From Oscillospiraceae bacterium (GTDB taxonomy: Bacteria; Bacillota; Clostridia; Oscillospirales; Ruminococcaceae): a stretch of DNA of 36,562 bases. Shown here piece after piece: positions 1 through 36,562 of this stretch. A program made the translations under genes and the position numbers. The DNA lies in assembly GCA_021200775.1 (NCBI GenBank), contig JAJQGB010000014.1, positions 1 to 36,562 of the forward strand, read 5' to 3'. The notes under the pieces are model-generated. The model was not told the origin of the DNA and made no database searches. It worked only from the letters and a program-made list of their open reading frames with translations. How positions within the stretch are numbered: position 1 is the stretch's first letter; each line of letters starts with the position of its first letter.

Positions 1-2
1 AT

Positions 3-197
3 TTGGTTGTTGATGCAACCATGAAGATGGTAATGGACGATTCCACAATCGAAGCTATCGTTTCCGCTGATGATGTGAACGATGCCCGGAACAAGTATGG
101 GAATGGTTCGGATTTGGATTGGAGAACTGCACCACAGCTTGCAGGCAAGCTACAAAGAAGCCCAGAACTTTGTTCTGGGCTTCTTCACATTTCTTGA
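3..197 (+). CDS. possible 3' end of an unidentified gene cut by the window start
   Basis: An open frame runs in from the left edge to a TGA at 195-197. Its first 45 or so residues read like a real acidic protein end (for example DDSTIEAIVSADD), but the last 15 are encoded inside a perfect terminator-like hairpin, which is odd for a coding frame. The other two forward frames stop within the first 25 bases, so the true gene may end there instead. The family is not recognised. A solute-binding-protein tail is conceivable but unsupported. Confidence 0.3.
   Translation: MVVDATMKMVMDDSTIEAIVSADDVNDARNKYGNGSDLDWRTAPQLAGKLQRSPELCSGLLHIS
155..185. terminator. perfect 14-bp hairpin between convergent genes
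   Basis: Arms AAGAAGCCCAGAAC (155-168) and GTTCTGGGCTTCTT (172-185) surround a three-base loop. The T-run after it is poor on either strand, so it probably works with the next hairpin as a bidirectional end for the rightward gene at the window edge and the leftward ABC operon. Confidence 0.6.
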
Positions 198-224
198 AGC
201 ACCTTTTTCGGGTGCTTTTTCTTT
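197..224 (+). terminator. rho-independent terminator
   Basis: Stem AAGCACC (197-203) pairs with GGTGCTT (211-217) across a short loop and is followed by a T-rich tract on the plus strand. It ends transcription entering from the left edge, just before the stop of the convergent ABC exporter gene. Confidence 0.65.
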
Positions 225-244
225 TGCTTTTATACGCTGGCGGG

Positions 245-2074
245 TTACGCCACCTCTTCAAACTGGCTATTATAGAGCTCGGCATAGAAGCCGCCTTTTG
301 CGAGGAGCTCCTCATGTGTGCCTTGCTCGACGATGTCGCCGTCACGCATTACAAGAATTATATCAGCATTCTTGATGGTCGACAGACGGTGGGCGATTAC
401 GAAGCTGGTGCGCTTATCGGTCAGTTTATCCATAGCCTCCTGTGTAATCATCTCGGTCTTGGTGTCGACGCTCGAGGTCGCTTCATCTAAGATAAGCATC
501 GGGCTGTTCTGAATCATAGCTCTTGCGATTGTCAGAAGCTGTTTCTGACCAGCGGAAATCGCCGTGTTGTCACTGAGGACCGAATCATAGCCGTTCGGGA
601 GCGCCTTGATAAAGCTGTGGATTCCGCAAGCCTTGCAAGCCGCCTTCATCTGCTCGTCCGTCACACCCTCAGTGTTGTAGAGAAGATTCTCCCGGACGGT
701 TCCCTCAAAGAGCCAGGTGTCCTGCAAAACCATTCCGAACTGGTTGTGGACATTGCTTCTCGGGACGTTCTGCGTGGGAACTCCATCGATGAGAATCTCT
801 CCGCCTGTTGGCTCGAAGAATCTCATAAGAAGATTTACCATAGTCGTCTTGCCGGCGCCTGTAGGTCCGACGATTGCGACCTTCTGTCCTGGCTCGACCT
901 TCACGCTGAAGTTGTGGATAATCTCCTTTTCGGGAGCATTAGGATATGCGAACTTGACGTTTCTGAACTCGACTTCGCCCTTGACGTTCTCGATAATTTC
1001 AGTCTTATCCGACTCGTCCTCCATCTCTTCCTCACTGAGAAATTCAAATACTCTCTCGGAAGCGGCGGCGCAGGACTGAACCTGAGTCATAGCCTGAGAA
1101 ATCTGGCGAAGAGGAGACTCAAAGAGTCTTGTGTAAATCAGGAATGCAGTGATGACGCCGAAGCTGATGTTTCCGTTGATAATCTGAGCCGCACCGACGA
1201 CGCAGACCGCAACATAGCTGAAGTTGCCGATGAATGTCATAATCGGCTGCATGAGTCCGGAAAGGAACTGCGAACGGAAGTTGGCGTTCTTGACAGCCTT
1301 GTTCATTGAAGTAAATGTATCCTTGACCTCGCCTTCGGCGTTGAGGATTCTTATAACATCGTGACCGGTGTACATCTCTTCAATGTAGCCGTTCAGGATG
1401 CCCAGGTTCTCCTGACGTGCGGTAAAGTACTTCTGCGAATGGCTCATGATTACTACCATAAGAACCATTCCGACTATTGTTGCCAAAACGGTTGTAGTAG
1501 CCATAATGGCGTTGGTGTAGTACATCATAATCAGGCAACCGATGAACTGCGCAATTGCTGTGACAAGGTTCGACAGGCTGTTTGACATCGCCTGACCTAT
1601 CATGTCGACATCGTTTGTCATACGGGAGAGAACGTCGCCGGCGGCGTTGCCCGAGAAGTACTTTAAGGGAAGTCTGTTAATCTTTGAGCTGATGTCTCCA
1701 CGGAGTCTCTTTGAAGTCCTCTGTGTGACTGTCTGCATGATGTAGTGCTGTAGGAAGCTGAACAGTGCGCTCGCAAGATAGATTCCGAGTAACAGAAGCG
1801 CAACGCCCAGTACTCCGTCCATATCGATACTTGTCGTCAGACCATCATAGATGTAGTCGGTAAGACGGCTTATCTGGTTCGGTCCTATGATTGTGAGAAC
1901 CGCACCTGCGGCGGCAAGGACGAGTGCAAAAACTATAATTCCTGTCTGGTTGCTGATGTATTTAAGAAGCCCTAAAAGTGCTCCTTTCATGTCCTTGGCA
2001 CGTCTTGTGTCTCCTCTTGAGCCGCCACGTCCCATAGGACCACGACCCATCGGTCTAGAATTAGATTCTGGCAT
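245..2074 (-). CDS. ABC exporter half-transporter, catalytically complete subunit (TM288-like)
   Basis: A membrane-fused ABC exporter subunit of about 609 residues. An N-terminal six-helix membrane domain covers roughly residues 30-330 and a C-terminal ATPase domain covers 365-605. The ATPase shows Walker A GPTGAGKTT, an LSGGQ-like signature ISAGQKQ, and a canonical Walker B LILDEATSS with the catalytic Glu. It pairs with the upstream gene, whose ATPase site is degenerate. This arrangement is known from heterodimeric exporters such as TM287/288 and BmrCD, which export drugs or lipophilic compounds. The ATG at 2074 is preferred over an upstream TTG because AGGAGG lies about 10 bases before the ATG. 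The N-terminus is Arg/Gly-rich before the first helix. The gap to the upstream gene is 15 bases and that gene's stop overlaps this ribosome site, so translation is probably coupled. The substrate is unknown. Confidence 0.92.
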   Translation of the reverse strand: MPESNSRPMGRGPMGRGGSRGDTRRAKDMKGALLGLLKYISNQTGIIVFALVLAAAGAVLTIIGPNQISRLTDYIYDGLTTSIDMDGVLGVALLLLGIYLASALFSFLQHYIMQTVTQRTSKRLRGDISSKINRLPLKYFSGNAAGDVLSRMTNDVDMIGQAMSNSLSNLVTAIAQFIGCLIMMYYTNAIMATTTVLATIVGMVLMVVIMSHSQKYFTARQENLGILNGYIEEMYTGHDVIRILNAEGEVKDTFTSMNKAVKNANFRSQFLSGLMQPIMTFIGNFSYVAVCVVGAAQIINGNISFGVITAFLIYTRLFESPLRQISQAMTQVQSCAAASERVFEFLSEEEMEDESDKTEIIENVKGEVEFRNVKFAYPNAPEKEIIHNFSVKVEPGQKVAIVGPTGAGKTTMVNLLMRFFEPTGGEILIDGVPTQNVPRSNVHNQFGMVLQDTWLFEGTVRENLLYNTEGVTDEQMKAACKACGIHSFIKALPNGYDSVLSDNTAISAGQKQLLTIARAMIQNSPMLILDEATSSVDTKTEMITQEAMDKLTDKRTSFVIAHRLSTIKNADIILVMRDGDIVEQGTHEELLAKGGFYAELYNSQFEEVA

Positions 2075-2089
2075 AATCAAAGCACCTCC

Positions 2090-3886
2090 TTATTCATTCA
2101 CCGCAAGCTCGTCTTCCGAGAGCTGTGACAAAGCTATCTGCTGATAAACCGGGCAGGTCTTCATGAGTTCATCATGAGTGCCGATGCCTGCAATTTCGCC
2201 TTCGTCAAGGACAACAATCCTGTCAGCGTGGCGGATGGTTCCGATTCTCTGGGCAACTATCAGGCAGGTTGTGTCTTTAAGGTCAGTCTTGATTCTCTGA
2301 CGGAGTGCACGGTCGGTCTTGTAGTCAAGAGCCGAGAAGGAATCGTCGAAGATGAGGATTTCCGGCTTGCCGGCGACCGCTCTTGCGATGGAAAGACGCT
2401 GTTTCTGACCGCCCGAAACGTTGGTGCCGCCTGCTGAAATTCTGCTATTCACGTCATCATCCATAGCATGGACGAAGTCGGAAGCCTGAGCGATATCCAT
2501 CGCATTTTCCATTTCCTCATAGGTGATGTTGTTTCTCGTCGAACCGAATTTCAGGTTGCCCTCAACGGTATCTGAGAACAATGTCGCCTTCTGCGGAATA
2601 TATCCGACCTTCTTGTAAAGCGTCTCGAAATCGTACTTTGAAATCTCTTTTCCGTCAAGAAGAACCGTTCCCGAAGTGGCGTCATAAAGCCTTGCGGCAA
2701 GACCGCCGAGGGTGGATTTACCCGAACCGGTGGCGCCGATGACGGCGACCGTTTCACCCTTCTTAGCCGAGAAGGTGATGTGCTTTAAGCAATCCTCAGA
2801 AGCATCGGGATAGCGGAAGGAAACGTCTTTAAATTCTATAGTGCCGGTTTCGGTTGAACTGGTTTCGTTGCCTTCTTTAACGGCAATATCCGAGTCGAGA
2901 ACTTCGTTGATTCTCTGTGCGGATACCTGTGCACGGGGAAGGAGCATGAATATCATCAGAAGCATTACAAACGACATGATGACATAGAGCGCATAGGAGC
3001 TGAACGAGACAACCTCGCCGAGCATGTTTGAACGCTCGGAAATAGCGGTTGCGATTTCGGCGGCGGTTCCGCTCAGAGGTACTTCAATATTGTTAATGAG
3101 AATTGCGCCTACATAGTAGATTGCAACGCTTACGCCACTCTGCACGAACATCATGATAGGCGACAGAACCGCCATTCCACGACCGGTGAAGAGCTGTGTT
3201 TTCATGAGGCTTGTGTTAGCCTTGTCGAACTTCGATTCCTGATAATCTTCGGCGTTGAAGGCACGGACAACTCTGATACCGTTAAGGTTTTCTTCAGTAA
3301 TTCTGTTGACGTCATCAATCTGCTTCTGGACGATTCTGAATTTCGGAATCATGATTGCGAGTATCACAATCAGTGCTCCGACGACGATTACAACCGCCGA
3401 GGCGACAACAACCGAGAGCTCCCAGCTCTTGCCTACTATCTTGATTATCGCCCAGATAGCCATGATAGGTGCACGGATCAGCATCTGAAGTCCCATCGAG
3501 ATTATCATCTGAATCTGGGTTATATCGTTGGTGGTACGGGTGATTAAGCTTGCGGTCGAGAACTTCTTTATCTCACCGGGTCCGAAAGAAGTGACCTTGT
3601 CAAAGAGCTTCGCTCTGACGTCATAAGAGAAGTCCGCCGCTATCATAGCAGACAGATATCCGACTATAACCGTCAGCAAAGCACTGCACAAAGCGCAGGC
3701 GAGCATCTTGCCACCTGCCACAAAATATTGCGACAGCTCGGTTACCTCACTACTGATTAAAACTGTGATTTCAGCGGTGTAATCGGGCAGGCGCAAATCA
3801 AAATAAACCTGACCGCAAACAAGCAGCACGCACAGAAGTGCGAGCCACCTGTCCTTGGTCTTCATATTTCCAAAAATATGAAGCAT
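2090..3886 (-). CDS. ABC exporter half-transporter, degenerate-site subunit (TM287-like)
   Basis: Membrane domain at about residues 15-325 and ATPase domain at 350-590, about 598 residues in all. Walker A is GATGSGKST and the signature VSGGQKQR is canonical. Walker B reads ILIFDDSFSALD, with Asp where the catalytic Glu should be. Such a site is typical of the asymmetric member of a heterodimeric exporter, where only the composite site using the partner's Glu hydrolyses ATP quickly. A TTG at 3904 opens the frame, but the ribosome site GGAGGA would lie inside the coding sequence, so the ATG at 3886 is the likely start. It sits 123 bases downstream of the ABC-2 permease and no strong promoter is visible in that gap, so it is probably read from the same transcript. 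Confidence 0.92.
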   Translation of the reverse strand: MLHIFGNMKTKDRWLALLCVLLVCGQVYFDLRLPDYTAEITVLISSEVTELSQYFVAGGKMLACALCSALLTVIVGYLSAMIAADFSYDVRAKLFDKVTSFGPGEIKKFSTASLITRTTNDITQIQMIISMGLQMLIRAPIMAIWAIIKIVGKSWELSVVVASAVVIVVGALIVILAIMIPKFRIVQKQIDDVNRITEENLNGIRVVRAFNAEDYQESKFDKANTSLMKTQLFTGRGMAVLSPIMMFVQSGVSVAIYYVGAILINNIEVPLSGTAAEIATAISERSNMLGEVVSFSSYALYVIMSFVMLLMIFMLLPRAQVSAQRINEVLDSDIAVKEGNETSSTETGTIEFKDVSFRYPDASEDCLKHITFSAKKGETVAVIGATGSGKSTLGGLAARLYDATSGTVLLDGKEISKYDFETLYKKVGYIPQKATLFSDTVEGNLKFGSTRNNITYEEMENAMDIAQASDFVHAMDDDVNSRISAGGTNVSGGQKQRLSIARAVAGKPEILIFDDSFSALDYKTDRALRQRIKTDLKDTTCLIVAQRIGTIRHADRIVVLDEGEIAGIGTHDELMKTCPVYQQIALSQLSEDELAVNE

Positions 3887-4009
3887 ATAAAACCATTCCT
3901 CCAATAAAATCTATCTTCTGATATTAACTTAATACCGTCCTGTTTTCCTGTATAGTCATATACTGGTCATATATTCCACGCATCACTTCCCTTAATGCCT
4001 GATTTATAA

Positions 4010-5191
4010 TTACAGAGGTAAATCTTTCTTCTGGAATCTGACTGCGCCGATGGCGTAGCAGACTACAGCTATTACAACCAAAGCTATAAGCTTCGGAACG
4101 AAAGCATAATCAACGGCACCGGAGCCTACTGTTCCGAGGGCTTCGACATCGAAGAGTCCGACTATTGTCAGGTTGTTGAAGGTTCCGAGCATTTCGGCAC
4201 CTATTCCCATGCTGACCATCGTTTCGGAACCGAACATTCCGAGGAGTGAGCAGAGGAAGAACCAGACATTGAGTCCTCCGCCGAGAGCCATTGCGTTCTT
4301 GCTGAGGTTGAATATACAGCTAGCCATGTAGCAGATGCTTGCCATAGCTTCCGCTAAGAGATATATTCCGCCGTAGAGAGCCACATATTTCAGGGCGTCA
4401 ACTTCTCCTGCAATCGCCTGAGTTGCCACAAGCCTTACTATCAGTCCGCAACCGACCATTATAAGCGGCGTGATTATCATGTAAATAAGCTGAGTGATGA
4501 CAACTGCGCTTCTCTTTGTCGGGGTAGACAGGACGTAAGCCATCGAGCCTTTGTCGACCTGGTCTACGAAGAGTTCGTTGCCGGCGAAGATGATGAATAA
4601 GATTATCGGAAGTAAGCACATGATGGTGAAGTACATCTGGTTGAGCATAGCGGATGTGTCCATCTCGGTCATGGTATTGAGCATATCACTGGACATTCCC
4701 ATCATCTCAAACATGTTCGTCATCATTGTGCTGACGTCAAGAGTGTCGCCGGTGAAGACGCCTTCGGTGGCGCCCAAAGCATAGACATACTCGAAGTTTG
4801 TGATATAGACATCAAGCCCTACGTCCGACTCCGAAAGAAGTTCAGCCGATTCCGCAAACTTTTCGACCGACAAATCGAGGTCTTCCGACTGTGCCGACAT
4901 CATCTCAAAAACGGTTTCGTACATGCTGGTGTCGTCCGTCGATGCGAAATCTTCGTAGCTCAAATCGGTTCCCATCATCTCATTATATGCCGCCAGGACA
5001 TACAGATGGCTGTAGAAATCGGTCTGGGCGTCGGTATAATCAGTCGATTCCGTTCCGGCAATCAGGTTTCCGGCGTAGGTGGTGACAATCGTCATCAGGC
5101 ACAGGACAACCGTGCAGGCAATTAAGAGAACTCTGTTTGCACGGAAGCTCTGCTTGAACAGCGGCACGGAAAATACTTTTGTTACTTTCAT
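4010..5191 (-). CDS. ABC-2 type transporter permease
   Basis: An integral membrane protein of 393 residues. There is one N-terminal helix at about 20-42, a long extracytoplasmic acidic and Met-rich loop at about 43-180, and then about five more helices to the C-terminus. This is the ABC-2 layout used by drug and antibiotic exporters. It is translationally coupled to the upstream ATPase by a 4-base overlap. With two different ATPases directly upstream and only one permease, the complex may use a heterodimer of ATPases or swap between them. Start ATG at 5191. The substrate cannot be read from the sequence. The large loop is the most distinctive part and shows no domain I recognise. Confidence 0.85.
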   Translation of the reverse strand: MKVTKVFSVPLFKQSFRANRVLLIACTVVLCLMTIVTTYAGNLIAGTESTDYTDAQTDFYSHLYVLAAYNEMMGTDLSYEDFASTDDTSMYETVFEMMSAQSEDLDLSVEKFAESAELLSESDVGLDVYITNFEYVYALGATEGVFTGDTLDVSTMMTNMFEMMGMSSDMLNTMTEMDTSAMLNQMYFTIMCLLPIILFIIFAGNELFVDQVDKGSMAYVLSTPTKRSAVVITQLIYMIITPLIMVGCGLIVRLVATQAIAGEVDALKYVALYGGIYLLAEAMASICYMASCIFNLSKNAMALGGGLNVWFFLCSLLGMFGSETMVSMGIGAEMLGTFNNLTIVGLFDVEALGTVGSGAVDYAFVPKLIALVVIAVVCYAIGAVRFQKKDLPL

Positions 5192-6084
5192 TCTCTCTTC
5201 TCCTCTTGATAGATATTCATAAAGTACTGCTCCAGATTCTCGTGGTTTTCGTCGACAGAGACTACTTCAAGATTCTGAAGAGCCTTGAAAAGCCTGTCGG
5301 TTTCGCTTGCGAGAATGCTAAGTCTGGCTTCGTTTCCGGATAAGGTCGCTTCCGGGATTCTTTCTGCGAACTTTTTGGCAGAAGGCGGATTTCCGAAAAC
5401 TATCCTATAGTTTCGCTTGGTTCCGTGCCGGAGCTCGGAAAGGCTCAAAACGCTTTCAATCTTGCCGTTACCGATGATGGCGACTCTGTCGCAGACGTCC
5501 TCGATTTCCTCAAAGATGTGGCTCGACATGAAGATTGTTCTGCCCTTTTGCTTTTCCTCACGGACAAGTTCGAGGAAGGTTTCTCTCATCAACGGGTCAA
5601 GACCTGTTGTCGGTTCGTCCATGATGAGGATTTCCTTGTCGCCCATCAGAGCCGCAACGATGGCGGTTTTCTGCTTCATGCCCTTGCTCATTCGCTTCAG
5701 GTTTGCCGAAGGGTCAAGCCCGAGCTTGTCGATAAGATAGTTCATATAAGTGAAGTCTTTGACTCCCAGGAACTCCGCCTGAACCTTGAAGAAATCGGTT
5801 CCTGTCTTTACATCCGGGAAGGCGATTTCGCCGGGGATGTAGCTTACACTCTTCATGACTTCCGGGGCGTGATTCCACGGGTTGAGACCGTTTACGGTAA
5901 CTTCTCCCGAATCGGGCTTTAAAAAGCCCATCATGTGGCGGATGGTAGTCGTCTTGCCGGAGCCGTTGGTTCCTAAGTATCCGAAAACCTCGCCTTTTTT
6001 GATATCGAGGGAGATATCGAAGACACCACGCTTCATACCGTAGTCCTTCGTGAGATTTTGTACGGAAATTACTGATTCGCTCAT
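5188..6084 (-). CDS. ABC transporter ATP-binding protein (DrrA-like), second copy
   Basis: A soluble ATPase of 298 residues that would drive the neighbouring ABC-2 permease from the cytoplasmic side. Walker A GTNGSGKTTT is near residue 40, the signature is a variant (KRMSKGMKQK), Walker B is ILIMDEPTTGLD, and the H-loop SSHIFEE follows. The C-terminal extension of about 80 residues (220-298) is the usual accessory domain of DrrA-type ATPases. It overlaps both neighbours by 4 bases (ATGA junctions), so the three genes are tightly coupled. It clearly resembles the upstream ATPase and probably arose by tandem duplication. Confidence 0.92.
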   Translation of the reverse strand: MSESVISVQNLTKDYGMKRGVFDISLDIKKGEVFGYLGTNGSGKTTTIRHMMGFLKPDSGEVTVNGLNPWNHAPEVMKSVSYIPGEIAFPDVKTGTDFFKVQAEFLGVKDFTYMNYLIDKLGLDPSANLKRMSKGMKQKTAIVAALMGDKEILIMDEPTTGLDPLMRETFLELVREEKQKGRTIFMSSHIFEEIEDVCDRVAIIGNGKIESVLSLSELRHGTKRNYRIVFGNPPSAKKFAERIPEATLSGNEARLSILASETDRLFKALQNLEVVSVDENHENLEQYFMNIYQEEKRE

Positions 6085-6995
6085 CTGCTCACCCCTTCAA
6101 AATGATGCCCGGTGTCGTAGAAGCTCATGAAGTAGTCTTCGAGAGTAAACGGAATCTCGACAAAGTCGGCGACACTGTAATCTCCTAAGCATTGTGTCAG
6201 CTCGCCGACACGGTTTGCTTCAATCTGAACTCTTGCACGGAGCTTGTCGTGGTTCTTTGAAGTGAACCTGAACGGTTTTTCGATGAACCGTAGGTACGAG
6301 CCCTCATCCCTGAATGAAACACGGTAGATTCTGTCGTGGCTTGCTTTCAGCTCATCTGACTTGAATTCCGAAGCTATTTTGCCGTCACGGATTATTGCAA
6401 TCCTGTCGCAGAAAGCGTCGACTTCGTGGAAAATATGGGACGAAAGGAAGATGGTCTTGCCACGAGCTTTTTCCTCCTTGACGAAATCAATGAACGTCTC
6501 CTGCATGACAGGGTCGAGACCGGAAGTCGGTTCGTCCAATATAAGAATATCCGGGTCGTGCATGAAAGCTGTGACAACTGCAAGCTTTCTCTTGACGCCG
6601 AGACTCATCCTTTTTATACTGATGTTCGGGTCGAGGTCGAACTTGTCGAGAAGCATCTTTAAGTAATCGTCGTTTTTGGTGTTGCGCATACCCTCCATCA
6701 TTCTAAGGAAGCCGGTTCCGGAAAGTCCCTGTGGAAGAGTAACTTCACCGGGAAGATAGCCGACGGTGTTTTTAAGCTCGGCTGAGTGCTCCCAGCTGTC
6801 TTTACCTGAAATAGAGGTTTTGCCCGATTGTGGCTTTGAAAAGCCCATTAAATGCCTGATTGTAGTCGTCTTTCCGGCACCGTTAGGTCCCAAAAAGCCG
6901 TAACATTCGCCTTTTTCAACTTGAATAGACACATCAAACACGCCACGACCTTTGCCGTAGTCTTTTGTCAGATGGTCTACAGAAATTACCGGCAT
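6081..6995 (-). CDS. ABC transporter ATP-binding protein (DrrA-like), first copy
   Basis: The first gene of the export operon, 304 residues. It has Walker A GPNGAGKTTT, signature KRMSLGVKRK, Walker B ILILDEPTSGLD and H-loop SSHIFHE. The ATG at 6995 follows AAGGAGGAATTTT, a strong ribosome site. A consensus promoter with a palindromic operator lies 25-75 bases upstream. The N-terminal ATPase core (1-220) resembles the next gene more than unrelated ABC proteins would, while the C-terminal 85 residues differ. That fits two ATPases forming a heterodimer on one permease, although this is inference. Confidence 0.93.
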   Translation of the reverse strand: MPVISVDHLTKDYGKGRGVFDVSIQVEKGECYGFLGPNGAGKTTTIRHLMGFSKPQSGKTSISGKDSWEHSAELKNTVGYLPGEVTLPQGLSGTGFLRMMEGMRNTKNDDYLKMLLDKFDLDPNISIKRMSLGVKRKLAVVTAFMHDPDILILDEPTSGLDPVMQETFIDFVKEEKARGKTIFLSSHIFHEVDAFCDRIAIIRDGKIASEFKSDELKASHDRIYRVSFRDEGSYLRFIEKPFRFTSKNHDKLRARVQIEANRVGELTQCLGDYSVADFVEIPFTLEDYFMSFYDTGHHFEGVSR

Positions 6996-7010
6996 AAAAT
7001 TCCTCCTTGT

Positions 7011-7098
7011 TATTATCCAACAACCTGTTGTATGATTCCAATTATACTCAGTCAGAATCGGGTGTCAACCATCAATTTTTTTGGAGCTGTCGGATAGT
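7011..7098. repeat. 88-bp regulatory repeat, copy 1 (upstream of the ABC operon)
   Basis: This aligns without gaps to 11295-11382 in the same orientation, with about three quarters of positions identical. The palindrome, the minus-strand -10 and -35 boxes, and the blocks TCAATTTTT and CTGTCGGA are the best conserved. The two copies flank the redox/ADP-ribosylation cassette. Confidence 0.85.
7020..7068 (-). promoter_or_regulatory. promoter and palindromic operator of the ABC export operon
   Basis: On the minus strand a -35 box TTGACA (7063-7068) and a -10 box TATAAT (7041-7046) are 16 bases apart. Just downstream lies ACAAC-AG-GTTGT (7020-7031), a 5-2-5 palindrome placed where a bound repressor would block transcription. 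The same layout recurs beside the tetR gene, so TetR control is the simplest reading. Confidence 0.8.
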
Positions 7099-7113
7099 TC
7101 GCAGACGGTTCAA

Positions 7114-8091
7114 TTACGAAAAATACTTGCAAAATTGCTTGTAATTATAATCCTTTTCAGGCTTGCAGAGAACTGCGAAGTCTATCGAATCAAAGAACGC
7201 TTCAGCAGGCTTTCCTGAGTATGAAAAGCCGATAATCGCCTTATAGAACAGTCTTGACACAAGGCTTGCGTCGTTTCCGTAAATTCCACAGCCGAATGCG
7301 CCGAAAATCAGGTGGCGATATTTTTCTGTTGCGGCAACCGTCAACATTCCACGGATTCTTGATTCGAGCATGTCTTCATACTTGCCTTGCGACATTCCTT
7401 CGAGACCCATGCGAATCATAGGTGCGGCACAGGTCATAACTGTTACCGGGAACGGCTCGGAAAGCGTTTCTGATGACGAGTCCTTTATAACTTCGACATT
7501 ATGCGACATCACGATTCCGTTTGAGCCCATATGTGTCTTGAACGAGTTGTTATAGTCGTAATATTCCTTTGCGTTATTGCTTTCGAGCGACAAAAGAAGC
7601 GACGAGCGCCTGCAAAGGTCTTCCTCCTGAGCGCTTGCGCCTTTCCTGGTGTGACCTCCGGGCTCGGTTGCACTTGCAAGATTGAGAACAAGCACCTTCG
7701 GCGAGAAATCCCCGGAGTTTTTCATTTCCTGGTACCGTCTCTTTGCCAGAACAAGTGCGTCCTCGTTTTCACAGCTGAAAATCCGGCTGATGTCACGTTC
7801 TTCGTGAGTTTCTGTGACCGGAGCCGACTTTTCAACGGCTTCGATATCCTCAGGAAGATAGACTTTTGCTTCTCTCATGCTTTCGGAAGAGAATCTGAGA
7901 GCAATCTCCCTGCCGGCTTTTTCGTAACTGCCTTTTTCGAGAATACTGATTGTGTCGTCAAGAATCCGGATGTTTTCGAGTTTTAACTTTTCTCTTTCAG
8001 CGTCACGAGCCTTGATTTCTTCCTCTGTCAAGCCTCTGTTTTCGGCTTCACGCATTCTTTCAGCGAGTTCTTTCATCTTTTCATCAGGCAT
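7114..8091 (-). CDS. PARG-like macrodomain protein (TIGR02452/DUF2263 type), likely ADP-ribosyl hydrolase
   Basis: A 325-residue protein with an N-terminal charged helical part (1-45, many Glu/Lys/Arg), a TIGR02452-type N-terminal region, and a PARG-like macrodomain. The signature is PGGHTRKGASAQEEDL near 144-159. The two Glu of QEE (155-157) match the catalytic pair of poly(ADP-ribose) glycohydrolases, while the usual third glycine of the GGG loop is His. A second hallmark, GAFGCGIYGND, follows in the C-terminal third. The family removes ADP-ribose from proteins or nucleic acids. It starts 1 base after the stop of a sirtuin gene, so writer and eraser appear to be co-translated. The ATG at 8091 has an AAGGAAAGG-type site upstream. 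The in vivo substrate is unknown. Confidence 0.85.
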   Translation of the reverse strand: MPDEKMKELAERMREAENRGLTEEEIKARDAEREKLKLENIRILDDTISILEKGSYEKAGREIALRFSSESMREAKVYLPEDIEAVEKSAPVTETHEERDISRIFSCENEDALVLAKRRYQEMKNSGDFSPKVLVLNLASATEPGGHTRKGASAQEEDLCRRSSLLLSLESNNAKEYYDYNNSFKTHMGSNGIVMSHNVEVIKDSSSETLSEPFPVTVMTCAAPMIRMGLEGMSQGKYEDMLESRIRGMLTVAATEKYRHLIFGAFGCGIYGNDASLVSRLFYKAIIGFSYSGKPAEAFFDSIDFAVLCKPEKDYNYKQFCKYFS

Positions 8092-8092
8092 T

Positions 8093-8797
8093 TCAGGGTT
8101 TCCTTTCCTTCAGTTTCCGGAAAACATCGTCCGACGGCTCACGGATATTCAAATCCGCAACCCTGTCGAAGGCGGTGTGCCCCGGGTTAATCTGCACGAT
8201 TATAGCGTCGCTCCGCCGGTGGTTCCAATAGACACCGCCGTAGTAGCCGTTGGTGCCGATTACTATAATCAGGTCGGCTTTTGAAATCCACTCCTGTGCT
8301 TTCTGGACGCCGTCGTTCCAGAGACCGATGTGGCTGTAGAGCTCCCACGGGAGAATTGTTCCTCCACAGGAATCGCATTTGGGGAGCTCATCCTTGTTCC
8401 ATATCTCATAGCCGTCAAAGTGCTTGCCGCAGTCCTTGCAACGGTTAATCTGGAAGCTACCCTGAATCTCGGCGACGTTCTGCGTGCCGGCTATCGTGTG
8501 CATACAGTCCTCGTTTGTCGTGATAACACCCGTGAGCTTGCCTTCACGCTCCAGGTCGGTAAGTGCATAGTGGCTGAGACTCGGCTTGTAGTGGTGCATC
8601 GCTTTGACATATGATGTAAGAAACGACTCGCTTTCAAAGCTGCCACCCGGGCGGATGGTGCGGGAAAGCTGGGAGTAGGTCACTCCTCCGCCGGAAATCG
8701 AGATTCCTGCACCTGTTATTGCGACTATATGCTGGCTTTTATCGATATACTCTGAGAATTTCTGTATCTTATCGTCTGAGTTTGATTTAGAGAACAT
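8093..8797 (-). CDS. Sir2-family protein with Gln in place of catalytic His (SirTM-like), copy 2
   Basis: A 234-residue sirtuin-fold protein. The NAD-binding motif GAGIS is at 29-33, the usual TQNID is changed to TTNED (93-97), and the catalytic His of the HG motif is Gln112 (EIQGS). Four Cys (120, 123, 141, 144) form a zinc site. Replacement of this His by Gln is, from memory, characteristic of macrodomain-linked class M sirtuins (SirTM), which transfer ADP-ribose rather than deacetylate. A PARG-like macrodomain gene follows 1 base later, which supports that reading. The start overlaps the preceding sirtuin gene by 11 bases. Compared with that paralogue it is more divergent in the Asn-Glu-Asp motif. 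The alternative is an ordinary deacetylase, which is unlikely without the His. Confidence 0.85.
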   Translation of the reverse strand: MFSKSNSDDKIQKFSEYIDKSQHIVAITGAGISISGGGVTYSQLSRTIRPGGSFESESFLTSYVKAMHHYKPSLSHYALTDLEREGKLTGVITTNEDCMHTIAGTQNVAEIQGSFQINRCKDCGKHFDGYEIWNKDELPKCDSCGGTILPWELYSHIGLWNDGVQKAQEWISKADLIIVIGTNGYYGGVYWNHRRSDAIIVQINPGHTAFDRVADLNIREPSDDVFRKLKERKP

Positions 8798-9536
8798 CCT
8801 TGATTTTCTCCCATCCGTTCATTACTTCGTCCAAAACTTCGGCGGCGTCGGCACGGATATTCCAGGTTGCAACGGAATCAAGCGGAGTTTCCGAAGGATT
8901 TATCTGGACGAGTGTTGTGCCCTTGCGCATCTTTCTTAAGTACTCGTCGCTCCGGAAGCCGGTTGTTCCGATGATTATAACCAAATCCGCCTCGGAAATC
9001 ATTTCAGCCGCCTTCTTCATGCTTTCTTTTGAAACCTGCTCTGACAGTTTATTATCCCGGCAGAAGGTTGTCGGCATCAGCGGCGAACCGCACTTTTCGC
9101 AGGTTGGAGTGTGTCCTTCGTTCCATCTTTCGTAGCCAAAATATCTTTCTCCGCAGTTTACGCAGATATTGTCCCCGAAGCTTCCCTGAAACTCGACGAC
9201 GTTTTTCGAGCCGGCTATCGTGTGAAGGCAGTCCATGTTCTGGGTTACTATCCCATAAAGCAGGCAATTCTCTTCAAGGGTTGCAAGCTGTTTGTGAACC
9301 TTGCTCGGTCCTTTCCCAAATGTTGCGTCGAGGAATGAGGTCTTGACTATTCTGTAGAATTCATCCGGGTTGTTTCTCACGAAGGAAGAGGAGAGCACCT
9401 GCCTTGAATTCATCAGCCCGACGCTCTGCTTCAGCCGCCTCATACCATATAAATAGGAGATACCTGCGCCCGTTACTGCGACTGTCCTGCTACTTTTATC
9501 CATGTATTCTCTCAACTGACTTGATTCGTATCTCAT
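8787..9536 (-). CDS. Sir2-family protein with Gln in place of catalytic His (SirTM-like), copy 1
   Basis: A 249-residue sirtuin-fold protein. GAGIS is at 23-27, and there is no GIPDFR-type loop after it. TQNMD (98-102) keeps the catalytic Asn, while the catalytic His position is Gln117 (EFQGS). Zinc-type Cys pairs are at 125/128 and 146/149, and an IIIGTTG ribose-binding motif follows. The combination of Gln and a macrodomain partner two genes on points to ADP-ribosyl transfer. An ATG at 9554 opens the frame, but GGAGATG, the likely ribosome site, lies between it and the ATG at 9536, so the latter is chosen. The downstream sirtuin overlaps its end by 11 bases. The two copies share layout but differ strongly in sequence. 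Confidence 0.87.
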   Translation of the reverse strand: MRYESSQLREYMDKSSRTVAVTGAGISYLYGMRRLKQSVGLMNSRQVLSSSFVRNNPDEFYRIVKTSFLDATFGKGPSKVHKQLATLEENCLLYGIVTQNMDCLHTIAGSKNVVEFQGSFGDNICVNCGERYFGYERWNEGHTPTCEKCGSPLMPTTFCRDNKLSEQVSKESMKKAAEMISEADLVIIIGTTGFRSDEYLRKMRKGTTLVQINPSETPLDSVATWNIRADAAEVLDEVMNGWEKIKDVL

Positions 9537-9573
9537 AAAATCATCTCCATACATTTTAAATGCGTCCTATAAA

Positions 9574-9613
9574 CACCGACCCACCAAATTGTGTTACTCT
9601 TCGGTGGGCGGTG
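9574..9613 (-). terminator. hairpin between nitroreductase and sirtuin genes
   Basis: Arms 9574-9585 and 9603-9613 pair over 11 bp with one bulge. On the minus strand only a weak T-run (GTTTATAGG) follows. It may be a leaky terminator for the nitroreductase genes or a leader structure for the sirtuin-macrodomain genes. Either would let expression of the two halves of the cassette differ. Confidence 0.5.
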
Positions 9614-9651
9614 CTTATCTATATTGTTGCGTGGGGTACTGATGACTGTGG

Positions 9652-10344
9652 TCATTTCCAGGTGAAGTTTTCTTTTCCCGCACCGAGCTCGAAGAAGTAT
9701 TTACTGATTCCGAGGTCGGCTTTTGCGAAGGATGCGTCGGGAACTGTCATCGAGACTTCATTTCCGGAGCCCTTTACTGTGAATTCCTGACGGTTCATTC
9801 CTGTGGGAGCCAGAAGTGCGGCTTCAACTCCTGCCTTGAACCAGTCGGGGGCTTCGCCGTCATAGGAAGAGACTTCGCTTACTGACTTCGACTTGTGCGG
9901 AACGCCCTGCTCCATACCGTAGCCGACGGCTACTACTCCGATAATCTTTGAGCCTTCCGGAGATTGGGAGTTCTTTCTTGCGTTCTTTTTGCTGTACATT
10001 CCGCCAATCCACCATGTGTTGAGACCCAGAGTCTGTGCATACAACATAAGGTCGGCACTGGCATATCCGAGCGTCTCATCGGTGGAAGCCTTGTCGGGAC
10101 CGGCGAGAATCATATAGTTCAGGACGTTCTTCGACATGGTTGCAGCCATGATTCCGGGCATCGCCTCCTTGTTGTCGGTGACAAGCTCGATGTTGAGGGC
10201 ATACTTTGAGTTGTTCTCCTCAATTCTTTCGTTGAGCTTCTCTACAATGTCCGAAGGAAGCTTGTCAGTCTTATACTTGCGGACGGAGTGCCGTTCTCTC
10301 ATTGCCTTTTTCATTGCTTCCTGCGTTGGTTCGTAATTTGCCAT
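9652..10344 (-). CDS. nitroreductase-family flavoprotein (230 aa)
   Basis: An FMN-dependent NAD(P)H oxidoreductase fold. The N-terminal motif RHSVRKY (17-23) is the phosphate-binding signature of nitroreductases. The central part (LGYASADLMLYAQTLGLNTWW) matches the helix before the substrate site, and IIGVVAVGYG follows. The C-terminal part contains GMNRQEF, as in longer members of the family. It could reduce nitroaromatics, quinones or related electrophiles. ATG at 10344 with GGAGG nine bases upstream. It lies 32 bases after a second, shorter nitroreductase in the same orientation. The physiological substrate is unknown. Confidence 0.88.
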   Translation of the reverse strand: MANYEPTQEAMKKAMRERHSVRKYKTDKLPSDIVEKLNERIEENNSKYALNIELVTDNKEAMPGIMAATMSKNVLNYMILAGPDKASTDETLGYASADLMLYAQTLGLNTWWIGGMYSKKNARKNSQSPEGSKIIGVVAVGYGMEQGVPHKSKSVSEVSSYDGEAPDWFKAGVEAALLAPTGMNRQEFTVKGSGNEVSMTVPDASFAKADLGISKYFFELGAGKENFTWK

Positions 10345-10376
10345 GATAGTGCCTCCTTGCTTTTTAACAGTTCAAA

Positions 10377-10907
10377 TCAAATGTAGTTGGTGCTGAGGGA
10401 AACTGTGAGGTCTCTCGGTTCTGCTTCACCACTAAGACTGTAGCCGATTGCGGCGGCGGAAACAGGTCTGAAGCCTTCCGGGATGCCCATCTTTGCACAC
10501 ATCTCTTTATTTCTTGCAAGACCCTGAACAGGTCCCCAGAGATAGATATTTCCCAGTCCAGCATCGGTTGCGGCAATCAACATATTCTCGATGACGCAAG
10601 CGGAGTTGGCATATTCAATTCCCGGCGCCATCTGCTTCTCTGAAGCGGAAACGAAGATAACGACCGGTGCTCCATAGAAGAAGTCTCTTGCCGGCATATT
10701 CATAGCTGCGGCGGTGGACTGATTGATTTCTTCGAGAATCTCACGGCTCTTGCATACTGTCAGGTGAAGAGAATCTCTCTTGCCTCCGCCAACCGGAGCC
10801 TGACAACCTGCCTTGACGATTTCGTCGACAACCTCGTCCGGAACAGCCTTTGTAGGGTCAAAGTCTCTTGTTGACTTTCTCTTTGCGATAGCTTCTGATG
10901 TTTGCAT
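10377..10907 (-). CDS. nitroreductase-family flavoprotein (176 aa)
   Basis: A short nitroreductase with the FMN-binding motif KRKSTRDF (9-16), a conserved AP-GGGKRDSLHLTV region and a C-terminal AAIGYSL strand. The length is typical of the compact single-domain members. The ATG at 10907 is preceded by AAGGAGG. It differs clearly from the adjacent 230-residue enzyme, so the pair is unlikely to be a recent duplication. The position between a Cys-cluster protein and SirTM-like genes suggests a redox-stress role. That fits known SirTM operons, which also carry oxidoreductases (recalled, not checked). Confidence 0.87.
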   Translation of the reverse strand: MQTSEAIAKRKSTRDFDPTKAVPDEVVDEIVKAGCQAPVGGGKRDSLHLTVCKSREILEEINQSTAAAMNMPARDFFYGAPVVIFVSASEKQMAPGIEYANSACVIENMLIAATDAGLGNIYLWGPVQGLARNKEMCAKMGIPEGFRPVSAAAIGYSLSGEAEPRDLTVSLSTNYI

Positions 10908-10932
10908 AAAAATTCCTCCTTAAAAATATATA

Positions 10933-11247
10933 TCAGGTTTCTTCATCCTGGTTGTGTATCCACACCCGGAAGGTTGTCACATATGGACAATCCTCCGGAA
11001 GTGTGGTATTAAACAGTGCCGTGTACAAAGTCAGTTTTCCGCAGTGATTGCACTTCTTAAATCGTTCTTCATACACACGGCACAGGTTCGTCTGCGTGTC
11101 AAGATATTCGCACGGATTGTCATAGTGAATTATAACCTTTCCATCGGAGCCGATAGAGCGGGTGTAACAGCATTTTCCGCAACGGGTGCAGAGTGAGTCC
11201 CAGTCGTTTCGCCACTTGAACCATTCCTTTAAAATGCGGACGCTCAT
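10933..11247 (-). CDS. small Cys-cluster protein (YkgJ-like zinc/iron-binding)
   Basis: A 104-residue soluble protein with CTRCGKCC near 20-27, then further Cys in NPCEYLD, LCRVYE, KKCNHCGK and EDCPY. This spacing is that of the YkgJ/UPF0153 metal-chelating cluster proteins. It could bind Zn or an Fe-S cluster; the function is not known. The frame opens at a TTG (11307), but that codon lies in the operator and an internal GGAGGG precedes the ATG at 11247, so the ATG is chosen. It is the first gene behind the minus-strand promoter at 11325-11352 and probably heads the transcript that runs through the nitroreductases into the sirtuin genes. Confidence 0.8.
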   Translation of the reverse strand: MSVRILKEWFKWRNDWDSLCTRCGKCCYTRSIGSDGKVIIHYDNPCEYLDTQTNLCRVYEERFKKCNHCGKLTLYTALFNTTLPEDCPYVTTFRVWIHNQDEET

Positions 11248-11290
11248 CACACTCGCCCTCCTCTCCGAAAAAAATACGGGAAGATTTGTC

Positions 11291-11320
11291 TTGACTTTAT
11301 CCAACAACCTATTGTATAAT
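11291..11320 (+). promoter_or_regulatory. tetR promoter with operator inside its spacer
   Basis: TTGACT (11291-11296) and TATAAT (11315-11320) are 18 bases apart. The palindromic operator-like site ACAACCTATTGT (11304-11315) lies in the spacer and touches the -10 box, so a bound repressor would shut tetR itself. The same site lies just downstream of the opposing promoter's -10 box. Confidence 0.75.
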
Positions 11321-11382
11321 ATATATTATACTCAGTCCGGAAGCATTATCAACCCTCAATTTTTCCGGAACTGTCGGACGAT
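11295..11382. repeat. 88-bp regulatory repeat, copy 2 (between tetR and the cassette)
   Basis: The partner of 7011-7098 in the same orientation. It carries the operator palindrome and a bidirectional promoter, while copy 1 serves only the leftward ABC operon. Similarity ends just after CTGTCGGA, before the tetR ribosome site. Confidence 0.85.
11325..11352 (-). promoter_or_regulatory. promoter of the redox/ADP-ribosylation cassette
   Basis: Minus-strand TTGATA (rc of 11347-11352) and TATAAT (rc of 11325-11330) are 16 bases apart, the same spacing as the ABC operon promoter at 7041-7068. The two share flanking sequence. Transcription would enter the Cys-cluster gene. Confidence 0.78.
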
Positions 11383-11401
11383 TTTAAAGAGGCGATTTTA
11401 G

Positions 11402-11965
11402 ATGAAGAAACAACCGGAAATCACAGAAAGAACAAGGCAGAGGTTTGTGGACGCCTTCTGGAAGCTGGCTCGGGCGAAGCCTGTTTCAAAGATTGCCGTG
11501 AGCGAGCTGACACGGATTGCCGGCTACAACCGCAGTACATTTTATGAATATTTTTTGGACACCGATGATTTATTGTCCTATGTCGAGGACAAGCTGATAG
11601 AGAAGGTCAAGGGAGTGGCTCAGGAGTCTTTGTCGGATAACAGGTCGCCCATCGATTTCTTCGGAATGGTATTTTCTGCGCTGAACGAGGAAATCTATAT
11701 CCTATTGGGTCCTAACGGCGATTCGAGCTTTCTGCCGAGGGTAAGAGCCGAGCTTATACCTATTGCTTCCCGGTACCTTCCCGTAAAACCGGATTCGGAG
11801 AACTTCGACTATCTCGTTGCCTTCGTCAACTCCGCCATGTTCGGGCTCCTGGAGCGCTGGCATGAAAACAATAAGGACATCAGCCCCGAGGAAATCAGCG
11901 AAATGATGCAGAGACTGGTGTATGGGGGAGTGTCAGGCTTTATCAAGGCTGAGGAAGCCAAATAA
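11402..11965 (+). CDS. TetR/AcrR-family transcriptional regulator
   Basis: A 187-residue regulator. The N-terminal helix-turn-helix covers about 10-58 and ends in the typical GYNRSTFYEYF recognition segment, followed by an all-helical ligand and dimer domain. It reads divergently from the Cys-cluster/nitroreductase/sirtuin cassette, with one palindrome between the two promoters. A related palindrome precedes the ABC export operon. I infer that it represses itself, the cassette and the exporters, and is released by a small ligand such as an exported drug or electrophile. ATG at 11402 with GAGG a few bases upstream. A strong terminator follows. Confidence 0.9.
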   Translation: MKKQPEITERTRQRFVDAFWKLARAKPVSKIAVSELTRIAGYNRSTFYEYFLDTDDLLSYVEDKLIEKVKGVAQESLSDNRSPIDFFGMVFSALNEEIYILLGPNGDSSFLPRVRAELIPIASRYLPVKPDSENFDYLVAFVNSAMFGLLERWHENNKDISPEEISEMMQRLVYGGVSGFIKAEEAK

Positions 11966-11997
11966 GAGCGTGTTTTTTGCACGAAAATAACAGTTTT

Positions 11998-12031
11998 GAC
12001 GAATTTGCGCCTTGCAAATTCGTCGCTTTTT
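11998..12031 (+). terminator. rho-independent terminator after tetR
   Basis: An 11-bp perfect stem, GACGAATTTGC (11998-12008) with GCAAATTCGTC (12014-12024), is followed by GCTTTTTT. It insulates the ribosomal operon promoter that starts 16 bases later. Confidence 0.85.
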
Positions 12032-12046
12032 TCTCGAAAATAATTC

Positions 12047-12075
12047 TTGACATTTTCTTCGGCAGTTAGTATAAT
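12047..12075 (+). promoter_or_regulatory. promoter of the rpsL-rpsG-fusA(-tuf) operon
   Basis: TTGACA (12047-12052) and TATAAT (12070-12075) at the ideal 17-base spacing. Transcription would start near 12082, directly before a long leader hairpin. Confidence 0.88.
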
Positions 12076-12087
12076 GAAATAGTCTGC

Positions 12088-12116
12088 GACAGTTAGCCGC
12101 TTTGCGGCTAACTGTC
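12088..12116 (+). promoter_or_regulatory. 13-bp leader hairpin in the rpsL 5' UTR
   Basis: Arms GACAGTTAGCCGC (12088-12100) and GCGGCTAACTGTC (12104-12116) pair perfectly over a TTT loop at the very start of the transcript. No T-run follows, so it is not a terminator. It could protect the 5' end of the mRNA or take part in ribosomal-protein feedback. Confidence 0.65.
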
Positions 12117-12150
12117 TGCACAACTAAATTTTTACGAAAGGAGAGAAAAC

Positions 12151-12573
12151 ATGCCTACCTTTAACCAGTTGGTTCGCAAGGGAAGAGAAGTTTCTGTATA
12201 CAAGTCCACTGCTCCGGCTCTTCAGAAGATTTACAATTCCAAGAAGAAAGTCAGCGTTGATTTGTCCTGCCCTCAGAAAAGAGGCGTTTGCACCGCTGTA
12301 AAGACCCAGACTCCTAAGAAACCTAACTCAGCTATGAGAAAGATTGCAAGAGTTCGTCTTACAAACGGCACAGAAGTCACTGCTTACATCCCCGGAATCG
12401 GACACAACCTTCAGGAGCACAGCGTTGTTCTCATCAGAGGCGGCAGAGTAAAGGACCTCCCTGGTGTACGTTACCACATCATCAGAGGAACTCTCGATAC
12501 TCAGGGCGTTGCCAAGAGAATGCAGGCTAGATCCAAGTACGGTGCAAAGAGACCGAAGGCTACAAAGAAGTAA
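12151..12573 (+). CDS. rpsL: 30S ribosomal protein S12
   Basis: A 140-residue S12, full length for Gram-positive anaerobes. It opens [13 protein letters not shown] and carries the conserved decoding-centre loop [11 protein letters not shown], with the Lys that streptomycin-resistance mutations usually change still present, then [13 protein letters not shown] and the basic C-terminal tail. It sits at the A-site of the small subunit and affects decoding accuracy. ATG at 12151 with AAAGGAGAG upstream. It is the first gene of the str block; rpoB/rpoC, common neighbours elsewhere, are not to its left, where tetR lies instead. Confidence 0.98.
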
Positions 12574-12823
12574 GTCTGACAAAAAAAGCCCACAGCTTTG
12601 GGCAGTTGCTTGATGCAACAAAAGTAAAAGCAAGTAAATCCACCACAGTCAAGTGGAGTTGACATATATAGCGTGGCGCCCGCATGGGCGGTCATGCGAA
12701 AAGAGTTATCTCTATTTGGACTGACGGGGTCACTGCGGGAAGGTTTAAGGAGCGTTCCGACAGCCAATCCCGGGTGAAAACGAGTACCCATGATATCATT
12801 CTATTATGAAGGAGGGAAGCGAA
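12574..12823 (+). other. structured 250-base rpsL-rpsG intercistronic region
   Basis: There is no open frame here. It contains several inverted repeats: GCCCA/TGGGC near 12590-12603, two mutually exclusive hairpins around 12675-12705 (CGCCC-GCAT-GGGCG versus CGCATG-6nt-CATGCG), and a GC-rich stem-rich part up to the rpsG ribosome site. No T-run follows the stems. In E. coli the rpsL-rpsG gap binds S7 for translational feedback. A similar role here is an inference; no known RNA family was recognised. Confidence 0.5.
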
Positions 12824-13294
12824 GTGCCAAGAAGAGGTAATATTGCAAAACGTGATGTTTTGGAAGATCCGGTGTATAATTCTAAGCTCGTCACTCGTCT
12901 CATAAACAACGTTATGGTTGACGGTAAGAAGGGCGTAGCTCAGAAGATTGTGTACGACGCATTCGAAATTGTAGAAACAAAGTCCGGTAAGCCGGCTCTC
13001 GAAGCTTTCGAGCAGGCTATGGAAAACGTAATGCCGAACCTTGAAGTAAAGGCTCGCCGTGTCGGCGGTGCTACTTACCAGGTTCCTATGGAAGTACGTC
13101 CGGCAAGAAGACAGACCCTGGGTCTCAGATGGCTCGTCAAGTATGCACGTGACAGACATGAAAAGACCATGAAGGAAAAGCTCGCTGGCGAAATCATGGA
13201 CGCCATGAACGGAACCGGCTCGGCTGTCAAGAAGCGTGAGGACACTCACAAGATGGCAGAAGCAAACAAGGCATTTGCTCATTTCCGTTGGTAA
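12824..13294 (+). CDS. rpsG: 30S ribosomal protein S7
   Basis: Encodes 156 residues, the usual S7 length, if the GTG at 12824 is used ([12 protein letters not shown]). An ATG 18 bases upstream would place the GGAGGGA ribosome site inside the coding region, so GTG is preferred. The protein has the S7 features [28 protein letters not shown] and a C-terminal AHFRW. S7 nucleates assembly of the 30S head by binding the 16S 3' domain. It follows rpsL after the structured gap and precedes fusA by 149 bases, where further short hairpins but no clear terminator are seen. Confidence 0.97.
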
Positions 13295-13443
13295 TTTCCG
13301 GCGGTGCATTTGCACAGGTGTTTGTAAAGCCACCATTAAAAAGTATTTTCTCAAAAGAAGCTATTTCTTTGAGGCTGTCTGTATTTGGGTTAAGCGGACA
13401 GCTTGGGTAAAAAAGCCCTCACAAAGGGGCATGGAGGATTTGT
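13295..13443 (+). other. rpsG-fusA spacer with short hairpins
   Basis: A near-perfect stem around CTCAAAAGAA / TTTCTTTGAG (about 13351-13374) and a GCTGTC / GACAGC stem just after it precede the GGAGG ribosome site of fusA. No promoter or T-run is evident. It is probably a processing or stability element within the operon. Confidence 0.4.
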
Positions 13444-15528
13444 ATGGCAAGAGATGTATCTTTGTCGATGACCCGAAACATCGGAATTATGGCTCATATC
13501 GATGCCGGCAAGACGACCACTACCGAGCGTATTCTCTACTACACGGGAATCAACCACAAGCTCGGCGAGGTTCACGACGGTGCGGCAACGATGGACTGGA
13601 TGGAGCAGGAGCAGGAAAGAGGTATCACTATCACCTCCGCCGCTACCACTGCATACTGGAAGGGTCATAGAATCAACATCATCGACACCCCCGGTCACGT
13701 TGACTTTACCGTTGAGGTTGAGAGATCTTTGAGAGTTCTCGACGGTGCGGTAACAGTTCTTTGTGCCAAGGGAGGCGTTGAGCCGCAGACCGAGACTGTT
13801 TGGAGACAGGCGGACAAGTATAATGTTCCCCGTATGATTTACGTCAACAAGATGGACATCATGGGTGCGAACTTCTACCACGTCATCGACATGATTCACC
13901 AGCGTCTCAAGGCAAACGCTGTTCCAATACAGCTTCCTATCGGAAGCGAAACCTTCTTCAAGGGAATTATAGATTTGCTTGAAATGAAGGCCTATGTTTA
14001 CTATAACGAACTCGGAACCGACATCAGGGTTGAAGAAATCCCTGAGAACATGGTCGAAGAGGCTGAAAAGTATCGTTCTCAACTCGTCGAGTCGGTAGCC
14101 GAGCTTAACGACGACCTTATGGAGAAGTATCTCGACGGCGAAGAGCTCACCATTGAAGAGCTCAAAGCCGGAATAAGAGCGGCAACAATCGCAAACAAGA
14201 TGGTTCCCGTTGTCTGCGGAACATCCTATAAGAACAAGGGCGTTCAGAAGCTCCTTGACGCGATTGTAGACTATATGCCCGCTCCTACCGATATCGAAGA
14301 CATCAAGGGCGTAAATCCCGAAACCGGCGAGGAGGAGACAAGACCCTCCGACGACAACGCTCCGTTTGCGGCACTTGCATTCAAGATTGCTACAGACCCG
14401 TTCGTCGGAAAGCTCTGCTTCTTCAGAGTTTACTCGGGAACACTTAACGCAGGCGAAACCGTTTTGAACTGCACAAAGGACACTAACGAAAGAATGGGAC
14501 GTGTTCTTCAGATGCATTCAAATCACCGTAAGGACATCGAGACCTGCTATGCAGGCGATATCTACGCAGTAGTCGGCGTAAAGAACACAACAACCGGTGA
14601 CACGCTTTGCGACGCAAAGCACCCGATTATTCTTGAATCTATGGAGTTCCCCGACCCGGTTATCCAGCTCGCTATCGAGCCGAAGACAAAAGCCGGTCAG
14701 GAAAAGATGGCAATCGCTCTCAACAAGCTTGCCGAAGAGGACCCGACATTCAAGACCTGGACGGACGAAGAAACCGGACAGACCATCATCGCCGGAATGG
14801 GCGAGCTTCACCTCGAAATCATCGTCGACAGAATGTTGCGTGAATTCAAGGTTGAGGCTAACGTAGGTGCACCTCAGGTTGCCTACAAGGAGACTGTCAG
14901 AAAGCTCTCAGACGTCGAGTGCAAGTACGCTCGTCAGTCTGGTGGTAAGGGACAGTATGGTCACGTCAAAATCAGACTTTCTCCGAATGAATCGGGCAAG
15001 GGCTACGAATTCACCAACTCTATTGTCGGTGGTGCTATTCCTAAGGAATTCATCCCGGCTGTAGACAAGGGTATTCAGGGCGCTATGAAGTCCGGCGTTC
15101 TCGCAGGTTATCCCGTTGTTGACGTCAAGGTTGAGCTTTATGACGGTTCTTACCACGAGGTTGACTCTTCCGAAACCGCATTCATGATTGCCGGTTCAAT
15201 GGCATTCAAGGACGCTATGAAGAAGGCAGACCCGGTAATTCTCGAACCTATCATGAAGGTTGCCTGCATTGTTCCGGAAGAGTACATGGGAACCGCTATC
15301 GGCGACCTCAACTCACGCCGTGGACAGATTTTAGGACAGGAAATCAATACCGGTGTCGCCCAGATAGACGCACTTGTACCGCTTTCCGAGATGTTCGGTT
15401 ATTCAAACGACTTGCGTTCAAAGACACAGGGCAGAGGACAGTACACGATGGAGCCGCACAGCTACACCGACGTTCCGAAGTCAGTTGCTGAGACTATCAT
15501 GTCGAGCCGCAAGCACGTGAACGACTAA
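13444..15528 (+). CDS. fusA: translation elongation factor G
   Basis: A 694-residue EF-G, full length. GTPase motifs are G1 [13 protein letters not shown] (about 17-29), G2 around [10 protein letters not shown]3 DTPGHVDFT and G4 NKMD. Domain IV shows the YGHVKIR region and a C-terminal domain V with [12 protein letters not shown]. It moves tRNA and mRNA through the ribosome and helps recycle ribosomes. ATG at 13444 with ATGGAGG 11 bases upstream. It lies between rpsG and tuf, as in most bacterial str operons. Confidence 0.98.
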
Positions 15529-15555
15529 ATCAAATTTCACAAAACTTTTTCAGGC

Positions 15556-15580
15556 GAAATGCAAATTTCTCTTGCATTTC
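15556..15580 (+). promoter_or_regulatory. hairpin in the fusA-tuf spacer
   Basis: A perfect 9-bp stem, GAAATGCAA (15556-15564) with TTGCATTTC (15572-15580), and no T-run after it. It is probably an mRNA processing or stability element that allows tuf to be expressed more strongly than fusA. Confidence 0.5.
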
Positions 15581-15636
15581 ACTCAGTAATCTGTTAATAT
15601 TAGAGTACGAAACAAATTTCAAGGGAGGAACTTCCA

Positions 15637-16836
15637 ATGGCAAAGCAAAAATTTGAAAGAAACAAGCCCCACGTCAACGTAGGTACCATCGGTCACGTTG
15701 ACCACGGCAAGACCACTCTTACCGCAGCAATCACCAAGGTTCTGGCTATGAAGGGTCAGGCAAAGTTTGAGGCTTACGATATGATCGATAAGGCTCCTGA
15801 GGAGAGAGAGCGTGGTATCACCATCAACACCGCTCACGTAGAGTATGAGACTGACAAGCGTCACTATGCTCACGTTGACTGCCCCGGTCATGCTGACTAT
15901 GTAAAGAACATGATTACCGGTGCTGCTCAGATGGACGGCGCAATCCTCGTAGTTGCTGCTTCTGATGGACCTATGGCTCAGACTAGAGAGCACATCCTTC
16001 TCGCACGTCAGGTTGGCGTTCCTGCAATCGTTGTTTTCATGAACAAGGTTGACCAGGTTGACGACCCTGAGCTTCTCGAGCTCGTTGAGATGGACATCCG
16101 TGACCTTCTCAGCTCTTATGACTTCCCTGGCGACGATATTCCGATTATCCAGGGTTCTGCTCTTCAGGCTCTCGAATCCACTTCCACCGATCCTGACGCT
16201 CCTGAGTATGCTTGCATCAGAGAGCTCATGGACGCTGTTGATGACTATATTCCTACTCCTGACCGTAAGGCTGACCTTCCGTTCCTTATGCCTGTTGAGG
16301 ACACCATGACCATCACCGGACGTGGTACCGTTGCAACTGGTAGAGTTGAGCGTGGACAGGTTAAGCTCGGCGACGAAGTTGAGATTATCGGTCTCACCGA
16401 AGAGAGAGCTAAGACCGTTGTTACCGGTCTTGAAATGTTCAGAAAGACCCTCGACTATGCAGAAGCTGGCGACAACATCGGCGCACTCCTCCGTGGTGTT
16501 CAGAGAAAGGACATCGAAAGAGGACAGGTTCTCTGCAAGCCCGGTTCGATTCATCCTCTGACCAAGTTCAAGGGACAGGTTTACGTCCTTAAGAAGGAAG
16601 AGGGCGGACGTCATACTCCGTTCTTCACCAACTATCGTCCTCAGTTCTACTTCAGAACCACCGACGTTACCGGCACCATCACCCTTCCGGAAGGAAAGGA
16701 AATGTGCATGCCTGGTGATAACGTTGAGATCAGCGTTGAACTCATCACCCCGATTGCTATCGAGAACGGACTCCGCTTCGCTATCCGTGAAGGCGGCAGA
16801 ACCGTAGGTTCAGGCGTTGTTATCGCAACCGAATGA
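15637..16836 (+). CDS. tuf: translation elongation factor Tu
   Basis: A 399-residue EF-Tu with G1 [10 protein letters not shown] (about 18-27), [10 protein letters not shown]3 DCPGHADY and G4 NKVD, then domains II ([13 protein letters not shown]) and III ([20 protein letters not shown]). It delivers aminoacyl-tRNA to the ribosome. ATG at 15637 with AGGGAGG upstream. Codon choice is strongly restricted, as expected for a very highly expressed gene, and this explains the long meaningless open frames on the opposite strand. A strong terminator follows. Confidence 0.99.
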
Positions 16837-16865
16837 TAAAGACATTTTCTTGACCCCTTTGTTGA

Positions 16866-16911
16866 CCGAAGGCGCAGATGCTCGAAAGAGTGTTTGCGCC
16901 TTCGGGTTTTT
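16866..16911 (+). terminator. rho-independent terminator after tuf
   Basis: An 11-bp stem, CCGAAGGCGCA (16866-16876) with TGCGCCTTCGG (16895-16905), is followed by GTTTTT. The loop itself contains CTC-GAAA-GAG, which can pair. Confidence 0.88.
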
Positions 16912-16998
16912 GTCGCCACTGCGTGGCGACGCCGCTCCCGTTGGTCGCGGCACCTCTCAGTCAGCCTGCGGCTGACAGCTCCCCTTGACAGGGGAGCC
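16912..16998. repeat. chain of hairpins related to the intergenic repeat family
   Basis: Four hairpins in a row: GTCGCCA/TGGCGAC, GCCGC/GCGGC, GTCAGCC/GGCTGAC and GCTCCCCT/AGGGGAGC. The right part (16952-16998) reads CTCAGTCAG...GCTCCCCTTGACAGGGGAGCC, like the left half of the full repeats at 33629 and 34215. The right half and the GAGGGGTTTCC end are absent, so this is a partial or decayed copy. Confidence 0.65.
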
Positions 16999-17031
16999 AT
17001 TTTTATTCTCTCAAAATTTCCGTCAAACCTA

Positions 17032-17082
17032 TTGACAAGCGTTGTCTCCTGTGATATGATAGTGATATCAAAATGATATCAC
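17032..17082 (+). promoter_or_regulatory. promoter with 9-3-9 palindrome for the SPFH operon
   Basis: TTGACA (17032-17037) and TATGAT (17055-17060) are 17 bases apart. Directly downstream is GTGATATCA-AAA-TGATATCAC (17062-17082), a perfect palindrome positioned as an operator, with further TGATAT/TGTGAT half-sites on both sides. The second gene of the operon is a ribbon-helix-helix type protein and may bind here. Confidence 0.78.
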
Positions 17083-17113
17083 ATTGTGATGTTGCAGAAA
17101 GGACAGAATATAT

Positions 17114-18172
17114 ATGGCGAATATCAATGTTGGAATGACGGAGTTTCCCGTTAAGAATGTTAAAAAGGGTATGCCGGTGTTACTTGCGACTATCTTGGAG
17201 ATGATTTTGTCGGTGCTGGTGATTATTGCAGGCGGCTTGCTTCTTGAAGAGGGTAGCATGGTGCTCGGAGGAGTGCTTCTGACGGTCGGAATTATCTGGT
17301 GCTGTGTTGGATGGATTCCGATTATGGGCTTGAAGGTTCTGAAGCCGCAGGAGGCGAGAGTTCTCACCCTTTTCGGAAAGTATGTCGGAACTTTGAAGGG
17401 CGACGGGTTCTACTATGTAAATCCGTTCTGCGTGTCCTTTAATCCTACGGCAAAGACGAAGCTCAGTCAGTCGGGAGACGTTGCAGGTTCGCACGGAGCT
17501 TCGGCTTCACAGATTTTCCTGAATACGGCTACCGGCGAGATTGGCGTCAACCCGAACGAGACGAAAATTTCCCTCAAAATCATGACCCTAAACAACAGCC
17601 GGCAGAAAATCAACGACTGCCTCGGCAACCCGATTGAAATCGGAATTGCGGTTATGTGGAGAGTCGTCGACACGGCGAAGGCGGTCTTCAACGTCGATAA
17701 TTACAAAGAGTATCTCTCGCTTCAGTGCGACTCGGCTCTCAGAGAAATCGTCAAGATGTACCCTTACGATGTCGCTCCGAATGTCGACACCACCGGTGAC
17801 GGAATTGCCGACGAGGGAAGCCTGAGAGGTTCTAGTGAGATTGTCGCCGCAAGAATCAAGGACAGGATTCAAAAGAGGGTCGACGATGCGGGCTTGGAAA
17901 TCGTCGAAGCGAGAATCACATATTTGGCATACGCTCCCGAGATTGCGGCTGTAATGCTTCAGCGCCAGCAGGCTTCTGCAATTATTGACGCAAGAAAGAT
18001 GATTGTTGACGGAGCCGTCGGCATGGTCGAGATGGCTCTGGAGAGAATCAACGAAGGCGGACTTGTGAACCTGGACGACGAGAGAAAGGCGGCAATGGTC
18101 TCGAATCTCCTGGTAGTTCTCTGCGGCAACCACGATGCCCAGCCGGTTGTGAACTCCGGCAGTTTGTACTAA
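17114..18172 (+). CDS. SPFH/band-7 domain membrane protein
   Basis: A 352-residue protein with two N-terminal hydrophobic helices (about 22-45 and 48-70), then a band-7/SPFH domain starting at the typical KPQEARVLTLFGKYVGT segment near 77-93 and continuing through FNVDNYKEYLSLQCDSALREIV. A long helical stretch, AYAPEIAAVMLQRQQASAIIDARK, follows. SPFH proteins (flotillin/stomatin relatives) form large membrane-bound ring assemblies. ATG at 17114, with AAAGGACAG upstream. A ribbon-helix-helix gene follows 16 bases after the stop and the two share a promoter with a palindromic operator. The exact cellular role is unknown. Confidence 0.88.
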   Translation: MANINVGMTEFPVKNVKKGMPVLLATILEMILSVLVIIAGGLLLEEGSMVLGGVLLTVGIIWCCVGWIPIMGLKVLKPQEARVLTLFGKYVGTLKGDGFYYVNPFCVSFNPTAKTKLSQSGDVAGSHGASASQIFLNTATGEIGVNPNETKISLKIMTLNNSRQKINDCLGNPIEIGIAVMWRVVDTAKAVFNVDNYKEYLSLQCDSALREIVKMYPYDVAPNVDTTGDGIADEGSLRGSSEIVAARIKDRIQKRVDDAGLEIVEARITYLAYAPEIAAVMLQRQQASAIIDARKMIVDGAVGMVEMALERINEGGLVNLDDERKAAMVSNLLVVLCGNHDAQPVVNSGSLY

Positions 18173-18188
18173 CTAGGATGATGGATAG

Positions 18189-18410
18189 ATGGCTGATAAA
18201 AAAGCAGTACCTTTAAGGATTTCGGAGAAGCTCTATAGCGACCTTGCCGCTTGGGCTGAAGACGATTTCCGCTCCCTCAATGGGCAGATTGAATATCTCC
18301 TGACCGAATGTGTCCGGCAAAGAAGGAAGACCGGCGCATACGTCGGGAAGGAGATTGACAAGCCACTTGAAGTGGATTTGAGTGATACAAAAAAGACCGA
18401 GCAAGATTAG
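18189..18410 (+). CDS. small ribbon-helix-helix (Arc-like) protein
   Basis: A 73-residue protein. The N-terminal KKAVPLRISEKLYSDLAAWA matches the beta strand and first helix of Arc/MetJ-type DNA-binding proteins, and SLNGQIEYLLTECVRQRR matches the second helix. The last 20 residues are polar. Such proteins bind palindromes as dimers of dimers, so it is the obvious candidate for the GTGATATCA palindrome upstream of the operon. Homologues next to SPFH genes are, as I recall, often mislabelled as PTS subunits; nothing here supports transport. Its stop codon lies inside the terminator stem-loop. Confidence 0.8.
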   Translation: MADKKAVPLRISEKLYSDLAAWAEDDFRSLNGQIEYLLTECVRQRRKTGAYVGKEIDKPLEVDLSDTKKTEQD

Positions 18411-18426
18411 CCTTGCTCGGCTTTTT
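18397..18426 (+). terminator. terminator overlapping the ribbon-helix-helix gene end
   Basis: The 9-bp stem CCGAGCAAG (18397-18405) pairs with CTTGCTCGG (18412-18420) and is followed by CTTTTTATT. The left arm is coding sequence. Confidence 0.85.
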
Positions 18427-18464
18427 ATTACGGAAAATTGCTTTGAAATGCATTTTTTCGGAGT
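18426..18464. repeat. palindromic repeat copy A (left flank of ATPase gene)
   Basis: Reads TATTACGGAAAATTGC, then AAATGCATTTTTTCGGAGT. Its reverse complement matches copy C at both ends. It touches the ATPase stop codon and begins in the T-run of the preceding terminator. Confidence 0.75.
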
Positions 18465-19702
18465 CAGGTATCGAGACTATTCTGATTCAGGAGGAAATCA
18501 AACAGGTTCATGATGAGGATTCCGTCGTCTGAGTAGTGGGTGGAGGCGTTGTCACCGGTGATGATTATCTTTTTGAAGAAGTCGCCGGTGTATTCTAAAG
18601 AGCGCTGTTCCTGCATGAGCTTCTCCTGGTCGGGAAGAGAGTAAGCAGACTGGATATAGTAGCGCTTGGAGGCAAGGTTGCAGACAAAATCCACTTCAAG
18701 TTGCTTTCGGGTGCCTTCTTCGCTTATCGGAACCACGCCGACGTCGACGTTGAAGCCACGCACCAACAGCTCGTTATATATGACATTTTCCATAATGTGG
18801 GTAGCTTCCTGCTGGCGGAAGTTCAGCTGGGCATTCCGAAGACCGATGTCGGTGAAGTAGTATTTGAACGGCGAGGCGATATACTTCTTTCCCTTGATGT
18901 CAAATCGCTCGGCACGGTTTATGAAAAAGGCGTCGATGAGATATCCTATATAGCTGGAAATGGTTTTGTCGGTGGCAGAAATCCCGTGACTCATAAAAGT
19001 ATTTGCGAGCTTCGACGGATTGGTGAGGGAGCCGATGGAGGACGCAAGAATCTTCACGAGGGTTTCCATCACCTGGTCGCCTTTCAGATTGTTTCTGTCC
19101 TCGATGTCCTTGAAATAGAGCTCATGGCAGAGATTCTGGAGATATTGGGATTTGAGCTCAGGCTTCTGCATACTCAGAATTCTCGGAAGTCCGCCATAGG
19201 TGGAGTAGTCCCGCCAGGCTTCATATCTGTCGCCTTGATAGGCGGACATGTACTCGGAAAATGACAGTGGATAAACCCGGACTTCGTCGCCACGACCGCG
19301 AAATTCGGTTAAAATATCCGACGAAAGAAATTTTGAGTTACTTCCGGTGACGTAAATATCGAGGTTTTCACGGCGGTTGAGACCGTTTAAGACTCCCTCA
19401 AAGCCTGGGCAAAGTTGGACTTCGTCCAAAAACAGATACCACATTCCATCATCACTGAGCCGCTCTTTTATATATGCGCTGAGATTTTTGCTCTCCCGAA
19501 GCTCCGAAAAATCGTCGTCATCAAGAGGAATCCGGATGATTCTCTCCGCCGGGATGCCGGAGTCAATAAGCCAGTTGTAGTAAAGATTGAATAAAAGATA
19601 AGACTTCCCGCACCTGCGGATGCCGGTTATGACTTTAATAAGTCCGTTTTCCCGACGGTCGATGAGTCTTCCAAGATATAAATCACGTTTAATCGGTTCC
19701 AT
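18464..19702 (-). CDS. AAA-family ATPase with DUF4143 domain
   Basis: A 412-residue protein of the AAA_14/DUF4143 type. Walker A is GIRRCGKSYL (27-36), Walker B is YLFLDEVQLCPGFE near 92-105, and a sensor-like VTGSNSKFL follows. The C-terminal half (about 205-370) is DUF4143, a nuclease-like fold domain with QLEVDFV in the DxV region. The family is common in multiple copies in Clostridia and Bacteroidia and its function is unresolved. ATG at 19702 after AGGAGG. It has its own consensus promoter, and related palindromic repeats lie on both sides, so it looks like an independently acquired unit. Confidence 0.88.
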   Translation of the reverse strand: MEPIKRDLYLGRLIDRRENGLIKVITGIRRCGKSYLLFNLYYNWLIDSGIPAERIIRIPLDDDDFSELRESKNLSAYIKERLSDDGMWYLFLDEVQLCPGFEGVLNGLNRRENLDIYVTGSNSKFLSSDILTEFRGRGDEVRVYPLSFSEYMSAYQGDRYEAWRDYSTYGGLPRILSMQKPELKSQYLQNLCHELYFKDIEDRNNLKGDQVMETLVKILASSIGSLTNPSKLANTFMSHGISATDKTISSYIGYLIDAFFINRAERFDIKGKKYIASPFKYYFTDIGLRNAQLNFRQQEATHIMENVIYNELLVRGFNVDVGVVPISEEGTRKQLEVDFVCNLASKRYYIQSAYSLPDQEKLMQEQRSLEYTGDFFKKIIITGDNASTHYSDDGILIMNLFDFLLNQNSLDT

Positions 19703-19714
19703 GATAACCTCCTG

Positions 19715-19751
19715 TTCCGGAAAACTGCATTAAAATGCATTTTCTCGTAAT
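19715..19751. repeat. palindromic repeat copy B (in the ATPase leader)
   Basis: TTCCGGAAAACTGCATT followed by AAAATGCATTTTCTCGTAAT. It lies between the promoter and the ribosome site, so it would be transcribed and can fold as a hairpin. Copy C has the same orientation 84 bases to the right. Confidence 0.75.
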
Positions 19752-19754
19752 GAT

Positions 19755-19783
19755 ATTATACCCGGTTTTATGCGGAATGTCAA
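19755..19783 (-). promoter_or_regulatory. consensus promoter of the DUF4143 ATPase gene
   Basis: Minus-strand TTGACA (rc of 19778-19783), a 17-base spacer and TATAAT (rc of 19755-19760) form a full consensus promoter. It is enclosed by repeat copies B and C. Confidence 0.85.
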
Positions 19784-19798
19784 CAGAAAAATAATCCC

Positions 19799-19838
19799 AC
19801 TCCGAAAATTTGCACTAAAATGCATTTTCCCGTAATAC
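19799..19838. repeat. palindromic repeat copy C (right flank of ATPase unit)
   Basis: ACTCCGAAAATTTGCAC then TAAAATGCATTTTCCCGTAATAC. It shares the AAAATGCATTTTC-CGTAAT core with copy B and is the inverted counterpart of copy A. The 150 bases between this copy and the next gene hold only an AT-rich promoter region. Confidence 0.75.
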
Positions 19839-19939
19839 ATCTTTACGCCTCGACGATTTTATGATAACATAATATAAACCAGGCTCTCAACTCAACACAA
19901 AAATAAATCCGTGTTGTTCAGTTCTCCTGAAAAATCTCC

Positions 19940-19981
19940 TATAATAAAATCATCAGCTGGGGCTGAAATAATGTTTAGGAG
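19940..19981 (+). promoter_or_regulatory. likely promoter and inverted repeat before the small membrane gene
   Basis: TATAAT (19940-19945) has only a weak -35 match (TTCAGT, 17 bases upstream). Downstream TCAGC-TGGG-GCTGA is a 5-bp inverted repeat, and TCTCCTA upstream is complementary to TAGGAGA, which holds the ribosome site. It is a possible target of the TetR protein encoded next. Confidence 0.45.
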
Positions 19982-19990
19982 ACTTTTGAA

Positions 19991-20350
19991 ATGAACACAG
20001 ACAAAATTGTTGCGGAAGCAATTGCGAAGGACTATGCGCCGAAGGACACATCGAAAATCGTCGCACTCAAAAAGCTTGACCGTAAGGCTCGGGCGAAGGC
20101 GGAGGTTTTCGGATACACCTTCGGAGTGATTATGACCCTTGTTTTGGGCGTCGGCATGTGCCTTGCGATGGGAGTTATCGGCGGAGGAACCGTCGCCATG
20201 ATGGTTCTTGGAATTGTAATCGGCGTTATCGGAATTGTCGGCGTGAGCGTCAACTATCCCATCTACAAGAGACTTCTCGAAAGCGGCAAGAACCAGTACG
20301 CTTCGGACATTTTAAGGCTTGCAAAGGAAATCAGCGACAAGGCAGAATAA
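19991..20350 (+). CDS. small two-helix membrane protein, unknown function
   Basis: A 119-residue protein. The N-terminal 40 residues are charged and soluble (KIVALKKLDRKARAKAE), followed by two Gly-rich hydrophobic helices at about 42-63 and 66-88, and a charged C-terminal tail. ATG at 19991 with TTAGGAGAC upstream. The next gene, a TetR regulator, starts 27 bases later, so they likely form one transcript. The family was not recognised. The position suggests a product controlled by, or linked to, that regulator. Confidence 0.7.
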   Translation: MNTDKIVAEAIAKDYAPKDTSKIVALKKLDRKARAKAEVFGYTFGVIMTLVLGVGMCLAMGVIGGGTVAMMVLGIVIGVIGIVGVSVNYPIYKRLLESGKNQYASDILRLAKEISDKAE

Positions 20351-20376
20351 AGCTTTTTAGAAAGGGCGGTGGCAAT

Positions 20377-20988
20377 ATGAATAAATCCGAAAGCAAATAT
20401 TATAACACCGCCCTTCTGATGGACGAGGCTTTGCTTCAACTATTGGAGCGAAAAGATTTGGAGTTCATCACCGTGAAAGAAATCTGCGAGAGAGCAGGCG
20501 TCAACCGGTCGACATTCTATCTCCACTATGAGACTATCGGGGATTTGGTGAATGAGACGGTCGGGATGATGGACTCAAAATTTCAAGCCTGTTTTTCGGA
20601 AAGCAATGAGCATTTCGTTGGGAATATCCAGAGTAAAGACCTCGGCGACCTTGTCCTCATCACAGACAATTATCTCAAGCCGTATCTCGAATTTATCAGG
20701 GACAACAAAAGCATCTACCGGGCATCCTTCCGCAATCCGAGTGGAACCCAGGCAAACGAGAAGTTCGAGTATATGAAAAAGTATATCCTGCGACCGATTA
20801 TGTCCCGATTCGATATTCCCACAGAGCATCAAGCCTATTACATTGATTACTATATCGACGGCGTAATGGCGATAATCAGGCGATGGCTGGCGGAGGATTG
20901 CAAGGATTCGGTCGAGATGATATGCGCTATTATCGAGGAATGCGTGCGCCCGGAGAACGGCTTTGCGGGGAATCAGTATGAGAAATAG
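20377..20988 (+). CDS. TetR/AcrR-family transcriptional regulator (second)
   Basis: A 203-residue regulator. The helix-turn-helix is at about 10-60, with FITVKEICERAGVNRSTFY as the DNA-reading part. The remainder is helical with a C-terminal dimer domain like that of the TetR at 11402, though the two are clearly different genes. The start is placed at ATG 20377 after GGGCGGTGG; the open frame extends further left inside the preceding gene but lacks a start with a ribosome site. It sits between two small membrane-protein genes and overlaps the downstream one by 11 bases, so it probably regulates this three-gene unit. Confidence 0.9.
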   Translation: MNKSESKYYNTALLMDEALLQLLERKDLEFITVKEICERAGVNRSTFYLHYETIGDLVNETVGMMDSKFQACFSESNEHFVGNIQSKDLGDLVLITDNYLKPYLEFIRDNKSIYRASFRNPSGTQANEKFEYMKKYILRPIMSRFDIPTEHQAYYIDYYIDGVMAIIRRWLAEDCKDSVEMICAIIEECVRPENGFAGNQYEK

Positions 20989-21625
20989 CTTCATCAAAAG
21001 ATACCGCACCGACTATGAATTCAGAACTTTTGCCGGGGCTTGGCTGTCGTTTATGATAACCGTGCTGTTCGCCGCATATAACGGCTATCTCGGGATAGCG
21101 CAGGGCTCACTCTGGCACGGGAGCATTGCAGGGTACTATATAATCTTAGCAATTATCCGGGAGATAATTCTACTCTCCGACAGAAAAATCAGGCGTCAGG
21201 AGTCTGGCAAGAATGAAGCGAGAATGAAGACTTTTAGGATAAGCTCGGCGTTTCTCATGCTCCTCAATATCGCCCTCATCTGCCCGATTGCGCTTATGGT
21301 GATGTTCGAGAAGCCTGTCAATCTGAGCAAGATTCCGGCGATTGCGATGGCGGCGTACACGACCTACAAGATAATCATGGCGTCGGTGAATTTCGGGAGC
21401 AAAAAGAAAAAGCTCTCGGGAAATATCTTAATCTCGGAGCTTCGGGCAATTAGCCTTATAGATGCGATTGTGTCGGTGCTGTCGCTTCAGAACACCCTAA
21501 TCATGGTGAACGGCGGCGCAGAAAGTATGCTGACGCTGTCTGCCATCACAAGTGGAGCGATGTATGCACTTGTGTTGATAATTTCCGTCCGACTTTTAAT
21601 AGAAAGTGGCAAAAGAAACCCGTGA
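20978..21625 (+). CDS. multi-pass membrane protein, unknown function
   Basis: A 215-residue protein with about six predicted membrane helices (first near 20-38, last near 185-207), basic loops (KIRRQESGKNEARMK, KKKKL) on the likely cytoplasmic side and no motif I recognise. ATG at 20978 follows GCGGGGA and overlaps the end of the TetR gene by 11 bases, so it is translationally coupled. A TTG 15 bases upstream would swallow the ribosome site. A transport or signalling role in the TetR-controlled unit is plausible but unsupported. Confidence 0.75.
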   Translation: MRNSFIKRYRTDYEFRTFAGAWLSFMITVLFAAYNGYLGIAQGSLWHGSIAGYYIILAIIREIILLSDRKIRRQESGKNEARMKTFRISSAFLMLLNIALICPIALMVMFEKPVNLSKIPAIAMAAYTTYKIIMASVNFGSKKKKLSGNILISELRAISLIDAIVSVLSLQNTLIMVNGGAESMLTLSAITSGAMYALVLIISVRLLIESGKRNP

Positions 21626-21650
21626 AGGCGATGAACCGACACGGGCTTTT
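21619..21650 (+). terminator. terminator between convergent genes
   Basis: CCCGTG (21619-21624) pairs with CACGGG (21640-21645), then CTTTTG. The left arm includes the end of the membrane-protein gene. The convergent hydrolase gene ends 6 bases further on. Confidence 0.6.
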
Positions 21651-21655
21651 GCTAT

Positions 21656-22168
21656 TTATGCTATTTTTATCTGGCAGACCGCCATTGCTTTAAGGGCGTT
21701 TTCGTGACTTTCCGGAGTGACGCCGGCACAGCAGGAGCTGTCGACCGTCATCGGAATTTCCGGGAAAGCGGCTTTTAAAATCATTGCGTTCGAGATGACG
21801 CAGATGTCGGTGCAGAGCCCGACGAGCTCGATTGATTCAAGATTCGGGATTCCGGCAAGCACACCTGGAAGCTCCGTCGAGCCGAACGACGGCTTGTCGA
21901 CGACCTGACATCCGTCAGCATAAACTCTGTCCGCAATCTCCCAGCCGGGAGTTCCCTTGACGCAGTGGACAACCGGCAAGTTCTTGCCCTCCTGAGTGGA
22001 GAGATAATCTTCGGTGTGGGTGTCACGGGTATAAATAACCGTCCCACCGGAGCTGAGATACTCCGAAACTTTTTTCTTTACGTTCGGGACGATAGCGACC
22101 GCTTCCGCAGTGCCCAAAGCCCCGTCGATGAAGTCGTTTTGCATGTCGATTACTATAAGGGTTTTCAT
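21656..22168 (-). CDS. nicotinamidase-like cysteine hydrolase (isochorismatase family)
   Basis: A 170-residue hydrolase. The catalytic triad is readable as Asp8 (VIDMQNDF), Lys92 (VVDKPSFGS) and Cys123 (GLCTDICV). Asp49 and His51 in TRDTHTEDY, plus His68, match the metal site of nicotinamidases, and HCVKGTPGWEI is typical of PncA-like members. The probable reaction is nicotinamide to nicotinate plus ammonia in NAD recycling, although other amidase substrates cannot be excluded. ATG at 22168 with ATAGGAG upstream. No strong promoter is visible. It may recycle nicotinamide released by the SirTM-like enzymes elsewhere in this window, but the 12-kb distance makes this speculative. Confidence 0.85.
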   Translation of the reverse strand: MKTLIVIDMQNDFIDGALGTAEAVAIVPNVKKKVSEYLSSGGTVIYTRDTHTEDYLSTQEGKNLPVVHCVKGTPGWEIADRVYADGCQVVDKPSFGSTELPGVLAGIPNLESIELVGLCTDICVISNAMILKAAFPEIPMTVDSSCCAGVTPESHENALKAMAVCQIKIA

Positions 22169-22258
22169 GTTGTTCTCCTATCTGTAAACTTTCGCATATG
22201 TCTGATACTAATGAAATCCTCACGGAGTGATTTATTCCGTCGAAGACGGATTTAATTG

Positions 22259-22284
22259 AAAAAGTGCCCGAAAGGGCACTTTTT
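22259..22284 (-). terminator. terminator of tRNA-Ser
   Basis: AAAAAGTGCCC-GAAA-GGGCACTTTTT is a perfect stem that works on both strands. It starts 3 bases after the tRNA 3' CCA on the minus strand. Confidence 0.9.
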
Positions 22285-22286
22285 CA

Positions 22287-22379
22287 TGGCGGAGAAGGAG
22301 GGATTCGAACCCTCGATGAGCTATCAACCCATACACGAGTTCCAGTCGTGCGCCATAAACCGGGCTAGGCGACTTCTCC
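22287..22379 (-). tRNA. tRNA-Ser (GGA anticodon)
   Basis: A 93-base gene on the minus strand. Acceptor GGAGAAG pairs with CTTCTCC, the discriminator is G and CCA is encoded. The anticodon stem CACGA/TCGTG encloses loop CTGGAAC with anticodon GGA (UCC/UCU codons). There is a long variable arm, as in class II tRNAs, and the T-loop GGTTCGAATCC is present. Confidence 0.97.
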
Positions 22380-22414
22380 GTGCTCGTTTATTCTGTTCGC
22401 TTGCGAACTATGAC

Positions 22415-22443
22415 ATTATACGCTATTTTCGGCTCGATGTCAA
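22415..22443 (-). promoter_or_regulatory. tRNA-Ser promoter
   Basis: Minus-strand TTGACA (rc of 22438-22443), 17 bases, TATAAT (rc of 22415-22420). It reads away from the phage-like block. Confidence 0.9.
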
Positions 22444-22523
22444 GCCCTTTTTTGCAAAAATTACGAGTTTTCCTCCTGGAGTCCCGAAAAGCGGACTTGG
22501 GAGAATTTTTTTGAAATTTATGC

Positions 22524-22584
22524 TTGACAAATCCGAAATCCGGAGTATCATTAGATTCAGAACAAAAGTTCAGAACGAAAGTTC
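22524..22584 (+). promoter_or_regulatory. putative SOS-type promoter of the phage-like block
   Basis: TTGACA (22524-22529) and TATCAT (22546-22551) are 16 bases apart. Nine bases downstream begin two palindromes one base apart, GAACAAAAGTTC (22560-22571) and GAACGAAAGTTC (22573-22584). GAAC-N4-GTTC is the core of the LexA site in Gram-positive bacteria. Two in tandem over the start site suggest DNA-damage control of the genes to the right. Confidence 0.65.
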
Positions 22585-22676
22585 GATACGGTGGCTCGGG
22601 ATTCTCCGACGGTGAAGTTGCAGGGTGGCAGATTAGTCGGGAACGGGCAAGGCACCGAAAAGTTTTCCGGATAACG

Positions 22677-22798
22677 AACAAAGCCGCCCAAAAGGACGAC
22701 TTTGTTTCAAGATTGGAAAAGAAAAAAGGAGAAATAAAAATATGAATGTTATCAAAAACACACAACTGTATTATAGCAGTCTTTCTCCGATTTGTCAA
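22677..22798 (-). ncRNA. possible minus-strand RNA with consensus promoter and 13-bp hairpin
   Basis: Minus-strand TTGACA (rc of 22793-22798), 17 bases, TATAAT (rc of 22770-22775) is a full consensus promoter, aimed left against the phage-block promoter. No credible coding frame follows. The RNA would include arms at 22706-22694 and 22689-22677, which pair over 13 positions with two G-U wobbles. On the plus strand the same two positions are C-A mismatches, so the structure favours a minus-strand RNA. The 3' end is not determined. Confidence 0.4.
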
Positions 22799-22846
22799 GT
22801 GCTTTTTTCGGAAATATATGAAATTCGGAGGGATGAATTTGGATAA
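22742..22846 (+). CDS. possible 34-codon leader ORF before the terminase genes
   Basis: ATG 22742 follows a good ribosome site (AAAGGAG, 10 bases upstream) and opens 34 codons to a TAA at 22844-22846, overlapping the start of the next gene. The product resembles nothing known and the opposing promoter lies within it. It may be a leader peptide that couples translation to the next gene, or simply chance. Confidence 0.3.
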   Translation: MNVIKNTQLYYSSLSPICQVLFSEIYEIRRDEFG

Positions 22847-23084
22847 GAGAGATATCAGCGATTCCAACAGGCTCAGGGCGAATGAAATCATAGAAAAGTG
22901 CCTTGAAATTCTTAATGATGAGGAGAAATTGCAGGGTGCAACCGTTTCACAGCTCACTTCGGCGATTTCGTCTCTTTCGGACAATTTTCTAGGCGTTAGC
23001 GACAGCGCCGTACAAACGGATGACCCGTTGAGCAAGAGCATTTTTGAGCTTGTAAAAGAGCTGAAGAGCGACAAGCCGCAATGA
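22833..23084 (+). CDS. unknown protein in small-terminase position
   Basis: A helical, acidic protein of about 83 residues (RANEIIEKCLEILNDEEKL, then KSIFELVKELKSDK). It sits 16 bases before the large terminase gene, where phages keep the small terminase subunit, but no DNA-binding motif is obvious. The assignment rests on position. The start is uncertain: ATG 22833 is almost on top of GGAGGG, and TTG 22839 has better spacing and would give 81 residues. The longer open frame to the left is unlikely to be coding. Confidence 0.55.
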   Translation: MNLDKRDISDSNRLRANEIIEKCLEILNDEEKLQGATVSQLTSAISSLSDNFLGVSDSAVQTDDPLSKSIFELVKELKSDKPQ

Positions 23085-23100
23085 AAAGGGAGGTGGGAGA

Positions 23101-24318
23101 TTGCTCAGTGAGAAGCAGAAAAAGATTTTTGCATTTGCGGAGTCCGACTATGATGCCCTCATCTGCGACGGTGCAATCCGTTCCGGAAAAACGTCGATTA
23201 TGACGGTTGCGTTTGTCGACTGGGCGATGGCGAATTTCTCGGGACAGCGGTTCGGAATCTGCGGGAAGACTGCCGACGGTGCGGTCAAAAACATTGTACT
23301 ACCGTTCATGTCGATGAGCTACTCGAAGAAGTATCGGATTAAGTGGAAGCCGTCCTCAAAAGTGATGGAGGTCTCGGACGGGAGAACAAGAAACCTTTTC
23401 GAGGTCTTCGGCGGGAAGGACGAATCGAGCTTCATGCTGATTCAGGGAAGAACCTTTGCGGGAGCGCTCATCGACGAGGTGGCGCTTATGCCGAAGTCGT
23501 TTGTTTCGCAGGCGGTGGCGAGATGCTCGGTTGAGGGCTCGAAGCTCTGGTTTTCCTGCAATCCCGGCTCTCCCGAGCACTGGTTTTACCGTGAGTGGAT
23601 TCTGAAAGCTGACGAGAGAAACATTCTCTATCTGCATTTTAAGCTGGAGGACAACCCGTCGCTTTCAAAACGCATTATAGAGCGCTACAAGAGCTACTAC
23701 TCGGGTGCTTTCTATGAAAGATACATCGAGGGCAGATGGGTTCTGGCGGAGGGACTGGTCTACGAAATGTGTGAAGAATACTTCACAGACGAGGTCCCGA
23801 TGTGCGGAGAATATTACATTTCCTGCGACTATGGGACGATGAATCCCTGTTCGATGGGGCTGTGGTGTTTGAAGGACGGCGTCGCTACGAGAATTTCGGA
23901 GTACTATTACGACGGCAGAGCGGAGAAGAAGCAGTTGACGGATGAAGACTACTACCTTGCGCTTGAAGCGCTTGCGGGGGATTATCCCATAAAATATGTG
24001 ATAGTAGACCCGTCGGCTTCGAGCTTCATAACGCTGATTCGCAAGCGAGGGCGGTTCAGAGTCAAGAAGGCGGACAACGACGTGATGAACGGAATCCGCC
24101 TGACGGCTGGGTTCCTGAAATCTGGGAAGCTGAAGATTCACCGCTGCTGTAAAAACGCTATCCGGGAGTTTTCGCTCTACCGTTGGGACGACAAGTCCGG
24201 AAACGACAAAGTTGTGAAAGAATTTGACCATGCGATGGACGAGATAAGATACTTCTCGGCAACGATTTTGGCAAAGAAAAGAAATGAAAATGAGTTCACG
24301 GGACTCAGGCTACTTTAA
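23101..24318 (+). CDS. phage terminase large subunit (PBSX-like)
   Basis: A 405-residue packaging motor. The ATPase domain has the Walker A-like CDGAIRSGKTS (22-32) and Walker B GALIDE (121-126). The C-terminal RNase H-like nuclease has the acidic residues expected: Asp243 in CDYGTMNP, Asp303 in VDPSAS and Asp376/380 in FDHAMDE. It would cut DNA and pump it into proheads through the portal. TTG at 23101 with GGGAGG seven bases upstream is the chosen start. All key residues are present, so the enzyme looks functional rather than decayed. The portal gene follows 12 bases later. Confidence 0.93.
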   Translation: MLSEKQKKIFAFAESDYDALICDGAIRSGKTSIMTVAFVDWAMANFSGQRFGICGKTADGAVKNIVLPFMSMSYSKKYRIKWKPSSKVMEVSDGRTRNLFEVFGGKDESSFMLIQGRTFAGALIDEVALMPKSFVSQAVARCSVEGSKLWFSCNPGSPEHWFYREWILKADERNILYLHFKLEDNPSLSKRIIERYKSYYSGAFYERYIEGRWVLAEGLVYEMCEEYFTDEVPMCGEYYISCDYGTMNPCSMGLWCLKDGVATRISEYYYDGRAEKKQLTDEDYYLALEALAGDYPIKYVIVDPSASSFITLIRKRGRFRVKKADNDVMNGIRLTAGFLKSGKLKIHRCCKNAIREFSLYRWDDKSGNDKVVKEFDHAMDEIRYFSATILAKKRNENEFTGLRLL

Positions 24319-24330
24319 GAAGGGAGAAAT

Positions 24331-25620
24331 ATGTTTACATATCAGGATTTAGAAAAGGCAAAGAAAGGTGAAAAAGAAGAGAAAGAGTTTTTGATGAGTG
24401 CAGTTGCGGACTATAAGCTCTCGAAGACCTATCGGGACACGCTCGACGCCCTTGCCTACTGGCGGAACGAGAACCCGACCATCTCGAAATACCGGAAACT
24501 ACTCTACACCGTTTCGGGAAGAGCCGTTCCGGATAACTACTCGGCGAACTATCGCCTTGCATCGAACGTCTACTTCCGGTTCGTGACCCAGACGGTTCAG
24601 TATCTTCTCGGGTATGGCGCCCGGTTTGAGAACCCGGAGACGAAAAGACTTCTCGGCGGAGACTCTTTCGACCACGCATTGCAGGAGGCTCTGACGGATG
24701 CTTTGAATGGCGGCGTTGCTTATGGATTTATGAACTACGACCGTGTTGAGATTTTCAGGGCGGAGGAGTTCCTGCCGCTTTACGACGAGGAAACGGGCGA
24801 GCTGAAAGCCGGAATCCGGTTCTGGCAGTTGGACGCCAGCAAGCCGCTTCGGCTCACGCTTTTTGAGGTTGACGGCTACACCGAATATATCAGGCGCCGT
24901 GGCGAAGAGATTTCCGTTATGAAGCCGAAAAGGGCATATAAGCAGGTAGTTATCAAATCTGAATATCAGGACGAAGTCGTCAGTGATGAGAACTACCCGA
25001 GACTTCCGATAGTTCCGCTTTATTCCCCGAGAAAGCAGTCGGGGATTGTGGGACTGAGGCGGCAGATTGACTGCTACGACCTCATCGAATCGGGTTTTGC
25101 GAACGACATCGACGACGCTTCGATGATTTACTGGACGATTTCCAACGCAGGAGGAATGGACGACGTCGACCTTGCACGCTTCGTCGAGCACATGAAGACG
25201 GTTAAGGCGGCGGTCATCGAGGACGACGGCGCACAGGCTGAGTCCCACACGACCGAAGTTCCCTATGCAAGCCGTGAAGCGATGCTGACAAGGCTTGAAA
25301 ACGAGATGTACCGTGATTTCATGGTTCTGAATCTCGATTCCGTCTCCGGCGGCAACTCGACCGCAACGGCAATCAAGGCGGCATACGAGCCGATGAATCT
25401 CTATTCAAACATGCTCGAATATGCGGTTCTCAGATTCGTTCACGGGCTCTTGGAACTATTAGGCGTCTCCGACACCTGCACGTTCAAGCGAGACACCATC
25501 GTCAACGAGTACGAAAAGGCTCAGACGGAAAGGGAACGAGTCGAAACAGCACTACTTTTAAGAGGGCTCTTCGACGACGAAACAATCAAGGCACTGTGTG
25601 CGGAAGCACTGGGCATCTGA
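24331..25620 (+). CDS. phage portal protein (SPP1 gp6-like)
   Basis: A 429-residue portal. The N-terminal part has YRKLLYTVSGRAVPDNYSAN and FVTQTVQYLLGYG, typical of SPP1-type portals, and the middle reads LRRQIDCYDLIESGFANDIDDA. The C-terminal helical part, NSTATAIKAAYEPMNLYSNM, matches the long tunnel and crown helices. Portals form the 12-fold ring at one capsid vertex. ATG at 24331 with AAGGGAG upstream. The stop is followed immediately by a host-type intergenic repeat, so the usual close link to the scaffold gene is broken. Confidence 0.92.
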   Translation: MFTYQDLEKAKKGEKEEKEFLMSAVADYKLSKTYRDTLDALAYWRNENPTISKYRKLLYTVSGRAVPDNYSANYRLASNVYFRFVTQTVQYLLGYGARFENPETKRLLGGDSFDHALQEALTDALNGGVAYGFMNYDRVEIFRAEEFLPLYDEETGELKAGIRFWQLDASKPLRLTLFEVDGYTEYIRRRGEEISVMKPKRAYKQVVIKSEYQDEVVSDENYPRLPIVPLYSPRKQSGIVGLRRQIDCYDLIESGFANDIDDASMIYWTISNAGGMDDVDLARFVEHMKTVKAAVIEDDGAQAESHTTEVPYASREAMLTRLENEMYRDFMVLNLDSVSGGNSTATAIKAAYEPMNLYSNMLEYAVLRFVHGLLELLGVSDTCTFKRDTIVNEYEKAQTERERVETALLLRGLFDDETIKALCAEALGI

Positions 25621-25761
25621 AACCCCTCCGGCGCTTCGCGCCACCTCCCCTTTCAGGGGAGGCTATGACTGCCTTTTTCAAGGCTTTTGAGAGAGCTAAT
25701 AAAAGCCTCCCCCGAAGGGGGAGGGGGACCGCCGGCGAAGCCGGTGGTGGAGGGGTTTCCG
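25619..25761. repeat. intergenic repeat with inverted ends, copy inside the phage-like block
   Basis: Begins GAAACCCCTCCGGCGCTTCG, which overlaps the portal stop, and ends GGAGGGGTTTCCG. Internal hairpins include GGCGC/GCGCC, CTCCCC..GGGGAG and CCGCCGG/CCGGTGG. Length 143. It belongs to the same family as the copies at 33629-33789 and 34215-34360 in housekeeping sequence. Confidence 0.85.
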
Positions 25762-25794
25762 TATAAAAGAATCTATACGAGAAAGGAAAGAAAA

Positions 25795-26343
25795 ATGGCA
25801 CTAACAAGAAGAATGCTCAGGGAAATGGGCATTACGGGTGAAAATGCGGATGCGATTTTCAACGCTCACTGGGAGACGGTCGAGGCTCTTAAAGGCTTCA
25901 AAGCCGAAGCGGAGAAGCTGACCGGTCTGACAGAAGAGCTTGATAACGCTAAGAATTCGCTTGCAGAGTATCAGACAAAATTCGAGGCGATTGACAGAGA
26001 GAAGTCGGTGCAGGCTAAGAAGCAGGCAGTGACGGAAATGTTAAGGGAACTTCACATTCCGGAGGATTGTGTGAACCCTATTTTACAAGTCACGGATTTT
26101 GACAAGATTGAACTCTCGGAAAACGGAGGTCTTTCGGACGAAGAATCTGTCAGAAGCGGCATTATGTCGCTCTGGTCGGGGTTCATTCCGAAAAGATATC
26201 TTTACGGCGCAGAGACGGCGACTCCTCCCGTAAATTCATCCGACAGAGGCTACAGGGCGGAAGATATAAGAAGAATGTCCTCCCGGGAAATCAACGAAAA
26301 CTACCAGGCGATTAAGCAGTCGCTTGGAACACACTTTGACTAA
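25795..26343 (+). CDS. phage scaffold-like protein
   Basis: A 182-residue, largely helical acidic protein. Residues 25-85 look like a coiled coil (EAEKLTGLTEELDNAKNSL). It lies between portal and major capsid genes, the classic place for a scaffold that shapes the prohead. ATG 25795 is chosen because AGAAAGGAAAG precedes it; the frame is open 108 bases further left, but that extension is the intergenic repeat. No protease gene is present, so the scaffold would have to leave uncleaved, as in P22-like assembly. The function is inferred from size, helices and position. Confidence 0.75.
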   Translation: MALTRRMLREMGITGENADAIFNAHWETVEALKGFKAEAEKLTGLTEELDNAKNSLAEYQTKFEAIDREKSVQAKKQAVTEMLRELHIPEDCVNPILQVTDFDKIELSENGGLSDEESVRSGIMSLWSGFIPKRYLYGAETATPPVNSSDRGYRAEDIRRMSSREINENYQAIKQSLGTHFD

Positions 26344-26363
26344 AAAGAAAGGAAAGAAAAATT

Positions 26364-27203
26364 ATGGCAGTATCTACATTCATCCCCGAACTCTGGAGCG
26401 CAAGACTCCTTAACGCACTCGACAAGGTTCACGTGGCGGCTTCGCTCGTCAACCGTGACTATGAGGGCGAAATCAAGCAGTGCGGCTCTTCGGTTCACAT
26501 CAACAGAATCGGCAACATCACCGTTTCCGACTTTGAAAGAGACTTTGACATCGACGACCCGGAGGTTCTCTCTACCGAGGATAGCGAGCTTGTCATCGAT
26601 ATGGCAAAGTACTTCAACTTCATGATTGACGACGTCGATGCGGCTCAGGCGGCAGGCGACCTTATGGACAAGGCTATGGAGAGAAGCGCATACGCTTTGA
26701 ACGACGTTGCGGATGCCTATATCCTTGAAACGCTTGCGGGCAGTGTCCCTTCGGAGAACACAATCGGCGAGGACGCTCCCATCGCTCTGACAGCCGACAA
26801 CGTCTACAGCTACATCGTGAAGCTTCGCCTGATTTTGGACAAGAACAACGTCCCTCACGACGGCAGAACCATAGTTATGCCTCCGGACGTCTATGCTCTT
26901 CTCCTGCAGGATTCGAGATTCACCGGCTCCGGCACTCTCGGAGAAGAGACCACAAGAAGCGGCTTCATCGGCAGAATCGCAGGATTCGACATCTTCGAGT
27001 CGAACAACTGCTATCAGGAAGGCGGCGCTTATTGCGTCACGGCACAGGTTCCCTCTGCCTGCACCTATGCGGAGCAGATTTTGGAAACCACTGCTTACCG
27101 TCCCGAAAAGAGATTCGCCGACGCCGTCAAGGGTCTTCACGTCTACGGCGCAAAGGTCACCAATCCCGAACAGATTGCATTGCTCAACTGCACGGTAGAT
27201 TGA
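26364..27203 (+). CDS. phage major capsid protein
   Basis: A 279-residue protein with the features of P22-type coat-like capsid proteins: an N-terminal PELWSARLLNALDKV segment, a middle YFNFMIDDVDAAQAAGDLMD, then DNNVPHDGRTIVMPPDVYALL-like text and a C-terminal YRPEKRFADAVKGLHVYGAKV. Such proteins build the icosahedral shell. The start ATG 26364 is preceded by AAAGGAAAG. The frame is intact. A strong hairpin follows, as is common after capsid genes. The identification rests on context plus the general pattern; the exact capsid subfamily is uncertain. Confidence 0.85.
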   Translation: MAVSTFIPELWSARLLNALDKVHVAASLVNRDYEGEIKQCGSSVHINRIGNITVSDFERDFDIDDPEVLSTEDSELVIDMAKYFNFMIDDVDAAQAAGDLMDKAMERSAYALNDVADAYILETLAGSVPSENTIGEDAPIALTADNVYSYIVKLRLILDKNNVPHDGRTIVMPPDVYALLLQDSRFTGSGTLGEETTRSGFIGRIAGFDIFESNNCYQEGGAYCVTAQVPSACTYAEQILETTAYRPEKRFADAVKGLHVYGAKVTNPEQIALLNCTVD

Positions 27204-27213
27204 ATCTAGGCTA

Positions 27214-27238
27214 GGATGGGGAGCAGGTCTCCCCATCC
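27214..27238 (+). terminator. strong hairpin after the capsid gene
   Basis: GGATGGGGAG (27214-27223) and CTCCCCATCC (27229-27238) form a perfect 10-bp stem with a 5-base loop. No T-run follows, so it probably attenuates or stabilises rather than stops transcription, giving more capsid than downstream product. Confidence 0.6.
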
Positions 27239-27268
27239 CTGATGCAAAGAGAATGAAAGGAGAAAAGC

Positions 27269-27667
27269 ATGATTGAAACCGTTTGCAGGCATATAAAAAA
27301 CTACTTCATTTCCTCTGTTCACCCGGGGAAGTTCACGATTTCGGGCGGACAGGTTATAGATACAGATTTCATGCGGGACGGCTATTACCTCATCTGGGGA
27401 AGCCGGTATAACGACGGAGTTCACCTCTATCCCGATGATTCACTTACGGATGAAGAGTTCTCGGGAGACATCGCACTCATGGACCCTCCGGAGGAGTTCC
27501 TGACAATCTGCTCGGAGATTTCTGAATATCTTGATTCCGATATGGCTTCGCCTTCGCCCTATAAAAAAGAAAGCTTCGGCGGATATTCCTATGAAAGGGA
27601 AGACTCTGATTCCAGCAACTGGCAGAAGGTATTTGCGAGTCGGCTTAATCAGTGGAGGAAGATATAA
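27269..27667 (+). CDS. head-tail connector-like protein
   Basis: A 132-residue acidic protein located directly after the capsid gene, the usual place of the head-completion (adaptor) protein. The readable parts (ISGGQVIDTDFMRDGYYLIW, then SEISEYLDSDMASPSPYKKE) match no family I can name with certainty, so the role is inferred from size and position. ATG 27269 has GAAAGGAG upstream. The stop codon overlaps the start of the next gene (TAATG), so the two are co-translated. Confidence 0.6.
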   Translation: MIETVCRHIKNYFISSVHPGKFTISGGQVIDTDFMRDGYYLIWGSRYNDGVHLYPDDSLTDEEFSGDIALMDPPEEFLTICSEISEYLDSDMASPSPYKKESFGGYSYEREDSDSSNWQKVFASRLNQWRKI

Positions 27668-28377
27668 TGAGCCTTATAGACCTGTTTTCGACGCAGTTTA
27701 CAAAACTCACCGTCACAACCGAAACCGATTCAGATGGCAACAGTGTCACGAGCTACTCGGGCGGCGAGAGCTTTTCGGGAGCGCTGGTACTCAGCAGTTC
27801 TTCTGAGGAGGATTCCCGACTTGTCAGGAAGTATACGCTTACTGTTTCGCCGGATTTGAGTTTGTCCTATGGCGACATCATCCGGCGGGATTCGGACGGA
27901 AGTCTCTTTCAAATCACCGGCGAGAGCACAGAAAAGTCTCCCGAGATGGCGACTTTCTCCTTCAAACAGTTTGTCGCCGAGGACTATGAGGGCTCGACTT
28001 CGACGTCCGGCTCGCTTGTCGTGACAGACGGAAGCTCGACGGTAGTCATTCCTCTTGGAACCGACTACAGCATTGCAAAATCGAGAATCGGGAGCTCAGC
28101 TACTTCGGCAAGCGGAAGGACGGTCTTGGACGTAACCGGAAGTAAAGTTACTCTCAGCGTCGGCGAGGTGAAGCTTTCAAAGACAATGCTTGAAATATTC
28201 ATATCGATGATTGAAGCTTCGCCGTTTCTGAGTGTTACATACCCGGACATTTCGGGAAGCGTCACTGCGGATTTTCTCTTTGACATTCCGAAAGTGACAG
28301 CTTATGAATTTGACGACGAAGGAGTCAGCGACTGGTACGAAATCAAAATAACGGCAACGGGAAGGGAAGTGGAGTAA
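27667..28377 (+). CDS. two-part structural protein, possible head-closure plus tail module
   Basis: A 236-residue protein. The N-terminal half (1-105) is a small beta-rich unit (FTKLTVTTETDSDGNSVTSY, then SYGDIIRRDSDGSLFQITG), similar in layout to head-closure proteins. After a Ser/Thr-rich linker (about 106-125), a second beta-rich unit (residues 125-236) follows that resembles tail proteins in character. ATG 27667 with GTGGAGGAA upstream; an earlier GTG would include the ribosome site. A fusion of closure and tail functions would fit the missing tail genes, but this is inference from position and pattern. Confidence 0.5.
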   Translation: MSLIDLFSTQFTKLTVTTETDSDGNSVTSYSGGESFSGALVLSSSSEEDSRLVRKYTLTVSPDLSLSYGDIIRRDSDGSLFQITGESTEKSPEMATFSFKQFVAEDYEGSTSTSGSLVVTDGSSTVVIPLGTDYSIAKSRIGSSATSASGRTVLDVTGSKVTLSVGEVKLSKTMLEIFISMIEASPFLSVTYPDISGSVTADFLFDIPKVTAYEFDDEGVSDWYEIKITATGREVE

Positions 28378-29421
28378 GTGAAGAGTTATTCAAGCGACTA
28401 TAACCCTGACAGCGATGTAAGGGAAGTCGGAGTCAAGATAGAATTTTTAGGAGACTATTCGGGACTTACGCTCGAAACTGAGGACATCATCAGCATGGAG
28501 CTCACCGAAGGACTCGACATCACCTGCGAGAGCTTCCCTTCGAGGTCTATGAAGCTGAAAGCCATCGACAGCTTAGGGCTCTCGTTTGCGACGATGGAGA
28601 CCGATTATGTCGGTGCCCGGTTTGAAGCGTATGTGGGCATTGGCGGCGAATATGTCAGCGTCGGGAAGTACTACATCGACGAAATCGACACTCCCGACCT
28701 GGGACTGACTGTCAGCATAGTGGCGTCCGACAGAGTCAAGACCTATATGGACAAGTACATGACGGGACTATATACAAGCTCGGCTATCAGTATGTCTACA
28801 CTTATTGCTTCGCCGTCGGGAGCTCTTTCGGGAATAGACACATATTGCGACTCGGAAACCCTCGGGGCGATGGTATTTCCAAACATGCTGACAACGGTTG
28901 ATTCTCAGAGGAATTGCCTTCTTAAGCTTGCTCAGGCGGCAGGAATGGCGTCTGTCTGGGTTGACAGGGACGGAGTAGTCCACATCGAGCGACTTCCGAT
29001 TCAGACCGGATATGTTGCGACGATTACATCCGACAGCGTTCTTGACTATTCGGGACTTACTCTCGGGAGCCACACCGACTATGTCGAGATAACCGGCGAA
29101 AATTCGGGAGAAGAGTTCGGAGCAACCTGGGGAACATACACACGTGGATGCCTTGCGGAGTTTTTGGAGAACGACTTTGTCTATGCGCCGTATGCGCTGA
29201 TTGTCGCATGGAACTACTACGTGACGAAGAACCAGCGGTTCGAGCTCACACTCAAAACAAGGTGCAACCCGGCTCTTGAACCCGGGGATAGGCTTATGAT
29301 TTTAAAGCCGGACGGAAGCGAGATTGGCGAGTTTCTGCTCACATCTCAGACGATTCATTTTGACGAGGATGGACTCTGGGCGAAGCTCACACTCAACGCT
29401 CCTTCCCCGACCGATAACTAA
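28378..29421 (+). CDS. tail-tip/baseplate hub-like protein (XkdQ-like)
   Basis: A 347-residue protein with several beta domains. GVKIEFLGDYSGLTLETED opens it; the middle has YYIDEIDTPDLGLTVSIVASD followed by a helical AQAAGMASVWVDRDGVVHIERL; the C-terminal RFELTLKTRCNPALEPGDRL is typical of phage hub or XkdQ/gpD-like proteins that form the central tail tip. The GTG at 28378 abuts the previous stop, with GGGAAG eight bases upstream. It is the only obvious tail-type gene in the block. The call rests on general resemblance. Confidence 0.55.
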   Translation: MKSYSSDYNPDSDVREVGVKIEFLGDYSGLTLETEDIISMELTEGLDITCESFPSRSMKLKAIDSLGLSFATMETDYVGARFEAYVGIGGEYVSVGKYYIDEIDTPDLGLTVSIVASDRVKTYMDKYMTGLYTSSAISMSTLIASPSGALSGIDTYCDSETLGAMVFPNMLTTVDSQRNCLLKLAQAAGMASVWVDRDGVVHIERLPIQTGYVATITSDSVLDYSGLTLGSHTDYVEITGENSGEEFGATWGTYTRGCLAEFLENDFVYAPYALIVAWNYYVTKNQRFELTLKTRCNPALEPGDRLMILKPDGSEIGEFLLTSQTIHFDEDGLWAKLTLNAPSPTDN

Positions 29422-29430
29422 GGAGGCAGG

Positions 29431-29691
29431 ATGGCAGACATAATTATCAAATCGGCGTCGGTAATCTCGGCGCTGACCGTTGCGGCAGGGCTTGCAGTTT
29501 CAATCGTGAAGTGGTATCTCGGACAGAAAAAGCAGGCGGCGGAAATAGTCCGAATCAAGGAAGAGAACACTCTTATCTGCTTCGCACTCTCCGCCTGCCT
29601 GGACGGTCTGGGACAGCTTGGAGCCAATCACACCGTCACGACCGCCAAAGACAAGCTCGACAAGTATCTCAACCAGCAGGCTCACAGATAG
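29431..29691 (+). CDS. small membrane-anchored phage protein
   Basis: An 86-residue protein with one N-terminal hydrophobic helix (about 8-30, SVISALTVAAGLAVSIVKWYL), then a charged helical stretch and ANHTVTTAKDKLDKYLNQQ. Proteins of this form sit before holins and lysins in many Firmicutes phages and are of unknown function. ATG 29431 has AAGGAGG upstream. It could assist lysis. Confidence 0.65.
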   Translation: MADIIIKSASVISALTVAAGLAVSIVKWYLGQKKQAAEIVRIKEENTLICFALSACLDGLGQLGANHTVTTAKDKLDKYLNQQAHR

Positions 29692-29700
29692 GCTCTGGTT

Positions 29701-29955
29701 ATGAGAAAGGGAAAGAATAAAAAGCCTCTTGGAACGATAGACAAGATTTTAATCATTCTGGGAGGCTTTATGGGACTATTCACAATAGCGATGATTGTGA
29801 CATTTTATATAAAAGACGCCGTGCCGGATACCTTAATCACCTGCGTTATGGGTTGCAGTGGAGTTGAGGGAATCCTCACGGCGGCGATAACCATTTCAAA
29901 GCAGATTACAAGTGCAAAGAAAGATTCTGAAGAAGAACAGGAGGATTACAAATGA
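29701..29955 (+). CDS. holin-like membrane protein
   Basis: An 84-residue protein with two hydrophobic helices (about 13-36 and 44-66), a basic N-terminus (MRKGKNKKPLG) and an acidic charged tail (KKDSEEEQEDYK). This is the usual shape of a class II holin, which makes holes for the lysin. It overlaps the GH25 lysozyme start by 4 bases (ATGA). The upstream ribosome site is weak, so it may depend on coupling to the previous gene. Confidence 0.7.
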   Translation: MRKGKNKKPLGTIDKILIILGGFMGLFTIAMIVTFYIKDAVPDTLITCVMGCSGVEGILTAAITISKQITSAKKDSEEEQEDYK

Positions 29956-30587
29956 GCGAATACAAAGGAATCGATGTTTCAAAATATCAGTCGCCGGCGA
30001 AAATGGACTATGAGACACTGAAAAAGCTCGGCTACAGCTTCGTGATGGCGAAGGCAGGAAGCCTTAAAGCAAAGGATTCGGCGTTCGACACTCACTACAC
30101 GAAAGCCAGAGCCGCAGGGCTCTCGGTCGGGGCATATCTCTACAGCTACGCCACCACTGAAGAGGAAGCTTCAAAAGAAGCACAGCTTATGCTCTCGTGG
30201 ATAAAGGGCAAAAAGCTGACACATCCGATAGTCTACGACATCGAGGACGGCACGCAGAAGGCACTCGGAAAAGAGAAGTGCACAGACATAGCTCTTCGCT
30301 TCTTAACCGAAATCGAAGACGCCGGTTGCTATGCGATGGTCTATTCCTACGCAAATTTCATCAAGCACTATCTCGACATGGAAAGACTCAGACACTTCGA
30401 CGTCTGGCTCGCCTGCTACACGACTCTGGAAAGGCGCAAAGCCCTCTACCAGAACCCGATTCTAGGCATCTGGCAATACTCCTCCTCCGAAATCCTCCCG
30501 ACCGTCTACCCGTCCCGGCTCGACCAGGATGTGGCGTATAAGGATTACGCTAAGATAATCAAGGCGAAAGGGCTGAACGGAGTTTGA
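29952..30587 (+). CDS. GH25-family lysozyme (endolysin)
   Basis: A single-domain muramidase of 211 residues. The GH25 catalytic pattern is readable as Asp8 (YKGIDVSKYQ) and Asp96/Glu98 in IVYDIEDG, with GAYLYSYATTEEEA and the C-terminal GIWQYSSS also conserved. It cuts the beta-1,4 bond between MurNAc and GlcNAc. There is no signal peptide and no cell-wall binding repeat, so release would need the holin-like protein. ATG 29952 overlaps the previous gene by 4 bases. A terminator follows. Confidence 0.93.
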   Translation: MSEYKGIDVSKYQSPAKMDYETLKKLGYSFVMAKAGSLKAKDSAFDTHYTKARAAGLSVGAYLYSYATTEEEASKEAQLMLSWIKGKKLTHPIVYDIEDGTQKALGKEKCTDIALRFLTEIEDAGCYAMVYSYANFIKHYLDMERLRHFDVWLACYTTLERRKALYQNPILGIWQYSSSEILPTVYPSRLDQDVAYKDYAKIIKAKGLNGV

Positions 30588-30595
30588 AAACAAAG

Positions 30596-30623
30596 AAAGC
30601 TGTCCAAAAAGGCAGCTTTTTTT
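30596..30623 (+). terminator. terminator at the right end of the phage-like block
   Basis: AAAGCTG pairs with CAGCTTT, extended by CC/GG past a one-base bulge, and is followed by TTTTTTT. It ends the lysis operon 13 bases before the toxin promoter. Confidence 0.85.
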
Positions 30624-30635
30624 AGCGTTAATATG

Positions 30636-30664
30636 TTGACAAAAACCAAATTATTGTGTACAAT
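30636..30664 (+). promoter_or_regulatory. toxin mRNA promoter
   Basis: TTGACA (30636-30641), 17 bases, TACAAT (30659-30664). Transcription should start near 30671, giving a 5' UTR of about 134 bases before the peptide gene. Confidence 0.85.
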
Positions 30665-30804
30665 TGTTGTGACAGAGAAGTGAGAGTCAAAAGTAGGTAT
30701 ACATGCTTGCGACTCAATATGGTCGACCTCTTCCTGAGGAGCAGTTACTGCTCCGGTAGTTTCTGCTCCGCAGAGATTACATAAAATAAGGAGAGTCGAT
30801 AAAT

Positions 30805-30897
30805 ATGACAACTTCCGAAGTTTTATTGCTTCTCAGTTTAATATTTACGGTCGTTTTTAAGCTGTTCGACGTTTGGTCGAATGGGCAGAAAAAATAA
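30805..30897 (+). CDS. 30-residue hydrophobic type I toxin (holin-like toxin family)
   Basis: The peptide opens MTTSEVLLLLSLIFTVVF, a single membrane helix, and ends in the polar tail SNGQKK. This form (MT-x-E-hydrophobic-charged tail) is that of the TxpA/putative holin-like toxins of Firmicutes, which damage the membrane. The ribosome site AAGGAG lies 10 bases upstream of ATG 30805. In the 5' UTR CGACTC (30710-30715) can pair with GAGTCG (30793-30798), which partly covers the ribosome site. An antisense RNA from the opposite strand overlaps the 3' end. The locus sits just right of the phage-like block. Confidence 0.8.
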   Translation: MTTSEVLLLLSLIFTVVFKLFDVWSNGQKK

Positions 30898-31008
30898 CCG
30901 CCCCGCAACTTAGCTAAACAGGAACGGTCACCTTCCACCTTTGATACGGACTTGAATCCGTACACGTGAGGTTGACTCGGAACTGTTGGCACCAGTTCCG
31001 CTTCTCTG
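30888..31008 (-). ncRNA. antisense RNA antitoxin (RatA-like)
   Basis: From the perfect minus-strand promoter at 31015-31043, transcription would start near 31008 and run left across the 3' UTR and stop codon of the toxin gene. A terminator stem ACCGTTCC / GGGGCGGT (two G-U pairs), followed by TATTTTTT on the minus strand, would end it near 30888, about 120 bases long. Hairpins TACGGA/TCCGTA and GGAACTG/CAGTTCC lie within it. The ends are predicted, not measured. Confidence 0.75.
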
Positions 31009-31014
31009 TCACCT

Positions 31015-31043
31015 ATTATAACTCACAATCGCCGTTTTGTCAA
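31015..31043 (-). promoter_or_regulatory. antitoxin RNA promoter
   Basis: Minus-strand TTGACA (rc of 31038-31043), 17-base spacer, TATAAT (rc of 31015-31020), a perfect consensus and stronger than the toxin promoter, as expected if the antitoxin is kept in excess. Confidence 0.88.
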
Positions 31044-31054
31044 CGGCTTTTTTT
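31031..31054 (+). terminator. toxin mRNA terminator
   Basis: GCCGTT and AACGGC, followed by TTTTTTT. It physically overlaps the antitoxin -35 box, so the toxin message would be about 380 bases long. Confidence 0.8.
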
Positions 31055-31089
31055 GTTTCTTTAAAAAAAGTCTCGTTTCAAATTAGCTA

Positions 31090-31119
31090 TTGACATTCCC
31101 CCGTTTGATGTATTATAAT
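31090..31119 (+). promoter_or_regulatory. glgP promoter
   Basis: TTGACA (31090-31095) and TATAAT (31114-31119), 18 bases apart. The leader of about 90 bases contains a GTGAAG/CTTCAC hairpin; no known riboswitch is recognised. Confidence 0.85.
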
Positions 31120-31214
31120 AAGCAAGGCAAAGCGTACATGAAATCAACAAAGGGAGTGAAGTCTGTGGCTTCACTGCCGTTCGGCTATTAAAATCTAATT
31201 TTGGAGGGATAATC

Positions 31215-33626
31215 TTGCCTAAGGTTACTAACAAGCGTTATACAAAGGATGGTCTTAAAGAGGAAATTGTCAACGTCTTAGACGTTAAGTATGGCATTTC
31301 TCCGGAGCTGGCTTCGGACAGACAGATTTATGAGGCACTTGCCTATATCATCACAAGGGAGCTTTCCGACAAGCGCCACAAGTACACAACAAAGGTTCAT
31401 TCAGAAGGTAAAAAGCAGGTTTACTACATTTCAATGGAATTCCTGATGGGTCGGTCCTTGAAGACCAACCTTTACAATCTTGGAATGGTCAAGGCGGCTC
31501 AGGGAGCTCTTAAAGATTTGGGAGCCAGCCTCGAAGCAATTTACGACCAGGAGCCGGATGCAGGTCTCGGCAACGGTGGTCTCGGCAGACTTGCGGCTTG
31601 CTACCTCGATGGTCTTGCAACAGACGGCTATCCGGCAACCGGATATTCGATTCTTTATGAATACGGAATCTTCCGCCAGAAGCTTGAAAACGGCTGGCAG
31701 GATGAACTCCCCGACAACTGGCTTCCCGGCGGCAAGTGCTGGCTCGTTGAGCACTCGGAGTCACAGATTGAAATCCACTTCGACGGCGTTCTGAAGGAGT
31801 ACTGGGACAACCAGTATCACCACGTAAATCTCGAAAATTATACAACCGTTATCGCCGAGCCATACGATATGTATGTCTCCGGCTATGACAGCGACGCTGT
31901 TTCAAAGCTTCGTCTCTGGAAGGCTATCAGCCCGTCGTTCGATATGAACAAGTTTAACTCGGGCAACTATGCCGCCGCTCTCGGACAGAACATCACGGCA
32001 CAGGCTATTTCAAAGGTTCTCTACCCGAACGACAACCATAACGACGGCAAATCTTTAAGACTTCGCCAGCAGTACTTCATGTGTTCCGCTTCGGTTGCTG
32101 ATATTGTAAACCACCACATGGCGACATACGGCACTCTTGACAATCTCGCTGAGAAAGTCGCTATCCAGATTAACGACACCCACCCGACTCTCGCAATTCC
32201 CGAACTGATGAGAATTTTGCTCGATGACTGCGGCTACACCTGGGACGACGCCTATAAGATTGTCCAGGGTTGCTTCGCATACACGAATCACACCGTTATG
32301 GCGGAAGCCCTCGAAAAGTGGGACAGCGATTTGCTGAAAACCGTCATCCCGAGAATCTTCTCTATTATAGTAGAAATCAACAACCGTTACTGCGCAGACC
32401 TCTGGGAGAAGTACCACGACCATCAGAAGGTTACTTCTATGTCAATCATCCAGAACAACCAGGTTCACATGGCTAAGCTCTGCGTTGCAGTCTGCCACCA
32501 TGTAAACGGCGTTTCCCAGATTCACTTGGAAATCATCAAGCGTGATGTCTTCGCAAGCGAGTATGAGAACACTCCCGAGAAGTTCACAAACGTCACCAAC
32601 GGTATTGCTTACCGCAGATGGCTCTATCAGTCGAACCCCGAGCTCTGCAAGCTCCTTGACGACACAATCGGCAAGGGATACCTGAAGGACGCAAACGAGT
32701 TGAAGAAGTTTGAGAAGTTTGCGGACGACCCGGAAGTCCTCCAGAGACTTGCGGAAGTCAAGAAGAAGAATAAGCAAAACTTCGCCAAGAAGGTCAAGGC
32801 GGACACCGGTATCATCATCAATCCCGACACCCTCTTCGACGTTCAGGTCAAGAGGCTTCACGAATACAAGAGACAGCATCTCAATGCTCTCAACATCGTT
32901 TCCGAGTATCTGAGACTTCTCGACAATCCCGATCTGGACGTTCAGCCGAAGACATATATCTTTGCGGCGAAGGCGGCTCCCGGCTACTATCTCGCAAAGC
33001 AGATTATCAAGCTCATCTGGTCTCTGGGCGAAGAGATAAAGAAGAACCCGAAGATTAACGAAAAGCTGGCTGTAGTCTTCTTAGAGAACTACAACGTCAC
33101 ACTTTCCGAGCTCCTTATGCCCGCTTCTGAAGTCTCCGAGCAGATTTCTCTTGCCGGAACCGAAGCAAGCGGAACCGGAAACATGAAGTTCATGCTTAAC
33201 GGCGCCGTAACACTCGGAACAAAGGATGGAGCGAATATCGAAATCGGCGAAGCGGCAGGACAGGACAACATCATCAACTTCGGTATGACTGTTGATGAGG
33301 TTGAGAACCTGAAGAGAAGCGGCTATCGTCCCGAACAGCTCTACAACTGCGACCCTGTCATCAAGGCGGCAGTCGACAAGTTGGCATCCGGTATCAACGG
33401 CAACCGTTTCGACGACGTCGTATCTTCCTACAAGCACTCCGACCCGTATATGGTTCTTGCAGACTTTGAGTCTTATAGAAGCGCTCAGGCAGAGGTCTCG
33501 AAGATTTATCAGGACACCCTCAGATGGCAGAGAATGTCTCTTATGAACATCGCCAACGCCGGCAGATTCTCAGCAGACAGGTCTGTCGATGAGTATGCGA
33601 AGAATATCTGGGGACTTAGTAAGTAA
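31215..33626 (+). CDS. glgP: glycogen/starch/maltodextrin phosphorylase
   Basis: An 803-residue GT35-family enzyme that releases glucose-1-phosphate from alpha-1,4-glucans in the cytoplasm using pyridoxal phosphate. Visible hallmarks are YYISMEFLMGRSL, the GLGNGGLGRLAACYLDG block, the AINDTHPTLA-like segment QINDTHPTLAIPELMR, KRLHEYKRQ and the PLP-lysine motif GTGNMKFMLNGA near residue 655. TTG at 31215 has GGAGGG eight bases upstream and gives the N-terminus expected for the family. Length is normal. It has its own promoter and no other glycogen gene is adjacent. Allosteric sites of animal enzymes are not visible. Confidence 0.97.
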   Translation: MPKVTNKRYTKDGLKEEIVNVLDVKYGISPELASDRQIYEALAYIITRELSDKRHKYTTKVHSEGKKQVYYISMEFLMGRSLKTNLYNLGMVKAAQGALKDLGASLEAIYDQEPDAGLGNGGLGRLAACYLDGLATDGYPATGYSILYEYGIFRQKLENGWQDELPDNWLPGGKCWLVEHSESQIEIHFDGVLKEYWDNQYHHVNLENYTTVIAEPYDMYVSGYDSDAVSKLRLWKAISPSFDMNKFNSGNYAAALGQNITAQAISKVLYPNDNHNDGKSLRLRQQYFMCSASVADIVNHHMATYGTLDNLAEKVAIQINDTHPTLAIPELMRILLDDCGYTWDDAYKIVQGCFAYTNHTVMAEALEKWDSDLLKTVIPRIFSIIVEINNRYCADLWEKYHDHQKVTSMSIIQNNQVHMAKLCVAVCHHVNGVSQIHLEIIKRDVFASEYENTPEKFTNVTNGIAYRRWLYQSNPELCKLLDDTIGKGYLKDANELKKFEKFADDPEVLQRLAEVKKKNKQNFAKKVKADTGIIINPDTLFDVQVKRLHEYKRQHLNALNIVSEYLRLLDNPDLDVQPKTYIFAAKAAPGYYLAKQIIKLIWSLGEEIKKNPKINEKLAVVFLENYNVTLSELLMPASEVSEQISLAGTEASGTGNMKFMLNGAVTLGTKDGANIEIGEAAGQDNIINFGMTVDEVENLKRSGYRPEQLYNCDPVIKAAVDKLASGINGNRFDDVVSSYKHSDPYMVLADFESYRSAQAEVSKIYQDTLRWQRMSLMNIANAGRFSADRSVDEYAKNIWGLSK

Positions 33627-33628
33627 TT

Positions 33629-33789
33629 CGGAAACCCCTCAGGCGCTTCGCGCCAGCTCCCCTTTCAGGGGAGCCTTTTCTTCGTTCTCTCAAAAGTTTT
33701 ATAGAAGCAGTCAAAGCCTCCCCTGAAATGGGGAGACAGTTCGGCTTCGCCGAACCGGAACCGCACGAAGTGCGGTGGAGGGGTTTCCG
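33629..33789. repeat. intergenic repeat with inverted ends, copy after glgP
   Basis: Starts CGGAAACCCCTCAGGCGCTT and ends GAGGGGTTTCCG, 161 bases. It holds GCGC hairpin, CTCCCCTTTCAGGGGAG, a central AAAGCCTCCCC stem and a right hairpin with CGGCTTCGCCG plus an extra CCGCACGAAGTGCGG stem. It begins 3 bases after the glgP stop and may act as its terminator. Confidence 0.88.
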
Positions 33790-33811
33790 CAAATTTTTCT
33801 CCCTCAACCTA

Positions 33812-33840
33812 TTGCATTTTCTTTCCGGACGTGTTATAAT
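33812..33840 (+). promoter_or_regulatory. secG promoter
   Basis: TTGCAT (33812-33817), 17 bases, TATAAT (33835-33840), starting 23 bases after the end of the intergenic repeat. Confidence 0.8.
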
Positions 33841-33879
33841 CTCATAGAATGTTATTTCTATCGGATTGGAGGGCAAAAG

Positions 33880-34131
33880 ATGACTGTTGTCAATATAATC
33901 AGCGGTATTATTCTGCTTGTTTGCAGTATTGCGATAATTCTTATCATTATGTTTACCGACACTGACAGTGCGAGAATGAGCTCTGCTATCGGCGGAGGGA
34001 GCGATTCCTTCTATGGCAGAAACATGAAGAACACTCGTGAGGCGAGACTTAACCTTGTCACCAAGATTGTCGTAGGACTTCTCTATGTTGTGTGCATAGT
34101 TGTAAACATTATAGCGCGCTTCGCAGGCTGA
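33880..34131 (+). CDS. secG: protein-export membrane protein SecG
   Basis: An 83-residue SecG with helix 1 (about 4-24), the characteristic Gly/Ser loop SSAIGGGSDSFYGRN, then a basic stretch and helix 2 (about 57-80, TKIVVGLLYVVCIVVNII). SecG is the accessory subunit of the SecYEG translocon. The ATG at 33880 has GGAGGG upstream. The longer open frame (start 33775) would place the promoter and ribosome site inside the coding region and is rejected. It is transcribed from its own promoter and followed by a 10-bp terminator stem. The small gene at 34376 may be read through. Confidence 0.93.
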   Translation: MTVVNIISGIILLVCSIAIILIIMFTDTDSARMSSAIGGGSDSFYGRNMKNTREARLNLVTKIVVGLLYVVCIVVNIIARFAG

Positions 34132-34170
34132 GTCGAACTTAACCGGACCCCGGAATTTTGATTTGACAGT

Positions 34171-34212
34171 GCCGCTCGACCGGTTTTTCTGCGTCGGGCG
34201 GCAGTTTGTTTA
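34171..34212 (+). terminator. secG terminator
   Basis: GCCGCTCGAC (34171-34180) pairs with GTCGGGCGGC (34193-34202) with one G-U, followed by AGTTTGTTTAG. Confidence 0.7.
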
Positions 34213-34214
34213 GT

Positions 34215-34360
34215 GGAAACCCCTCAGTCAGCTGCTTCGCAGCTGCCAGCTCCCCTTTCAGGGGAGCCTATAACTGCCTCAATCAGGGCTTTTGAAAGAA
34301 GCAGTCAAAGCCTCCCCTGAAAGGGGAGGAGGACCGCCGAAGGCGGTGGAGGGGTTTCCG
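34215..34360. repeat. intergenic repeat with inverted ends, copy after secG
   Basis: Starts GGAAACCCCTCAGTCAGCTG and ends GGAGGGGTTTCCG, 146 bases. It carries GCAGCTGC-type, CTCCCC..GGGGAG and CCGCCGAAGGCGG hairpins. It is inserted between the secG terminator and the following small gene and is very close in sequence to the copy at 33629. Confidence 0.9.
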
Positions 34361-34375
34361 AAAAAGGAGACCATC

Positions 34376-34477
34376 ATGAAAAAGAAACCCATTATCGCAA
34401 GAATATTCGTAATCCTGATTGTCGTGTTCATGCTGGCGGCGATTGTTTATTCGTCGCTCTACAGCCTGTTTATCTGA
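34376..34477 (+). CDS. 33-residue membrane protein (DUF4044-like)
   Basis: A basic N-terminus ([11 protein letters not shown]) followed by one membrane helix to the end. Tiny proteins of this form between secG and other genes in Clostridia are labelled DUF4044 from memory; no function is known. ATG 34376 has AAAGGAGA upstream. Its TGA is 1 base before the ATG of the ung gene, so the two were probably coupled. Confidence 0.65.
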
Positions 34478-34478
34478 T

Positions 34479-35152
34479 ATGCCTGTCATCGGTAACGACT
34501 GGGATGAGGTAATCGGCGGGGAGTTCGAGAAGGAGTACTATCAGGAGCTTCGTGAGTTCCTCAGGACAGAGTACTCGGAGAACACCGTCTATCCCGACAT
34601 GTATCACATATTCACCGCCCTGAAGCTGACACCCTACCATTCGGTAAAGGTTGTGTAATCTTCGGGCAGGACCCTTACCACGAGCCGGGGCAGGCACATG
34701 GGCTCTGCTTCTCGGTTCAGGACGGAACGGCTCTCCCTCCGTCTTTAAGAAACATCTATCAGGAGCTCGAGACCGATTTGGGAATCCCTCCGGCAAAAAC
34801 GGGGGATCTGACGTCGTGGGCTGAGCAGGGAGTACTACTTCTCAACACCGTCCTCACCGTTCGCCGTGGACAGGCAAACTCCCACAAAGGCAAAGGCTGG
34901 GAGATTCTGACGGATGAGATTATCCGTAGACTCAACGAGCGTGAAGAGCCGATAGTTTTCATCCTCTGGGGAGCGAACGCAAGGAGCAAGAAGGCTCTGA
35001 TAACGAATCCCCAGCATCTGATTATAGAATCCGCCCACCCAAGCCCGCTTTCGGCATTCAACGGCTTCTTCGGTTCGAGACCCTTTTCGAGAACAAACCA
35101 GTTTCTAGCCGAACACGGCGAGCCGCCGATTAATTGGGAAGTGGGGAATTAG
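34479..35152 (+). pseudogene. ung: uracil-DNA glycosylase gene with a 2-base frameshift
   Basis: The N-terminal half ([20 protein letters not shown], ..[22 protein letters not shown]) stops at TAA 34656-34658. The rest continues in another frame with [18 protein letters not shown], the catalytic water-activating loop, [27 protein letters not shown] and the AHPSPLS loop. Removing two bases (a GT in GTTGTGTAATC) restores one 223-residue Ung with [12 protein letters not shown]. The frameshift falls just before the catalytic loop, so a non-shifted product is inactive. Ung removes uracil from DNA. It could be a true loss, a slippage hotspot or a sequencing error in the GTGT run. No ribosome site is seen; translation was probably coupled to the gene before it. 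Confidence 0.85.
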
Positions 35153-35165
35153 TTTAGGGTTTAAC

Positions 35166-35186
35166 TTGGTTCAAAAATTGAACCAA
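35166..35186 (+). promoter_or_regulatory. 8-bp perfect inverted repeat before the membrane gene
   Basis: TTGGTTCA-AAAAT-TGAACCAA between ung and the next gene. It has no T-run, so it may be an operator rather than a terminator. Confidence 0.45.
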
Positions 35187-35227
35187 CTCACGAGATGATT
35201 TAAACGTGAATGAGATTGGAGGTCCCA

Positions 35228-36175
35228 ATGTCAATGTCTCAGAGAGAACAGAACGAAAATGACAAGAAATTGAACAGTGGCGTGGAGGATGTGCCGGACA
35301 CCCGGTATGCTGGGAAAGAGGCGGAGGAAATTTCCGAGATTCATCCCGCTGATATGCCCGACAAGCCGAAGACGGATGTCATGAAGTATCTCGACGACGA
35401 AGTCAAGGCTCGGGAAGAGGCGTCGAAGGCGGACAGGGAAGCAAGAGCTCAGCACGAGAAGGAGCTCCAGGAAAAGAAAATCGAGCTCACCAAGCTCAAA
35501 ATGGGCGTCATCGACGAGTCGGAGTCGATAAAAGAAGTCCACGAAGAGGCACCGAAGCTCTCTTTCGGCGAAAAGATTGAGAATATCTGGTACCGCTCGA
35601 AGTGGATAATCCTGTTTGCTGTGTTCTGCGTGGTTGCGGTAAGCTACATCGTCTACTCGCAGGTTACAAGCGAGAAGGCGGACATGACCGTCCTTGTCGT
35701 GATGGAGAACAACGCCCTCTATGCGAGAACCGAGGAAGTCGAGGAGTTTTTGGAGCAGTATTGCGACGACCTTGACGGCAACGGATATGTACATGTTCTG
35801 GTCTATAACATCGTCCTCAGCGATTTGGAGGACGTCACAAGCTCCACTTCTGCTCAGGCTCAGATAATGACTCAGCTTATGACAGGCGACAATATTCTGA
35901 TTATTTCGGACGGAACTACAGAATTTGAAGCCCACGACTTCACGGCTGACGAAGGCTACGATGACGACTGCATGACCGAGTACGGAATCACCTTAAACTG
36001 CGCACTCACACGTGAAGAGCTGAAGTGGGAAGCGATGCCGGAGAATCTCTACATCGGAATGAGACAGCCGCAGGAACTCAGCGGCACAAAGCTCGAGGCA
36101 ATGCAGGAGAATTTCGACGAACTCCTGCCGATGTTCAATCGGATTTATGAGGCAATCTGTGCGAGTGAACCGTGA
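35228..36175 (+). CDS. single-pass membrane protein with coiled-coil head, unknown function
   Basis: A 315-residue protein. Residues 1-110 are charged and highly polar, with a probable coiled coil at about 55-100 (KAREEASKADREARAQHEKE). One membrane helix lies at about 124-146 (WIILFAVFCVVAVSYIVYS). The outer part (150-315) is acidic, beginning MTVLVVMENNALYARTEEVE. The family was not recognised. ATG 35228 follows GGAGG; a second ATG 6 bases later is possible. A bitopic protein with this layout could be an envelope regulator or scaffold. It is followed by a tRNA run. Confidence 0.7.
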   Translation: MSMSQREQNENDKKLNSGVEDVPDTRYAGKEAEEISEIHPADMPDKPKTDVMKYLDDEVKAREEASKADREARAQHEKELQEKKIELTKLKMGVIDESESIKEVHEEAPKLSFGEKIENIWYRSKWIILFAVFCVVAVSYIVYSQVTSEKADMTVLVVMENNALYARTEEVEEFLEQYCDDLDGNGYVHVLVYNIVLSDLEDVTSSTSAQAQIMTQLMTGDNILIISDGTTEFEAHDFTADEGYDDDCMTEYGITLNCALTREELKWEAMPENLYIGMRQPQELSGTKLEAMQENFDELLPMFNRIYEAICASEP

Positions 36176-36178
36176 TGA

Positions 36179-36198
36179 ACGGCGTTGATACGCCGTTT
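36179..36198 (+). terminator. hairpin after the membrane gene
   Basis: ACGGCGT-TGAT-ACGCCGT followed only by TT, so a weak terminator. It overlaps the first bases after the stop. Confidence 0.45.
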
Positions 36199-36251
36199 CG
36201 GGCGGGGATTGCCTGTGGGAAAAAGATTTCAAAAAAATTTGAAAAAAGGTC

Positions 36252-36280
36252 TTGACAAATCGGGGACGGCGATATATAAT
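36252..36280 (+). promoter_or_regulatory. promoter of the tRNA Val-Asp-Phe run
   Basis: TTGACA (36252-36257), 17 bases, TATAAT (36275-36280). A CTTCGC/GCGAAG hairpin lies in the 5' leader before tRNA-Val. Confidence 0.9.
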
Positions 36281-36330
36281 ATACAAGTCGCTTCGAGAGA
36301 GCCGCTTCGCTCTTAGCGAAGTGTGCAAAC

Positions 36331-36406
36331 GGGAGCATAGCTCAGCTGGGAGAGCATCTGCCTTACAAGCAGGGGGTCATAGGTTCGAGCCCTATTGTTC
36401 CCACCA
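36331..36406 (+). tRNA. tRNA-Val (UAC anticodon)
   Basis: A 76-base gene with acceptor GGGAGCA paired with TGTTCCC, anticodon loop CTTACAA (anticodon TAC), the T-loop GGTTCGAGCCC and encoded CCA. Confidence 0.97.
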
Positions 36407-36411
36407 CGTAC

Positions 36412-36488
36412 GGCCCGGTAGTTCAGTTGGTTAGAACGCTAGCCTGTCACGCTAGAGGTCACCGGTTCGAGCCCGGTTCGGGTCGCCA
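36412..36488 (+). tRNA. tRNA-Asp (GUC anticodon)
   Basis: A 77-base gene with acceptor GGCCCGG against TCGGGTC (two G-U pairs), anticodon loop CTGTCAC (anticodon GTC), encoded CCA. It follows tRNA-Val after 5 bases. Confidence 0.97.
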
Positions 36489-36509
36489 TTCCCTTTTCGG
36501 GGATGCGAT

Positions 36510-36562
36510 GCCTCTGTAGCTCAGTTGGTAGAGCAGGGGACTGAAAATCCCCGTGTCATTGG
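36510..36562 (+). tRNA. tRNA-Phe (GAA anticodon), cut by window end
   Basis: Begins GCCTCTGTAGCTCAG, with an anticodon stem GGGGA/TCCCC around the loop CTGAAAA (anticodon GAA). The T-arm and acceptor 3' half lie outside the window. Confidence 0.93.

Follow-up and report, generated by a model that had tools for sequence, protein, structure and literature searches.

What do two sirtuins do when both carry Gln in the place of the catalytic His, and when their genes adjoin those for a PARG-type macrodomain protein and two nitroreductases? This question is raised by an operon in a 36,562-nucleotide stretch of DNA from an Oscillospiraceae bacterium (contig JAJQGB010000014.1), here called the window. 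An earlier note on this DNA had proposed that the sirtuins were of class M (SirTM). Our analyses argue against that assignment and suggest a module for reversible ADP-ribosylation with ties to flavin/redox chemistry, a reading in which transferase activity is predicted and to which we give a probability of about 0.6.

Organization of the operon and its recurrence in Clostridia

The six genes all lie on the minus strand, from 11247 to 7114, and encode the proteins that the earlier note had named (Table 1). SirA and SirB overlap by 11 bases, and SirB is one base apart from the PARG-type gene; homologs suggest that SirA starts at 9536. For the Cys-cluster protein, the best NCBIfam match (YcgN-like, 63.1 bits) and the Pfam CxxCxxCC match (20.2 bits) are under their cut-offs of 150 and 23, respectively, while the PARG-type protein also matches PARG_cat_microb with 95.9 bits (cut-off 23.5). 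All six proteins are short and single-domain, without a sensor or effector domain. The earlier note had further posited a single TetR-type promoter. The divergent TetR gene is real; the promoter is a pattern match, in a region with nine such sites against 4.7 expected, and related loci carry either TetR or Rrf2 genes.

Table 1. Features of the Gln-sirtuin operon and its neighbors in the window.
Feature	Position	Strand	Basis or remark
Cys-cluster protein (YcgN/CxxCxxCC type)	10933..11247	-	ATG at 11247; ORF opens upstream at TTG 11307
Nitroreductase-family protein, 176 aa	10377..10907	-	PF00881 68.2 bits, cut-off 23.5
TM1586-type nitroreductase	9652..10344	-	PF14512 (TM1586_NiRdase) 207.5 bits, cut-off 27
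SirA, Gln sirtuin, TQNxD, zinc Cys4, no DFR loop	8787..9554	-	PF02146 85.5 bits, cut-off 24
SirB (TTNED subtype), Gln sirtuin, TTNxD, zinc Cys4, no DFR loop	8093..8797	-	PF02146 69.9 bits, cut-off 24
TIGR02452/microbial PARG-type macrodomain, helical N-terminal extension, GGH...QEE loop	7114..8091	-	TIGR02452 154.7 bits, cut-off 50
TetR-family regulator, divergent from operon	11402..11965	+	TetR_C_8, PF14278, 36.9 bits, cut-off 26.1
Promoter-like site upstream of operon, TTGATA-16-TATAAT	11325..11352	-	pattern match only, 11/12 consensus letters
Neighboring ABC transporter genes (two ATPases, one permease)	4010..6995	-	family matches; conserved in near relatives

The neighboring ABC transporter genes are probably a separate unit. 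They have their own promoter-like site (7068-7041, 12/12 consensus letters) and are little conserved across the wider loci, and were therefore rejected as part of the operon core, their synteny being kept in the near relatives L073-L080 and L086. The AMP-ligase, GNAT and esterase genes found downstream of PARG in some loci were likewise rejected.

The core of SirA, SirB and PARG was found in 56 of 87 distinct loci, so the string of genes is not a chance one and the association across Clostridia that the earlier note had asked about is borne out. SirA immediately precedes SirB in 60 of the 78 loci with the 900 bases required for this comparison (absent there in 18), and PARG immediately follows a SirB in 57 of the 75 loci with 1200 bases (absent there in 18); PARG fragments were counted as PARG, and the simple ORF caller may have missed some neighbors. 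The sample comprised the best 80 of 185 confirmed places (79 loci from 67 assemblies, all titled as metagenome-assembled genomes), and loci nearest the query are over-represented in it because the places were ranked by likeness to the SirB of the window. L117 and L104 were left out as copies of L034 and L069. No PARG was found in 54 canonical-sirtuin loci, which are short (median 3.7 kb). The pairwise distances of SirA and PARG are correlated (rho 0.90, 51 loci), as is also expected under plain vertical descent. Genomes with Gln sirtuins were told by a gap in scores, lower matches being checked for His only where the locus had been fetched. TIGR02452 occurred in 7 of 148 genomes of the class (E 1e-15), and all six copies found in the seven cassette genomes lie in cassettes. 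The plasmid collection yielded 28 records, all <60% identical and the best 36% over 75% of the query, and no description of the gene set was found in the open-access literature searched.

Gln sirtuins and their relation to class M sirtuins

Aligned with PDB entries, SirA has its Gln opposite H116 of Sir2Tm, a position at which the H116Y and H116A entries also align, and SirB has its own opposite the HG motif in an Archaeoglobus Sir2, in agreement with the earlier note. Across the 182 sirtuins of this clade (Q clade), the catalytic position is Gln in 181, Glu in one and His in none (SirA, 62/62 Gln; SirB, 111 Gln and 1 Glu of 112), thus the substitution is not a matter of chance; proteins of <200 aa, duplicates of identical sequence and earlier, shorter loci carrying the same genes are omitted from these counts. 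The DFR and GTS motifs were found in 0/182 Q-clade sirtuins, compared to 51/52 for each in canonical sirtuins, a set labeled by His in that column so that its His count, but not its DFR and GTS counts, is true by definition. The TTNxD motif is present in SirB (112/112), in SirC (8/8, a group defined by a score band that also took in the phage protein L152) and in SirTM (23/23), while SirA has T[QA]NxD (61/62). Retained are the zinc Cys4 pattern (181/182) and, (near-)invariant among 83 aligned proteins together with the zinc Cys, the NAD-core residues T28, G29, G31, S33, N95, D97, G181 and N204 (SirB numbering). The AlphaFold model of SirB (pLDDT 86.8) is nearest to the structures of Sir2Tm and Sir2Af (Foldseek against Sir2Tm, E 5.4e-20, TM 0.74).

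A His elsewhere that supports deacetylation had been named in the earlier note as what would speak against its reading. The two His that are invariant in both SirA and SirB (SirB 76 and 100) align with His of canonical sirtuins. The three others conserved in SirB only, at 126 (54/57 rows), 156 (55/57) and 207 (47/57), have no equivalent in SirA and leave some room for such a role. As read from the alignment by eye, SirA and SirB both have a rewritten sequence where deacylases hold the acyl peptide.

The earlier note had taken Gln as the mark of SirTM, a claim at odds with clades, profiles and motifs. In a tree of 47 rows, SirTM (100/100) and the Q clade (99/98) formed separate clades, the support for the latter being 90/90 with 74 rows. 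A sister relation of the two had support of 70/81, which neither shows nor rejects it, and one clade of SirB/C with SirTM was not rejected (p-AU 0.09). The grouping of the Q clade with clostridial canonical sirtuins had a p-AU of 0.42; as far as these tree tests go, Gln may have arisen either once or twice. In profile comparisons, the Q clade matched canonical sirtuins with E 2.7e-46 and SirTM with E 8.9e-11, and SirTM matched canonical sirtuins with E 2.1e-11. The pyrophosphate motif GVGx[NT]TP was found in 0/182 Q-clade sirtuins versus 18/23 SirTMs. For SirTM, mutation of Asn118, Gln137 or Arg192 is described as greatly reducing transfer and a Gln-to-His change as abolishing it (PMC4518038); no invariant Arg was found in the corresponding region of our alignment, nor one opposite Arg192 in the profile alignment.

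The genome of the window also encodes a genuine SirTM/Zn-Macro pair on another contig. A Zn-Macro profile search found no full-length Zn-Macro in 88 cassette loci, the lower-scoring Macro-domain matches being confined to L071, L110, L121 and L133. As the earlier note had said, neither GcvH nor LplA was among the family matches of the operon's genes. GCV_H matches in four of the seven cassette genomes were weak (19.8-24.1 bits, two of them above the cut-off of 22.2) and on other contigs.

PARG-type proteins, flavin enzymes and regulators

The TIGR02452 match bears out the partner that the earlier note had proposed, a PARG-type protein and not a zinc macrodomain. To our knowledge, the substrates of bacterial PARG-type proteins are mostly unknown. 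The model of the window protein (pLDDT 81) is nearest to T. curvata PARG. In the cassette variant, which was defined by motif and alignment, QEE is kept in 44/44 proteins and the third Gly of the GGG loop is replaced by Q, H or R in 44/44; the L036 protein has Ala there, and six of seven non-cassette clostridial TIGR02452 copies fetched have GGG. A degenerate relative (G503) has three consecutive genes, for a TM1586 reductase, a shortened SirB and a Macro protein of the MacroD type, an arrangement suggestive of an eraser swap in which the MacroD-type protein took the place of PARG. In L110, L121 and L133, a Macro-domain gene and ADP-ribosylglycohydrolase-cluster genes lie upstream of the cassette (PF03747 in L110, a fragment in L121). 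Searches for PARG and Zn-Macro-like erasers found none in G461, which has a SirB-type gene, or in the phage contig L152, where SirB-type, MarR and TM1586 genes lie between phage tail genes.

A flavoenzyme of the kinds searched was found near 41 of 59 cassette loci and in none of the remaining 18 (PF00881 nitroreductase, 25/59; TM1586-type, 21/59); the Cys-cluster protein was near 22/59. The comparison loci gave 1/54 for canonical sirtuins (searched for nitroreductases only) and 3/12 for SirTM, the three sets differing in flank length. TM1586-type genes also adjoin isolated SirB-type genes, namely in G461, G503 and the phage contig. Rrf2 genes lie near 17 and TetR genes near 19 of the 59 loci, and a divergent upstream gene of either kind was found in 31/59 loci with 2.5 kb upstream.

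Proposed function and comparison with known systems

Altered sirtuins, a PARG-like enzyme and flavin-type reductases together look like a separate version of the sirtuin-macrodomain switch. One or both Gln sirtuins would transfer ADP-ribose from NAD onto a target instead of deacylating it, SirB being the likelier writer because its TTNxD and Gln match SirTM; the PARG-type macrodomain would take the mark off, and a TetR or Rrf2 regulator would switch the operon. The nitroreductases, flavodoxin or a protein acting with them would be the likeliest targets or outputs. In favor of this reading are the conserved gene set, the loss of deacylase features alongside retained NAD-core residues, zinc Cys4 and PARG QEE, and the correlated inheritance. 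Against it are the absence of GVGx[NT]TP and of an invariant equivalent of Arg192, the changed NAD and PARG GGG loops, the loci without SirA, PARG or a flavoenzyme at the expected place, the SirB-type genes of L152 and G461 with no such eraser found, and the His conserved only in SirB. A bolder version is decidedly tentative: sirtuins forming a second ADP-ribosylating class, descended from ordinary deacylases of the clostridial type and separate from class M in their gain of Gln, with tandem writers (SirA with SirB1/SirB2/SirC), varied erasers (usually the PARG variant, once a MacroD type) and direct control of flavin reductases.

Two other readings are both unlikely, and about equally so. The Gln sirtuins may act as NADases or NAD sensors, for example in a stress or antiphage switch, with the PARG-type protein clearing or reading ADP-ribose. 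Consistent with this are the proposal that antiphage sirtuins act mainly as NADases (PMC12700824, as far as its account goes), the SirB-type gene among phage tail genes and the weak matches of that phage SirB to PADLOC SIR2 models (best 38.1 bits). PADLOC models matched none of the six window proteins (E 0.01), however, these proteins have a single domain and no sensor or effector domain, and TetR/Rrf2 control and the reductases would better fit metabolism. Alternatively, the sirtuins may be dead subunits that bind NAD or ADP-ribose, for instance as a SirA-SirB dimer, in which case the PARG-type protein would be a reader or the sole enzyme. The paired, duplicated paralogs and the missing DFR and GTS motifs agree with this, and the altered NAD loops and PARG GGG loop could mean loss of catalysis; yet the NAD-core Asn and Asp, like the Gln, are nearly invariant, beyond the needs of a dead site, the PARG QEE is kept, and 22/23 SirTMs also lack DFR although SpySirTM is described as an active enzyme (PMC4518038).

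Less probable still is a detoxification operon, in which a drug or xenobiotic would be ADP-ribosylated by the sirtuins or reduced by the reductases, with TetR sensing, ABC export and recycling of ADP-ribose by the PARG-type protein. In the window and its near relatives, genes for TetR, two nitroreductases and ABC transporters are indeed neighbors, but the ABC genes are outside the wider conserved core, and Rrf2 is about as frequent a neighbor as TetR. Least probable is that the sirtuins deacylate by an unusual mechanism, or that they and the PARG-type protein act together in O-acyl-ADP-ribose turnover. Canonical deacylases are the nearest in sequence, profile and fold, some His are conserved in SirB alone, and O-acetyl-ADP-ribose is a substrate of macrodomain hydrolases like MacroD1 and TARG1 (PMC7050489); against this are the missing catalytic His in all 182 sirtuins and the rewritten acyl-peptide stretch.

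If the module is indeed a reversible ADP-ribosylation system, it could supply a defined writer for a bacterial PARG-type protein. Compared to canonical Sir2 deacylases (Sir2Tm, Sir2Af and clostridial NAD-dependent deacylases), the Gln sirtuins share the fold and zinc Cys4 and are closest to them in profile and structure, but lack the catalytic His, DFR and GTS and have a rewritten acyl-peptide loop. The cassette PARG shares the fold, the QEE catalytic pair and the GAF stretch with microbial PARG (TIGR02452/PF10021; T. curvata and D. radiodurans), and differs in its GG[QHR] in place of GGG, helical N-terminal extension and sirtuin operon partners. FAM118A/B and the antiphage SIR2_2 sirtuins are likewise paired noncanonical sirtuins that may cooperate, and are set apart as another subfamily, SIR2_2, by their description (PMC12700824).

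The nearest counterpart is the SirTM/Zn-macrodomain pair with its extended GcvH-L/LplA2/OYE/LLM operon, as far as described (Rack 2015; Ariza 2024). Common to both systems are Gln for His, loss of DFR, an adjoining protein of macrodomain fold and flavin oxidoreductases nearby, and TTNxD is common to SirTM and to SirB and SirC only. The Gln-sirtuin cluster differs in its PARG-type eraser, its two or three tandem sirtuins, the nitroreductase and flavodoxin that replace OYE and LLM, and the lack of GcvH-L beside it. According to PMC11490716, SirTMs have a single known target, GcvH-L, and there is no explanation for what the flavin enzymes do in SirTM operons. A further Gln-sirtuin system of different build, with duplicated putative writers and a PARG-type candidate eraser and often with flavin enzymes beside it, offers a direct comparative test of the role of Gln in sirtuins, and of whether flavin enzymes are a target common to both systems.

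Organization of the sirtuin operon

Family matches bore out the six-gene composition that the earlier note had proposed, i.e., a Cys-cluster protein, two nitroreductases, two sirtuins (SirA and SirB) and a PARG-type protein, all encoded on the minus strand of contig 14 of a 2.06-Mb clostridial genome (G000). The SirA and SirB reading frames share 11 bases, and one base separates SirB from the PARG-type gene. The proposal that all six genes are read from a single TetR-type promoter stood in part: a divergent TetR-family gene was found, while the promoter itself is a pattern match only. Given the promoter-like site in front of the downstream ABC genes, in which all 12 letters matched, these genes are probably a unit apart from the sirtuin operon. 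On the plus strand at 12151-15528, genes for ribosomal proteins S12 and S7 and elongation factor G (translations judged by eye) place the cassette next to a housekeeping cluster.

Features of the sirtuin operon and its flanks
Feature	Position	Strand	Basis
TetR-family gene	starts at 11402	+ (divergent)	family match
Promoter-like site before the operon	11352-11325	-	11 of 12 letters, pattern match only
YcgN-like Cys-cluster protein	first of six, ATG at 11247 (upstream TTG at 11307 a possible alternative start)	-	family match below cut-off
PF00881 nitroreductase	second of six	-	family match
TM1586-type (PF14512) nitroreductase	third of six	-	family match
SirA, PF02146 sirtuin	fourth of six	-	family match
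SirB, PF02146 sirtuin	fifth of six	-	family match
TIGR02452/PF10021 microbial-PARG protein	last of six, ending at 7114	-	family match
Promoter-like site before the ABC genes	7068-7041	-	12 of 12 letters, pattern match only

Distribution and variants of the cassette

SirA, SirB and SirC, a third sirtuin group delimited by score, are referred to here as the Q clade. Told by a score gap, these sirtuins are rare and patchy, being found in 3 of 148 genomes of the family (G000, G143 and G027) and 4 of 391 genomes of the class (G000, G399, G423 and G461), with a fragment in G503. A SirB profile scan of 84,980 species genomes gave 185 confirmed places, the best 80 of which were kept as 79 loci. By title, all 79 are on contigs of metagenome-assembled genomes (67 assemblies); their NCBI ranks are Eubacteriales without a family (36), Lachnospiraceae (26), Oscillospiraceae (13) and others (4). 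With the loci from the genome searches, a phage contig and the window added and two copies removed, 87 distinct loci were obtained.

The sirtuin-PARG cluster is conserved among these loci, and the association between the sirtuins and TIGR02452 thus held beyond the window: SirB is present in 85, SirA in 63, PARG in 65 and all three in 56 of the 87. Where there was enough sequence, 60 of 78 loci have SirA immediately 5' of SirB and 57 of 75 have PARG immediately 3' of a SirB. The 59 loci with 2.5 kb upstream included 36 with either of the two nitroreductases, 41 with any flavoenzyme of the kinds searched, 22 with the Cys-cluster gene and 31 with a divergent TetR or Rrf2 gene. In 54 control loci of canonical sirtuins, which offered a smaller view (median locus 3.7 kb), no PARG and one nitroreductase match were found. 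At E 1e-15, 7 of the 148 class genomes searched contain TIGR02452, and all six copies found in the seven cassette genomes are inside cassettes.

Between-locus distances of SirA track those of PARG (correlation 0.90, 51 loci); for SirB with either, the correlation is about 0.5. Two SirB genes are present in 31 of the 87 loci, in 27 of which a TTNVD-type SirB precedes a TTNED-type one; the window has the TTNED type only. Split by SirB type (37 and 36 loci), the correlations are 0.70 and 0.82 for SirA-SirB, 0.75 and 0.82 for SirB-PARG, and 0.83 and 0.91 for SirA-PARG. These values indicate that the module is mostly inherited as one, although vertical descent alone would give the same correlations. 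In a few cases only part of the module is present: L036 of G027 has SirA and PARG but no SirB, and in G461, in G503 (where it is degenerate) and in one phage contig a SirB-type gene accompanies a TM1586 reductase with no adjacent SirA or PARG. These cases suggest that the module may have two halves, one of SirA and PARG and the other of the reductase and SirB.

Individual loci varied further. In G027, a cassette on contig 128 (L035:5672-8624) has broken TM1586 and PARG frames, with the second SirA-PARG pair (L036) intact. In an IMG/VR contig (L152:6900-8699), MarR, TM1586 nitroreductase and SirB-type genes are flanked by a tail tape-measure gene and a tail protein gene, in the manner of an accessory insert. 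An AMP-binding ligase cluster is found in 19 loci and is absent from the window; the ligase lies 3' of PARG, and in many cases GNAT and esterase genes come after it (L102:11786-13300 and similar loci).

Active sites and relationships of the sirtuins

The replacement of the catalytic His by Gln was upheld. In alignments with PDB entries, the SirA Gln falls on H116 of Sir2Tm and the SirB Gln on the HG of an Archaeoglobus Sir2; among proteins from the fetched loci, this column is Gln in 62/62 SirA, 111/112 SirB (Glu in one) and 8/8 SirC. DFR and GTS are found in 0 of 182 Q-clade proteins vs. 51 of 52 canonical sirtuins, labelled as such by their His. Read by eye, the segment with which deacylases grip the acyl peptide has a changed sequence, and there is almost no variation at the NAD-core Gly/Ser, Asn and Asp or at the zinc Cys. 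Thus, judged by sequence, Q-clade sirtuins are unlikely to be deacylases and look selected for NAD binding, with the caution that SirB has three extra conserved His of its own (126, 156 and 207), none of which is in SirA. Tyr was observed at the catalytic column of a divergent PF02146 sirtuin encoded some 8 kb away from a Q-sirtuin cassette (L130:19761-20510). In the outgroup collection, it was also seen at the expected HG (EVYG) of a Sir2 that Miltoncostaea oceani carries on a plasmid and whose GAG loop is rewritten (L195:454-1209).

The Gln had been taken as the mark of SirTM, the class M sirtuins that partner zinc macrodomains (Zn-Macro), and this assignment failed. With 23 distinct SirTM proteins collected from Zn-Macro loci, SirTM formed its own clade (support 100/100), and the Q clade was separate both in the tree with outgroups (99/98) and in a larger set without them (90/90). 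The two may be sisters (support 70/81), but joining the Q clade to the canonical sirtuins of clostridia costs only 0.76 log units (p-AU 0.42). By profile comparison, the Q clade scores 305 against canonical sirtuins (E 2.7e-46) and 78 against SirTM (E 8.9e-11), and so is much nearer to the former; SirTM is itself distant from the canonical sirtuins (score 81). TTNxD is common to SirTM and SirB, whereas SirA keeps TQNxD, and GVGx[NT]TP, found in 18 of 23 SirTMs, occurs in 0 of 182 Q-clade proteins. The separate clades, the profile distance and the missing GVGx[NT]TP set the Q clade apart from class M. A genuine pair, Zn-Macro followed by SirTM, is on contig 8 of G000 itself (L183:3307-4906), and no GcvH-L or LplA2 was recognized by eye in 9 kb of translations around it.

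Candidate erasers and proposed function

The candidate eraser was confirmed as a member of TIGR02452/PF10021. Its predicted structure (pLDDT 81) best matched Thermomonospora curvata PARG, at 27% identity and a TM of 0.83 by target length; it also shows a pair of long N-terminal helices ahead of the region matched by the family models. All 44 cassette PARG-type proteins keep QEE and have Gln, His or Arg in place of the third Gly of GGG (Ala in L036), unlike the non-cassette clostridial TIGR02452 copies, 6/7 of which, among those fetched, have GGG; model certainty is lowest at this changed loop (residues 139-151). The truncated SirB of G503 is followed by a gene for a Macro protein of the MacroD type (PF01661, 165.9 bits), and this single broken locus hints at an alternative eraser. 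Upstream of the cassette in three other loci (L110:3875-6997, L121:3279-4480 and L133:4612-7790), a Macro-domain gene, a member of one gene cluster (in L110 an ADP-ribosylglycohydrolase; PF03747, 119.5 bits) and one further gene lie in a row, partly as fragments.

In the open-access literature, we found no paper that joined sirtuin/Sir2, macrodomain, nitroreductase and operon or ADP-ribosylation, and TIGR02452 appeared in one unrelated paper; subscription comparative-genomics work on NAD systems could cover parts of this.

We infer that the operon most likely encodes reversible ADP-ribosylation tied to flavin reductases. Under redox or xenobiotic control, SirB, perhaps with SirA, would ADP-ribosylate a target, the PARG-type protein would reverse this modification, and the flavin reductases might be its target or output. 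The authors describing a SirTM operon with OYE and LLM called the role of these two enzymes elusive (PMC11490716), and that operon offers a parallel for flavin enzymes beside Gln-type sirtuins.
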